NCBI GenBank assembly: GCA_004292515.1
Contig: RDXB01000068.1
Span: forward strand, 1-50,368
DNA: 50,368 nt
Source of the DNA: Oscillatoriales cyanobacterium
GTDB lineage: Bacteria; Cyanobacteriota; Cyanobacteriia; CACIAM-69d
Reading direction: 5' to 3'
Each line of letters opens with the position of its first letter. Position 1 is the stretch's first letter. A program made the translations under genes and the position numbers. Of the stretch, positions 1 through 50,368 are shown in pieces. Below the pieces are notes generated by a model that was given only the letters and a program-made list of their open reading frames with translations, had not been told where the DNA came from and searched no databases.

Positions 1-1130
1 ACCCCCGCGTGCAGGGCGCTCACGTCATCAACCAAGATCACCTGCTCGGCATCGGCCAAGCGGAGATCGCCCGGTTGGTTCGAGAACACGTGCCAGTAGC
101 CGGGGCTGACCGTCACCTTTGCGCCCATGTTGGCGTGGCCCGTGGGTTGTGCGCCCAGACGCTTGGCGGTTCCGGCGCTGTGCAGGAAGTTGCTCAGTTG
201 CCCATCGGTAATCAGCGGGATGCGGCGGGTGGGCGTGCCTTCGCCGTCAAACCAGCTTGCGCCAATGTTGCCGGGGTGGTGTTCATCGTCCGCCAGTGAC
301 AGGATCGATGCGGCCAGGGTTTGGCCCAGCGCATCCGGCGTGGAGAGGCTTTGCTTATCCAAAATGCTCTGGGCGTTGAACAGGTTGGAAAAGGCTCCCA
401 GCAAGCTCAGGAAGGCTTCTGGCGAAAAGACCACCGGATATTTGCCCGACTGAATTTTGTCGTAGTTCAGGTGGCTGAGGGTTTTGTCGGTGCTCTCTTG
501 CAGGCAACCTTCTAGGTCGAGGCGATCGAAGCTGCGGGCCATGCGGAATGCGCCGCCGCTGCGGGGTTTGCGCCCTTCCTGTTCGGTTTTGGCGTAGAGA
601 TACATGGAGGCGATCGAGCGGGCCTCGTGCCGTAGAGCGCCTTCGCTGTTCAGATAAAACCGCTCCGTGTCGCTTTGGGACAGGCCGTTGTAGGGCACGG
701 AGGTGATCGCCGGGTGGGCATCCAGCAGCCGTTTTTCGGCATCGGCTAGGGCCGTGATCAGGGTGTTGATCGGGGCGGGCGGGGCCATGTCGCTGGTGTT
801 GCCCTCAATCGGCTGGGTGGCTTCGGGGCTGAAGTCCGGCACATTGTCCGTGGCTCCGAAGGCGCTGGCCTCGCTGGCGGTGCGCAGGGCCAGTTCCAGC
901 CCGGCCTGATCGATGTCGGTGGTGGAGGTGATGCCCACGCGCCCGTCTTGGTTCCAAACCCGCACGGTCACGCCCGATCGCTGGGAGGCCTTCACCTGTT
1001 CCGGTTCGCCGTCGCGCACTTTGACGCTGGTTTCATCGACAGATGACCCATACAGATCAAATTGTTTGATGCCCAAATCGGTTGCGAGATCGCGGGCATC
1101 CGTTGCCAATTGTTCGATCGAAATTGCCAC
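1..1130 (-). CDS. tldE: TldE/PmbA metalloprotease subunit, partial (C-terminus beyond window)
   Basis: Reading the minus strand from a GTG at 1130 gives an open frame that begins MAISIEQLATDARDL and runs off the left edge after about 376 codons. TldE (PmbA) is the non-catalytic partner of TldD; together they form a protease that trims peptides such as modified leader peptides and, in E. coli, degrades CcdA. The GTG lies 3 nt after the tldD stop codon, so the two genes are almost certainly one operon with coupled translation. No HExxxH motif is visible in the part present, as expected for the TldE partner. A full TldE is about 440-450 residues, so roughly 70 residues are missing beyond the edge. 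Identity is inferred from the partner gene and overall similarity. Confidence 0.88.
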   Translation of the reverse strand, partial: MAISIEQLATDARDLATDLGIKQFDLYGSSVDETSVKVRDGEPEQVKASQRSGVTVRVWNQDGRVGITSTTDIDQAGLELALRTASEASAFGATDNVPDFSPEATQPIEGNTSDMAPPAPINTLITALADAEKRLLDAHPAITSVPYNGLSQSDTERFYLNSEGALRHEARSIASMYLYAKTEQEGRKPRSGGAFRMARSFDRLDLEGCLQESTDKTLSHLNYDKIQSGKYPVVFSPEAFLSLLGAFSNLFNAQSILDKQSLSTPDALGQTLAASILSLADDEHHPGNIGASWFDGEGTPTRRIPLITDGQLSNFLHSAGTAKRLGAQPTGHANMGAKVTVSPGYWHVFSNQPGDLRLADAEQVILVDDVSALHAG

Positions 1131-1133
1131 GAC

Positions 1134-2603
1134 TTAGCGACCTCCCACGGTAATTGCATCGACTTTGATGTGGGGTTGACCCACGGTGACATAGACACTG
1201 CCACTGACCGACCCACAGAACCCCGGCGACAGGGCCAAATCATTAGAAGACATGGAAATTTTCTGCATGATTTCCACCGCTTCCCCGATCAAGGTTGCGC
1301 CTTTCAAGGGTTTGGTGAGCTTGCCGTTTTCAATCAGGTAGGCTTCATCTACACCGAAATTAAATTGACCGGTAGGGCCGACACTGCCGCCGCCCATTCG
1401 CTTGCAATAAATGCCGCGATCGATCGAGCCAAACAGATCGTCGATCGAGAAGTCACCGGGGGCGATGTAGGTATTCCGCATCCGAGACGCGGCGGCGAAG
1501 GTGTAGCCCTGACGGCGGCCGCTGCCGGTGCGGGGATGGCCGGTTTTCACAAAGCCAGCGCGATCGGAAATGAAGTTTTTCAAAATGCCATTTTCGATCA
1601 ACAAGGTGCGCTGAACGGGCATTCCTTCATCGTCCATATCCAACGTGCCAAAGGCATTGTCACTCAAGCCTTCATCCCAAGCAGTCAAATTTTCATGGGC
1701 GATTTTTTCGCCTTTCTTGTCCCAAAAGGGTGTGGTTTTGCGTTCCACTTGGGTGGTTTCTAGCAGGTGGCCGCAGGCTTCGTGGAAAATCACGCCACCG
1801 AAGGCATTGGCCATGATCACGGGATAGTTGCCCGATTCCACATAGTCGGCGTAGAGCATTTTGCCCGCCGATTCAGCAATGTCGCCCGTGAATTTTTCGT
1901 AGTCCCAATCTCGCAGGAATTGGGGATTGCTGGCATCGCCGGCCCGTTGACCAATGGACGATCGATTGGCCCCATCGGCACAAAGCAAGCTCGACCCCAC
2001 CGATTGAGTCAGGCGGATGTCGTGGGCAAACACCCCATCACTGGCGGCCACCAATACTTCTTGCCAATCGCGAAAATAGCTCGATCGCCGCGATTGCACA
2101 TGGCTGCCTTGTTTGGCCAACGCGCCATTGGCCGCCAACAACACCTCGCCCATTTCCTTCATGGGGCTGCATTGACCCAACCAAGCATCTTTGTCCTTGG
2201 TGGCCACGTAGTCCCGCAGGGGTTCTAGGTTCACTTCGGGAATGTAGGCGCTGGGACTTGGTAAGGTCAGCCCCAAAATCGCTAGGGCTTTTTCCAGCGC
2301 AGATCGCAACCCGGCAAAGGTCAGATCATTGGTGCTGACATAGCAATCGGCTTGGCCACGAAACACGCGCACGCCCGCGCCGGTCGCCAGTCGGGGGGCG
2401 ATGCTGGTGATGGCATCGTCTTCGGCCAGGCAGTTGATGTAGTTGCTGCGCTCCAGGAAAAATTCCACAAAATCGGCTCCGGCGGCGCGCCCCCAACCCA
2501 GCAAGGTCGAAAGGGGCGATCGCCAGCTTTCATCGAAGCGATCGACCGTGGGCAGGTAACGCAACTCGGGCACATCCCGAGACAGCAGCAAAGTTGGAGC
2601 CAT
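1134..2603 (-). CDS. tldD: TldD zinc metalloprotease subunit
   Basis: About 489 residues, normal for TldD. The zinc-binding motif HEACGH (HExxxH) lies near residue 275 within the stretch [14 protein letters not shown], which is diagnostic for the TldD catalytic subunit; Gly-rich C-terminal sequence ([15 protein letters not shown]) is also typical. It acts in the cytoplasm with TldE, encoded 3 nt downstream. I chose the ATG at 2603 (MAPTLLL) because GAGGAA lies 7 nt upstream of it; a TTG at 2618 would be in frame but overlaps that ribosome binding site. Confidence 0.95.
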
Positions 2604-3011
2604 GTAATGATTCCTCAAACGGTGCGAAGGGCAGCAAACAGATCGGCAGCAAACGGGTCAAGGGTTGACCAAGGGGTATCGACCCATGAGAATCTTGCAC
2701 GATGGGCTTTAAGAAACGTTAAGCCGCGTTTCCCAGTCTAGCAAAGCGATGCCGTAGCAGCGTTTGGGCGAGGGCTGACCAAACTCAGTTCATGGCCAGT
2801 TTTGTGCAAAAGATTGAGGGGGTGTGATCATTTCCCAGAATGAGTCTGAAATCATCGATCTCCCATGCCTCAATCGTCGTAACCAGGGGCTGAAGCTCCT
2901 CGCTGCCCCACGATCCGTTAACGGCAGTATCAGGGTTTCAGGCTCGTTGATGACGGGTTCTAATCAGCAGCTCAACAAATGGTTCAACCGGTTCAACTTG
3001 GAGTGTGAGTG
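2604..3011. other. Intergenic gap holding a dispersed repeat
   Basis: Gap between divergent tldD and the DUF427 gene. Its right half (about 2827-2955) is a copy of repeat family A, described separately. I see no convincing gene in it; the short open frames here read through the repeat. Confidence 0.6.
2827..2955 (-). repeat. Dispersed repeat family A, copy A2
   Basis: Reverse-complement copy of the element at 48631-48761. Shared landmarks, read on the minus strand: ATCAACGAGCCTGAAACCCTGA, then a snap-back core around GGGGCTGAAGCTCC, then GACGATTGAGGCATGGG and GATTTCAGACTCATTCTGGG. Parts of the homology are imperfect, as expected of an old or fast-evolving repeat. No open frame is conserved between copies. 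Confidence 0.75.
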
Positions 3012-3509
3012 ATGGCCCCTTTCGATCGCATCGTCCCCGGCCCCGGCCAAGAATCCGTGTGGGACTATCCCCGCCCGCCCCGCTGGGAAGATTCCGGTAA
3101 GCAAATTCGGGTGGAACTGCATGGCGTGGTGATTGCCGAAACCAATCGGGCAAAACGGGTTTTGGAAACCAGCCATCCGCCGGTTTATTACATTCCCCCT
3201 GAGGATTTGCAGCAGGAATATTTTGAGCTGATTGCCCGATCGACCTTTTGCGAGTGGAAAGGTGTGGCCCGCTACTACAGCATCCAAGTGGGCGATCGCC
3301 GGGTCGAGGCTGCTGCTTGGTTCTATCCCGCGCCGACCGCCGCCTTTGCCGAGATTGCCAACTACGTGGCGATTTATCCCAGTGCTGTGGATGCCTGCTA
3401 TGTGGATGGCGAGCAGGTGCAGGCCCAGCCCGGTGATTTCTATGGTGGCTGGATCACCTCCGAGATCGTTGGGCCGTTTAAGGGATCGGTCGGGACTTGG
3501 GGGTGGTGA
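3012..3509 (+). CDS. DUF427 family protein
   Basis: 165 residues with the DUF427 layout: RVELHGVVIAETNRAKRVLET near residues 35-55, YYIPPEDL near 61, then CEWKGVARYYSI and YPSAVDA, all characteristic of this family of small beta-rich proteins. Biochemical function of DUF427 is not established to my knowledge. The ATG at 3012 is preceded by a GTG at 3009 and by GGAGTG, so the start is uncertain by one codon. It stands alone between tldD (divergent) and the symporter gene. Confidence 0.8.
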   Translation: MAPFDRIVPGPGQESVWDYPRPPRWEDSGKQIRVELHGVVIAETNRAKRVLETSHPPVYYIPPEDLQQEYFELIARSTFCEWKGVARYYSIQVGDRRVEAAAWFYPAPTAAFAEIANYVAIYPSAVDACYVDGEQVQAQPGDFYGGWITSEIVGPFKGSVGTWGW

Positions 3510-3518
3510 GACGCATCT

Positions 3519-3577
3519 AGGGCTGGATTAACGGGGGCTGGATTAACGGGGGCTGGATTAACGGGGGCTGGATTAAT
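3519..3577. repeat. 15-bp tandem repeat, four units
   Basis: Unit GGGGGCTGGATTAAC repeated four times with a final C-to-T change. It follows the DUF427 stop codon directly and is followed by a TTGTTGTTTTG-rich stretch up to the symporter gene. Confidence 0.9.
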
Positions 3578-3660
3578 GGTCGGTTAAGCTAGCGACAACG
3601 ATTGTTGTTTTGTTGTTGTTTTGTTGTTATTGATCATCGTTGTTTGCGAGACCTGAGCCT

Positions 3661-5076
3661 GTGACTGTCGATCGCCCTTCTCCGCTCGATCGCCTCACCT
3701 TCCCGGCCAAGCTGGCCTATGGTGCGGGTGATGCTGGGCCAGCCATTACGGCCAATCTGTTGGTTTTTTTGCAACTCGCTTTTTTGACCGATGTGGCGGG
3801 CTTGCCGGCCGGGTTGGCGGGGTCGGTATTGATGGTCAGCAAAATTGGCGACGCAATCAATGACCCGATTATTGGGGTGATGAGCGATCGCACCCGATCG
3901 CGCTGGGGCCGGCGCTACTCCTGGATGCTGTGGGGCGCGATCCCATTTGGGATCATGTTTTTCCTGCAATGGCTCGTGCCATCGGGGGATGCCTGGGTGC
4001 GCTATGGCTACTACGTGGCGCTGGGGTTGCTGTTCAACATTGCCTACACAGCGGTCAATCTGCCCTACACCGCTCTGACCGCTGAACTGACCGACGATTA
4101 CGACGAACGCACCAGCCTAAACAGCTTTCGGTTTGCCTTTTCGATCGGGGGCAGTCTGCTCTCGTTGGTGTTGGGCGCAGTGTTTGCCCAGGCGATCGCC
4201 GATCCCGTTTGGCGCTATATCTGGCTGGCCGGCTCTTGCACAATCTTGTCCGTACTACCGATCGTCTGGTGCGTGGTGGGCACATTTCGCTACGGGATGG
4301 CCGCCGAGCGCCGCTGTGCCGAACGCAACGACAGCGCGCCACCGATGGGACTGAAGCAGCAGTTAGCGATCGCCTTCAGCAACCGCCCGTTTTTGTATGT
4401 GATTGGCATCTATCTCTGTTCCTGGCTGGCGGTGCAGCTCACGGCCTCGATCCTGCCCTACTTCGTCGTTAGCTACATGGGCATGCAGCAATCGGACTTT
4501 TTCCTAGTGGCGATCGCCGTGCAGCTCACCTCCTTCGTCATGCTCTTTGTGTGGAGTGCCCTCAGTCGGCGGTGGGGCAAGCGAGGGGTCTACTTTGCGG
4601 GGATGGGTCTGTGGATTGTGGCCCAAGCGGGCTTGCTGCTGCTGCAACCGGGCCAAGTGGGCTTGCTCTACGCCCTGGCCGTGATGGCCGGCGTAGGTGT
4701 TTCCACGGCTTACCTCGTGCCCTGGTCGATGCTGCCGGACGTGATTGAGCTAGACGAGTTGCAAACAGGTCAGCGCCGGGAAGGCGTGTTCTATGCCTTC
4801 ATGGTGTTTTTGCAAAAGCTGGGCTTGGCGCTGGCCCTGTGGTTGGTGGGCCTCGCCCTCGAACTGGCAGGGTACATCGCCAGCCAGCCGGGCCAAGCAA
4901 TTCCGGCCCAGCCCTCTTCAGCCCTGTGGGCCATTCGGATGTCGATCGGGCCGCTACCCACTGCGGCCTTGATTGCTGGTTTGGTGTTGGCCTATTTCTA
5001 CCCGATTACCCGGGAAATTCACGCCGAGATCTTGCTGAAGTTAGATGAGCGAAAACGCTCTAATTCGGCTGATTAA
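3661..5076 (+). CDS. GPH-type (MelB-like) cation:sugar symporter, MFS
   Basis: About 471 residues with some 12 hydrophobic segments. The N-terminal FPAKLAYGAGDAGPAI and the loop ISKIGDAINDPIIGVMSDRTRSRWGRR-like stretch (GDAINDPIIG, SDRTRSRWGRR) are the signature of the glycoside-pentoside-hexuronide symporter family, which imports sugars with H+ or Na+ across the inner membrane. The substrate cannot be read from sequence. Start is uncertain: GTG at 3661 (VTVDRPS) or TTG at 3640, neither with a strong ribosome binding site. No sugar-catabolic gene is adjacent. Confidence 0.85.
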   Translation: MTVDRPSPLDRLTFPAKLAYGAGDAGPAITANLLVFLQLAFLTDVAGLPAGLAGSVLMVSKIGDAINDPIIGVMSDRTRSRWGRRYSWMLWGAIPFGIMFFLQWLVPSGDAWVRYGYYVALGLLFNIAYTAVNLPYTALTAELTDDYDERTSLNSFRFAFSIGGSLLSLVLGAVFAQAIADPVWRYIWLAGSCTILSVLPIVWCVVGTFRYGMAAERRCAERNDSAPPMGLKQQLAIAFSNRPFLYVIGIYLCSWLAVQLTASILPYFVVSYMGMQQSDFFLVAIAVQLTSFVMLFVWSALSRRWGKRGVYFAGMGLWIVAQAGLLLLQPGQVGLLYALAVMAGVGVSTAYLVPWSMLPDVIELDELQTGQRREGVFYAFMVFLQKLGLALALWLVGLALELAGYIASQPGQAIPAQPSSALWAIRMSIGPLPTAALIAGLVLAYFYPITREIHAEILLKLDERKRSNSAD

Positions 5077-5160
5077 GCGGTTACTTATTGCGGAACGGCG
5101 ATTGGGTCCTAACGAGGATGTCCGAAAAGCCAAGGTTGATGCTCTGGATGCCTCATTGAT

Positions 5161-5250
5161 CGACGGAAACAAGGAGCTTAAGCCCCTTGCTGCCACGACT
5201 ATTGGTGCTTGGTTCGGGCCGAAAACTACTTTTCAGACAGCCTCTAAGGG
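5161..5250 (+). repeat. Dispersed repeat family B, copy B1
   Basis: Snap-back core AAGGAGCTTAAGCCCCTT followed by GCCACGACTATTGGTGCTTGG, then GAAAACTACTTTTCAGACA. Closely matches 23806-23882 and the reverse complement of 28381-28455. It fills most of the gap between the symporter and the peroxiredoxin gene. Confidence 0.75.
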
Positions 5251-5387
5251 TGAGGGTCTCAATTACGGTGTTGTGAAACCAGAGATGGGGTTAAAATTTT
5301 TTCCCGATCGCGATCGGCGGAACTCTACAGCCCTGATGTAGCATTAGCCATAGTTTACAGACTGCAATTTTTCGCATCTCTCTTGTT

Positions 5388-5849
5388 ATGGCTATCCAAG
5401 TGGGCGATCGCGCACCTGAGTTCTCGCTGCCGACCCAAACCGGCGAAACCGTCACCCTCGCGCAATTCTTGGGTAAGCAACCGATCGTGCTGTATTTCTA
5501 TCCCAAGGACGACACCCCCGGTTGCACCATGGAGGCTTGCGGTTTTCGGGATAGCTACGATGCCTTTCAAGCAGCCGGAGCCGTGGTGATTGGGGTCAGT
5601 AGTGATTCGATCGAGTCTCACCAGTCCTTTGCCAGCAAATACAGCCTGCCGTTTGCCCTAGCGAGCGATCGCGATGGACAACTGCGAAAATCCTTTGGTG
5701 TGCCCAATGCCCTGTTGGTGTTGCCGGGGCGCGTCACTTACGTGATCGACAAATCCGGCGTAGTGCGCCACCAATTCAACGATATGCTCAATGCAAAAGC
5801 TCACGTCAGCGAAGCCTTGGCCATTGTTCAACAACTCGCAGCGGCCTAG
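5388..5849 (+). CDS. Peroxiredoxin Q / BCP type, atypical 2-Cys
   Basis: 153-residue thioredoxin-fold peroxidase that reduces H2O2 and organic peroxides in the cytoplasm using thioredoxin. The peroxidatic Cys46 lies in YPKDDTPGCTMEAC, with a resolving Cys51 five residues on, the arrangement of 2-Cys PrxQ enzymes. A glutathione peroxidase gene follows 150 bp downstream on the same strand, suggesting an oxidative-stress pair, though a tandem repeat separates them. Compare the second PrxQ at 42733, which lacks the resolving Cys. Confidence 0.93.
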   Translation: MAIQVGDRAPEFSLPTQTGETVTLAQFLGKQPIVLYFYPKDDTPGCTMEACGFRDSYDAFQAAGAVVIGVSSDSIESHQSFASKYSLPFALASDRDGQLRKSFGVPNALLVLPGRVTYVIDKSGVVRHQFNDMLNAKAHVSEALAIVQQLAAA

Positions 5850-5887
5850 AGATTGCTGGCTAGAGATTGCTGGCTAGAGATTGCTGG
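5847..5887. repeat. 14-bp tandem repeat, three units, overlapping a stop codon
   Basis: Unit TAGAGATTGCTGGC repeated three times. The first TAG of the array is the stop codon of the peroxiredoxin gene, so the repeat began at the very end of the coding region. Confidence 0.88.
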
Positions 5888-5998
5888 GCCGTATCGGCTA
5901 ATTACTGGGCTGTATCGTGGGACTGACCGAACAGGTTTTTACCAGGTTTTCGCAAGGTTTCTGCAAAGTCTCTGCAAATACAATTCCTATCCAAAACC

Positions 5999-6481
5999 AT
6001 GGCTACCATGACAGACATTCGCGTTAAAACCATTGACGGTCAAGAGCAGTCCTTGAGTCAATACCAAGGCAATGTGTTGTTGATTGTCAATGTTGCATCC
6101 TATTGCGGCTACACACCCCAATATCAAGGCTTGCAAGAGCTACACGAACAATATCGCGATCGCGGTTTCAAAATCCTGGCATTTCCCTGCAATGACTTCG
6201 GGGCACAGGAACCGGGAACCAATGAGCAAATCAAAACCTTTTGCTCAACGCGCTACAACGTGTCTTTTGAATTATTTGACAAGGTTCATGCCAAAGGTTC
6301 TGAGCAACACCCGCTTTACCAATGGCTGACAACCCATGCCACACCGACGGGCGATGTGAGCTGGAATTTTGAGAAATTTCTCATTGGCAAACAGGGTGAA
6401 ATTGTGGGCCGCTTCCCCAGCCGTGTGGCCCCCAATGATGCGGAGTTGCTTGGGGCGATCGATCAAGCCTTAGCAGCTTAG
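5999..6481 (+). CDS. Glutathione peroxidase family protein (thioredoxin-type, Cys)
   Basis: 160 residues. The catalytic tetrad is visible: Cys36 in NVASYCGYTPQY, Gln70 in FPCNDFGAQEPG, and Trp122-Asn123 in SWNFEKFL. Cys replaces the selenocysteine of animal enzymes; such bacterial proteins usually use thioredoxin or NADPH-linked donors and act on lipid and organic hydroperoxides. It follows prxQ in the same direction. ATG at 5999 used; a second ATG at 6008 (MTDIRVK) is equally possible. Confidence 0.93.
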   Translation: MATMTDIRVKTIDGQEQSLSQYQGNVLLIVNVASYCGYTPQYQGLQELHEQYRDRGFKILAFPCNDFGAQEPGTNEQIKTFCSTRYNVSFELFDKVHAKGSEQHPLYQWLTTHATPTGDVSWNFEKFLIGKQGEIVGRFPSRVAPNDAELLGAIDQALAA

Positions 6482-6520
6482 GAAATTTTGGGGCTGAACT
6501 AGTCGTGATCACAAGAGATC

Positions 6521-6838
6521 AGGGATGGTCATTCATTAGCCCATTAGCCTGAAACGCCGATTCCACTGTTCGCTAATTGCAGGGAATGAGGGGCTTAGGG
6601 CGTGTCATCAAATGAGTTTGGTTTGGGCTGGAACAACCCATTTTCCTAGCCCAACCGCCCTAGACAATTGGCTCAAGCCCCTTGCCCCTCACGATCAAGT
6701 CACGATCAAGTCACGCCAGAATCAGGGGTTCAGGGATTTGGTGACAGCCCCTAAGCCCCTTGTTTCTAGGACGATTGAGGCGTGGAAAATCGATGATTTC
6801 AGATTCATTTTGGGCATGGTGATAGCTCCTAGTCTCCT
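6521..6838 (+). repeat. Dispersed repeat family A, copy A3 (interrupted)
   Basis: Left part carries GCCTGAAACGCCGATTCCAC and GAGGGGCTTAGG; right part carries AGCCCCTTG, GACGATTGAGGCGTGG and GATGATTTCAGATTCATT. About 140 bp of unrelated or degenerate sequence sits between them, where intact copies have only a few bases. Confidence 0.65.
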
Positions 6839-6840
6839 CC

Positions 6841-6887
6841 ATGTCGATTGGTGCTTGGCTCGTGTTGGAAAATCTTTTTCAGACACC
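6841..6887 (+). repeat. Dispersed repeat family B, partial copy B4
   Basis: Contains GATTGGTGCTTGGCTCG followed by GGAAAATCTTTTTCAGACA, matching the 3' half of B1 at 5200-5240. The snap-back core is missing; it abuts family A copy A3. Confidence 0.6.
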
Positions 6888-6928
6888 CCCACAGCCCCAA
6901 ATCAACACCAAATCAACAAGTACATATT

Positions 6929-7118
6929 GGGACTGACGCAGAACAGGACTGACGCAAAACAGGACTAACATAAAACCTGAATTGCCCTCATCGATTGCCC
7001 TCATTGCCCAACCCTATCCTCCCCTGTGGGACGAAGGGAAACCAGTGTTTTGGGGTTTCCCCGTCCTGTTTGGGAAAGGGGTATGGGATGAGGGTTTTGG
7101 CAAATCCTGCGTAGATTC
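6929..7118 (+). repeat. MITE-like repeat family C, copy C2
   Basis: Left end has the 16-bp end motif AGGACTGACGCAAAAC three times in tandem (variants at about 6930, 6946, 6961), then AAAACCTGAATTGCCCTCAT; right end has GATGAGGGTTTTGGCAAATCCTGCG. The left-end and interior landmarks match the copy at 28559-28705. The right terminal repeat is damaged (GCGTAGATTC instead of GCGTCAGTCC). Confidence 0.65.
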
Positions 7119-7184
7119 TGATTCAGTAACCGCTCGGCAACCACTCGGCAACCACTCAGCTACTACTCGACAACAACTCAATTC

Positions 7185-7787
7185 ATGAAGGCTTATTTTG
7201 GTTGGCTAGCACTGTTGTTGGGGCTGGGCTGGCAGATGGCGATCGCCCCTGACCCAACCAAGGCGCAAACAACAAGCCCGATCGCCCCCATTCCCCAGGC
7301 CAGCCCCTTTGGTCAGCAAGAGGTTGATCAGTCTAAATTTGTGGCGATCGCTCAACCCCTAGGGTCAGATTCCCATAAGTTGTTAGTGCTTGAACAAATC
7401 TCTAACCGTCGCCTTTGCTGGTCAGAAACGGGACGCTATCCCACCCAAATTGACCCCCTACTGGTTACGTTCAATTTCACCGGTATTTGTGGTCGCAGCA
7501 TTGACAGCAACGGGTTTTCGATTCGTGTTGCGGGCAATGACTTGGCATTGCAATATAGCTTGCGCCTCAGTCGCCGCTTCAATTCTGTTGTGCTTCAGGG
7601 AACGCCTTTCAGTACTGGGCAGGGGCCAGCCATGGACATTGCGACCACGGGTGGGTTTACGTCGGGATTTTTAAAGTTGCAATTATTCCCTGGCTGGCGC
7701 TTTACCAAACGCACCTATAACGGCCGCCCCTTGCCCCATTTTTATTTCACGAATGACTCCTATGATTCGGCAATTACCCCTAAATAG
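7185..7787 (+). CDS. Secreted DUF3747 family protein
   Basis: 200 residues. A Sec signal peptide is clear: KAYFGWLALLLGLGWQMAIA followed by a processing region near PTKAQT. The mature part has the DUF3747 signature, FGQQEVDQSKFVAIAQPLG and KLLVLEQISNRRLCW, then ICGRSIDSNGFSIR. This family is found in cyanobacteria and is exported; its function is unknown to me. Two Cys (in RRLCW and GICGRS) may form a disulfide in the periplasm. Confidence 0.82.
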   Translation: MKAYFGWLALLLGLGWQMAIAPDPTKAQTTSPIAPIPQASPFGQQEVDQSKFVAIAQPLGSDSHKLLVLEQISNRRLCWSETGRYPTQIDPLLVTFNFTGICGRSIDSNGFSIRVAGNDLALQYSLRLSRRFNSVVLQGTPFSTGQGPAMDIATTGGFTSGFLKLQLFPGWRFTKRTYNGRPLPHFYFTNDSYDSAITPK

Positions 7788-7878
7788 TCGGCCTGGTCAA
7801 ACCTCCGTTGAGGGGCTGGCTTTGATTGGGGATTTTGCTGAATTGGCAAGGTCGAGGAAGATAGTAGTTCTGATCGGT

Positions 7879-7937
7879 AATGAGATCATAAAAGCCTTTA
7901 CCAATAAAGGTTTCAGGTCATGATTGGTCTCATTTTT
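7879..7937. terminator. Hairpin between convergent genes, possible terminator
   Basis: Outer arms AATGAGA and TCTCATT, with an inner stem CCTTT..AAAGG, followed by a run of five T on the plus strand. It lies 90 bp after the DUF3747 gene and before the convergent rsmG, where a terminator is expected. Long loops make it weaker than a textbook stem. Confidence 0.45.
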
Positions 7938-8000
7938 GATTGACGCTACTATAGTCAACGGTGATCGCTACGACTAAGTCAGTGCGACTAATCAGTACGA

Positions 8001-8705
8001 CTAATCAGTTTTTTGCAGATAGACGCAGTGGCGATCGCCTCCCGAAACGGGTGTTTTGAAGGCATCAACTCCGAGAATTTTGGCTCCCCATTGTGCTAGC
8101 GGATCATCGAGCGTGGCTGCTTCTTCAGCGCTCCAATGGCCGCGATAGAGCACCGCAATTCCCCGAGGAGCCAACATCGGCAACGCATAGTGGGCACACA
8201 GATTCGCCGCCCCGACCGCCCGCAGGGTTACAAGCTGAAAATTGGGCTTGGGGCCGGGTCGCCGCACAAATTGCTCGGCGCGATCGCACTCGGTTTTGGC
8301 ATTGGTCAGCCCCAGTTCGGTGATCGTTTCGGCCACAAATTGAATTTTTTTGCGGGTGCTATCCATCAGCAACCAGCGCCATTCTGGAAAGGCGATCGCC
8401 CCCGGTAGCCCCGGAAACCCACCGCCAGTTCCCAAGTCCGCCACGGTGATTTTGTGGGGATCTTGGCCTGCTAATGCAGCCTGCAATACTGGCGACAACA
8501 GCCCACGCATCGAGTCCCAAAGGTGCTTTTCCCAAAAGTCCATCGGCTCGGTAATCCGCGTCAAATTCATCCGCTGGTTTCCGGCCAAAACCAGCTCGTA
8601 TAGCCGCTGAAATTGCGCTTGTTGCTCTGGGCTGGGTTGCCATTGGGTGGTCGATTGCCACGGCTCGATCGCATCGGGAAGCAGGGGCGCTGGGGAAAGA
8701 GTCAT
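8001..8705 (-). CDS. rsmG: 16S rRNA (guanine-527-N7) methyltransferase RsmG
   Basis: 234 residues. The SAM-binding motif VADLGTGGGFPGLPGAI lies near residue 90, preceded by NLTRITEPMDFWEKHLWDS, both highly characteristic of RsmG (GidB). The enzyme makes m7G527 in 16S rRNA using S-adenosylmethionine; loss gives low-level streptomycin resistance in other bacteria. I chose ATG 8705 (MTLSPAP); a TTG at 8732 is in frame but less likely. tatC lies upstream on the same strand with about 107 bp between. Confidence 0.94.
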   Translation of the reverse strand: MTLSPAPLLPDAIEPWQSTTQWQPSPEQQAQFQRLYELVLAGNQRMNLTRITEPMDFWEKHLWDSMRGLLSPVLQAALAGQDPHKITVADLGTGGGFPGLPGAIAFPEWRWLLMDSTRKKIQFVAETITELGLTNAKTECDRAEQFVRRPGPKPNFQLVTLRAVGAANLCAHYALPMLAPRGIAVLYRGHWSAEEAATLDDPLAQWGAKILGVDAFKTPVSGGDRHCVYLQKTD

Positions 8706-8812
8706 GGGCCACGAGATCAAACTGCTAGGCAATTTAAGCGCACTTTCAGCGCTTTCTGGTGGCGATCGCCCCCGAAATTAATCAACCCCATTCATCAACC
8801 CCCTGCGCTGAC

Positions 8813-9613
8813 CTAGCGACCCAGCAACTTCAAGACCCCTGTGCCGCTGAAATAGAGACCCAACACCGCCCCACTGAGCAAGCCTTGGGTGAGTGGGTCG
8901 GTCGAAGGGGTCAGCACCGCGCCCAAAATCACCGCGCCCAACAGCACATAGCGCCAGCCCGCCAACATTTGTCGCGACGAGACTAACCCCAAAATGCCTA
9001 ACAACACTTGCAGCACCGGAATTTGGAAGGTCAGCGCGGTGCTAAACAGCAGCAGCAACACAAACTTGCAGTAGTCGTCGATCGACCAAGTTTGTTCCAC
9101 CACATCGCCGCCGTAGCTGACGAAGAAATCGAGCGCTGCTGGGACAAGGGCTTGATAGCCAAAGACCAAACCGACGATAAATAGCAGGCTGGAGCCGATC
9201 ACAGCCGGTAGCACCAGCCGCTGCTCTCGACGGGTCAGGCCTGGCAACACAAATTTGACAATTTGGTAAAGGATGAAGGGGGTGGCTAGTAACAATCCGC
9301 TGTAGCCTGCCACTTCGATCGACACAAAGAAAAATTCACCGGGCTTGAGCTGCACCAACTTCACCCCACCGGCTGGCCCTTCTAGCAAGCGCACGATCGG
9401 CCGCACAAACACAAAGCACAGCCCCATCGATAGCACCGCCACTCCCAGGGAAACCAGCACCCGCGATCGCAGCTCCTCGAGATGCTCGAACAGGGTCATT
9501 TCCACTTCGTCGGGTAGCTCATTGTCGGGACTAACCGCGGCCGGGTCGATCGCATTGGTGGCTACGGGGACAGTTGGCGAATTGAGTTCGTCTAGCTCGG
9601 AAGAGGCGGTCAT
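8813..9613 (-). CDS. tatC: Twin-arginine translocase subunit TatC
   Basis: 266 residues with six transmembrane segments. The conserved cytoplasmic N-terminal region MTLFEHLEELRSRVL begins near residue 39, and the first periplasmic loop has LKPGEFFFVS; PFILYQIVKFVLPGLTRRE is also typical. TatC is the receptor for twin-arginine signal peptides in the thylakoid or plasma membrane. The acidic, low-complexity first 35 residues are an extension common in cyanobacterial TatC. No tatA/B gene is in the window. The iron-binding protein at 20034 is a probable Tat substrate. Confidence 0.96.
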   Translation of the reverse strand: MTASSELDELNSPTVPVATNAIDPAAVSPDNELPDEVEMTLFEHLEELRSRVLVSLGVAVLSMGLCFVFVRPIVRLLEGPAGGVKLVQLKPGEFFFVSIEVAGYSGLLLATPFILYQIVKFVLPGLTRREQRLVLPAVIGSSLLFIVGLVFGYQALVPAALDFFVSYGGDVVEQTWSIDDYCKFVLLLLFSTALTFQIPVLQVLLGILGLVSSRQMLAGWRYVLLGAVILGAVLTPSTDPLTQGLLSGAVLGLYFSGTGVLKLLGR

Positions 9614-9817
9614 AGAAATTGCGGATGCCAGAATGGAGCGGCCAGGATAAGCGATCGAAATAAGCGATCGAAGATGCGGGGAAATCGACTAGACCCGTCG
9701 TTGGAACCCGCTAAGATTTGGAGACAAGCTCAGGGCTTGATGGGCGTTGAACAAGTGCCGGATCGATGATCGGCTAGATTCATTTCTTAACATTCTAAAG
9801 GTCAGGTTTGATCGGCG

Positions 9818-10894
9818 ATGAATTGGTGGCAAAAGCTCAAGGAAAATCCCCTAGCCCGTTGGGGCGCGATCGTCTTGATCGTGTTCTACCTCGTCGCCTT
9901 GTTCGCTGAGTTTGTTGCCCCCTACGATCCCTACGCGGCCCAAAACCGAGGCGCACTGCTGCCCCCCACGGCCATCCATTGGCAAGACGAGGCGGGGCAC
10001 TTCCTGGGGCCCCATGTTTATCCCACCACCTTGGGCACAACAGACCTGAAGACGGGCGATCGCCCCCTAACGGTCGATCGCACCCAACCATCGCCCATCC
10101 GCCTGTTTGCGCCGGGGCCCGAATACCGCCTGTGGGGACTGATTCCCGCCCGCCATCACCTGATTGGCACGATCGGCCCCGGCCGCCTGAACCTGATGGG
10201 CACTGACGAACAGGGGCGCGACCAGTTCAGCCGGATTGTCTATGGCAGTCGGATCAGCCTCAGCATCGGCCTCGTGGGAATTTTGATTTCATTCCCGATC
10301 GGGATGTTGGTCGGTGGTCTGTCGGGCTACTTTGGCGGCTGGATCGATGGGGCGATCATGCGCTTCACCGAAGTGCTAATGACCATTCCCGGCATTTACC
10401 TGCTAGTGGCCCTGGCCGCCGTGTTGCCGCCCACCCTCAGCAGCGCCCAACGGTTCTTTTTGATTGTCACGATCACATCCTTCATCAGTTGGTCGGGCTT
10501 GGCGCGGGTGATTCGGGGTCAAGTGCTGTCGATCAAAGAACGACCCTTTGTACAGGCGGCACGGGCTATGGGGGCCGGCTCCCTGCGAATCATCGTGCGC
10601 CATGTGTTGCCCCAAACGGCAACCTACATCATCATTTCCGCAACTCTGGCCGTGCCGGGATTCATCGTGGCGGAGTCGGTGTTGAGTTTGGTGGGGCTGG
10701 GGATTCAGCAGCCCGATCCCTCCTGGGGCAACCTGCTGTCCTTGAGTACGAATGCCGCGATTTTGACCTTGCAGCCTTGGTTGGTTTGGCCGCCGGCCCT
10801 GCTGATTGTGGTGACGGTGCTGTCGTTTAATGTGCTGGGAGACGGGCTGCGGGACGCTCTGGATCCTCGCAGCTTGCAGCGATCGAACAACTAA
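9818..10894 (+). CDS. ABC transporter permease, DppC/OppC type (peptide/nickel family)
   Basis: 358 residues. N-terminal membrane segment (ARWGAIVLIVFYLVALFAEF) is followed by a roughly 90-residue external segment, then the permease core starting at LMGTDEQGRDQFSRIVYGSR, with the EAA loop QAARAMGAGSLRIIVRHVLPQ. These are hallmarks of the DppC/OppC subunit of oligopeptide-type importers. Partner permease (DppB), ATPase and binding protein are not adjacent, which is common in cyanobacteria where these genes are scattered. Substrate unknown. Confidence 0.9.
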   Translation: MNWWQKLKENPLARWGAIVLIVFYLVALFAEFVAPYDPYAAQNRGALLPPTAIHWQDEAGHFLGPHVYPTTLGTTDLKTGDRPLTVDRTQPSPIRLFAPGPEYRLWGLIPARHHLIGTIGPGRLNLMGTDEQGRDQFSRIVYGSRISLSIGLVGILISFPIGMLVGGLSGYFGGWIDGAIMRFTEVLMTIPGIYLLVALAAVLPPTLSSAQRFFLIVTITSFISWSGLARVIRGQVLSIKERPFVQAARAMGAGSLRIIVRHVLPQTATYIIISATLAVPGFIVAESVLSLVGLGIQQPDPSWGNLLSLSTNAAILTLQPWLVWPPALLIVVTVLSFNVLGDGLRDALDPRSLQRSNN

Positions 10895-10950
10895 CTAATA
10901 ACTAGTCTCGCTAGTCCAGCTAGTTCCCAAATCCCCCGTCCCGCTGGGTG

Positions 10951-11538
10951 CTAGACCCGTTTCAGCACAAAAACACTGCCCTCATTGCCGCGGCCGATCC
11001 GCAAGTCATCATCCAGGTAGGTGACTTCTAGCCAGCCCTGTTGCCGCTCAGAATTGACCTGGAATTGGAGCGATCGAAACGAGTCGCCTTGGTCAGCGCG
11101 ATCGACCCAATCGGCGATCGTCCGATAACCCGCCAGCCACTGGGAGCCAATCACCAGTTTTTGGAAGCGCACATTTACCCGCACCGCTGACACCGCCTCC
11201 AACCCCGCAGCCACGGCCACATAGCCCGCCAGCAGCCCAAAGTTATTGTTGATTTCTGCCAAGTTGTAGATTGTTTGCAGGTTGGGGCGAATGCATTGGT
11301 AAATCTCGCCCAAGCCAATCAAGGGCGGACGCTCAATCCCCAGGAGCGCATTGCTAGTGGTGTAGAGCAGCCGCCAGTTGCCAGCCAGCTTGGTCGGTTG
11401 CTCCAGGGGGCGGGGCGTGGGGTTGCGCTCTTCCAGGCGCACAATCAGCGAGAGGATGAAGGCTTGGTCGTTTGCACTGGCGCGAATGCCACGATTTTGG
11501 GCAGCAAGGGCCGAGAGCAATTCTGATTTTCCCAACAT
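10951..11538 (-). CDS. PAP/fibrillin family protein
   Basis: 195 residues. The motif LAGNWRLLYTTSNALLGIERPP and the closing block WLEVTYLDDDLRIGRGNEGSVFVL are the two signatures of the plastid-lipid-associated protein (fibrillin) family. In plants these coat plastoglobules and affect quinone and carotenoid handling; cyanobacterial members are probably thylakoid-associated and soluble. The ATG at 11538 (MLGKSELL) is preferred over an upstream TTG at 11550. Convergent with the ABC permease gene. Confidence 0.88.
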   Translation of the reverse strand: MLGKSELLSALAAQNRGIRASANDQAFILSLIVRLEERNPTPRPLEQPTKLAGNWRLLYTTSNALLGIERPPLIGLGEIYQCIRPNLQTIYNLAEINNNFGLLAGYVAVAAGLEAVSAVRVNVRFQKLVIGSQWLAGYRTIADWVDRADQGDSFRSLQFQVNSERQQGWLEVTYLDDDLRIGRGNEGSVFVLKRV

Positions 11539-11572
11539 GACTGATCCCAAAGATGGCGAGAGGCGGTTTGCT

Positions 11573-11621
11573 AGACGTTTTTGCTGGACGTTTTTGCTGG
11601 ACGTTTTTGCTGGACGTTGCT
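11573..11621. repeat. 13-bp tandem repeat, nearly four units
   Basis: Unit GACGTTTTTGCTG in tandem, in the upstream region of the fibrillin gene. Confidence 0.9.
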
Positions 11622-11895
11622 GAGGTGGTGGCTGGCGGGGGGGTAATCAACAGAATCGCCAGGCGATCGACTAGCGATCGATTGCCGTGTCAAACTTGAG
11701 AAGGGGAGCGGCCTCAGAAAAACTAAGATCCCCTGTTCAGCCGACTCACCACAATCACTACCCTAGCAGGGGGATTGCTGGCGAAACCGCGTCATAATTA
11801 GCAGCTAACGCGCTCCAATGGCTGTTCACTAGCCTGCTCAACCCCTTCTCAGCCCCTTTCTCAGTTCACTGTTTCAGTTCCCTTCCTTCCTTGTC

Positions 11896-12132
11896 ATGAA
11901 TAGTAGTCCTGCTTTGCGTGAAGAACCGCGCCGTGCTCGCGCGGGTGCCATTCCGGCCCAAACCGATGCGTCGATTTTGGACTGGCTGGAGTCTTCCGGT
12001 CGCCTGCGCGATCGCGACGAACGGGATTTTGAGTACAACGAGCGCGATGAGGAAATCGCCGACATGCTAGTGGGCGACGAATCGACCTACGAAATCGATG
12101 ACGACGATGATGATACGAGCGACGAACCGTAA
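11896..12132 (+). CDS. Small acidic DUF3134 family protein
   Basis: 78 residues ending in a strongly acidic tail (IDDDDDDTSDEP). The layout PALREEPRRARAG, then ILDWLESSGRL, then an acidic tail matches DUF3134, a cyanobacterial family without known function. The composition suggests a soluble protein with a disordered C-terminus. It stands alone and is followed by a clear HIP1-based terminator. Start ATG at 11896 follows CCTTCCTTGTC without a clear ribosome binding site. Confidence 0.8.
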   Translation: MNSSPALREEPRRARAGAIPAQTDASILDWLESSGRLRDRDERDFEYNERDEEIADMLVGDESTYEIDDDDDDTSDEP

Positions 12133-12194
12133 AGGCTGTCGATCGCATCCTTCATAACCCCCATGACTAATTGACTAGGACTAATTAACTAGTT

Positions 12195-12226
12195 AAGCGA
12201 TCGCTCCGAGAGGGGCGATCGCTTTT
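12195..12226 (+). terminator. Rho-independent terminator built from two HIP1 octamers
   Basis: Stem AAGCGATCGC / GCGATCGCTT with loop around TCCGAGAGGG, followed by TTTTT. It lies 63 bp after the DUF3134 gene. Each arm is itself the HIP1 palindrome. Confidence 0.8.
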
Positions 12227-12276
12227 TGATTTGGATCGGTCAACTGGGGCGATCGCAAAATCATTCCACTAAGACT

Positions 12277-13175
12277 TATAGCAGCGACGGGGTTGGTTAG
12301 GACAGGGTTCGTAGAGCCTTAGCAATCGCATCAAACAACCCCTCGCTCTCCTTCAATACTTTCTTCACCTGACGCTTTAGCCGCGCCCAAAACTTCTCAA
12401 TCTTGTTCAAGTCTGGCGAATAAGGTGGTAAAAACAGCACCTCGCAACCAGCCTCCCTAACAACTCCCGAATCCTCCCTGACGGGTGAAAACTCGCATTG
12501 TCCAGAATCAGGATTTGACCCGGCAGCATCTCCGGCAATAGCCACTCTTCAATCCACTCACACACCAACTGACTGGTGGTGTAACCCTCAAATACCATTG
12601 GCGCAATCACCTCGCCTCCCCACCAAGCACTGATCATGCTCACTCGCTCTGTCCGATCACCCAGCACCTCCGCCATCAGTCGCCGAGAGCGATCGCAATA
12701 CCCCCAAGCCGACTGGAGCGTATTGTCAAACCCCGTCTGATCCATGTACACGAAACGCTCACGGGCGTAGCTCAGAACCGTTTTGACAAACTCAGCCCTT
12801 AAGGTTTCATCTCGCTCTCGGTACAACGTCGTTTTTTTTTCGGGTGAAGCAACTTTTCAGCTATCTCGGCTTGGGTCAAATCAGGATGCTGCTCCACTAA
12901 CTGGCGGAAGGCATCCAGATCATCAATGACCGGCTTGGGTCCCCGATGATAGTCCGTTGTGGCGGCTAGGGATTGGGTTTGGTCTAGCCGCTTGAGCCAG
13001 AGGTCAAGGGTGTTACGACTAATGCCGAAGGTGCGACAGATATTGATTTTGCGCTCTCCTCGTTCGAGGGCAGCAATCGCTTTTTGACGCAGGTCAAGGC
13101 TGTAGGGAGCTGGCATACGGGAAGGACTGGCGTGACCCTCTCTATCTTGTCCTAACTACCTCTCGACTTGCTATA
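12277..13175 (-). mobile_element. IS630-family insertion sequence (degenerate), about 0.9 kb
   Basis: The ends are imperfect inverted repeats: TATAGCAGCGACGGGG..GTTAGGACA at the left and, read inward from the right, TATAGCAAGTCGAGAGG..GTTAGGACA. TA dinucleotides at 12277-12278 and 13174-13175 fit the TA target duplication of IS630/Tc1-mariner elements. It contains one transposase gene in three frames. The insertion lies at the 3' end of the DUF167 gene and supplies that gene's stop codon. Confidence 0.85.
12297..13116 (-). pseudogene. IS630 transposase in three frames (probably inactive)
   Basis: Frame 1 (13116 to 12799) is the N-terminal helix-turn-helix: MPAPYSLDLRQKAIAAL, FGISRNTLDLWLKRL. 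At nine consecutive A residues (minus strand; plus 12832-12840) a -1 shift joins frame 2 (to about 12470), giving KKKTTLYRERDE and two catalytic Asp, in YMDQTGFD and LILDNASFHPSG. A second shift near 12455 is needed to reach frame 3 with LPPYSPDLNKIEKFWARL, which holds the catalytic Glu. The first shift could be programmed slippage on A9, as in some IS elements; the second has no slippery run and looks like a 1-nt deletion, so the DDE enzyme is probably dead. Confidence 0.87.
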
Positions 13176-13395
13176 AGTCAAGGTTAATAATCTTTTGGAG
13201 TCCATGATGGCGAGACTGAATAGCGATCGCCCGCTTCGCAATACCAAAGTGTTTTGCCAAAAGCTGAATCAACGCTGCATTTGCCTTGCCATCTACAGGA
13301 GGTGACTTCAAAAAAATCGTGAGGCTGCCATCAGGCTCCTCAACGATTTTTTGTTGCTTACTATTAGGTTTCACCTTGACTGCTTTTTTGACCAT
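13171..13395 (-). CDS. DUF167 (YggU) family protein
   Basis: 74 residues. The signature [11 protein letters not shown] and [21 protein letters not shown] identify the DUF167/YggU family, small alpha-beta proteins of unknown function. The last codon is TTA followed by TAG, and that TAG is formed by the terminal TATAGC of the IS630 element, so insertion at a TA created the present stop. The conserved family fold appears complete up to LQKIINLDL, so the product may still be functional. Confidence 0.85.
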
Positions 13396-13505
13396 GGCCC
13401 ATCAGGCTCTTGATGCATGCCGGTCACAACCTCGTGGCTGATTAACTGGGTTTGGTCGGCCGGCTTGCTAACCGCTCAACAACCGTAATTCCCGAGAATC
13501 TACCC

Positions 13506-13757
13506 TCAGCGATGCTGGGCCAACAGTTGTTCGACCTTGGCTTCTTCTACTTTTGCCACGAGCTGTTTGCTTTCGTGTTGGTCGCGGATCGTCTTGGCCA
13601 GCGTGAGGGTTGAACTCACGGTGAAGCCCAACCCCATCGACAACGACAGCTTCATCCAAGCATCAACGGGCAAATAGGCAATACACAAGGAGGTTCCACC
13701 CACCGAGAATGCGAAGGCTAACCAAACTTGCACGAGCCAGGCAGAACTGTGACGCAT
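13506..13757 (-). CDS. YiaAB-type two-helix membrane protein
   Basis: 83 residues: two hydrophobic segments (WLVQVWLAFAFSVGGTSLCI and MKLSLSMGLGFTVSSTLTL) joined by YLPVDAW, then a charged tail TLAKTIRDQHESKQLVAKVEEAKVE that may be helical. This matches the YiaA/YiaB two-helix family common in cyanobacteria. Function is unknown; likely a small membrane protein in plasma or thylakoid membrane. Confidence 0.8.
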   Translation of the reverse strand: MRHSSAWLVQVWLAFAFSVGGTSLCIAYLPVDAWMKLSLSMGLGFTVSSTLTLAKTIRDQHESKQLVAKVEEAKVEQLLAQHR

Positions 13758-13878
13758 GGGTCAGTTTCACTCCAGTCCAATGGGATGGCCCTATTTTGCT
13801 TCTGGAGCAATGACACGGATGGAGATGAGGGGACAGTTTGTTGGTTTGTTGGTTTGGCCGCCACTCTGCTACTCGGGT

Positions 13879-14175
13879 CTAGGGTTCTTGCAGTTCTAGG
13901 GCTGTAGCTTCGGGGAGGTTGGGCGGCATTGCATACCAGTTGGAGTAGGCAACAACCATCCAGGGCAAGGTCAGGGTCAAAAGGGCGATCGCTGTTCCGA
14001 GGCAGCGGGCCCAGACTGCCGATGGAGGCTCGGCAATGACGGGGGGATTGGAAAGAATTGTCGATCGCCTCAGGGGCTTCAGTGGCGAAGTCAGCCGCGA
14101 TCGGGGAGTCTTAAACGATGATGTTGAGGAAGCCTGCAAAGCAGAGTTGAGAGGACGAATACCGTCACTGTCCAT
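13879..14175 (-). CDS. Hypothetical single-pass membrane protein
   Basis: 98 residues from ATG 14175 (MDSDGIRPLNSAL). The first 55 residues are Ser/Pro/Arg-rich and probably disordered; one hydrophobic segment follows (CLGTAIALLTLTLPWMVVAY), then a short external tail ending ALELQEP. An upstream in-frame start at 14319 is possible, but the added residues look non-coding. I do not recognise a family. No ribosome binding site is clear. Confidence 0.5.
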   Translation of the reverse strand: MDSDGIRPLNSALQASSTSSFKTPRSRLTSPLKPLRRSTILSNPPVIAEPPSAVWARCLGTAIALLTLTLPWMVVAYSNWYAMPPNLPEATALELQEP

Positions 14176-14569
14176 AAAAAAGTTGGAAATCAATAGCAAG
14201 AACTTTGTCTGAAGACAACGACTGTTCGGCGGGACGATCGCCAGTGCCTTTAGAAACTGAGTTCCCAAAACCGCAGAAGGTGCGATCGACCATCGGCGAG
14301 AGGCGATCAACAACCACAACCAATCAAGGCTAGGGATAGTTGAAACGTCCCGTGGCGATCATCGTAGCAACTCCTCGGATCGAGATGGTGTGCAAAACGT
14401 GACATCAAACCACTCAATTCCCCGACTTGACAAAGTGTAATATCGGTCAGCCGACCACCGACGTGGTTCGGACTCAGCATGGGCTGGTGGGCCACGGCGA
14501 TCGCAGCGGCCGTGACCTCATGCGACCGGGAGTCATAAGAGTCCAGGGAAGTAATAACTACTGGCTCGT
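14176..14569. other. Gap with no supported gene
   Basis: About 390 bp between the small membrane protein and the cyclase gene end. A minus-strand open frame at 14307-14603 overlaps the cyclase C-terminus and has no recognisable domain. I see no repeat-family copy here. Confidence 0.4.
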
Positions 14570-17383
14570 CTACTTGCTCGTCATCGTAAATGCACCATCC
14601 CACTCAGATTCTGGCGGGTTGGTCAGGTAGTGCTGACAACGCTGGAGTTGCAGTTGAGCGGCTTTCTCATCGTGGTTGATTTCCAAGACCATGCCGAACT
14701 CCGCCATGGCCCGGGCAAACTGCCGGTTCAGGTAAAGCTGCCGACCGCGCTGGTAGTGCTCCAAAATGTCGAGCTGGGATTGGGGCACTGACCGCGAGAG
14801 GGGGCCTTCCTTGATCGCCATGATTTCGTACACCGACACGGGCTTGTTTTTGCCCTTGACCTTGATGTAGTCGAGTTCACGGGCCCAGAGGCGATCGGGG
14901 TTGCACTTCAGGTAAGTACTTTCACTGATCAAGATGTCGCAGCCATATTGCTTGGTGGCTCCTTCCAGGCGCGATCCGAGGTTGACCCCATCCCCGATCG
15001 CCGTGAACTCCATCCGCCGACTGGAGCCAATGTTGCCGCTAATCACTTCGTCGGAGTGCAGACCAATCCCAATGCTGATTTCTTTCTTGTTCTGTTCGCG
15101 GCGCTTGGTGTTGAAGTCCACCAGTCGATGGCGCATTTCGACGGCGGTTTGCACTGCCATCCAGGCGTGATCGTCTAGGGGCAAAGGCGAGCCAAACACG
15201 GCCATGATTGCGTCGCCAATGTATTTGTCAAGGGTGCCCTTATGCTTGAACACCGCATCGACCATCGACTCAAAGTATTCGTTGAGCATGGCCACGACCT
15301 CTTCGGCGGTCATGCTTTCGGTGATTGTGGTGTAGCTGCGGATGTCGGAGAACAGCACCGATACGTCCTTGCGATCGCCCCCCATTTTGGTTTCGCCACT
15401 GGCCAAGAGCTGTTCGGCAAGCTCCTGGGTCATGTAGCGATACATGGTGCTCTTCAGGCGTTTTTCATCGCTGATGTCTTCCATCACAATCAGCGCACCC
15501 CGCACTTGGCTCATGTCGGCCGCGTCGGCGATCGTATTCAAGGACAAATTGACGCTATGTTCCTCTTGCTTCTCTTCCACCTCGGGTTCGGGGACGGGAT
15601 CACCCCACAAATCGTCATCAGTGCCCGTGGGAGCAGCCTTGGGCGGGGCAGCTTTGGGGGCCGCCTGGGGACTGAGCAGGGAGGGTAACAGGGTTTGGTC
15701 GGGGTAGTATTGCCGGCGGGCTTTTTCTTCGCTGGCCGATAGGGCCATTTGCACCCACTGGCCAAATTTGTCGCTGCCTTCGCGATCGGCCTTGGCTTTC
15801 AAGCGCACCACGTCGATTACCGACAGGCCTTCGAGTTCTTCATCGGCTTCGATGCCCAGCAGCTTTTTGGCGCTGTCGTTGGCGGCCAGGATTTTGCCGT
15901 TCTTGTCGGTGGAAATTACGCCGTCGGAGAGCGATCGCAGAATGTCTTTCTGCATTTGCTCCTGTTGCTTAATTTCCGCAAACAGCTTGGCATTTTGCAG
16001 CGCCACACCCGCCTGAATATTGAAGGCTTCCATAAACTCTTGGTCGCTGCTGTCAAAGCTGGCTTTCCAGCATTCGGGGGCAGCGGGCCAATCGGCGGGA
16101 TCGTAGAGCGCAAAATCCCCTTGGCGTTTTTTGTTGATCAGTTGGGTGACCCCGATCAAGCGGCGATCGGCATTGAACACGGGCATACAGAGCATGCTGC
16201 AAGTGCGGTAGCCGCTGCGCTGGTCGGTTTGTTTGGAGGTTTCCGAGTCGGGGCGATCGTAGAGGTCAAAGTCAATGCGTAGGGGCTGACCCGACTGGGC
16301 AACCTGGGCCGCAAAGGCCGTTCCGGCGGCATCAATCCGAATTTCTGTGGGCCGGCCGTTGATCGGGATTTTGGTCCAGAGCTGATTTTTGTTTTCGTCG
16401 TAGAGCCACAGGGTGCTGCGATCGGCCTGCATCAGCTCCTTGGCCTGATCCATCACATTGGCCAGGGTTTCTTCTAGGTCGAGGCTGCTTTTGCTCAACC
16501 CTTCCGTGGCCTTCATCAAAGCATTCGCGGCTCGTTGGCGCTTGATGGCGGCGTAGAAGGCCCGCGAAGATTCCAAGATCAGCCGAATCGAGGGGGCAAA
16601 TTCTCGGAATACCTGCTCGTCGTGGCTGGTGAACCCTTCGAGATCAATTTTTTCAGCGAGGGGGGTATTGGCATCAACACCCGGCTTCAGCTTGTTGATC
16701 AACTGCACCACGGCCACGAGTTCTTCAAACTCATTGAGCAGCGGCATCACCAGCATGGTGGAGGTGCGGTAGTTGTTCTGCTGGTCAAACTTTTTGGCGG
16801 CGGCCGATCGCGGATCGTTGTAGAAGTCGTAGGGAATGTTGATCACCTTGCGCGAGGTGGCCACTTCCCCGGCAATCCCAACGGTGGAGGGAATCCGAAT
16901 TTCCGGTGCGCCCTTGGCGACTTTTGACCACAGTTCGCCGCGCTCTTCATCGAGCAAGTAAATGGTGGTGCGATCGGCATTGAGCAGTTCGCCGGTTTTG
17001 AGACTAATGGACTCGAGCATTTCCTCGAGTACTGACTCAAAGCCGCCCTGGTTGTCGTTGAGCACATCCAACATCGACAGGGTTTGGTTCACCACCCGCA
17101 GCTTGTCTTCCACATCAGTGACGACTTGCTTGAAGGTGTCCCGCTTGAGCGGCGCGAGAAACGCTTTGAAGCCGCCTTGACGTGTGACCACAAGACCACC
17201 GCCACTGCCATTGCTGCTGGGTCGGGGGTTGGCGGCCAGGCGACTACTACTGGATTCGGCTCCGGTCACAGGCGCGTCGGTCGTGACTTCGGCGGTGCGC
17301 GGCTCGGCCACGACATCCACGACGGTAGCTTCGAGGATGGTGGTGGTCGGGACGATCGGTTGCTTAGGCGACGAGGGGGCCAT
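14570..17383 (-). CDS. Adenylate cyclase (class III) with GAF-GAF-PAS sensory region
   Basis: 937 residues, soluble. Domains in order: low-complexity N-terminus; GAF 1 (about 100-280); GAF 2 (about 295-475); PAS (about 485-560); a Pro/Ala linker; class III cyclase (about 670-850); a short helical tail. Catalytic features: metal-binding Asp in LFSDIRSY (near 678) and in DKYIGDAIMAVFG, the base-specifying Lys in that motif, and Thr in EFTAIGDGVN, where class IIIa enzymes have Asp. The Thr is the mark of class IIIb enzymes, several of which respond to bicarbonate (e.g. Anabaena CyaB1). It probably makes cAMP in response to a small molecule bound by the GAF domains. It is transcribed toward the small membrane genes. 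Confidence 0.93.
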   Translation of the reverse strand: MAPSSPKQPIVPTTTILEATVVDVVAEPRTAEVTTDAPVTGAESSSSRLAANPRPSSNGSGGGLVVTRQGGFKAFLAPLKRDTFKQVVTDVEDKLRVVNQTLSMLDVLNDNQGGFESVLEEMLESISLKTGELLNADRTTIYLLDEERGELWSKVAKGAPEIRIPSTVGIAGEVATSRKVINIPYDFYNDPRSAAAKKFDQQNNYRTSTMLVMPLLNEFEELVAVVQLINKLKPGVDANTPLAEKIDLEGFTSHDEQVFREFAPSIRLILESSRAFYAAIKRQRAANALMKATEGLSKSSLDLEETLANVMDQAKELMQADRSTLWLYDENKNQLWTKIPINGRPTEIRIDAAGTAFAAQVAQSGQPLRIDFDLYDRPDSETSKQTDQRSGYRTCSMLCMPVFNADRRLIGVTQLINKKRQGDFALYDPADWPAAPECWKASFDSSDQEFMEAFNIQAGVALQNAKLFAEIKQQEQMQKDILRSLSDGVISTDKNGKILAANDSAKKLLGIEADEELEGLSVIDVVRLKAKADREGSDKFGQWVQMALSASEEKARRQYYPDQTLLPSLLSPQAAPKAAPPKAAPTGTDDDLWGDPVPEPEVEEKQEEHSVNLSLNTIADAADMSQVRGALIVMEDISDEKRLKSTMYRYMTQELAEQLLASGETKMGGDRKDVSVLFSDIRSYTTITESMTAEEVVAMLNEYFESMVDAVFKHKGTLDKYIGDAIMAVFGSPLPLDDHAWMAVQTAVEMRHRLVDFNTKRREQNKKEISIGIGLHSDEVISGNIGSSRRMEFTAIGDGVNLGSRLEGATKQYGCDILISESTYLKCNPDRLWARELDYIKVKGKNKPVSVYEIMAIKEGPLSRSVPQSQLDILEHYQRGRQLYLNRQFARAMAEFGMVLEINHDEKAAQLQLQRCQHYLTNPPESEWDGAFTMTSK

Positions 17384-17686
17384 AGATGCTCGGGAGGTTA
17401 TCGCTGCGGGTCAAGGGGCGATCGAAGCTGGATCTAGAAAGCAATTATCAGCCGCGTTTGGCAATGCTAATGAGCCATCAGAGTCGAAAAGGACTAACAC
17501 CTGAGGTGAATAGCGGCGGTGATTGCGACGATCGCAAAACGAAAAGCGCTACCCCGTCCTGTTTTTACGCCCTAGTTTAGCCCGATCGCTTCGTTTTGCT
17601 CAGATGAGTCACGCGCGATGGGAGGCGGCTTTGGGCTTCGCTGCGTTCAGTATGCGCGAAGCATCCGTGGGGACGTGTAGTTGATT
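17384..17686. other. Gap between cyclase and recN
   Basis: About 300 bp upstream of the cyclase start and downstream of the recN stop. No gene, repeat-family copy or clear terminator is recognisable; near 17620-17670 there is an imperfect dyad, GCTTTGGGCTTCGC with GCGCGAAGC. Confidence 0.35.
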
Positions 17687-19576
17687 TTACGACTTTTTGC
17701 GAGAGCGGCGAGATGGCTGGCTGGCTGGGCGATCGCCTTGACGGAGGCTGGCGGCTCGATCGAGGAGCGATTCTGCAAAGGCGCTGGCGGCCGTGAGGGT
17801 GGCCGTGGGGTCGAGATTGTCGCTGGTGGTGTCGGTGCCGCCGGCCAGTTGGGCAAGTTCCAACCGGCGGCGATCGGCTTCCAGTTGGCTGAGGCGGACG
17901 ACGGTACGAAGGCTGTCGGGCGAACTGTCGGGATTGGCGATGCCCGTGGAACAGCCGCGATCGCCAATGGTGACTTTGTCCACCCGGAAGTGGCGATCGG
18001 CCATGGCCGCAATGATCGGCTGGTGGGTGACACAGAGCACCTGGCAATCGTGGCTGAGGTGATGCAGGGTTTCAGCGATCGCCTGGGCCACCCGCCCAGA
18101 CACCCCCGCATCAATTTCATCAAAGATCACCGTCTGCACGGCGTTCATCTGGGAAAAACAGGCTTCAAAGGCCAGCAGAAACCGGCTCATTTCCCCGCCG
18201 GATGCCGTTTCGCTGAGGGGTTGCAACGGTTCGCCGGGGTTGGGACTGAAGGTGTAGGTGATGCGATCGAACCCGGCCGGCGAGGGCGCGATCCGGGCAA
18301 AGTCCACCGCAAACTGGACGCGCTCCATGGCCAGGGGCACCAACTCCGCCACCAGTTGGGTTTCCAAGTCGCGGGCTGTGCGGCGACGCAATTGATGCAG
18401 GCGATCGCACTCGGCTTCCAAGACTCGATAGGCCTTTTGGTAGTTAGCTTCCAGGGCTTCTAGGGATTGGCCCCCGTCGGTCAGCTCCGCCACCCAACTG
18501 GCCAACTCATCCCGGCGATCGATCAGTTCCCCCAGATCCAGGCTGTATTTACGGCACAGGCCCTTAAGCTGCATAATCCGCTCTTCCACCCATGCCAGCC
18601 GCTCGGGATCACTCTCCAGGCTGGCCCCATAGGCATTGATTTGCAGTCCCGCTTCGGTCACTTGGGTTAGGGCACTGGTCACCATTTCCAAAATGGCTTC
18701 GACTTCCCGATCGAACCGGGCCGATCGCTGCAACAGAGCCTCCGCCTTACCCAATAGATCGGCACAGGAGGCCGCATCATCGGCCCCGGAGTAGAGCAAC
18801 TCATAGGCTTGGTAGCTCTGCTGTTGGAGATCCACCACGTGGGTTAGTCGATCGCGCTCTTGCTCCAGTGCTGCCAGTTCTTGCGGTTCCGTCAGCGCTG
18901 CCGCCATCAGTTCTTGAAGTTGGAATTGGTAGAGATCGAGCTGCTGTTGGCGTTGGGCTTCTTGCTTGCGGCGATCGCTCAGTTGCAACCACAGTTCTTG
19001 GGCCCGTTCGTAGGCCTTGGTCACCACCGATCGCTGGTCTAACACCGCCTCTCCACCAAACTGATCCAACCAATCACGCTGGAATTCTGGCCGCAAAAGC
19101 TGCACGGTTTGCCCTTGGGCCGCGATCGTCACCAGCCGATCGCGCAGCAGGGTCATGCGTATTTTGGGGATCACCTGGCCATTGCAGCGGAACCGACTAC
19201 GCACCGTTGCTCGACTGGCTTTGGTCGCCTCACGATTGCCATTGCTCGGCCCATTGCTGGTGCTATTGCCATTGCTGGTGCTGCTGACAATTTCAATTCC
19301 ACAAATCAGCCGATCGCCCGTCACCGCCCACCCAGCCCGGTTTAACCAAGCCCGCAACGGATCGTCGATCGCAAAGGTGGCCTCAACTTCCGCTCGATCG
19401 CAGCCCGTGCGAATCGATCGCGCCGTGATTCGCCCACCCAGCACCGCATCGATCGCATCGAGAATAATCGACTTGCCCGCCCCCGTTTCCCCCGTCAGGA
19501 CGTTCAGCCCCGATCCGAGAGTCACCACCAGCGAGTCCACCAGCGCAAAGTTTTCAATTCGCAACGACAGCAGCAT
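17687..19576 (-). CDS. recN: DNA repair ATPase RecN
   Basis: 629 residues, an SMC-like protein of double-strand break repair. Walker A GETGAGKS is at residues 29-36; a long coiled-coil region (Gln/Glu/Leu-rich, about 160-370) follows; the ABC signature LSETASGGEMSRFLLAFE and Walker B VIFDEIDAGVSG lie near 435-490. A variable, Asn/Ser-rich insert (NGNSTSNGPSNGN, near residue 100) and a basic, Ser-rich C-terminus ending RRSRKKS are unusual decorations. No partner gene is adjacent. No SOS box was identified upstream. Confidence 0.95.
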   Translation of the reverse strand: MLLSLRIENFALVDSLVVTLGSGLNVLTGETGAGKSIILDAIDAVLGGRITARSIRTGCDRAEVEATFAIDDPLRAWLNRAGWAVTGDRLICGIEIVSSTSNGNSTSNGPSNGNREATKASRATVRSRFRCNGQVIPKIRMTLLRDRLVTIAAQGQTVQLLRPEFQRDWLDQFGGEAVLDQRSVVTKAYERAQELWLQLSDRRKQEAQRQQQLDLYQFQLQELMAAALTEPQELAALEQERDRLTHVVDLQQQSYQAYELLYSGADDAASCADLLGKAEALLQRSARFDREVEAILEMVTSALTQVTEAGLQINAYGASLESDPERLAWVEERIMQLKGLCRKYSLDLGELIDRRDELASWVAELTDGGQSLEALEANYQKAYRVLEAECDRLHQLRRRTARDLETQLVAELVPLAMERVQFAVDFARIAPSPAGFDRITYTFSPNPGEPLQPLSETASGGEMSRFLLAFEACFSQMNAVQTVIFDEIDAGVSGRVAQAIAETLHHLSHDCQVLCVTHQPIIAAMADRHFRVDKVTIGDRGCSTGIANPDSSPDSLRTVVRLSQLEADRRRLELAQLAGGTDTTSDNLDPTATLTAASAFAESLLDRAASLRQGDRPASQPSRRSRKKS

Positions 19577-19934
19577 GGACTCTTGATTAACCTGATTAAT
19601 CCCACTCGCCTAGCTAGCGCCTTCTTAGCTTAAAGCGCCCGGGAGTGGTGCGCGGCCATTGGGCGATCGCCACACCCAGAAAATCTCCAAAAACGCCTTA
19701 AATCGTCACGCCCCCTCCTCAGTTGCGTTTCCTACAGCCTTTACCTCTCCCTCAAATGATTCGTGCACCAGACCGTAGATGCTACGAAGCCGTTAGTCGG
19801 TGGGCAATGCCTACCCCACAGGCTGCCGTACTCAGTTGCGTTCCCTAGTCCCAGTGACAGGCATTGCGTTGTGGCCCAGTTCGCACCCACCATGACCCCT
19901 CAGCCCCAAACCTGACAAACCTTGCAGAACAGTG
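19577..19934. other. Gap upstream of the iron-binding protein gene, with a direct repeat
   Basis: Holds a direct repeat, CTCAGTTGCGTTTCCTA at 19718 and CTCAGTTGCGTTCCCTA at 19831, with 113 bp between unit starts, and a small hairpin GTGGGCAATGCCTACCCC near 19800. No gene is supported. The right end is the operator described next. Confidence 0.5.
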
Positions 19935-19968
19935 ATTATCAAAACGATTGTGCGATCATTTTGATAAT
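19935..19968. promoter_or_regulatory. Fur-like operator upstream of the iron-binding protein gene
   Basis: Perfect inverted repeat ATTATCAAAA / TTTTGATAAT with 14 bp between the arms, overlapped on its right by GATAATTATTGTCAACAATG, which resembles the Fur consensus GATAATGATAATCATTATC. It lies about 70-100 bp before the start of a ferric-iron binding protein gene, so iron-dependent repression by Fur is the simple reading. Binding by Fur is inferred, not shown. Confidence 0.6.
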
Positions 19969-20033
19969 TATTGTCAACAATGATATTCTTGCTAAAAACC
20001 CAGCATTCAACTAGTCCGTTCCTAACGCTAAAA

Positions 20034-21095
20034 ATGATGAATAAGGTAAAGCGCCGGGCATTTCTCGCAGGTAGCTCGGCCCTGGCAACCCTCGCCCTCG
20101 GCGGTTTGAAAGCAGCCCGCGCTCAAGGGGCCAGTGGCGAACTGAATCTGTACTCAGGGCGACACTACGAAAGCGATCGACAAATCTACGAAGCCTTTAC
20201 CCAAACGACAGGCATCAAGATCAACCTGATTGAAGGCAGCGCCGATGCCTTAATGGAACGCATCATGTCAGAGGGAGCCAACAGCCCCGCTGACGTTTTC
20301 GTTACCGTGGATGCCGGTCGGTTGTGGTTAGCCGATCGCGCCGGTCTATTTCAGCCCATCACCCAAAGCGCAGCACCCAACCTATACCGCGCAGTGCCCA
20401 GCAACTTGCGCCACCCCAACGGTCACTGGTTTGCGGTATCCCGACGGTCTCGGGTGATCGTCTACAACAAGAGCATGGTCAACCCGGCGGATCTATCGAC
20501 CTACGAAGCACTGGCCGACTCCCGCTGGCGAGGCAAAATCCTGGTTCGGACATCGGGCCACGTTTACAACCAGTCCCTGGTGGGCGAACTGATCGACGTT
20601 TTGGGCGAATCAGCCACCGAAAGCTGGGCCCGCAACGTCGTCGCCAATTTTGCACGGCCCCCGGAAGGCAACGACACAGCCCAAATCAAGGCCTGTGCGG
20701 CTGGCCAAGGCTCGCTGGCGATCGCCAACACCTACTATCTACCGCGTTTGGTCAACTCCAAAGATCCTGCTGAACGCGAAATTGCTGCTAAGGTCGGTGT
20801 CTTCTTCCCCAACCAGCGCGATCGCGGAGCCCACATCAATATCAGCGGCGCTGGTGTCCTAAAAACAGCCAAGAATCCTCAAGCTGCCACTAAGTTCATC
20901 GAGTTTTTGCTCACACAAAAAATTCAAGAATCCTTTGCCAAGAATGGCTATGAGTACCCCATCTTGGAAGGCATTAGTCTCGATCCTGTGCTGGCTAGCT
21001 TTGGTCAGTTCAAGTCTTCTACCCGAAGCGCCAACGTTTTTGGTGGCAACAATGAAAAAGCCCTGAAACTCATGGATCGTGCGGGCTGGCGTTAA
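20034..21095 (+). CDS. Ferric-iron ABC transporter substrate-binding protein (FutA/IdiA type), Tat-exported
   Basis: 353 residues from ATG 20034 ([20 protein letters not shown]). The N-terminus is a twin-arginine signal (KRRAFLAG, hydrophobic core, cleavage near ARAQG). The mature part is a periplasmic binding fold of the FbpA/FutA family: [36 protein letters not shown], and the Tyr pair in [14 protein letters not shown] typical of Fe3+ ligands. FutA proteins bind Fe3+ for the FutB/FutC importer or protect photosystem II (IdiA). The permease and ATPase genes are not adjacent. Upstream starts at 19971 and 19980 are in frame but would overlap the Fur-like region. Confidence 0.92.
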
Positions 21096-21120
21096 GGCTC
21101 ATTAGCTGATTTTGCGCAAT

Positions 21121-21163
21121 GCCCCACCCAATTTGGTGATCCAAAAATCCAGTTGGGTGGGGC
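21121..21163 (+). terminator. Strong rho-independent-type hairpin after the iron-binding gene
   Basis: Eleven-base stem GCCCCACCCAA / TTGGGTGGGGC with loop of about 20 bases, followed by TTCTTATCT. It lies 26 bp after the stop codon of the iron-binding protein gene. Confidence 0.75.
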
Positions 21164-21270
21164 TTCTTATCTCAATTTTTTATCTCAATTGTTTGGAATT
21201 GCACGAGAAGACACGTTTGAGATAGGTAGGGATGCAAGCCCTAGTTTATGAACGAGAGTCTATAAACCTC

Positions 21271-21306
21271 AGTTCATGAAATATCAGTTCATGAAATATC
21301 AGTTCA
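21271..21306. repeat. 15-bp tandem repeat reaching a stop codon
   Basis: Unit CAGTTCATGAAATAT twice and then CAGTTCA, running into the stop codon (TGA at 21304-21306, minus strand) of the TonB-like gene. Confidence 0.8.
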
Positions 21307-22206
21307 CCCAAAAATGATCGCCCCTACTTGCCCCTGCACCTGTGTCGAGATCACGTAGTAATAGCCAATAATTTTGGCTGACTGACCACTGTTGGGCTGG
21401 GAAACTTCAAACTCCCGCGCGGCCTCTGTATTTTCATAAATGCTGGGCAATTCTCGCACTTCCACACCCGACCCCAGGGAGTTTTGGATTAACTCTGGGG
21501 TCACACTGTGGACACTGAAGTTATCAGGCAAGCTATAGCAACTTTGGCCGGTGGCACAGGCCGTTTGACCGGCATCCAAGCCCACCAATCCGGGCAATCC
21601 CTGGGGGGTGGGGGGAGGATCGACCGGGGGAATCGATCCCGGATTGGGGCTGGGGAGAGGCGACCCACTGGGGCTGGGGGGGGTGCGGAGATCGGGGGTG
21701 GGCGACTGCTTGGGGCTGGTGGATGGCTGCTGGGTGGGCGAGGAAGTTGGGCGCGATCGCCGCTGCTGGGTGGGGCGATTTGCGGTCGATGATGCAGCCG
21801 GGCGATCGCGACTCTGGGAGGACTTTGGGGGTTTGGGGGCCTGGGTGGCGGGCGATCGATTGGGTGATGGCATGGGCGTTGATCGTGGCCCAGCCGAACG
21901 GATCAGGCCCACCGAAACGGGTTTTTCTGGGTTCACCAGGGGCAAGGTCGCAGGTTTTTTGGCCTTTTGCATCGGCAATAGCAACACCCCCACGTGAATC
22001 GCCACGGATATTGCGGCTCCCACCCCGATCGCACCCCAAACCAACCAGCGATCGGTGGGCTGCCCCATCGAGTCCACGGTGGGGAGGGAACGGGGGCGAT
22101 CGGGCTGGCCAGTCAGATCAATTTCATCAGCCCGATCAGCGACATCAGCCCGGTCGGGGTTGTAGGTGTAAATTGACCCTTCTTCAGCCAAGTCCTTAGC
22201 CCTCAT
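21304..22206 (-). CDS. TonB-like energy-transducing protein, atypical C-terminus
   Basis: 300 residues. Residues 1-52 are cytoplasmic and acidic; one membrane segment follows (LVWGAIGVGAAISVAIHVGV, about 55-78); residues 80-205 are a Pro/Ser-rich spacer like the TonB stalk; the last 90 residues form a small domain with two Cys (TACATGQSC). The membrane segment contains Ser67-x-x-x-His71 (SVAIH), matching the SxxxH motif that couples E. coli TonB (SVCIH) to ExbB/ExbD. No YP-type C-terminal TonB box-binding motif is seen, so the partner it pulls on is unknown. It overlaps the upstream pentapeptide gene by 4 nt (ATGA), and exbB/exbD homologues lie 0.8 kb away, divergently. Function is inferred from motif and context. 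Confidence 0.7.
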   Translation of the reverse strand: MRAKDLAEEGSIYTYNPDRADVADRADEIDLTGQPDRPRSLPTVDSMGQPTDRWLVWGAIGVGAAISVAIHVGVLLLPMQKAKKPATLPLVNPEKPVSVGLIRSAGPRSTPMPSPNRSPATQAPKPPKSSQSRDRPAASSTANRPTQQRRSRPTSSPTQQPSTSPKQSPTPDLRTPPSPSGSPLPSPNPGSIPPVDPPPTPQGLPGLVGLDAGQTACATGQSCYSLPDNFSVHSVTPELIQNSLGSGVEVRELPSIYENTEAAREFEVSQPNSGQSAKIIGYYYVISTQVQGQVGAIIFG

Positions 22207-22721
22207 CGTCCCTGACTCCCATTGGGTAAGGTTGTCCCTGTAGCCTTGACATCACTCAGATCGAGCTGTTTCGGCAAGGCATTTAATAAGTCAGCCTCGC
22301 TAATATCCGCTCCCGTCAGTTTGACCTCACTCAGGTTGGCTCCCCGAAGATAAGCCTGCACCAGAGTGGCCTTCGTCAAATTTGCCCTTGATAGGTTGGC
22401 CTGGGCCAGGCCGGCCCGCTGAAAATTGGCCCCACTCAGGTCGGCCTGCTGAAAATTTGCGCCATCTAGTTTTGCTTGGCTAAAATTTGCGCCGCTGAGT
22501 TTAGCGCCTTGGAAGTTGGCCCCGTTGAGATTGGCTCCGGCAAAATCCTTTTGGCGCAGGTCTCGGCCGGCAAAGTCGCACTGAGGACAGTCGTTTGGGT
22601 TCGGGCTGTTTGCTGGGTTGGCCTTGCTTGAAGCGGCAGGGACAACCGGACACCCCCCCAGCAGCACCGCCACCGCCAACACCGGCAATTGCACCATCGC
22701 GCCGCTAAAGTAGCGGTTCAC
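22203..22721 (-). CDS. Pentapeptide-repeat lipoprotein
   Basis: 172 residues from GTG 22721 (reads MNRYFSGAMVQLPVLAV). A lipobox-like LLGGC follows the hydrophobic core, so the protein is probably lipid-anchored. After a short linker with Cys pair CPQC come about 20 tandem pentapeptides of the A(D/N)LxX class (AGANLNGANFQGAKLSGANF), which fold as a right-handed beta helix. I chose 22721 because AGAGG lies just upstream and gives a complete signal peptide; an ATG at 22799 is in frame but buries it. The stop overlaps the ATG of the TonB-like gene by 4 nt (ATGA), so the two are translationally coupled. Confidence 0.8.
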   Translation of the reverse strand: MNRYFSGAMVQLPVLAVAVLLGGCPVVPAASSKANPANSPNPNDCPQCDFAGRDLRQKDFAGANLNGANFQGAKLSGANFSQAKLDGANFQQADLSGANFQRAGLAQANLSRANLTKATLVQAYLRGANLSEVKLTGADISEADLLNALPKQLDLSDVKATGTTLPNGSQGR

Positions 22722-22990
22722 TGTGCCTCTTGCCTCGTGGCCAACATTGCTGTGTGTGGTCGATCGCTGTGGGTTGCAGGCAAACCATGAATTAAGCATA
22801 TTGAGTAGGCCATTACTAACTCAAAGTTTTCTTATTAAGCTTTAGAAAAACTCTTAGCCAATGCAATTTCTTCTTTGAGAATTAGTCGCATTAAATAGTA
22901 CCATACTGTTTTCGTAACTGTTTTCGTAGCCCTAGTGCCTACTGGCAGGTTGCGACGGGCTGCGATTGATATGTGAGAAGGACTGCGCCT
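22722..22990. promoter_or_regulatory. Divergent promoter region between the TonB-like and exb operons
   Basis: AT-rich 270-bp region between divergently read genes, so both promoters must lie here. It contains a short direct repeat (CTGTTTTCGTA twice near 22912-22930). No convincing Fur box or -10/-35 pair can be assigned. Confidence 0.4.
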
Positions 22991-23689
22991 GTGACCCGAG
23001 TTTATGACTTGCTAATTGCTGGGGGACCAGTGATGTGGCCGCTGTTGTTGCTTTCGGCGATGACCCTGGCGACTGGGATCGAGCGAGTCATTTTTTGGGC
23101 ACGCTTGCTGACCCGTGAAGATCGCATTGTGCAAGAGGTTTTGGCGGCGGCGAGATACAACTTGGAGGATGCCAAAGCCATTGCCGACAGTGCAAGAGAT
23201 TTACCGATCGGGCGGTTTTTGTTGGCTCCCTTGCAGTTGCGCGACCCATCACCCGAAACCTTTGGCCTGGCGATGGAAGCGGCGGGCGATCGAGAGTTTC
23301 TGCAAATGCGGCGGGGCGATAAGTTACTGGAAACCACGATCGCGATCGCCCCGCTGTTGGGGTTGCTGGGAACCGTGACCGGGCTGATTGCCACCTTCAG
23401 CAACTTGGAAATTGGGGGCGGCAGTGGCACGGCGGGGGCGAGTGCGGCGGCCGCCGGGATTGCCGAAGCCTTGCTGACAACTGCTTTTGGCATGATTGTG
23501 GCGATCGCGGCCCTGGCGATTTTTCGGGTGATGGTGACCTTTCAAGATGGCCAAGTTGATTATTTTGGCGATGTGGGCACTCGGCTGGAATTGATCTATC
23601 GGCAATATTGGTATGAGCCGGGGCGATCGCGATCGGCGGTTGACCAAGCCCCCACAACCACCGATGAGCCAACCCCGCGATCGCCCTAG
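22991..23689 (+). CDS. exbB: ExbB/TolQ/MotA family proton-channel protein
   Basis: About 232 residues, three membrane segments: GPVMWPLLLLSAMTLATGIE near the start, then LLETTIAIAPLLGLLGTVTGLIATF and AEALLTTAFGMIVAIAALAIF. The latter two carry the conserved Gly-rich and Thr residues of ExbB/TolQ, which line the proton path with the ExbD Asp. The start GTG 22991 has AGAAGG 9 nt upstream; a GTG at 22973 is in frame. Two exbD-like genes follow on the same strand, and a TonB-like gene is divergent. Together they form a plausible energy-transduction complex in the plasma membrane. Confidence 0.92.
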   Translation: MTRVYDLLIAGGPVMWPLLLLSAMTLATGIERVIFWARLLTREDRIVQEVLAAARYNLEDAKAIADSARDLPIGRFLLAPLQLRDPSPETFGLAMEAAGDREFLQMRRGDKLLETTIAIAPLLGLLGTVTGLIATFSNLEIGGGSGTAGASAAAAGIAEALLTTAFGMIVAIAALAIFRVMVTFQDGQVDYFGDVGTRLELIYRQYWYEPGRSRSAVDQAPTTTDEPTPRSP

Positions 23690-23805
23690 GCCTTCCCCTC
23701 CGTCACCTGCCCGTTGCTTGAAAGTGATGAACGCTGCAAAATCCCCAACTGTCCAGCCCCAAAGGATATCTGACAGACCCAAACCGATTCGCCATATACC
23801 CAGAT

Positions 23806-23882
23806 CGACACAGACAAGGAGCTTAAGCCCCTTGCCCCCACGGCTATTGATGCTTGGCCAGGGCCAAAAGATGTGTGTCGAA
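23806..23882 (+). repeat. Dispersed repeat family B, copy B2
   Basis: Snap-back core AAGGAGCTTAAGCCCCTT, then CCCCCACGGCTATTGATGCTTGG and a GGGCCAAAAG block, matching B1 at 5161-5250. It lies between exbB and the first exbD gene and could interrupt or attenuate cotranscription. Confidence 0.75.
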
Positions 23883-23955
23883 CATTCTCTGATTAAAAAA
23901 TCTAACTATGCCTTAAAACAGCTATGGCCACCCACCCCCAGCACATGCACATCCT

Positions 23956-24414
23956 ATGAGATTTCGATCTTCTAAGCGGCGATCGAGCCTGCCGGAAATT
24001 GATCTAGTGCCGCTGCTCGATGTGTTAATGAGTGTGCTGACGTTCTTCATTGCCCTGTCCCTCTCGCTCACTGAGCAAATTATTTCTGATCTGCGTTTAC
24101 CCCAAATGCAAAATGCTGGGCGATCGGGATCAGTGGCGGCCGGTCAAAATCGCCAACCAACGAATCAGCCCCCACCGCCGCCAAACACGTTGGAAATTGC
24201 TTTAAATCGACAGGGCAATATTTTAGTTGCTGGACAATTGATCAATAATTCGGCATTGGAACAACTTGTCAATCAACATTTCACAAAATATCCGCAAGCT
24301 ATCCTCACGGTGAAAGCCGATCGTGCCTTACCCTACGGTCAAATTTCCAGGCTCCTCCAACGCCTGCAAGCCATCGGAGGAAAACGTATTTCGCTGACGT
24401 TTACCCGCAGTTAA
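23956..24414 (+). CDS. exbD: ExbD/TolR family protein with intact membrane Asp
   Basis: 152 residues: short basic N-terminus, one membrane segment (LVPLLDVLMSVLTFFIALSL), a Pro/Gln-rich linker and a periplasmic domain. Asp22 in PLLDVLMSV corresponds to the essential proton-carrying Asp of ExbD (E. coli Asp25). It is 266 bp downstream of exbB, with a repeat element in the gap, and is followed 130 bp later by a second exbD-like gene. Confidence 0.9.
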   Translation: MRFRSSKRRSSLPEIDLVPLLDVLMSVLTFFIALSLSLTEQIISDLRLPQMQNAGRSGSVAAGQNRQPTNQPPPPPNTLEIALNRQGNILVAGQLINNSALEQLVNQHFTKYPQAILTVKADRALPYGQISRLLQRLQAIGGKRISLTFTRS

Positions 24415-24547
24415 TTTGCGAACTGATCTACGGCCTTCGATCGCAGATTTTACGATTCCTCTACGATTGCTCATTGTCAGTTTGCTGAACTCGATTAGCA
24501 CCTAATCAAGCCCTATTTAATTTTTTTGAAAGTATTGAATTTAACCT

Positions 24548-24982
24548 ATGAAATTTAGAGCTGGGAAGCGACCCAAAAAAATGCCAACCGTTAATCTTGT
24601 GCCAATGATGACGGCCATGTTGGCTATTTTGGCGTTTTTTGTGGTACTTTCAACCTCTCTGACCACCAGTGAACGTACTGATGTTCAACTGGCTCCCACC
24701 AGCTCCCAAGAGGGCCCCAGCACCAACGCCAATGCACCGACCACGCCGCCTCTGTCAGTCTGGCTGGATCGGAATGGGCAAGCCTACCTCGATCGCAACC
24801 CGATCGCAACCGCGGCCCTGGATGCAGCCATCCAAGCCTACTTGCAGCGATCCCCTGAGGGAACAGTCACCTTGGATGCCGATCCACAACTGCCCTACGA
24901 ACAGGTGCTGGTGTGGCTTGAACGCTTGAAGCCGGTGGCGGGCGATCGCATTACGTTGGCGATCGCCGAACCGGCCCCCTAG
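24548..24982 (+). CDS. ExbD-like protein lacking the membrane Asp
   Basis: 144 residues with the same layout as the preceding ExbD: basic N-terminus, membrane segment LVPMMTAMLAILAFFVVLS, linker, periplasmic domain ending LPYEQVLVWLERLKPVAGD. Aligned to the first ExbD without gaps, Asp22 is replaced by Thr22 and Asp16 by Asn16, so this copy cannot carry protons in the usual way. It may be a structural partner in a hetero-dimer with the intact ExbD, or a decoy. The family is otherwise well conserved, including the VTLDADPQLPY block, so it is not a decaying pseudogene. Confidence 0.85.
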   Translation: MKFRAGKRPKKMPTVNLVPMMTAMLAILAFFVVLSTSLTTSERTDVQLAPTSSQEGPSTNANAPTTPPLSVWLDRNGQAYLDRNPIATAALDAAIQAYLQRSPEGTVTLDADPQLPYEQVLVWLERLKPVAGDRITLAIAEPAP

Positions 24983-25040
24983 ACGGGCCAAGCACCCGCG
25001 ATCAGCGATCGATCCCTGGCAGCCGGTTCAGACAGCCCAA

Positions 25041-25625
25041 TCACTGGGGCGATCGCAAAATCCACTGCACCGCATCTAGCAAATTGCTGGCCACAAAATC
25101 CGGCTGAGTGGTGTGTTGATAGCTACCCGCCAACACCTGCTCCCCAAATCCGGTCGTTACCAAAATACCCGTGCAACCGGCATTCTTGGCGAGGTCAATA
25201 TCCGTTGCCTTGTCGCCCACCATCACACTACGCGACAAATCGAGATCCCAATCCCAAGCCGCCGCCACCAGCATTCCGGTGTTGGGCTTGCGCCAAGTGC
25301 TGTAGCGGGTGAATTCAGGATCTTTGCCGCCCTCGGGGCCGCTCAGATACGGACAATAGTAGAGCGCATCCAGCTTGGCCCCGGCTTCTTGATCCAGCAA
25401 GCGACAGAGCCGATCGTGCAGCGCATCCACGTGGGATTGGGGATAGTAGCCCCGAGCGGGGCCGGCTTGGTTGGAAGCCAAACAGCAAAACCAGCCCGCA
25501 TCGTTCAGTTGCCGCACCGCTTGGGCCGTGCCGGAGATCAAGTGCAGGTCTTCGAGGCGGTGAATGTAGCCCGCCTCTTGGTTCAGGACACCATCGCGAT
25601 CGAGAAATACCGCCGGTCTAGACAC
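25041..25625 (-). CDS. HAD-IIIA phosphatase, GmhB-like
   Basis: 194 residues. HAD motif I FLDRDGVLN (nucleophile Asp9, acid/base Asp11), motif II CLASNQAG, and motif III/IV WRKPNTGML with VMVGDKATDIDLAKNAG. GmhB enzymes hydrolyse heptose 1,7-bisphosphate. Here the zinc site is eroded: the usual C-x-H and C-x-C-RKP read CPY (Cys91) and YSTWRKP, so only one ligand remains. The GTG start (25625) lies inside the end of the GT9 gene, an 8-nt overlap, implying coupled translation. Substrate is uncertain; heptose is not typical of cyanobacterial LPS. Confidence 0.82.
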   Translation of the reverse strand: MSRPAVFLDRDGVLNQEAGYIHRLEDLHLISGTAQAVRQLNDAGWFCCLASNQAGPARGYYPQSHVDALHDRLCRLLDQEAGAKLDALYYCPYLSGPEGGKDPEFTRYSTWRKPNTGMLVAAAWDWDLDLSRSVMVGDKATDIDLAKNAGCTGILVTTGFGEQVLAGSYQHTTQPDFVASNLLDAVQWILRSPQ

Positions 25626-26580
25626 CCAATTTCTCCAGAATGGTGCTGGGAGAGATATCGCTCATTCGATCGGTCGGGGACTTGATGGCTACAAAGCGAT
25701 CGTCACCAGGCGGCAACAGCTTGGCGGGATCGGTGGGGCCAAACATGGCGATCGTGTAAGTACCCAGGGCCACGGAAATATGCATCGGGCCACTATCCCC
25801 ACAGAGCATCACATTCGCCCCCGCCGTGATCGCCGCGAGTTGGCCAATATTGTTGGGAGTTACCAACTTCAAACTCGGACAAGCCGCCTGCAACGTCGCC
25901 ACAAAATCCGTGTCATCGGGCCCCTTCACCAGCACGATCGGCAGTTCCGGCTTGGCCTGTTGCACCTTGGTCAGCACCGCTTTCCAGGCTTCCACCGGAT
26001 AGACCTTATCAAAGCCCTTCAGCTTGGCCATGGCACTGGAACCACCATGCACCAGCAAATACCCCTGGCCTTTGATGCCCAAGCGGGCTTGCTCTGCTTC
26101 TGCCCAAGACAGTTCCTTTTGGGGCACTTGCAACGACAGGGTGGGCCGAGCAGCCGCGATCCCAAAACCACGCACCAAGTCGTGGTAGAGATCGCCCGCG
26201 TATTGCTCCAGGTTCAGGGGCACAGGATCGGTCAAAAACATCTTGCCGCCGGCCGCATAGCCCACGCGCTTGGGAATCCCCGTCAGCCACAGCAGCAGCC
26301 CCACGGCCCACCGCCGCCCCAACGACAACACCGCGTCATATTCCCGATCGCGGATTGTGCCCAGCAGGTTGCCCCAGTCGGCGGGACTGTTGCGATCTTT
26401 GAAATCAAAGGCGATCGTGTCACGCACGGAGGCACAGACCTGGTAGGCCGCGATCGATCGTGGTTCCACAACCACATCGATTTGCGCCTTGGGATAGGCC
26501 TGTTTCAGTTGGGCCAGGGCGGGGAAAAATAAGATCTGGTCGCCAATGCCACCAGGTACGAGGGCGAGGATCTGCATCAT
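25618..26580 (-). CDS. Glycosyltransferase family 9 protein (heptosyltransferase-like)
   Basis: About 320 residues from ATG 26580. N-terminal ALVPGGIGDQILFFPALAQLK and C-terminal NVMLCGDSGPMHISVALGTYTIAMFGPTDP are the GT9 signatures (ADP-heptose:LPS heptosyltransferase fold, GT-B). It probably adds a sugar to a cell-envelope glycan. The in-frame upstream stretch to 26910 is a repeat-family A copy, so I exclude it. The product is encoded just before a HAD phosphatase of the GmhB type with overlapping genes, a pairing that fits a nucleotide-heptose pathway, but the HAD zinc site is unusual. Confidence 0.85.
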   Translation of the reverse strand: MMQILALVPGGIGDQILFFPALAQLKQAYPKAQIDVVVEPRSIAAYQVCASVRDTIAFDFKDRNSPADWGNLLGTIRDREYDAVLSLGRRWAVGLLLWLTGIPKRVGYAAGGKMFLTDPVPLNLEQYAGDLYHDLVRGFGIAAARPTLSLQVPQKELSWAEAEQARLGIKGQGYLLVHGGSSAMAKLKGFDKVYPVEAWKAVLTKVQQAKPELPIVLVKGPDDTDFVATLQAACPSLKLVTPNNIGQLAAITAGANVMLCGDSGPMHISVALGTYTIAMFGPTDPAKLLPPGDDRFVAIKSPTDRMSDISPSTILEKLGV

Positions 26581-26682
26581 AAAACTCGCGGGGTTGCCAA
26601 GTAGCGGCGGTAAAACAATATCGAAATCTGTGAAATGAAGCCTAGCGGATGTCGCTATTTCCTGAATTGAGGCTAAAACGGT

Positions 26683-26778
26683 TGGTTTTCCGTGCCTCAA
26701 TTGTCCTAACAAGGGGCTTAAGCTCCTTGCCCCCACGATCCGCCAAGGGTGGATGCGGGTCTCAGGTGCAATGACGAC
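26683..26778 (-). repeat. Dispersed repeat family A, copy A4
   Basis: Core reads TGCCTCAATTGTCCTAACAAG, then GGGGCTTAAGCTCC, then CCCACGATCCGCCAAGGGTGG and GGTCTCAGGTGC, the same order as the reverse complement of 48631-48761. Confidence 0.7.
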
Positions 26779-27007
26779 GATCTCTACATTACCGGTAGTG
26801 AGTAATGGTGCTTCGACCCGCGAGGACTTCGCAGGCGAACCCAAATTGCTACGGTCGGGAACCGCTCTTAATTTCGCTCTCAATTTTAAGAGGATCTGCT
26901 CTGGGGTCAACTCGATCGCCCAAATCCACGCCAGGGTTTAGGGAGTATCGTCAACTTACCTAAAACCCTGATGCTGCCGTTGCGCGATCGGGGGGAGCCA
27001 GATGCTC

Positions 27008-27078
27008 AGGCCCCTTGTTATGACAAGGGAGGCATGGAAAATTGATGATTTCAGATTCATTCTGGAAAATGATGACAC
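27008..27078 (+). repeat. Dispersed repeat family A, partial copy A5
   Basis: Holds GGCCCCTTGTTATGACAAGG then GGAGGCATGG and GATGATTTCAGATTCATTC; matches the right half of other copies. Confidence 0.65.
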
Positions 27079-27116
27079 CTCCTCACCTCCCGATTGTTGA
27101 TACTTTTATGAAAAAT

Positions 27117-27163
27117 AATCACCTACTGATCACCTACTGATCACCTAATGATCACCTACTGAT
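27117..27163. repeat. 11-bp tandem repeat, four units
   Basis: Unit ATCACCTACTG (variants ATCACCTAATG) repeated in tandem. Confidence 0.88.
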
Positions 27164-27338
27164 TTACTAGACTTCTTGAATCAATCCAAACTCTCACCCT
27201 AAGCCCCTCTACCAACTTGGGAGAGGGACTGGAAGACCCTAACAAAAGCGCTTTCACCCGCTATTGCTGGCTCCCCTTGACCCATCTCGGGAGAAGGGTT
27301 TGAGGAACGAGGGATGCTGGATCATTCACGCCAGCGGT

Positions 27339-28331
27339 CTACTGATTGGGCATCCAACCCAAGCCGATCGCTCCCAAAATTGCTACACCAAAAATCAGTC
27401 GGTAAATCACAAATACCCAGGTGTTTTGGGTTTGCAAAAACTTGAGCAACCAGGCGATCGCCGCATAGGACGACACCGCTGCCACCACCACCCCCAAGGT
27501 CAAAGACAGCCAGGCCCCAGAGGGCAGGCCATCTTTGATTACGCCTAGCAGTTCCACCAAGCCTGCCAGCGTAATGGCTGGGATGCCTAGGAGAAACGAA
27601 AAGCGAGCCGCAGCGGCGCGATCGATCCCCGCAAACAACCCTGCCGTCAAGGTCGATCCCGATCGCGACACGCCAGGGATCAGCGCCATGGCCTGGGCCG
27701 TGCCTAAAATCAGCCCATCATTCATGTCCAAAGCATTGAAGTGGCGATGCCGACTGCCGCTAATTTCCGCGAAGCCCAACAACAGGGCCATCACGATCGA
27801 GGCGATCGCGATCGCCCCCAAGCTACGGAGCGGTGAATGGTCAAAGTCAGGAATGAATTTTTTAATCGCCAAACCGCCCGCAACAATTGGCAGCGTTCCC
27901 AGAGCGATTCCCAGAGCAATTCTCAGTTGCCGATCGTTCCAGTTTTTGCGGGCGATCGCCTGGGCCGAGCCGCTAAAAATATCGGCCAAGTCCTGCCAAA
28001 AATAGGTCAGCACCGCCGCAATACTGCCCAACTGAATCACCGCCGTATAGGCCACGCCCGGATCACCCCACCCCAACACCACGGGCACAACCTTCAGGTG
28101 CGCCGTGCTGCTAATCGGCAAAAATTCGGTCAGCCCCTGCACTAGACCCAGCCCGATCGCCTCCAGCCAACTCACGCTCCCTCCGGCCGATGTATTGGCG
28201 ATCGCCGGTTCAGCCGCCACAGCCTTGACCGCCACCAACACCCCCCCAAGACCAGCCCAGCCTAGCCACCGTAGCCGACGGGCCGCTCGTACTGATTGTG
28301 ACTGGGGCGATTGTTCAATCAATGGATTCAT
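27339..28331 (-). CDS. uppP: Undecaprenyl-diphosphatase UppP (BacA type)
   Basis: 330 residues from ATG 28331. Hallmarks of the UppP/BacA family: EAIGLGLVQGLTEFLPISSTAHL near residue 60, and ALIPGVSRSGSTLTAGL near 220; both contain the conserved Glu/Arg/Ser catalytic residues. It recycles the lipid carrier undecaprenyl pyrophosphate for peptidoglycan and glycan synthesis in the plasma membrane. The 55 residues before the first membrane segment, including ALA-rich KAVAAEPAIANTS, are an extension beyond the usual length of 270; it may be a signal-like leader. It faces repeat-rich DNA on both sides. Confidence 0.93.
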   Translation of the reverse strand: MNPLIEQSPQSQSVRAARRLRWLGWAGLGGVLVAVKAVAAEPAIANTSAGGSVSWLEAIGLGLVQGLTEFLPISSTAHLKVVPVVLGWGDPGVAYTAVIQLGSIAAVLTYFWQDLADIFSGSAQAIARKNWNDRQLRIALGIALGTLPIVAGGLAIKKFIPDFDHSPLRSLGAIAIASIVMALLLGFAEISGSRHRHFNALDMNDGLILGTAQAMALIPGVSRSGSTLTAGLFAGIDRAAAARFSFLLGIPAITLAGLVELLGVIKDGLPSGAWLSLTLGVVVAAVSSYAAIAWLLKFLQTQNTWVFVIYRLIFGVAILGAIGLGWMPNQ

Positions 28332-28380
28332 AGCGATTAATAGCAACTAATAGCAGCGGGAAATGATGCTCTCTGGGAAT

Positions 28381-28455
28381 GTCTGAGCAGTCTCTTTTGA
28401 CCCGGAACCAGCACCAATAGTCGTGGGGGCAAGGAGTTTCAGCTCCTTATCCACG
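28381..28455 (-). repeat. Dispersed repeat family B, copy B3
   Basis: Read on the minus strand: AAGGAGCTGAAACTCCTTG, then CCCCCACGACTATTGGTGCTGG, as in B1 and B2. The snap-back core has one mismatch relative to the other copies. Confidence 0.72.
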
Positions 28456-28489
28456 TTGATCGATGAGGCATCGATGGGGCTTGATTAAT

Positions 28490-28513
28490 CGATGGGGCAT
28501 CGATGCCCCATCG
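28490..28513. repeat. 24-bp perfect palindrome
   Basis: Centred on ATCGAT with arms CGATGGGGC and GCCCCATCG; 12 bp per arm. Two GATGGGG/GATGAGG partial copies flank it. Confidence 0.88.
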
Positions 28514-28558
28514 ATGAGGCTTGCAGAGTATCAATTTTGGCTTTTCAGACATCCTCCC

Positions 28559-28705
28559 AGGACTGACACAAAACCTCAATTGCCCTCCTCCCCCAACCTC
28601 TTCCCCGAGGACGAGAGCAGGGGAGTCAGCCTGATTCGGGTTCCCCTTGCCCGACCTGCGAGAGAGACGAGGGGCGAGGGTCTGAGAAAATCCTGCGTCA
28701 GTCCT
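28559..28705 (+). repeat. MITE-like repeat family C, copy C1
   Basis: 147 bp with 12-bp terminal inverted repeats AGGACTGACACA and TGCGTCAGTCCT (one mismatch). Interior is GC-rich with imperfect dyads (CCTCAATTGCCCTCCTCCCC..GAGGGGCGAGGG). No open frame of note, so a miniature inverted-repeat element, not an autonomous IS. Confidence 0.75.
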
Positions 28706-28791
28706 AACGGAAAAAACGGGTTTAAAACGGACAAGCAACCGATAAAACCTACAGCACTCTACAGCGGTCTATCCTGACAACCGGCGCATTG

Positions 28792-28847
28792 ATTGCCCAC
28801 CAAGAGTACCCACCAAGATTGCCCACCAAGATTGCCCACCAAGATTG
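28792..28847. repeat. 13-bp tandem repeat, four units
   Basis: Unit ATTGCCCACCAAG, one unit with AGTAC in place of ATTGC. Confidence 0.85.
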
Positions 28848-28878
28848 TGCGCGGGTAGATTGCACAGTGGCCGAGGGC

Positions 28879-28946
28879 GATCGGGCATGACTACATACCG
28901 ATCATCGGGCATGACTGCATACTAATCGGGCATAACTACACACTAG
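28879..28946. repeat. Degenerate 20-24-bp tandem repeat, three units
   Basis: Three spaced copies of ATCGGGCATGACTACATAC-like sequence with single-base changes. Confidence 0.7.
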
Positions 28947-29203
28947 GGTGCGTTGTCCAGACTGGACACAACCGCTTCCATGGGTGAATGGCCAACCTCG
29001 GTGATGCGAGTAGACTATTAATGTGCTGTTGGTGTGCTGTAGTCGCCCGCGATCGATACCTTCTGGTTGAGCATAGCCGCAGTCTTCCCGATTGCGCTCA
29101 GGCTAAGCTATCGAGCGGCTATTGCCCCCTTCAGTCTGTGGTATGTTAAGAAAACTGAAGATAAAAATTAATAAACCAAACCAAAGTAGCAGGCTTTCTC
29201 ATT

Positions 29204-30004
29204 TTGGTTGCCCACAACTCCGCCTACAGCGCAATCACCCCCTTCCATCGATCCATTCCTGCTGTTGCCCCGGTCACTGCTCCGCTCCCTGTCCCCGAAG
29301 CGTCTGACATTGCCCCGGCCACTGCTGATCATCAAGAGCCTCAAGTACTGGCCACCGTGGAGTGGCTGTTTGCTGCGTCAATCTTTCTGGTTTCGGGGCC
29401 TGTTTTCATTGAAGCGCCCTTAGTGCGCTGGATGCCTGCCCTTTGTACGGCCTTGACCTTGGCCTTGGTCATGGGGGGAGCCTGGTTGCTCGATCGCCAG
29501 CGTTGGCAGATTTGGGGCAGCTTGCTGGTGGGGTTTAGCTGGAGCTGGCTGGCGGGGTCGCTCTACTGGGGTTGGTTGCGCTGGGAACCAACGGTGCACC
29601 TGCCCATGGAAGCGATCGCCCTACCGATGGCATTGATTGCGGTGCGATCGCGCTGGGGCCGCATTGGCAGCTTTTTCTATTTGGGATCGCTGCTAGGCAC
29701 GGCAATCACCGACAGCTACTTCTACTTGGTGGATCTGATGCCCTGCTGGCGACAAGCGATCGCCGCCGAAAGCAATAGCTTGCAAGCCGTTGCCCCCATC
29801 TTGCATGCCGCCCTCGACAAAATGTATACCCCCTGGGGCTTGGGCTGGGCCGCCTTGCTGGCCGGATCGCTACTGCTAGCCGGGTTGGCCACGGGTTGGC
29901 AGGCCAAGCGATCGGGTGACTTGGCGTGGGCCGTCTTCAGTGCGGCCTTGCTGGGGACTTTGTTTGTGGATGGGCTGTTTTGGGTGAGTGCATTGCTGGC
30001 GTAA
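29204..30004 (+). CDS. DUF3120 family membrane protein
   Basis: 266 residues by the TTG at 29204; several hydrophobic segments. The blocks GSLLVGFSWSWLAGSLYWGW, ALPMALIAVRSRWGRIGSF and FYLGSLLGTAITDSYFYLVD match DUF3120, a cyanobacterial membrane family of unknown function. Start is uncertain: no ribosome binding site precedes 29204, and a GTG near 29357 is in frame. It stands alone after the repeat-rich gap. Confidence 0.8.
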   Translation: MVAHNSAYSAITPFHRSIPAVAPVTAPLPVPEASDIAPATADHQEPQVLATVEWLFAASIFLVSGPVFIEAPLVRWMPALCTALTLALVMGGAWLLDRQRWQIWGSLLVGFSWSWLAGSLYWGWLRWEPTVHLPMEAIALPMALIAVRSRWGRIGSFFYLGSLLGTAITDSYFYLVDLMPCWRQAIAAESNSLQAVAPILHAALDKMYTPWGLGWAALLAGSLLLAGLATGWQAKRSGDLAWAVFSAALLGTLFVDGLFWVSALLA

Positions 30005-30307
30005 GTGCTATTGGCGGATCGCGCGCGGTCTACGCGGTTTATGCTCGCGGTTTATGCTGTCGTTGAATCCCTGGATTGCGTTAGGCTATCGTATCGGGTG
30101 ACGCGATGCAGTTAGCCCCCTAGCCACCGATGCATCGATACCGACTCGATCCGCCGAATGCCGCATCAGCAGAATTTTGCTAGCCTAATTTTGCCCGCTG
30201 CATTGCATTCTGAGGGTCAAACAATCCCGATCGTCAGGCTGGGGTAGTGTATATTGTGCCGGACTAAAATTACGTCGTAGTCCTCTAGGACTCTCTTCTG
30301 TGCGCGC
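30005..30307. other. Gap upstream of the FHA-cyclase gene
   Basis: About 300 bp. A 13-bp unit CGCGGTTTATGCT occurs twice at about 30033-30058. Nothing else is recognisable. Confidence 0.45.
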
Positions 30308-31297
30308 GTGGTTACGCTCCAGCCCTGTCCGCATTTAATTCTGAGAACCGAGTCCGGCAGTCGCTATTTGCCTTTGGTGGGCAGCACCTGCTGGACGGTC
30401 GGCCGAAGCCCTGATAACGATTTCGTGCTGGGCGATCCCTGGATTTCGCGCAACCACGCCATGCTCCAGTGCATGGAAGATGGTGCTTTTTATCTAATTG
30501 ACTTGGGCAGTCGTAACGGTTCGTTTGTGAACGGTCGGCGTGTGAGCATTCCCGTGACGCTGCAAAGTGGCGATCGCTTGACCTTTGGCCAAACCGAATT
30601 GGATTTTTATTCGCCCGCCCACGATCGGGAATATAGCGCCAGCGATAGTTTTGACTTTTCGGTGACGGCCACGTTGCATGTGCGGCGGCTGATCACGATT
30701 TTGGTAGCAGATATTCGCAATTTCACGGGTCTGACGCGCCAAACCGACGAGAAGGTGCTCTCTGAGGCGATCGGTACTTGGTTTCGGCAAGCGGGCAATA
30801 TCATCCGCGAGTCCGGCAGTTGGGTTGATAAATATATTGGTGATGCGGTGATGGCGGTTTGGATTCACGGGGAGCAGGAAGTGAGTCCCCGCGAGGTGCT
30901 GCAAATTTTTGAGGCGGTGAATGCGCTGCAAAAAATGACGCGGGACTTGCATTTGCACTATCCGCTGCCCTTTCCCCTGCGAATTGGGACTGGGGCCAAC
31001 ACGGGCTATGCAATGGTGGGCAACACCGGCAGCAGCGATCGCCCAGACTATACGGCCCTGGGCGATACGGTCAATGCGGCGTTTCGGCTCGAGTCCTGCA
31101 CGAAAGAGTTGAAGTTGGATGTGGCGATCGGCAAGACCACCTACCAATACCTCTGTGCGCTGGATAGTTCTGCCTGCCAAGTGTTTCAGGAATATCAGGT
31201 CAATCTCAAGGGCTATGACACCGAAAGCGTGGCCTACGCCTCCACCTATGAAGATCTCGATCGCCTGCTGGCGCGTCGATCGGAATCCTCCGTCTGA
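30308..31297 (+). CDS. FHA-domain adenylate/guanylate cyclase
   Basis: 329 residues, soluble. Residues 25-100 form an FHA phospho-Thr-binding domain (VGRSPDNDFVLGDPWISRNH, with Arg33, Ser48 and His50 in expected places; then LGSRNGSFVNG). Residues 125-310 are a class III cyclase: metal Asp135 in ADIRNFTG, Lys175 and Asp179 in DKYIGDAVMAVW, and Thr249 in DYTALGDTVNAAFRLES. The Thr marks class IIIb. Thus a phosphorylation-dependent partner probably docks on the FHA domain and controls cAMP synthesis. Start GTG 30308 gives a compact protein. Confidence 0.9.
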   Translation: MVTLQPCPHLILRTESGSRYLPLVGSTCWTVGRSPDNDFVLGDPWISRNHAMLQCMEDGAFYLIDLGSRNGSFVNGRRVSIPVTLQSGDRLTFGQTELDFYSPAHDREYSASDSFDFSVTATLHVRRLITILVADIRNFTGLTRQTDEKVLSEAIGTWFRQAGNIIRESGSWVDKYIGDAVMAVWIHGEQEVSPREVLQIFEAVNALQKMTRDLHLHYPLPFPLRIGTGANTGYAMVGNTGSSDRPDYTALGDTVNAAFRLESCTKELKLDVAIGKTTYQYLCALDSSACQVFQEYQVNLKGYDTESVAYASTYEDLDRLLARRSESSV

Positions 31298-31646
31298 GTT
31301 TGGGGCGATCGGGGGGCAATGGTAGGCGATCGGGATCGATGGGGCGATCGGGCTGGCAAATCGCGACGCGCGCCCAAATCTATGCAACAATTAGCTCGCG
31401 ACTGGCTTTCGCCCGTTTGTCTGTTGGCGAGCGATGCTGTGGAAGGTAAGTAGGCGTTTCATCAGCACTTTTACCGACCTACCGACAGGTGGCTCGGGAC
31501 TTGAGATACTGGTGATATTATTCGAGGTTTTTGCCGGCAAAGGAGACTGTTCGATCTAACTACCCATCGGGAATTTGGATCGGAGGCCGTTGTTGCTGGC
31601 AATTCTGCCATAATTTGCTGTGTCTTGTAAGGAGGTACCGATTCCC
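31298..31646. promoter_or_regulatory. Gap upstream of psbU
   Basis: Holds the psbU promoter. A ribosome binding site, AAGGAGGT (31629-31636), lies 10 nt before the psbU start. A CATAAT at about 31607 could be a -10 box, without a matching -35. No gene is supported. Confidence 0.4.
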
Positions 31647-32036
31647 ATGAGACGGTTTGTTCGTCTAGTATTTGTGATCGCCCTGGTGGCTTTGACCTGG
31701 ATTGGTGCAGGCCAGCCGCAAGCCGCGTTGGCTGGAGCATCCCTGAATAGTGCCGATGCAAAGCTGGCAACGGAATTCGGCAAAAAAATTGATTTGAACA
31801 ATACCAATATCAGCAATTTCAAGTCTTACCGTGGTCTCTATCCGACGCTGGCACAAAAAGTAATTGCCAATGCGCCCTATGATTCGGCGGAAGATGTGCT
31901 GAATATTGCGGGTTTGAGCGATCGACAAACAAGTTTGCTGAAGGAATATTTGGATGCTGGCACCTTTACGGTGACTCCGGTTGATCCGGTCTTCAATGAA
32001 GGCGACGATCGCATTAACAACGGTGCTTACAAATAA
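31647..32036 (+). CDS. psbU: Photosystem II 12-kDa extrinsic protein PsbU
   Basis: 129 residues. A thylakoid-lumen signal peptide ([20 protein letters not shown], cleavage after AALA) precedes the mature protein, [20 protein letters not shown]. The rest has the helix-hairpin-helix-like PsbU fold: [20 protein letters not shown] and [19 protein letters not shown]. PsbU stabilises the oxygen-evolving Mn cluster on the lumenal side of photosystem II. AAGGAGGT precedes the ATG. This gene is one of the clearest marks of a cyanobacterium. Confidence 0.97.
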
Positions 32037-32554
32037 GACAACAATGGCAGCGGTGATGGCTGAATGGGCCTAGACCAGAATCAGCGATCGCGCGACCGAC
32101 TTTGTTGTTTAATCAAGCGCTGAATTGGGCGTTGAGTCTAAAACCGATCTGGCTAGATTGCTCATCGCCACTGGGTCGGTTTGTAGTCAACGCCGGCCAT
32201 TTGATGTTCTTGGGCTGTGATTAATGCAAGCGACTGTCCTACTTGGGAGATTGGGGCCGACTCGTTTGTTAAATCACAGCCCATTTGCTTAGGGGGATCG
32301 CCCAACTGCGGCATCCGATCTTGAAGGCGATCGCGTGGGGACTTGTCCCGCTTGGCGCGATCGCCTTTCGCTCAAGATTCGCTCAAGATCAGCAACTGCT
32401 ATTGCGATGGTGTTGGACATAATCTTGAATTTGACACCGGGTTTGACCATCGGTGCGGTCGGGAATGGGAGAATGGCGATCGCCCCGCAGACCGTTGCTG
32501 GCTACCCATCACGCCGGTTGGTTGCCCGTGGGGATTACCTTTTGATAGCCCGCT
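32037..32554. other. Gap between psbU and nadB
   Basis: About 520 bp without a supported gene. It contains a HIP1-based hairpin at 32324-32368, described separately. Short open frames here overlap the nadB start and show no domain. Confidence 0.45.
32324..32368. terminator. HIP1-based hairpin, possible terminator
   Basis: Stem AGGCGATCGCG / CGCGATCGCCT (11 bp, perfect) enclosing a second small stem GGGGAC / GTCCC, followed by TTT. It is about 290 bp after psbU, so either a terminator of a longer transcript or simply a HIP1-rich dyad. Confidence 0.4.
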
Positions 32555-34255
32555 ATGACTGACCCTGTGCCTGCGACTGCGATCGATCATCCGACGGTGG
32601 AACATTTCGATGCGATCGTTGTGGGTTGTGGAGCAGCAGGTCTCTATTCGGCCTTGTGCTTGCCCGAGTCTTGGACAGTGGCGGTGGTGACCAAGGCCAC
32701 GGTGTCGCGATCGGCCAGTGACTGGGCCCAAGGTGGCTTGGCGGCGGTGACGGCTCCCGATGATTCCCTGGCGCTGCATGTGGCGGATACCTTGGCAGCG
32801 GGGGCGGGCCTGTGCGATCGGGCGGCGGTGGAATTTTTGGTGGCGGAGGCTCCGGCTTGCGTGGCGCGGCTGGTGGAGCTGGGGGTGGCGTTCGATCGCG
32901 AAGATGATCAGTTAGCCGTGACCCTGGAAGCGGCCCACTCGCGGCGGCGGGTGCTACATGCGGCCGATGCCACGGGACGCGCGGTGATCAGCGCCCTTAC
33001 GGCCCGGGTCTTGGATCGATCGAACATCACAGTGCTGTCCCAAACCCTGGTGATTGACCTGTGGCTTGATGCGGCGAACCAGCGCTGCTTAGGCATTTCC
33101 TGTTTGCAAGGGGGTCGCCTGCGGTGGCTCTCCGCTGGGGCCACAATCCTGGCTACGGGTGGCGGCGGCCAGGTATTTGCCCACACAACCAATCCAACGG
33201 TCAGCACGGGCGACGGTGTGGCCATGGCCTATCGCGCTGGGGCCGTGTTGCGCGATTTGGAATTTGTGCAGTTTCACCCCACGGCGTTGGACTTGCCCGG
33301 TGCGCCGCATTTTTTGATTAGTGAGGCAGTGCGCGGCGAAGGGGCCCATTTAGTCGATGCCCAAGGACGGCGGTTTGCCTTTGACTTCCATGAAGCGGGG
33401 GAGTTGGCCCCCCGAGATGCGGTTAGTCGGGCGATTTATGCGCACTTGCAGCAATATGGGGGCGATCGCGTCTGGCTCGATTTGCGCCCGATTCCCGTCA
33501 ATCGCATCTTGCACCGGTTCCCCAACATTCTGAAAGCTTGCCAGGAGTGGGGCATTGATCCGCTAACGGAGCCGATTCCCGTGTCGCCCGCCGCCCACTA
33601 CTGGATGGGGGGAATTGCGACCGACCAGGCTAACCGCACCTCGATCGCCCAGCTCTACGCCGTAGGTGAAACAGCCAGCACGGGCGTGCATGGGGCCAAC
33701 CGCTTGGCCAGTAACTCGCTGCTGGAGTGCATTGTGTTTGGTACGCAGTTTGGGGCGATCGCTGCATTGGAGTCGCCGCCAAGTTTACCTGCTGCCCAAC
33801 CGATCGCCTTGCCATCGATCGCGACGGCTTGCTCCCCTGATGTGGCCCATTGGCGGGAGCGGCTGCCCCATTTGGTGTGGCAGGCAGCGGGGATCTGTCG
33901 TGATTCAGCCACCTTGCAGGGAGCGATCGCCCAAATCCAGGCGGCCCGGGCCACCTTGCAAACCCTGCCAATTCAGCATGTGATGGAACAAATGCAACCG
34001 GGCATGACCTGGCAACTGGAGCAGCCTGAGGCGATCGCCGCTGTGCAGCAATGGGTGGAAACGCGCAATTTGTTGGATGTGGCGCGCCCGTTGCTCGAAA
34101 GCGCCCTTTTTCGCACCGAAAGTCGCGGCGGCCACCATCGCACAGACCACCCCAACACCAACCCCGACTGGGAATGTCATACGTTGGTGCAGGGCGATCG
34201 CCGCTGGATTTCGCGATCGGGCTTGGGGGCGCGATCGACACCGCCTTGGGTTTAG
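32555..34255 (+). CDS. nadB: L-aspartate oxidase NadB
   Basis: 566 residues, FAD enzyme. Dinucleotide-binding VVGCGAAGLYSALCL near residue 22; SRSASDWAQGGLAAV; FHPTALDLPGAPHFLISEAVRGEGAHL; and GIATDQANRTSIAQLYAVGETASTGVHGANRLASNSL are all diagnostic of NadB. It oxidises aspartate to iminoaspartate, the first step of de novo NAD synthesis. No nadA or nadC gene is in the window. The ATG at 32555 follows TAGCCCGCT with no clear ribosome binding site. Confidence 0.96.
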   Translation: MTDPVPATAIDHPTVEHFDAIVVGCGAAGLYSALCLPESWTVAVVTKATVSRSASDWAQGGLAAVTAPDDSLALHVADTLAAGAGLCDRAAVEFLVAEAPACVARLVELGVAFDREDDQLAVTLEAAHSRRRVLHAADATGRAVISALTARVLDRSNITVLSQTLVIDLWLDAANQRCLGISCLQGGRLRWLSAGATILATGGGGQVFAHTTNPTVSTGDGVAMAYRAGAVLRDLEFVQFHPTALDLPGAPHFLISEAVRGEGAHLVDAQGRRFAFDFHEAGELAPRDAVSRAIYAHLQQYGGDRVWLDLRPIPVNRILHRFPNILKACQEWGIDPLTEPIPVSPAAHYWMGGIATDQANRTSIAQLYAVGETASTGVHGANRLASNSLLECIVFGTQFGAIAALESPPSLPAAQPIALPSIATACSPDVAHWRERLPHLVWQAAGICRDSATLQGAIAQIQAARATLQTLPIQHVMEQMQPGMTWQLEQPEAIAAVQQWVETRNLLDVARPLLESALFRTESRGGHHRTDHPNTNPDWECHTLVQGDRRWISRSGLGARSTPPWV

Positions 34256-34345
34256 CAGAAGTATCCCTGGCAATGCCCTAGGGATGAATCGTCGCAACGA
34301 AAATAACCTGCTTGACCACCCACAAAACACAACAAACCAGAAGTT

Positions 34346-34465
34346 TGAAGCCGAAACTATGAAGCCAAAACTGTGAAATCGAAACTGTGAAGCCAAAACT
34401 GTGAAACCGGGACTGTAAAGCCGAAATCGTGAAACCAAAGCCGAAATCGTGAAACCAAAACTGTG
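34346..34465. repeat. 16-bp degenerate tandem repeat, about seven units
   Basis: Units of the type GTGAAGCCAAAACT with variants (GAAGCCGAAACTAT, GTGAAATCGAAACT). It lies between convergent nadB and the S24 gene. Confidence 0.85.
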
Positions 34466-34525
34466 CCCATGATCGATCTAGACACAAGCACAGGGCCCCA
34501 GACCTAGGCCCAGACTGAAACACTA

Positions 34526-35137
34526 CTAACGAAATTGGTGAATGGCACTAGAGACAATGCCCAAAACCTTAAACACCATGCCTTCAGTAATTTGAATCGG
34601 CAAATAGTTGGGATTTTCTGAGTGCAAAAAGATGCGGCGATCGAGCACTTGTAGCCGCTTCACCGTCACCTTATCGTCTACCAACGCCAGTACAATTTGA
34701 CCCGTTTGGGCGTTTTCCGCATCCGTGGTGTCCACCACCACCAAGTCGCCGGGATAGATGCCCACACCCATCATCGAATCGCCTGTGATCCGAACCAAAA
34801 ACGTGTTGTCGGGATGGCGGCTGAGATAGCGATTGAGATCGATCGCCTCCGGTTCGATATCGTCTTGGGGCGCAAAGGCGTGTAGACCAGCGGCTGCGGG
34901 CATTTCGTAGAGTCGCAGATGAGAAGAGGGCATCTCTTCCACCAAACGCAGACCGCGTGCCGCTGGGTCAGGGGCATCCAAAACCGGATCTAATTCATCG
35001 CCATGCCACTGAGCAAGTAATTCCGGCAGGCGATCGATCAAACTCACGGGCAGCCGCACTGCCTTGGTGGGTTCGCCATATTTTCCCGTACCCTTGGGAC
35101 GACCTGCGCCAGGACGGCGACCACCTCGACCGGCCAT
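34526..35137 (-). CDS. UmuD/LexA-like S24 autopeptidase with basic N-terminal region
   Basis: 203 residues. Residues 1-30 are Arg/Gly-rich with an AT-hook-like GRRPGAGRPKG and could bind DNA. The C-terminal half is a peptidase S24 domain: self-cleavage-type Ala83-Gly84 in PAAAGLHAF, nucleophile Ser121 in RITGDSMMG, and general-base Lys160 in KVTVKRL, then ENPNYLPIQI. It resembles UmuD, which after RecA-stimulated cleavage joins UmuC as polymerase V, but no umuC is adjacent. A LexA-like repressor role is also possible because of the basic N-terminus. Start ATG 35137 is followed by AGGAGTT-like sequence upstream. Confidence 0.87.
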   Translation of the reverse strand: MAGRGGRRPGAGRPKGTGKYGEPTKAVRLPVSLIDRLPELLAQWHGDELDPVLDAPDPAARGLRLVEEMPSSHLRLYEMPAAAGLHAFAPQDDIEPEAIDLNRYLSRHPDNTFLVRITGDSMMGVGIYPGDLVVVDTTDAENAQTGQIVLALVDDKVTVKRLQVLDRRIFLHSENPNYLPIQITEGMVFKVLGIVSSAIHQFR

Positions 35138-35220
35138 AATAACTCCTTTGAAATTTAGAAAAGGGGAATGGAGTGGAACGATTTGGGTGAATGCGGGAGA
35201 ACACTAATGGAGTTCGCGAC

Positions 35221-35261
35221 GCAGTCCTGATTGACAGTCCTGATTGACAGTCCTGATTGAC
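35221..35261. repeat. 13-bp tandem repeat, three units
   Basis: Unit CAGTCCTGATTGA in tandem, upstream of the S24 gene. Confidence 0.88.
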
Positions 35262-35672
35262 TGACAAAACCACCCAAATCGCTCAACTGATCGGTTGGGT
35301 TGAGAAACAAAACCCAGCATCAACAAGCCGTTCATGGAGCCTATTGGGTTTGGGTTTCGGGAAGCTCAACCCAACTCAAGCAAAATCAGGTTTTTGCGCG
35401 CTTTGTCAGGTCGCTAGGACGTATTCCGAGAATTCCCCAGAAACGCCACTGACAGATCGGATGCCGTGCGTGCAGCAATTAATCACAGCTAATCACGGCA
35501 AATGACAGCCACTGACAGCCATTAACAGCAATTGATGATTGATTGCGGTACATGAATTTAGACTAGCATGATCGCCCAGGGCGAGCGTTTATGGGAGCTA
35601 GCAAAATAGAAAATGGAGAAATGTATAGAACCAATACGGAATTGATGCAAAAACGATGGGATTGCGGAACCG

Positions 35673-35915
35673 GTGTCTGGGCGATCGATGCAAGCTGCAA
35701 AATCTGTCACATTCCCGATCAATCAGTTCTGGACTCTCGCTACCCTGAAGGCAGGATCAGGCGCAGCTCAGTTGATGCCAGCGATCGCCAGCGACGATCG
35801 CCCAATCGAGCATGGCGAACAGCCTACCGAACTTTTAGATATCACCAATCTCCAGCGATCGAGCACACTGGCTCTTTTTGAGTCGCTCGTTATGCTGGGG
35901 GTAGAAGTTGGGTAG
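35673..35915 (+). CDS. Possible small hypothetical protein
   Basis: 80 codons from GTG 35673, or 75 from ATG 35688, ending GVEVG. The C-terminus STLALFESLVMLGVEVG has protein-like amphipathic character, but no family is recognised and no ribosome binding site is evident. It may be spurious. Confidence 0.25.
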   Translation: MSGRSMQAAKSVTFPINQFWTLATLKAGSGAAQLMPAIASDDRPIEHGEQPTELLDITNLQRSSTLALFESLVMLGVEVG

Positions 35916-36045
35916 ATTAAAGGTCCTGTCGTTATACCCATCGCGAAACCGCATTCAGCGCCGCGCCACTTTATTCCTCACTGGGCATTTTGATCGAGCA
36001 GCTTTTTTTCTCTCAATCTACCCGTGCTCTTAGCCCTTGCATCCC

Positions 36046-36318
36046 ATGAACTTCCTGGCTCGTCTAACAACGATTGCTGTTTCTGTGCCGGTAGCGATTG
36101 GAGCGATCGGTAGCAGTCAGCCCGCCCAAGCAGACCATCAGGCTGGTTATATGTTGAGCCAGATTGTCGATCGCTTGCCCCGATATCAGTTTCAAATCCA
36201 GGGAACCCAGCGCCAGTTGCAGCGAGGCAGATTGCTTAATTGCAACTTTGTGTCGGTGAATCAGCAGCGCCAAATTACGCGCCTTTGCGCACCGAATCCC
36301 CGCTTGTCTCAGCCATAA
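36046..36318 (+). CDS. Small secreted protein of unknown function
   Basis: 90 residues from ATG 36046 (MNFLARLTTIAVSVPVAIG). A signal peptide with cleavage near PAQAD is clear. The mature part, about 60 residues, is Gln/Arg-rich with two Cys (LNCNF, RLCAP). I do not recognise a family. Isolated between repeat-rich DNA and prmA. Confidence 0.55.
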   Translation: MNFLARLTTIAVSVPVAIGAIGSSQPAQADHQAGYMLSQIVDRLPRYQFQIQGTQRQLQRGRLLNCNFVSVNQQRQITRLCAPNPRLSQP

Positions 36319-36400
36319 TTAAGCCAGCCGGGTGCTGCGGCCGATTCTGGCAATTCTGTAAGCCCAACTTTGTCAGACCATTGCCTATTGCGAATTGCCG

Positions 36401-37294
36401 CTACGATCGCCGTACATTAATGCAACACCATTCTTGGCGCTTCCAGAGAGTGGCCACAATCCAGCCGTTTTGCTCAAGTGCATCTGAAATGCCCTTGGCT
36501 TGATCGAGCAAAATACCGCTCAGAACGCCCCAGGTTTTTTTGTGGCTAATGGATTCCATTTGGGGAATCAAATCGACAATGACTTCCGCCAAAATATTGC
36601 AGAAAAAGCCATCGACTTTTTGATCACCGAGCATAGCTTGCAGTCGATCAAACGAGCCTTGTTCAATAGACATGCGATCGGGTGTGATGCCATTGAGAGC
36701 CATGTTTTCTTCGGTGGCTCGCAAGCAGAGGGGATCAATATCGACGGCATAGGCCGTTTTGGCCCCCAACAGCAGCGCCCCGATCGCCAAAATCCCTGAG
36801 CCACAACCAATATCCGCCACGAGGTGGTCGGTGGGTGTGCCGTCAAAGCGCATTTCCATCGATTCCAAACAGAGCTGGGTTGTGGGATGCGCACCCGTAC
36901 CAAAGGCCACCCCCGGATCGAGCCGCAAGACGACGCGATCGCCCATATCAGGGGCTTCAAGCCAAGCGGGACAAATCAAGAAGCGATCGCCAATTTCTTG
37001 GGGCTGCCAATGTTCTTTCCAGCTGCTAGACCAGTCCTCTTCATCGATCGTGTTCCATTTGACCGTCGGCTCCGGCAGCTCGGCCACAATGGCATCTTGG
37101 CGCATCCACAACGCCAGCGCCGACAGGTCTAACAGTTGGGCCTGATCTTGGGGCAAATAGGCAGAAATCAGACAATGCTTGCCTTTGTACTGGCTGGACG
37201 TGCCCCGACAGCCAAAATCCTGGGTGCGCCAATAGACGGAATCTTCGAGGAGGGGGTGGCAGCGAATGTTAATTTCCCACCAACTATTGGCCAT
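36401..37294 (-). CDS. prmA: Ribosomal protein L11 methyltransferase PrmA
   Basis: 297 residues. N-terminal substrate-recognition region ending [15 protein letters not shown]; then [21 protein letters not shown] and the SAM motif [20 protein letters not shown] near residue 160; [20 protein letters not shown] and [12 protein letters not shown], all standard PrmA. It trimethylates ribosomal protein L11. The ATG at 37294 reads [11 protein letters not shown]. Isolated. Confidence 0.95.
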
Positions 37295-37384
37295 GGGTCA
37301 CGTCCTATCGATCGCGCATGAGAAGCATCGGCGTTAATTCTCCCACGCTAATTCGATTTTCCTTCTGATCATGTCTGATCGTGA

Positions 37385-38104
37385 TCAATGGCTGATCGGT
37401 TCTTCAAGGCGGGCCTGTTCGATCGCCCCTTTACACTCCTCAATTGGGGCGCGATCGCGTAATTTTTGTACCAGCGCTTCGTAGGCCGGTTGCTGTTGTT
37501 GCAGCAGGGTTTTGGCTCGCAAAATTGACAGATTCATCTGGGTGGTGGGATTCGGACGGGCCGTAGCAGCACCGCCGGTTTGCCCCCTGAGTTGTCCTAA
37601 CAAACCGAGTAATTTTTGGCGATCATCACTGCCGCCTTGCGCATTGCCATAAACCAGTTGCTCGGCCGCAATGCCGGCCATCCAGACCGTGGTGTAGTGG
37701 CTCAAGAGGCGGGCTGGCACTTCGCCGCGATCGAGCCAATCAGCCAACTCGCGATCGTCAAACTGCACGCCACCGGAGCCAGGATAGCCCTGCTGAAACG
37801 CTTCCCAAGCATCCAAGGCATAGCCCGAAACCGGGATTCCTAGCAAATGCGCCACCAAAAAATGCCCCGCCTCGTGGTAGAGGATTCGATCGCGGTAGGC
37901 ATTCGATCGATTGGCAAACCAGTCCACCAGCAGCGTGCCGCCCCGCCCCTGCCAACCAAAGCGATCGAGCGTGGCCAGCCCCAACACACCCGCCGTCAAA
38001 ATGGCAGGCACCTCTGCCGGCAGGGCAATCAGCGGCCCCAACAGCACCGAAGCCGTCACCAAAAACACCCCGATCGAAATCAAATTCAGCGTGACTGAAC
38101 CCAT
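37385..38104 (-). CDS. FtsH-like M41 zinc protease without AAA+ domain
   Basis: 239 residues. Two hydrophobic segments at the N-terminus (about 5-45), then a compact M41-type peptidase: HEAGH at 77-81 in ILYHEAGHFLVAHLLG, and a third-ligand candidate Asp160/161 in YGNAQGGSDDRQ. The usual AAA+ ATPase module of FtsH is absent, so it cannot unfold substrates by itself. Similar membrane proteins exist in cyanobacteria and plants. It may act on a membrane protein or with an FtsH partner. Zinc binding is inferred from the motif. Confidence 0.8.
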   Translation of the reverse strand: MGSVTLNLISIGVFLVTASVLLGPLIALPAEVPAILTAGVLGLATLDRFGWQGRGGTLLVDWFANRSNAYRDRILYHEAGHFLVAHLLGIPVSGYALDAWEAFQQGYPGSGGVQFDDRELADWLDRGEVPARLLSHYTTVWMAGIAAEQLVYGNAQGGSDDRQKLLGLLGQLRGQTGGAATARPNPTTQMNLSILRAKTLLQQQQPAYEALVQKLRDRAPIEECKGAIEQARLEEPISH

Positions 38105-38523
38105 AAAACGTTTAATGAATTTTTGGATTGGTGAATTTTTGGATCAATTGGATCAATTGGATCAGTTGAATTGGATCAATTGGATTGGATCAATTGGATT
38201 GGATCAATTGGATCAATAAGGCTCTGGATGAAGCGCTCAGGAATCATCGATCGAGCGGTTAATCAAGACATTAGGACGTGCCCATTTGCTAGTCCAAACC
38301 GCTGCCCTCATCACTCCGGCCTGGGCGATCGCGGCGAATCGCAGCGATCAAGTGACATGGCAGTGATATGGCAGTGACATGACAGCCGGGTTGCTCCTGT
38401 TTCGTAGCTTAAGGGGTTTTGACCGATACGGGGCGATCGCGCCAGTCTGGTCGCCGCCCCCAGCCAAAAAGTTTGTCAAGATAGATCAATCAGGCCGCAA
38501 CCGATCGCCAGGAGCGCCGACCT
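38105..38523. other. Gap with tandem repeat array
   Basis: The left part is a tandem array (38121-38217). The rest, up to the Uma2 gene, shows nothing recognisable apart from a repeated ATGGCAGTGAT near 38360. Confidence 0.5.
38121..38217. repeat. GGATCAATT tandem array
   Basis: About nine imperfect units of GGATCAATT, with some fused GGATTGGATCAATT units. It lies just upstream (minus strand) of the M41 protease gene. Confidence 0.85.
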
Positions 38524-39303
38524 ATGCTGCCAACGTCTTTAGACGCATTGCCCAACATCGACGAACTAGCCGATTCCTACGATTTTCCTGTGGATAACGA
38601 AGAGCAGAATTTTATTCCAAATATTCTTTTGTTTTTGCTGGAATTTATTTGGAAACAACGCGAAGACTGGTTTTTTGCCGTTGATATGGGGGTTTACCAC
38701 GCTACAGGGCCTCACCCCAAAGTACCTGTGATTCCCGATGGCTTTTTGAGCTTAGGTGTTGATCGCCGCAAGGATGGAAAACCACGCCGCAGTTACATTG
38801 TCTGGGCAGAAAATGACATTCCACCGATTCTGACCCTAGAAGTGGTATCGCAAACACCCGGCGAGGAATACGATGAAAAAATGACCATCTATGCGCGTCT
38901 AGGTGTGTTGTATTACGTACTCTACAACCCCCAATATTGGCGGCGAGATGGCCACTTGCCGTTTGAGGTCTACAAACTCATTAACGGTGTCTATCAATTG
39001 CAGGTGGGAGAACCCTATTGGATGCCAGAAATTGGCTTGGGCCTTGGGCGCTGTCCGTTGCCCAATGACCCACTCAATCGCGAAATCCTGAGTTGGTACG
39101 ATGCTCAGGGCCAACGCCACCTCAGTGAAGCGGAGGTTGAACGCCAACGACTGGCAGCCGAGCGACAACGGGCTGAATCCGAGTCCCAACGCGCCGAAGC
39201 TGAACGCCAACGCGCCGAAGCCGAGTCCCAACGCGCCGAAGCCGAACGCCAGCGGGCCGATCGCCTGGCCGAGCGATTGCGGCAGTTGGGTGAAGAGCTG
39301 TAG
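38524..39303 (+). CDS. Uma2-family (DUF820) nuclease-like protein with heptad-repeat tail
   Basis: 259 residues. The Uma2 fold (PD-(D/E)XK-like) is marked by VIPDGFLSLGVDRR, PPILTLEVVSQTPGEEYDEKM and LGVLYYVLYNP; Asp and Glu of the putative active site are present. From about residue 195 the tail is a series of RAEAERQ / RAESESQ heptads, a likely coiled coil, encoded by 21-bp DNA repeats. Uma2 proteins are multiplied in cyanobacteria and their target is unknown. Ribosome binding site AGGAGC precedes the ATG. Confidence 0.85.
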   Translation: MLPTSLDALPNIDELADSYDFPVDNEEQNFIPNILLFLLEFIWKQREDWFFAVDMGVYHATGPHPKVPVIPDGFLSLGVDRRKDGKPRRSYIVWAENDIPPILTLEVVSQTPGEEYDEKMTIYARLGVLYYVLYNPQYWRRDGHLPFEVYKLINGVYQLQVGEPYWMPEIGLGLGRCPLPNDPLNREILSWYDAQGQRHLSEAEVERQRLAAERQRAESESQRAEAERQRAEAESQRAEAERQRADRLAERLRQLGEEL

Positions 39304-39327
39304 TGCATTCTAGGGAGTGCATTCTAC
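39302..39327. repeat. Short tandem repeat after the Uma2 gene
   Basis: AGTGCATTCTA twice with GGG between. Confidence 0.7.
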
Positions 39328-39394
39328 GGATCAGGGACGCTGCCTGATCGCAACGGCCTAGACCCACAACTGTCCCTCCTGAGGTTAGCAATGA

Positions 39395-39424
39395 GGGCGA
39401 TCGCCTCAGTCGATGCGATCGCCC
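39395..39424. terminator. HIP1-based hairpin after the Uma2 gene
   Basis: Stem GGGCGATCGC / GCGATCGCCC, loop about 10 bases, followed by CTTAG. No T-tract, so a weak terminator at best. Confidence 0.4.
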
Positions 39425-39582
39425 CTTAGTTGGATAGGATGCTGTAGGTATTGCCCCTCGTTTAGGGGCCATCCGAGTTGATCGAACCCGATCTCAACTC
39501 AATTTTTTGAATTCAACGTTCTTGAATCTGACGTTCTTGAATCCGTCGTTTTTGCCCCCTTCATTAACATTTCCCTTTATCC

Positions 39583-40338
39583 ATGAGCGGAATTCCCCAG
39601 GATCTAGCTGAAGCGATCGCCCAAGCCCGCACCGCCACCCAAGCGGCCCTCGATGAGGGACTGACCCGCATTCAAGTGGAGTTGGTGTTGCCCGAGCTAA
39701 AGGTGATGCCCGTTGCAGAACTGTTTCTTGAGCTGTTGGCTCCTTGGGGCAACAAGCTAAAGGTGTTTTTCCCCGATGCGGGTGCTGCGGCGCTGGCTCG
39801 GCGCGATTGGAGCGAGCTGTCTTGCAAAATTACCGATGTGGGGTCGGGCCGCACCCCCATGACCGGCAAAGTCCAACCCGAGGATGAGATTTTCCTGTTT
39901 GTGGAGCCATCGGCGGTGGAAGTGACCCAGGTGGAGCAACTGTGCCAAGAAGCGGGCGATCGCCCCGTCATTTTCCTGAATCCCCGCATGGAAGACCTAG
40001 CCATTATTGGGATTGGCTATGCAGGGCGACAACTGCGCGATCGCTTCCTCAGCCAAATCACCACCGCCTACTATTTGCGGCCAGTTGAAGGGGCCGCCCT
40101 GCGTCGGGCTTTTCCTGACCAATGGGAAGTGTGGCTGGAACCAGCCGAGGAAGAAGGCGACTATCAACTGATTGCAACCGTGCCCCAGCGTCCGGCCGGT
40201 GAAGTGTTGGATGAGATTTTGTTGCGCGGCACGGCGGGGGATGCGATCGCCAGCACCAATGCGGCGGCCAGTGCAGCGGCCCAGCGCCAGGGTCTCTTTG
40301 GGCAGCTCCAAAACTTTTTGAGGGCCCTGAGTAATTAA
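39583..40338 (+). CDS. DUF1995 family protein
   Basis: 251 residues. The block RIQVELVLPELKVMPVAELF opens the DUF1995 domain; VFFPDAGAAALARRDW, IFLFVEPSAVEV and VIFLNPRMEDLAIIGIGYAGRQLRDRF continue it. The family is shared by cyanobacteria and plastids (Arabidopsis LPA3 is a member, linked to photosystem II assembly). This protein may act in photosystem assembly, but that is inference. Soluble. Confidence 0.85.
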   Translation: MSGIPQDLAEAIAQARTATQAALDEGLTRIQVELVLPELKVMPVAELFLELLAPWGNKLKVFFPDAGAAALARRDWSELSCKITDVGSGRTPMTGKVQPEDEIFLFVEPSAVEVTQVEQLCQEAGDRPVIFLNPRMEDLAIIGIGYAGRQLRDRFLSQITTAYYLRPVEGAALRRAFPDQWEVWLEPAEEEGDYQLIATVPQRPAGEVLDEILLRGTAGDAIASTNAAASAAAQRQGLFGQLQNFLRALSN

Positions 40339-40721
40339 GGCGCAATTTATGGCCATCACGCCCCGTGGCATCACCTTAGCGCTTTACGAATATCGCAGGC
40401 GATCAATCCATCCTACCTGCGAGGGCGCTGGGCTAGTTTGAACGCCCTGAATTGTGCCGGTTGCTATCGGTCGGTTGCTATCGGTCGGTGTCGTCTCAGG
40501 GTGGCTGACCGGGGGCGCTGCCATTGCGCTCCCAGCGATCAAATCAGGGTGTGCTAAAGATTCTGTTCGGATGATCTGAATTTCGGGAAGGATGGACTAA
40601 CGGGCTGACGCTAATCGAGCGATTCTGAGCGTGGATCGGCTGTTTCACGCTTGAATGGGGCTGCGGGAGTCGCGAATTCGGTTGTTGGCATATCGTAGCG
40701 ATCGCCGTCAAGATAGTAAGT
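40339..40721. other. Gap without supported gene
   Basis: About 380 bp between DUF1995 and the phosphatase gene. A TCGGTCGGTTGCTATCGGTCGG stretch near 40470 is a local direct repeat (GTTGCTATCGGTCG twice). No gene or strong terminator. Confidence 0.4.
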
Positions 40722-41480
40722 ATGGATGCGACCTCGAATTCTCGAAAAATCGTCATCGGTGACGTACACGGACAATACGACGGTTTAATGCGTTTGCTCG
40801 GTGCGATCGCCCCCAGCAATGACGATCGGCTGTGCTTTGTGGGTGACTTAATCGATCGCGGCCCGAAGAGTGCCCAAGTCGTCGATTTCGTGATGAACAG
40901 CCCTTACCAATGTCTGCTGGGCAATCACGAGAAAATGTTGCTGGATATCCTGCACGACGGCCAAGTGCTCCAGCAGCCACTACAAGCGTGGCTGTTTAGT
41001 GGCGGCCAAACCACCCTTGTCAGCTACCAAGACCTTTACGGCGAGCCAGGGATTCCCCACGCTCACTTCGACTGGTTTCGATCGCTACCACTCTATGTGG
41101 ACTGGGGTGACTACTGGATTGTCCATGCGGGCGTTGACCCCACCCTAGCGTTGGACGATCAGGGGATTCAACAATGCTGCTGGATTCGTGAGCCTTTTCA
41201 CCGCTGCACTCAGCCATACTTTGCTGACAAAACGATCATCACTGGGCACACAATTACTTTTACATTGCCCGGGGTCGAACCGGGAAAAATTGCCTGTGGA
41301 TTCGGCTGGATGGACATTGACACGGGGGCCTATCACCCTCGCAGCGGCTGGCTCACAGGCGTGGATCTCACCAACAGCATGGCTTACCAAGTCAATGTCT
41401 ATCGGGATGAGGTGCGAACCGTGCCGTTATCCGATTTGACGGTGGCAATCGAGCCAGAAGCAGTGGTGGCGCGATCGTAG
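40722..41480 (+). CDS. PPP-family metallophosphatase
   Basis: 252 residues. The three phosphoprotein-phosphatase signatures are present: GDVHGQ (Asp14, His16), GDLIDRGP (Asp42) and GNHE (Asn68-His69). A later His in IITGHTITF is also expected. Such enzymes (PrpA/ApaH-like) remove phosphate from Ser/Thr proteins or hydrolyse dinucleoside polyphosphates; the substrate is not clear here. Soluble, two metal ions likely. Confidence 0.88.
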   Translation: MDATSNSRKIVIGDVHGQYDGLMRLLGAIAPSNDDRLCFVGDLIDRGPKSAQVVDFVMNSPYQCLLGNHEKMLLDILHDGQVLQQPLQAWLFSGGQTTLVSYQDLYGEPGIPHAHFDWFRSLPLYVDWGDYWIVHAGVDPTLALDDQGIQQCCWIREPFHRCTQPYFADKTIITGHTITFTLPGVEPGKIACGFGWMDIDTGAYHPRSGWLTGVDLTNSMAYQVNVYRDEVRTVPLSDLTVAIEPEAVVARS

Positions 41481-41702
41481 CTTGTCGCTTGTAGCGTTAA
41501 TCGCCTTTCCTATTAGTCGCCTTTCCCAAAATCGTAAGGACAGGTTTTAAGCCACTGGCTTCAACTGAAACTTGCGATGCCTGGCCTGTCAGACACTGGC
41601 CTGTCAGACAAAAGAGAGCCAGAGTTGGCCAGGATAGATCCAGTTAGGGGCGCACGGCCGACCGTACATCCCCCAACCGATTCAACCAATTCAACCGATT
41701 GC

Positions 41703-42545
41703 CTAGCGCAGGGCCGACTCCACAAAGGCTCGATACTCGCGATCGTTTAACCCTTGCCCCAGTGGGTCATTGGGGCCGATGGGGCCAATGATCTGGAGCA
41801 ACCGGGTTACCCGCTCATTGCTGTTGGGATGGGTGCTAAGAATGGCCGGTGGTTGGGGTCGCCGTCCCAATTTCTGCAAAAAACTCGGTAGACCAATTGG
41901 GGAGTATTGGGCCCGCTGCAAGATTCTGACCCCCACTTGGTCGGCTTCAAATTCTGCTTGGCGGCTACGGGGCAAATTCAAGGCTAGCTCAACTCCTAGG
42001 CGCGTGGCCCGGCGACGATCAAGCCCAGCCGCACTCAGGAGTCCTTCGGATAGGGCGCGGCTGCGAAGGCTTTTGACGACATGGCGTTCGGTGATGTGAC
42101 CAATTTCGTGGGCCATCACCCCGGCTAGTTCAGCTTCATTTTCAGCGGCGACGATCAGTCCAGCGTTGACATATACAAAGCCGCCCATGGTGGCAAAGGC
42201 GTTGATGTCCCGACTGGCAACCACCCGAAAGGTGTAGGGAATGTTGGGGCGACTGCTATTGGCGGCGAGGCGCTGACCGATCGAGTTGACCAATTCGTTG
42301 AGCGGTCGGTTATTGAGCCAGCGCACTTGTTGGTTGATGGACTGATCGATCTGTTTGCCCAAGTCCACTTCTTGGGGATCGGACAAGTTGGCTAGTTGGT
42401 AGACTTCAAAGCCGCGCCGGAGTAAGTCTAGCCAGTTAACAGCTTGGGTGGCTTGGGGTGTGCCAAGGGCGATCGCCACGGCAGCTACAGCGGCGAGGCA
42501 ACCATAGAGCCAGCGACGCGATCGACCCACGAATAGCAGTTTCAT
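41703..42545 (-). CDS. M48-family zinc metalloprotease, exported
   Basis: 280 residues. A signal-like N-terminus (WLYGCLAAVAAVAIALG, ending TQA) precedes the protease. Zinc site HEIGH at 146-150 and Glu200 in EFEADQVG are present, and STHPNSNERVTRL closes the fold, as in the Oma1/BepA/LoiP branch. It is probably periplasmic or lumenal and degrades damaged envelope proteins. Followed by a gap and then a PrxQ gene on the same strand. Confidence 0.9.
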   Translation of the reverse strand: MKLLFVGRSRRWLYGCLAAVAAVAIALGTPQATQAVNWLDLLRRGFEVYQLANLSDPQEVDLGKQIDQSINQQVRWLNNRPLNELVNSIGQRLAANSSRPNIPYTFRVVASRDINAFATMGGFVYVNAGLIVAAENEAELAGVMAHEIGHITERHVVKSLRSRALSEGLLSAAGLDRRRATRLGVELALNLPRSRQAEFEADQVGVRILQRAQYSPIGLPSFLQKLGRRPQPPAILSTHPNSNERVTRLLQIIGPIGPNDPLGQGLNDREYRAFVESALR

Positions 42546-42732
42546 AGGATCAAAGCCTGATCAGCGGAGAACGAGGAGCGAGCACTATCTTGTGGGTCGT
42601 GGCGATCGCTGGCGATCGGTAACGATCGCACAATTCCTGAATCAGTATCCTGGTGAATCGTACTCTGATGGATCATATCCTGATGGATTGCGACCGCCGT
42701 GACCCACAGTTGGCTCTTAATTACCCTCGGAT

Positions 42733-43167
42733 CTAGCTGATGGCTTTCAGGATGTCATCAGCATGTTGGGCAGTATTCACATTGGCATCGACGTGCACAA
42801 TTTTGCCATCGGGGCCAATGACGTAAGTAATGCGCTTAGAGTAATTTCCACCGTCAGCCTCATAGGCCTTGGAGATCACGCCATCATCATCAGCTAACAG
42901 GATAAAGGGGAGACCGTACTTTTCCGTGAACCGTTGATGGGACTCTTCATCATCCTGACTCACTCCCACAACGACAATGTCGCGGTTTTGGAACTCGGCG
43001 TAGCGATCGCGAAAGCTTTGGGCTTCTTTGGTGCAACCCGGTGTGTCGTCTTTGGGGTAGAAATACAACACCACGACTTTGCCTGCAAAATCAGATGAAG
43101 AAACGGTGTTGCCATTCGTGTCTCGGGCGGTGAACTCTGGGGCATCCATGCCAACCATTAGGGTCAT
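42733..43167 (-). CDS. Peroxiredoxin Q / BCP type, 1-Cys
   Basis: 144 residues from ATG 43167. The peroxidatic Cys lies in YPKDDTPGCTKEAQSF; the residue five positions on is Gln, not Cys, so there is no local resolving Cys, unlike the paralogue at 5388. The rest, VVGVSQDDEESHQRFTEKYGLPF and KRITYVIGPDGKIVH, is standard. It reduces hydroperoxides; the reductant must differ from the 2-Cys form. A second start at 43158 (MVGMDAP) is possible. Confidence 0.92.
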   Translation of the reverse strand: MTLMVGMDAPEFTARDTNGNTVSSSDFAGKVVVLYFYPKDDTPGCTKEAQSFRDRYAEFQNRDIVVVGVSQDDEESHQRFTEKYGLPFILLADDDGVISKAYEADGGNYSKRITYVIGPDGKIVHVDANVNTAQHADDILKAIS

Positions 43168-43443
43168 AGGTCGTTTGCTGAGAAGATGGGTTGGTTTACT
43201 AATCAAATGCTGCTGAGATGCGGCACTGTTGCATCTTAGCGGCTTGACGCTGCGTCCGTTGCCGGTTCAGCCCAATCCGTCCGATGTTCTTGGTCATGCT
43301 CTATTGATTTGACGGGCTGGCAACTGTTCTGTGGGCAAATAGATGTAGATACAAATAGCTGTAGATAATTTGTAGATTTTTGACTGTGCAAAAGCGGCGA
43401 TCGAACCGCGATCAATAACCGAAACGGAAACCGAAACGGAGGC

Positions 43444-43854
43444 ATGGACGTGGTCACAACTGGGCGATCAAATCAAGTAACGTATCCGGAACGCACCGTT
43501 GCCCGGGCTGCTCGGGCTGCTCGATGTGCGCCCTTTGCCTTGGGGTTCTATGCGGCCATGGCCCACCGCAGCGTGTCGGTGATGGAACTGGTGGGGGCGG
43601 CGGCAACCCAACAAGGCCTGACGCGATCGCCCATTAGCGAGTTGGCGGCCGAAACCGAAACCATGTGGCTGATTCAGGTAGGGTTGTTGCGGCGCGAGGT
43701 GGATGGTCAAGGCTTGACCGATCACTTTCGACTCACGCCCCTGGGGTGGTCATTGCTGGGACAATGGCAGGCGGATCCCGAAGGTTGGGAGCGGCGACAG
43801 CCCCTTGAGGGTTGGCGAAACCGACTGAAGCGCTGGTTGCATTGGTTGGGGTAG
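43444..43854 (+). CDS. Small conserved cyanobacterial protein (Npun_F0494-like)
   Basis: 136 residues. The region PFALGFYAAMAHRSVSV, ISELAAETETMWLIQVGLLRREVDGQGLTDHFRLTPLGW looks like a winged-helix fold and matches, as I recall it, a cyanobacterial family named Npun_F0494. The last 25 residues are basic and Trp-rich. Function is unknown. It precedes the CobQ-like gene by about 230 bp on the same strand, so they may be cotranscribed. Confidence 0.65.
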   Translation: MDVVTTGRSNQVTYPERTVARAARAARCAPFALGFYAAMAHRSVSVMELVGAAATQQGLTRSPISELAAETETMWLIQVGLLRREVDGQGLTDHFRLTPLGWSLLGQWQADPEGWERRQPLEGWRNRLKRWLHWLG

Positions 43855-44084
43855 CAGCCAGCCGTCCTGTCTGTGTAGCCTCTAGAATCCCAAAAGTTCT
43901 AAAACCCCAAAGACGCTTACGGGTTTTGTCCTAAACCCGGATGGAGTTGGGATGTTGTGCCGTCTAGTCTCCGGTCAATTGCCGTGGTGCGTTGCCAGTC
44001 AGCGGGGAATTGCACGAACGAGCGGATTGTCGCTTGTATGACAGGAATTGTGATCGAAAGGGCAAAAGCAGCGAGTTGGCAACT

Positions 44085-45512
44085 ATGAACCAAGGCGATC
44101 GAAAGGCATTGTTGCTGATTGGTACAGGAAACCTGGCCGGTAAGTCCCTGTTGGCAGCGGCGCTCGGGCGGTTGCTTTATCGCCAAGGATTGAAGGTGGC
44201 TCCGTTTCAAGCCCGTAGTACATCCCCGATCGCCTACACCACCAATGAAGGCCGCACGATCGCCTATTTCCAGGCTGTGCAGGCCTGGGCGGCGGGCATT
44301 GATCCCCAGGGTGATTTCAACCCGATTCGACCCGATTCTAATTTGCCAGAGCCTGAGGCCCAAGAGCGCATTCATGAGGCGATCGCGCGGCTATTTCGCA
44401 AATTTGATGTGTTGGTGGCAGATGGAGTCGGCAGCCCGGCCGATGTGTATTTGTCCGATCGCGATTGGTGCAATCTGTCGCTGGCTCGGGAGCTTGAGGC
44501 TCCGGTGGTACTGGTGGTGGATGCCGATCGCGGTGGTTGGTTGGCCAGCGCGATCGGCACGCTGGAGCTAATCGACCCCGCCGATCGACCCTTGGTGCGG
44601 GCCATTTTGGTAAACAAATATCGGGGCGATCGCCATGCTCTCCAACAGGGGATCGGCTGGCTGCAAACCCGCACCGGCATTCCTGTCGTGGGAGCCGTGC
44701 CCTGGTTAAACAATCTCTTTCCCACGCCCGACTCGATCGACCTCTTTGCTCGTCGTCGCCGCCAGTCAGACATTGAGACCACGATCAAAGCGATTCGCCT
44801 GCCCCACATTGCCAGCTTTAGCGATCTCGACCCATTACCTGCTGAACCAACGGTTGATTTGTGCTACGCCGAACTGGACAGCGACCTGGGCTATCCTGAT
44901 GCCGTGGTGTTGCCGCGATCCAATGACCTAGCCAGCGATTTGCAGGCCCTGTATGACTCAGGCATGGCCGAGAACCTCCGGCAGTACGCGATCGCCGGGG
45001 GCACGATCCTGGGCATTGGCGAAGGCTTCCAAATGCTGGGGCGGCAGATTGTGCAGCTCCAGGGCCTCGACACCGAATCCCAGGAATTGCTTGGTTTAGA
45101 CCTGCTGCCCATTTCCAGCATTGTGACCGGCGACTGGATCGATCGCGAGCGCGTAGCCACCTCCAACTATCCCCAAGCGGGGCTGCCGGTGGCCAGTCGG
45201 GAACTGCGCCAGAGCTACACCCAAATTTTGGAACCCGGCAGCGTCAACGCCCTCTTTGATGATTCAAAATTGGGGGTAGTGGCCAGCAGCCAACTGGTGT
45301 GGGGAACCTACCTCAGCAATGTGTTTGACAGTAGCCCTTGGCGAAGGGCCTGGCTCAACCGTTTGCGCCATCAACGGGGGCTGTCGTCCTTGCCCACGGG
45401 GATGCCGGACTATAGCGAACACCGTGATTTATTGCTGGATTCGCTAGCGGATGAGGTGGCCAAGCATCTGGACTTGGATCGGCTGTGGGCGGCGATCGGA
45501 ATGACGCACTGA
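44085..45512 (+). CDS. CobQ-like protein with degenerate glutaminase site
   Basis: 475 residues from ATG 44085. The layout follows cobyric acid synthase: P-loop-like GTGNLAGKSLL near 13-23, DVLVADGVGSPADVYLSDRD at 108-127, VVDADRGGWLA near 145, then a GATase-like domain from about 270. The catalytic Cys of the GICGGFQMLG motif reads GIGEGFQMLG (Gly312), the His of GTYLHGIFD reads GTYLSNVFD (Ser411), and GYEIH reads SRELR. About 35 residues after NPIRPDS, where CobQ binds the corrin, are also missing. True cyanobacterial CobQ keeps all of these, so this is a paralogue with another role or no activity. Conservation of the P-loop and length argue against a simple pseudogene. Confidence 0.85.
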   Translation: MNQGDRKALLLIGTGNLAGKSLLAAALGRLLYRQGLKVAPFQARSTSPIAYTTNEGRTIAYFQAVQAWAAGIDPQGDFNPIRPDSNLPEPEAQERIHEAIARLFRKFDVLVADGVGSPADVYLSDRDWCNLSLARELEAPVVLVVDADRGGWLASAIGTLELIDPADRPLVRAILVNKYRGDRHALQQGIGWLQTRTGIPVVGAVPWLNNLFPTPDSIDLFARRRRQSDIETTIKAIRLPHIASFSDLDPLPAEPTVDLCYAELDSDLGYPDAVVLPRSNDLASDLQALYDSGMAENLRQYAIAGGTILGIGEGFQMLGRQIVQLQGLDTESQELLGLDLLPISSIVTGDWIDRERVATSNYPQAGLPVASRELRQSYTQILEPGSVNALFDDSKLGVVASSQLVWGTYLSNVFDSSPWRRAWLNRLRHQRGLSSLPTGMPDYSEHRDLLLDSLADEVAKHLDLDRLWAAIGMTH

Positions 45513-45591
45513 GGCCACCCTAGGCGCTGCGACCTCTCAAACCATCCACAACCATCGGTAGGGACAGATTGCAAATATTGGTAGCAAATAT

Positions 45592-45620
45592 TGGTAGGGG
45601 CAGGTTTGAAACCTACCCCT
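45592..45620. repeat. Inverted repeat GTAGGGG / CCTACCCC
   Basis: Arms GGTAGGGG and CCTACCCC flank GGTTTGAAA; preceded by a CAAATATTGGTAG direct repeat. It lies after the CobQ-like gene and next to the tRNA, and could serve as a terminator. Confidence 0.5.
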
Positions 45621-45645
45621 GTGTTGGCCTTTTACCGAAGATTAA

Positions 45646-45717
45646 TGGGTGACCTGGGATTCGAACCCAGAACCAGCGGATTAAGAGTCCGATGCGCTGC
45701 CGTTGCGCCAGTCACCC
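45646..45717 (-). tRNA. tRNA-Lys (anticodon CTT)
   Basis: 72 nt on the minus strand. Acceptor GGGTGAC pairs with GTCACCC; D-arm around GCGCAACGGCAGCGC; anticodon loop CTCTTAA with anticodon CTT (reads AAG); T-arm CTGGGTTCGAATCCCAG. The discriminator base is A; CCA is not encoded. It stands alone. Confidence 0.93.
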
Positions 45718-45826
45718 TGGTTGCTTGCGAATCAAGCTTGTCTATATTGCCAAAGAAACCCGGAAAGTTCAAGACCTCGATCGAACTTTTCAGGGGGGAT
45801 CACTGGCGATCGCCCCCATCCCACCC

Positions 45827-46693
45827 CTAGGCCTCGTCCTTGATGCCTGTTCGCCGCTCTAGCAACTCCTTCAACACCAGCGTCACCAACGCTAACGCCG
45901 CCAGCAACAGCGCTGCTGTGTAGGACGCTTGAGTCTGATATTGCTTGTAGGCTTCTTCCACGTACAGCGGCAGAGTTTGGGTCTTGCCTGCAATGCTGCC
46001 AGACACCACCGCCACTGCGCCGAACTCGCCCATCGTGCGCGCGTTGGTCAAAATCACTCCATACAAGACGCTCCAACGAATCGACGGCAGGGTGACACGC
46101 CAAAAGATTTGCCACTCACTGGCTCCGAGCGTGCGGGCAGCTTCTTCTTGGTCTTTGCCCAAGTCTTCTAACACGGGCAGCACTTCCCGCACCACAAACG
46201 GCAAGGTGACGAAAGCTGAAGCCATCACCATCCCAGGGACTGCAAAGATGATTTTGATGTTGTGCTCTTCCAGCCAAGGGCCAAACCAGCCATTGCGCCC
46301 GTAGAGCAGCGCCAACATTAACCCCGCCACCACGGACGGCACGGAGAAGGGTAGGTCGATCGTGCTCAATACGAGGGAGCGCCCGGGAAAGTTGCGCCGA
46401 GTTAGGGCCCAGGCCGCGCAAAGGCCAAACACGGTATTTAAGGGCACAACGATGACAGCGATCAACAGGGTTAGGAAGGCGGCTTGTTGGAAGTCATGCT
46501 CACCTAGGGCGGCAAAAAACCCTGCCGCGCCACCAACGAGGGCCTGATAAATCACGTTCAGGAGGGGAATGACCAGCACCAACAACAGGTAGATGATTGT
46601 GCCGGTGATCAGGGCGATTTTGACCCAATCGCGTTTGGGCGAGGCGATCGGGGGTTGCGGGGCGATCGATTCGAGGGGTTCAGTGGTTTGCAT
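45827..46693 (-). CDS. cysW: Sulfate/thiosulfate ABC permease CysW
   Basis: 288 residues, about six membrane segments. STIDLPFSVPSVVAGLMLALLYG and the EAA loop EEAARTLGASEWQIFWRVTLPSI, with NARTMGEFGAVAVVSGSIAGKTQTLPLYVEE, are diagnostic of CysW. It forms the sulfate channel with CysT, encoded about 90 bp upstream. In many cyanobacteria cysA follows cysW; here a tRNA gene follows instead, so the ATPase must be elsewhere. A tandem repeat lies between cysT and cysW. Confidence 0.95.
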   Translation of the reverse strand: MQTTEPLESIAPQPPIASPKRDWVKIALITGTIIYLLLVLVIPLLNVIYQALVGGAAGFFAALGEHDFQQAAFLTLLIAVIVVPLNTVFGLCAAWALTRRNFPGRSLVLSTIDLPFSVPSVVAGLMLALLYGRNGWFGPWLEEHNIKIIFAVPGMVMASAFVTLPFVVREVLPVLEDLGKDQEEAARTLGASEWQIFWRVTLPSIRWSVLYGVILTNARTMGEFGAVAVVSGSIAGKTQTLPLYVEEAYKQYQTQASYTAALLLAALALVTLVLKELLERRTGIKDEA

Positions 46694-46732
46694 GGCAGGG
46701 AAGCTGACAAAGCGACACGGGGGAAGGCAATC

Positions 46733-46769
46733 GAAAGAACTGACGAAAGAACTGACGAAAGAACTGAGG
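46733..46769. repeat. 12-bp tandem repeat, three units
   Basis: Unit GAAAGAACTGAC in tandem between cysT and cysW. Confidence 0.88.
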
Positions 46770-46782
46770 GTGGGGCGATCGC

Positions 46783-47625
46783 CTAATCACGATAGCGGCG
46801 GCCCCAGGCTTGCAGCGCATTAATCACTAGCAACAGGGCCAGGGAAATCAGCAGCATCGTAGTGCCGATCACCGTTGCGCCCTCAAAGTCGTATTGCTCT
46901 AGCTTTTGGAAAATCAGCACTGAAGCCACCATGTCCTCAAAGGGAATGTTGCTGGCAATCAGGACGATCGAGCCAAATTCCCCCACGGCCCGGGCAAATC
47001 CCAAGGTCACGCCGGTAATGGTGGCGGGCAACAGGGGCGGAAACAACACCCGCGAAAAGGTTTGCCAAGGGGATGCACCCAAGCTCCAGGCGGCCTCTTC
47101 GAGTTCCGGTTCGATTTCCCGCAACACGGGCTGCAATGTGCGCACGACAAAGGGCAGGGAAATGAACAACATCGCCACCCAAACCCCTGTGGATGTGAAG
47201 GCAATTCGCACTTTCAAGGGGGCAAACAGGGAGCCAATCCAACCATTTTCGCTATAGATGGTGGCTAGGGTCAGACCGGCAACGGCGGTGGGCAAGGCAA
47301 AGGGCAAATCGATCGCTGCATCAAACCATCTTTTGCCGGGGAAGTCGTAGCGCTCTAGAACCCAAGCCACCACAAATCCCACGAAGCCATTGAAGACTGC
47401 TGCTAAAAATGCTGCGCCAAAGGTGATTTTGTAGGTGGCGATCGCAACGGGGTCGGTGGCGATTTCCCAAAATTGACTGGGGGACAGGGTGGCAGATTTG
47501 CCGAACATCGCGCCGAAGGGCAGGATGAGCAGCAATGCGGTGTAGATGATCGATATCTGCCAGGGAATCGACAAGGGCAACTTGGGAAACCGGCGGGTTG
47601 CAGCAGGAGAAGGGGTGGTGGTCAT
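46783..47625 (-). CDS. cysT: Sulfate/thiosulfate ABC permease CysT (CysU)
   Basis: 280 residues from ATG 47625 (MTTTPSPAATRRF). AAIDLPFALPTAVAGLTLATIYS, then EEAAWSLGASPWQTFSRVLFPPL and GFARAVGEFGSIVLIASNIPFEDMVA are CysT signatures. A longer frame reaches 47790 but adds residues that look non-coding. The sulfate-binding protein gene usually upstream is absent; the neighbour is a damaged ABC-2 permease gene. Confidence 0.95.
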   Translation of the reverse strand: MTTTPSPAATRRFPKLPLSIPWQISIIYTALLLILPFGAMFGKSATLSPSQFWEIATDPVAIATYKITFGAAFLAAVFNGFVGFVVAWVLERYDFPGKRWFDAAIDLPFALPTAVAGLTLATIYSENGWIGSLFAPLKVRIAFTSTGVWVAMLFISLPFVVRTLQPVLREIEPELEEAAWSLGASPWQTFSRVLFPPLLPATITGVTLGFARAVGEFGSIVLIASNIPFEDMVASVLIFQKLEQYDFEGATVIGTTMLLISLALLLVINALQAWGRRYRD

Positions 47626-47841
47626 GGCACGATCGCTGGATTGGAGTCTGGGAAGGGGCGATCGGACGAGCAGTGCGATCGTATCGAATCGCGATCCCAT
47701 GAACGAGTCGTTCTCAGAATAGGGCATCTTTTCCCTAAATCCCACATTGTCCATCGATTTAGTGGGGATTCGATTCGTTGAGAAGAGCAATCGCGATCGG
47801 CTGCGGACTCATTTCTGTCGGCTCAATCGGCTGGATCGGCT

Positions 47842-48583
47842 TTAAAACTCGCGACGGGAAAAGGCGAAAATCGCTGCACAGAGCAGCACTGTGCAATACA
47901 GCACCCCGTATAACCCGTCGGCCGCGAGGGTGCTGTTGTCGGGTAGCAAGCCGTAGACGGCTAAGTTTTTGAGGCTGAAGCGCTCTAGGTCGGGTAAGAC
48001 GAGATATAGCCCTTCGGTCAACCGCTGGAGGGCTGGATCTTTGAGCTGAATCCCGATCGTCAGTAGGTTGCGGCTGAGGTGGCCCATCACATAAATCGCC
48101 AGGGTCAAGACCACGGCCAGCAAGGGACTGGTGAAGGAGCCAAACAGCAGGGCCACAGCTAGCCCGGCCCCACAAACCGAGGCCGATCGACTGAATCAGG
48201 GTGGCCCCGCCGACGAGAGCCGCCAACATCAGCGACAACCCCAAATGCTTGCCCAGCATGAACTCGGTGCGGCTGAGGGGTTTGGCGATCGCCAGCAGGA
48301 TGGTGCGCCGCTCGATTTCGCGATCGACTAGGCGCGTGCCGATCAACACTGTCACCAACAACCCCAGCAGGGTCGTGGCCGCCAAGCAGCCGTCGAGGAT
48401 GATTTTGCCCGCCGAATTGCCTGCGGAAATGTAAGGAACTAACACGATGCCAAGGACTAGCCCCACGGCATAGACCAGCAGCAGGTAGCCCACCTTGGCC
48501 CGCCAAATTTCCAGAAAGGCGTTGTAGGCGATCGCCCAAATCCGTTGCCCATTCAAGCTCGCTAGCGACCCAATCCGTTCCAT
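47842..48583 (-). pseudogene. ABC-2 type permease gene with a frameshift
   Basis: Frame 1 (48583 to about 48165) encodes MERIGSLASLNGQRIWAIAY, several membrane segments and the motif DREIERRTILLAIAKPLSRTEFMLGKHLG typical of ABC-2 permeases. Frame 2 (about 48175 to 47842) continues with CGAGLAVALLFGSFTSPLLA, HLSRNLLTIGIQL and ends FSRREF, also typical. One base must be skipped around 48170-48195, near a GGGG run. So the gene is interrupted by a 1-nt insertion, unless it is a sequencing error. The ATPase partner is not adjacent. Intact length would be near 247 residues. Confidence 0.8.
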
Positions 48584-48615
48584 AGTGTCGATTGACTTGA
48601 GTGTCGATTGACTTG
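48584..48615. repeat. 16-bp tandem repeat, two units
   Basis: Unit AGTGTCGATTGACTTG twice, directly upstream of the ABC-2 permease start. Confidence 0.8.
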
Positions 48616-48630
48616 ATTAATCTAGGGACT

Positions 48631-48761
48631 GTCATCAATGAGCCTGAAACCCTGATTCCACCGTTATCGAATCGTGGGGGGCAAGGGGCTTAAGCCCCTT
48701 GTTATGACGATTGAGGCGTAGGAAATCGTCGATTTCAGACTTATTGCGGGAAACGATGGCA
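48631..48761 (+). repeat. Dispersed repeat family A, copy A1 (reference copy)
   Basis: About 131 bp: ATCAATGAGCCTGAAACCCTGA at left, then GAATCGTGGGGGG, then the snap-back core AAGGGGCTTAAGCCCCTT (perfect palindrome of 18 bp), then GACGATTGAGGCGTAGG, then GATTTCAGACTTATTGCGGG. I use it as the reference copy. Confidence 0.78.
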
Positions 48762-48815
48762 GGCTCTAACCCTAGAAATAGTTATAGCGGTCTGGGTGGC
48801 GGTTGCTGCGGCTGC

Positions 48816-49364
48816 CTATAGCTCCAGCAACCCCGGCGGCGGTTCGATTTCTACCCGGCGGGCCACCAAGTCCACCATCGGCACGATTTCATCCACAAAA
48901 GGAATCCACAACACCTGCTCGGAGTCCGTCAGCTTCACTTCCAACAAATCTTGGGCGGCGGCGGCTAGACCAATCACCTCGCCGATCGTGGCCTGCTGGA
49001 CGCGATCGAACACGGCCAACCCCATCAAGTCCATCAGATGATATTCACCCTCTTCTAGGGGTGGGCGACTGGCGGCAGAGACCAACAGCTTGGCCCCGCG
49101 CAGGTTTTCGGCACTGGTGCGATCGCTGATTTCGGCAAACTTGACCACATACAAATTTTGCTTGTTCAGGTAGCGGCCGCTGACCAAGCGCACCTCGCGC
49201 GGCTCCACCTTTCCTAGTTGGGCCCCGGCTGGCAGCAACCAACGCTGGCCCGGCTCCATAAACCGCTCGGGAAAATCCGAGTCAGGATAGACCCGTAATT
49301 CGCCGCGTAACCCTTGGGGCGCAACGATTTTGCCAACTTCCAGCCAATCATCGGGGCTACTCAT
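48816..49364 (-). CDS. rimM: Ribosome maturation factor RimM
   Basis: 182 residues. N-terminal domain begins WLEVGKIVAPQGLRGELRVYP; C-terminal PRC-barrel block EYHLMDLMGLAVFD and LWIPFVDEIVPMVDLVARRVEIEPPPGLLEL are both RimM signatures. RimM helps assemble the 30S subunit near the head domain. Its ATG (49364) overlaps the metF stop by 4 nt (ATGA), so the two are translationally coupled, an unusual pairing. Confidence 0.95.
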   Translation of the reverse strand: MSSPDDWLEVGKIVAPQGLRGELRVYPDSDFPERFMEPGQRWLLPAGAQLGKVEPREVRLVSGRYLNKQNLYVVKFAEISDRTSAENLRGAKLLVSAASRPPLEEGEYHLMDLMGLAVFDRVQQATIGEVIGLAAAAQDLLEVKLTDSEQVLWIPFVDEIVPMVDLVARRVEIEPPPGLLEL

Positions 49365-50299
49365 GGGCGGGGACTCGCGGTGAGGGATAGGGCAGGCAAG
49401 GCAGGGGCGATCGGCTCTAGGCCGGCCATCTGCAAAATTTCGGGGATCAAGTCTTCGCGGCGCACGGCCATCATGTGCACACCCTGGCAAATTTGCCGCG
49501 CTAGGGCCACCTGTTCAGCGGCGATCGTCATCCCTTCGCGCAGGGGATCGGCGGCGGCGGCGAGGCGATCGATGATGTGCTGGGGAATTTCGACACCGGG
49601 CACATTGCGGTTAATAAACTCGGCATTTTTCGCGGATTTCAGCAGGAAAATACCCGCCAACACGGGGCGATCGCACCCGGCCGCGATTTGGATCATGAAC
49701 TTGTCGAGGCGATCGAAATCAGAAATCAGTTGGCTTTGGAAAAACTGGGCCCCGGCGGCCAGTTTGCGATCGAACCGGCTTTGGAGTCCCGACCAGCTCT
49801 TGGATTGGGGGTCGATCGCCGCGCCCACAAACAGATCCGTGCTGCCATCATCCAAGGGGCGATCGGCTGCGTCCCGTCCCTCATTCAGCCGTTTGGCCGC
49901 CTCCAGCAACCGCACCGACTCCCAATCAAACACGCCCCGCGCCTCGGGAAAATCTCCAGCCTTCACCGGATCGCCCGTCAGAGCCAACACATTGCGAATG
50001 CCCAGCGCATGGGCCCCCATCAACTCGCCCTGCAAGGCAATTCGGTTGCGATCGCGACAGGCCACCTGCCACACCGGCTCAATTCCTCGCTGCAACAGCA
50101 ATGTAGCCGCCGCCAAGGACGACATCCGCAACACGGCCCGGCTGCCATCGGTAATGTTCACCGCATGAACCCACGGGTGCAACGCCTCAGCCATGGCGAT
50201 CATGTGGGATGGATCGCCCCCTTTTGGCGGCATCACTTCAGCGGTGACTAAAAAGGTTCCAGCACGCGCGGCGGAACGGAAACGCGAGAACGGGGCCAT
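49361..50299 (-). CDS. Methylenetetrahydrofolate reductase family protein
   Basis: 312 residues. The TIM-barrel of the MetF family is marked by LVTAEVMPPKGGDPSHM, VNITDGSRAVLRMSSLAAATLLLQRG, QVACRDRNRIALQGELMGAHALGIRNVLALTGDPVKAGDFP and GAQFFQSQLISDFDRLDKF. The NxxxLxLTGD-type and QxxFxQ residues bind FAD and folate. It reduces methylene-THF to methyl-THF for methionine synthesis; this cyanobacterial type is divergent from E. coli MetF. The stop overlaps rimM. Confidence 0.9.
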   Translation of the reverse strand: MAPFSRFRSAARAGTFLVTAEVMPPKGGDPSHMIAMAEALHPWVHAVNITDGSRAVLRMSSLAAATLLLQRGIEPVWQVACRDRNRIALQGELMGAHALGIRNVLALTGDPVKAGDFPEARGVFDWESVRLLEAAKRLNEGRDAADRPLDDGSTDLFVGAAIDPQSKSWSGLQSRFDRKLAAGAQFFQSQLISDFDRLDKFMIQIAAGCDRPVLAGIFLLKSAKNAEFINRNVPGVEIPQHIIDRLAAAADPLREGMTIAAEQVALARQICQGVHMMAVRREDLIPEILQMAGLEPIAPALPALSLTASPRP

Positions 50300-50368
50300 T
50301 GCTAACAGCGCGTTGCCAAAGAAAACAGATCGTCATTTTACCGAACGATGGGAAACCCGCAGCGCCCG

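Follow-up and report, generated by a model that had tools for sequence, protein, structure and literature searches.

TonB and TolA share a Ser-x3-His motif that serves as the contact with ExbB or TolQ (PMC12215075). E. coli TonB also has a D-box, ISVTMVT, that binds ExbD (PMC10907165, PMC12215075), and the ExbD/TolR dimer has been modelled as moving one proton per step via its Asp residues (PMC12215075). In the vWA force transducers, a tip other than TonB_C is carried on a His-bearing helix beside a motor that includes a pair of distinct TolR-like proteins (PMC12204202), and the AglRQS system of Myxococcus combines one TolQ/MotA-like protein with two TolR/MotB-like proteins. Among cyanobacteria, the TonB-like proteins SjdR, TonB2 and TonB4 of Anabaena sp. 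PCC 7120 are dispensable for siderophore uptake (PMC8262864, PMC8597729). In Synechocystis, the uptake of inorganic iron has been reported to require ExbB-ExbD (Jiang 2015, as cited in PMC7676907), and what uptake remains has been linked to porins (Qiu 2018, as cited in PMC7676907). Marine bacteria, cyanobacteria among them, accumulate phosphate in the periplasm in a way that requires the proton motive force, by a mechanism that was left unexplained (PMC7250820).

The DNA analyzed here, referred to as the window, is a stretch of 50,368 nucleotides from an Oscillatoriales cyanobacterium. An earlier note, made from these letters alone, had described a TonB-like protein with an atypical C-terminus together with exbB and two exbD genes. 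All four genes are present, intact and located as described. The features of the locus are:

19954–19981, plus strand: overlapping Fur-box-like repeats just upstream of futA, matching the Fur consensus at 13–14 of 19
19971–21095, plus strand: futA, encoding a ferric-iron-binding periplasmic protein with a Tat signal; likely start at 20034/20037
21304–22206, minus strand: TonB-like transducer gene, 300 amino acids (open reading frame list and sequence)
21304–21564, minus strand: its C-terminal two-Cys domain (residues 215–300), with Cys217 and Cys223
21898–21918, minus strand: its D-box-like strand VSVGLIR (residues 97–103), a candidate ExbD-binding strand identified from the sequence
21973–22038, minus strand: its membrane helix (residues 57–78), with Ser67-x3-His71, the ExbB/TolQ-contact motif of TonB/TolA
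22203–22799, minus strand: pentapeptide-repeat lipoprotein gene, with lipobox LGGC and a CPQCD motif (Pfam Pentapeptide, 2e-32)
22973–23689, plus strand: exbB, likely GTG start at about 22991 (Pfam MotA_ExbB, 1.7e-28)
23956–24414, plus strand: exbD1, with the proton-carrying Asp22 in PLLDVLM (Pfam ExbD)
24548–24982, plus strand: exbD2, with Thr22 at the Asp position in PMMTAML (Pfam ExbD)

Like E. coli TonB-ExbB-ExbD, this system has a Ser-x3-His helix, a candidate D-box-like strand, a Pro-rich periplasmic linker, putative ExbB and ExbD partners, and linkage to exbB and exbD genes. Unlike it, the window system has no TonB_C tip and no receptor, is linked to Fut (or, in relatives, Pst) genes, and has an ExbD pair with one Asp. 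With TolA-TolQR-Pal it would share a rod driven by the proton motive force, and it has genes for a 5:2-type motor and a lipoprotein gene nearby. However, no TolA domain was found with Pfam or NCBIfam, the lipoprotein is a pentapeptide-repeat protein rather than Pal, and the linkage is to iron uptake. Neither tolB nor pal is present at the locus, where the neighbors are futA, the pentapeptide lipoprotein gene and exbBDD. SjdR resembles the window protein in having a cytoplasmic N-terminal extension, but it is described as short and without a TonB-like periplasmic domain, while TonB2 and TonB4 are described with a TonB-box-binding region; these descriptions set all three apart. The vWA transducers are the counterpart for an exchanged tip and for an unequal TolR-like pair in the motor, but the tip here is a small two-Cys domain, predicted to be alpha/beta, and not vWA, and the protein is cyanobacterial and tied to fut or pst genes. 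In AglRQS, both AglQ and AglS are described with the conserved Asp (PMC9389320), whereas ExbD2 of the window has Thr.

The locus probably encodes an ExbBD-powered, receptor-independent transducer that serves ferric-iron uptake by FutABC. The motifs, the gene linkage, the family and the absence of TonB_C and of receptors can be read directly from the sequences, and the coupling of the TonB-like protein to ExbBD and to iron uptake is well supported; the formation of a complex, the transfer of force and the identity of the outer-membrane partner are what we infer. The motor would consist of an ExbB pentamer and the ExbD1/ExbD2 pair. The Ser67/His71 helix would dock the TonB-like protein to ExbB, and the D-box-like strand would dock it to the ExbD pair. 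The Pro-rich linker would span the periplasm, and the two-Cys tip would act on an outer-membrane partner or one on the peptidoglycan side – likely an OprB-type porin, the pentapeptide lipoprotein, or both. The work of the motor would favor the entry of Fe3+ toward FutA and its loading, and FutBC would then import the iron.

The TonB-like protein consists of a cytoplasmic N-terminus (residues 1–56), a single membrane helix, a Pro-rich linker and the two-Cys C-terminal domain. The Pro-rich, single-pass protein with Ser67 and His71 that had been described is borne out by the sequence, in which both residues are inside the sole membrane helix, AISVAIHVGVLLLPM. The first membrane segment contains the His in 85 of the 87 family sequences inspected, and the other two are 5'-truncated ORFs. 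Ser at position -4 from the His is found in at least 63 of the 87, a lower bound as the script chose an upstream His in a few rows. Loss of the two residues in orthologues, which the earlier note had named as grounds for giving up its reading, is thus not what the family shows. The VSVGLI of the window protein resembles the ISVTMV of E. coli, and relatives have an alternating-hydrophobic strand after the helix (for example VRITQLP or VKVVxLP) at a position matching the E. coli D-box. Judged by this conservation, both known motor contacts of TonB appear to be retained in the family, with the far end replaced.

The window copy is 20–30 residues shorter at the C-terminus than its homologues, with a 15-bp tandem repeat at the truncated end of the gene, and therefore may be impaired. 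The earlier note had overlooked this truncation, as well as the lipoprotein gene and the Asp-less second ExbD.

The C-terminus had been said to contain two Cys and no standard TonB signature, and this holds: Cys217 and Cys223 are present, and profile searches detect no TonB_C. The TonB-like protein has no match to TonB_C, TonB_2 or TolA in Pfam or NCBIfam, and neither database assigns the whole protein to any family. The tip alone, taken from 20 relatives, likewise has no TonB_C, TonB_2 or TolA match in Pfam or NCBIfam. A profile of the tip was unrelated to a profile of cyanobacterial and E. coli TonB C-termini (hhalign probability 0.4%), and it found nothing significant in the PDB. Ordinary TonB membership was dismissed on these Pfam, NCBIfam, profile-profile and PDB searches. 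Nor did family and profile searches give a better match to an unrelated family; Pfam matches of the tip to PepSY_2, UPF0180 and similar families were too weak (best 0.001, scattered). AlphaFold, run on few sequences, predicts the order a-b-b-b-b with low to moderate confidence (mean pLDDT 46 with three sequences and 61 with one; about 75 for domain 1 of L036), a Foldseek search of the tip models against the PDB gave no match at E < 0.001, and we claim no fold beyond the predicted order.

The two-Cys tip of about 90 residues defines a family present in 123 of 390 cyanobacterial genomes with a broader profile, and in 68 of the 390 with a narrower one based on the window protein plus relatives. 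Single-tip members were found at 65 loci in 38 genera and 10 families. At 57 of these loci (33 of the 38 genera, 9 of the 10 families), futA, futB or futC is within 6 kb of the single-tip gene. Within the same distance, a pentapeptide protein is encoded at 25 of the 65 loci, and exbB at 8 (6 genera, 5 families), including the window. In a ninth exbB case (L093) the TonB-like gene is frameshifted. At three loci from other families (L119–L121), exbB-exbD-exbD is divergent from futA, the TonB-like gene and a pentapeptide lipoprotein gene, a content like that of the window. By chance, exbB or fut linkage would each be expected at about 1% (with some five exbB genes and four fut genes per 5.5-Mb genome); the linkage counts allow for kinship in part, by genera and families. 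The neighborhood on whose conservation the earlier note had staked its reading is thus conserved, for the Fut genes widely and, in five cyanobacterial families, also for exbB together with the rest of the set.

A second subfamily, of about 390 residues with tandem tips in those examined, was found at 24 loci in 16 genera. These two-tip members adjoin exbB-exbD at 17 of the 24 loci (14 of 21 once three loci found through exbB are excluded) and are beside pstS at 8 of the 24.

The iron-binding protein gene that had been placed about 0.2 kb away is futA, which is convergent with the TonB-like gene and ends 209 bp from its stop. The FutA protein matches ferric-binding proteins of known structure, cyanobacterial ones among them (6g7n at 2e-118, 2pt1 at 3e-116, and also 2voz at 1e-109 or better), and it recurs as a neighbor in relatives. 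The Fur-like site that had been noted at this gene was found again: the three best Fur-consensus matches in the window, of about 50,350 positions scanned, are all immediately upstream of futA.

Neighbors of this kind, FutA and PstS, are binding proteins for two unrelated substrates, and an unlikely though arguable alternative is that the tip targets the periplasmic binding protein or the ABC importer instead of the outer membrane, with an ExbBD-driven rod that captures or moves loaded FutA (or PstS in the sister system). FusB provides a precedent as a TonB-like protein that touches its substrate directly (PMC7593965). However, ABC import is driven by ATP and has no need of a second motor, the Pro-rich linker is like TonB linkers that span the periplasm, and the lipoprotein partner points to the outer membrane.

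The lipoprotein gene lies directly upstream of the TonB-like gene and overlaps it by 4 bp, so the two are probably co-transcribed, and the pair recurs in relatives. The order of the TonB-like gene and the divergent exbB-exbD-exbD genes was as first described, but the two are not directly adjacent, as the lipoprotein gene separates the TonB-like gene from exbB. The lipoprotein is predicted to be located in the outer membrane, and the cluster encodes no other outer-membrane partner. The adjoining rod and lipoprotein genes would also suit a role in envelope upkeep, similar to that of Tol-Pal or SjdR, in which the two proteins anchor the outer membrane or the peptidoglycan or alter its shape, and the linkage to uptake genes is indirect. 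Non-transport roles are described for the Anabaena TonB-like proteins SjdR (septal peptidoglycan) and TonB2 (outer-membrane properties) (PMC8262864, PMC8597729). We consider this improbable, as the neighboring Fur-like box and a linkage specific to fut or pst across some ten families fit nutrient uptake better.

In the four closest relatives (G001–G004), futA and the lipoprotein gene stay with the TonB-like gene and exbBDD does not. The Fut system is therefore the stable partner of the TonB-like gene, and exbBDD a recurrent one.

No TonB-dependent receptor (PF00593) was found in the window genome, versus 2–28 in its relatives, and no TonB_C match above the cut-off. The assembly is 99.8% complete. 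It contains seven OprB porins, five MotA_ExbB matches and six ExbD matches. The lack of receptors lends support to the earlier idea of a non-standard outer-membrane target. A second cluster, on contig C49 (L172), has a TonB-like gene, pstB, pstA, pstC and pstS, followed by exbB-exbD-exbD; the pst genes were confirmed. This receptor-free genome thus holds two ExbB-ExbD-ExbD clusters, one iron-linked and one phosphate-linked, each with a TonB-like protein.

TonB-dependent receptors are nevertheless present in 98 of the 123 family-positive genomes. This co-occurrence is above chance (odds ratio 4.2, kinship ignored), so the family was dismissed as a simple replacement for receptors. The same count would suit a diverged but ordinary TonB, with receptors too divergent for PF00593 or missing from the draft genome. 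Such an explanation is very improbable given the absence of PF00593 from so complete an assembly when relatives have several, and the lack of profile similarity between the tip and TonB_C. Moreover, five relatives (G001–G005) encode a TonB_C protein over the cut-off in addition to the two-Cys TonB-like gene.

In the ExbB tree, a single clade (99/95) holds the ExbBs linked to one or the other TonB-like subfamily, separate from the receptor-adjacent ExbBs (100/100). Within it, the window ExbB and the pst-linked ExbB from the same genome and genus are sisters (98/92); as far as the tree goes, this suggests that the two are related by duplication. Since exbBDD is also not adjacent in the close relatives, its adjacency in the window may be a recent arrangement. 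Several branches of the tree are long, with within-clade detail uncertain, and the window ExbB, ExbD1 and ExbD2 are all on long branches. An explanation by decay, with the TonB-like gene of this genome as a relic and exbBDD as a coincidental neighbor copied from the pst cluster, is hardly credible – the C-terminal truncation at the tandem repeat, these long branches and the absence of exbBDD beside the gene in close relatives would fit, but the TonB-like gene keeps an intact frame, its membrane motif, both Cys and the D-box-like strand, the four-gene set is preserved, and the ExbD1 and ExbD2 frames are intact.

For the receptor-independent transducer as a whole, the points in favor are the conservation of His and Ser, the D-box-like strand seen in relatives, the linkage to Fut and exbBD, the ExbB clade, the lack of a receptor in a genome with seven OprB porins, the Fur-like box, and the published findings on ExbB-ExbD and porins in Synechocystis. 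The points against it are the absence of exbBDD beside the gene in the closest relatives, the sister relationship to the pst-linked ExbB, the receptors in most family-positive genomes (98/123), the truncated copy in the window, and the lipoprotein as the sole partner candidate in the cluster.

Tentatively, there may be a cyanobacterial class of proton-driven, receptor-free uptake machines, made up of ExbB, an often asymmetric ExbD pair and two-Cys-tip rods, and dedicated to Fut or Pst. Such a class would offer the machinery behind two reported puzzles, namely why inorganic iron uptake requires ExbB-ExbD and why periplasmic phosphate accumulation depends on the proton motive force, and a TonB-like family tied to ExbBD and to Fut or Pst supplies named genes for both. 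The observations in Synechocystis and in marine bacteria would fit the tip family. If such a class exists, the Ton motor would be able to work for small inorganic ions with no receptor involved, and a single proton-carrying Asp may be enough to drive a 5:2 motor.

The two window exbD genes score 9e-20 and 6e-20 against Pfam ExbD, and position 22 of both proteins aligns with Asp25 of E. coli ExbD. ExbD1 has the proton-carrying Asp and ExbD2 does not, though the ExbD domain is otherwise complete in both. A pair with a single Asp is unexpected, since the dimer models pass protons through the Asp residues, and no description of one was found in the literature searched, which is not proof of absence. 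Among 16 exbB-exbD-exbD clusters, a set that includes L017 (second exbD about 1 kb downstream), L172 and L178, exactly one ExbD is Asp-less in 13, with Asn or Thr instead; Asp is present in both ExbDs in the other three (L025, L172 and L178). The Asp-less ExbDs group together on the tree, a pattern compatible with one origin or with a few.

The proton-carrying aspartate of the ExbD membrane helix is replaced by threonine or asparagine in one ExbD and kept in its partner in a set of cyanobacterial exbB-exbD-exbD clusters: that of the window and those at loci L009, L014, L021, L029, L032, L034, L037, L093 and L119–L121. Other loci, L026, L027, L030, L031 and L033 among them, have exbB with a single exbD in the cluster, and that exbD lacks the aspartate. 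Both ExbD proteins of the pst-linked cluster in the window's own genome (G000) have it. The same genome encodes exbB-like genes on contigs C2 and C52, each with no adjoining exbD, and an exbD without exbB on C56.

24548–24982 (plus strand), Asp-less ExbD of the window cluster
G000:C49:131000–145000 (L172), TonB-like-pstBACS adjoining exbB-exbD-exbD

The 3' end of the window's TonB-like gene carries a tandem repeat, which coincides with the point at which its protein lacks C-terminal residues present in homologues. The genes immediately past exbD2 are on the opposite strand.

21265–21306, tandem 15-bp repeat ATATCAGTTCATGAA
25041–26910 (minus strand), HAD hydrolase and glycosyltransferase family 9 (heptosyltransferase-like) genes

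Two other His-helix proteins have TonB_C-like matches.

L021 12165–14282, 705-aa protein with a His-bearing helix, encoded close to exbBDD and pstS
L058 280–1740 (G000:C105), 487-aa protein whose helix bears Ser-x3-His and whose TonB_C match falls below the threshold

The 705-aa protein has a TonB_C/TonB_2-like repeat, matched slightly under the cut-off, and a tip distantly like that of the TonB-like family – it is possibly a hybrid form. Sub-threshold TonB_C matches comparable to that of the 487-aa protein occur in the close relatives G001 and G002. The 487-aa protein itself belongs to G000, a genome with no TonB-dependent receptor by PF00593.
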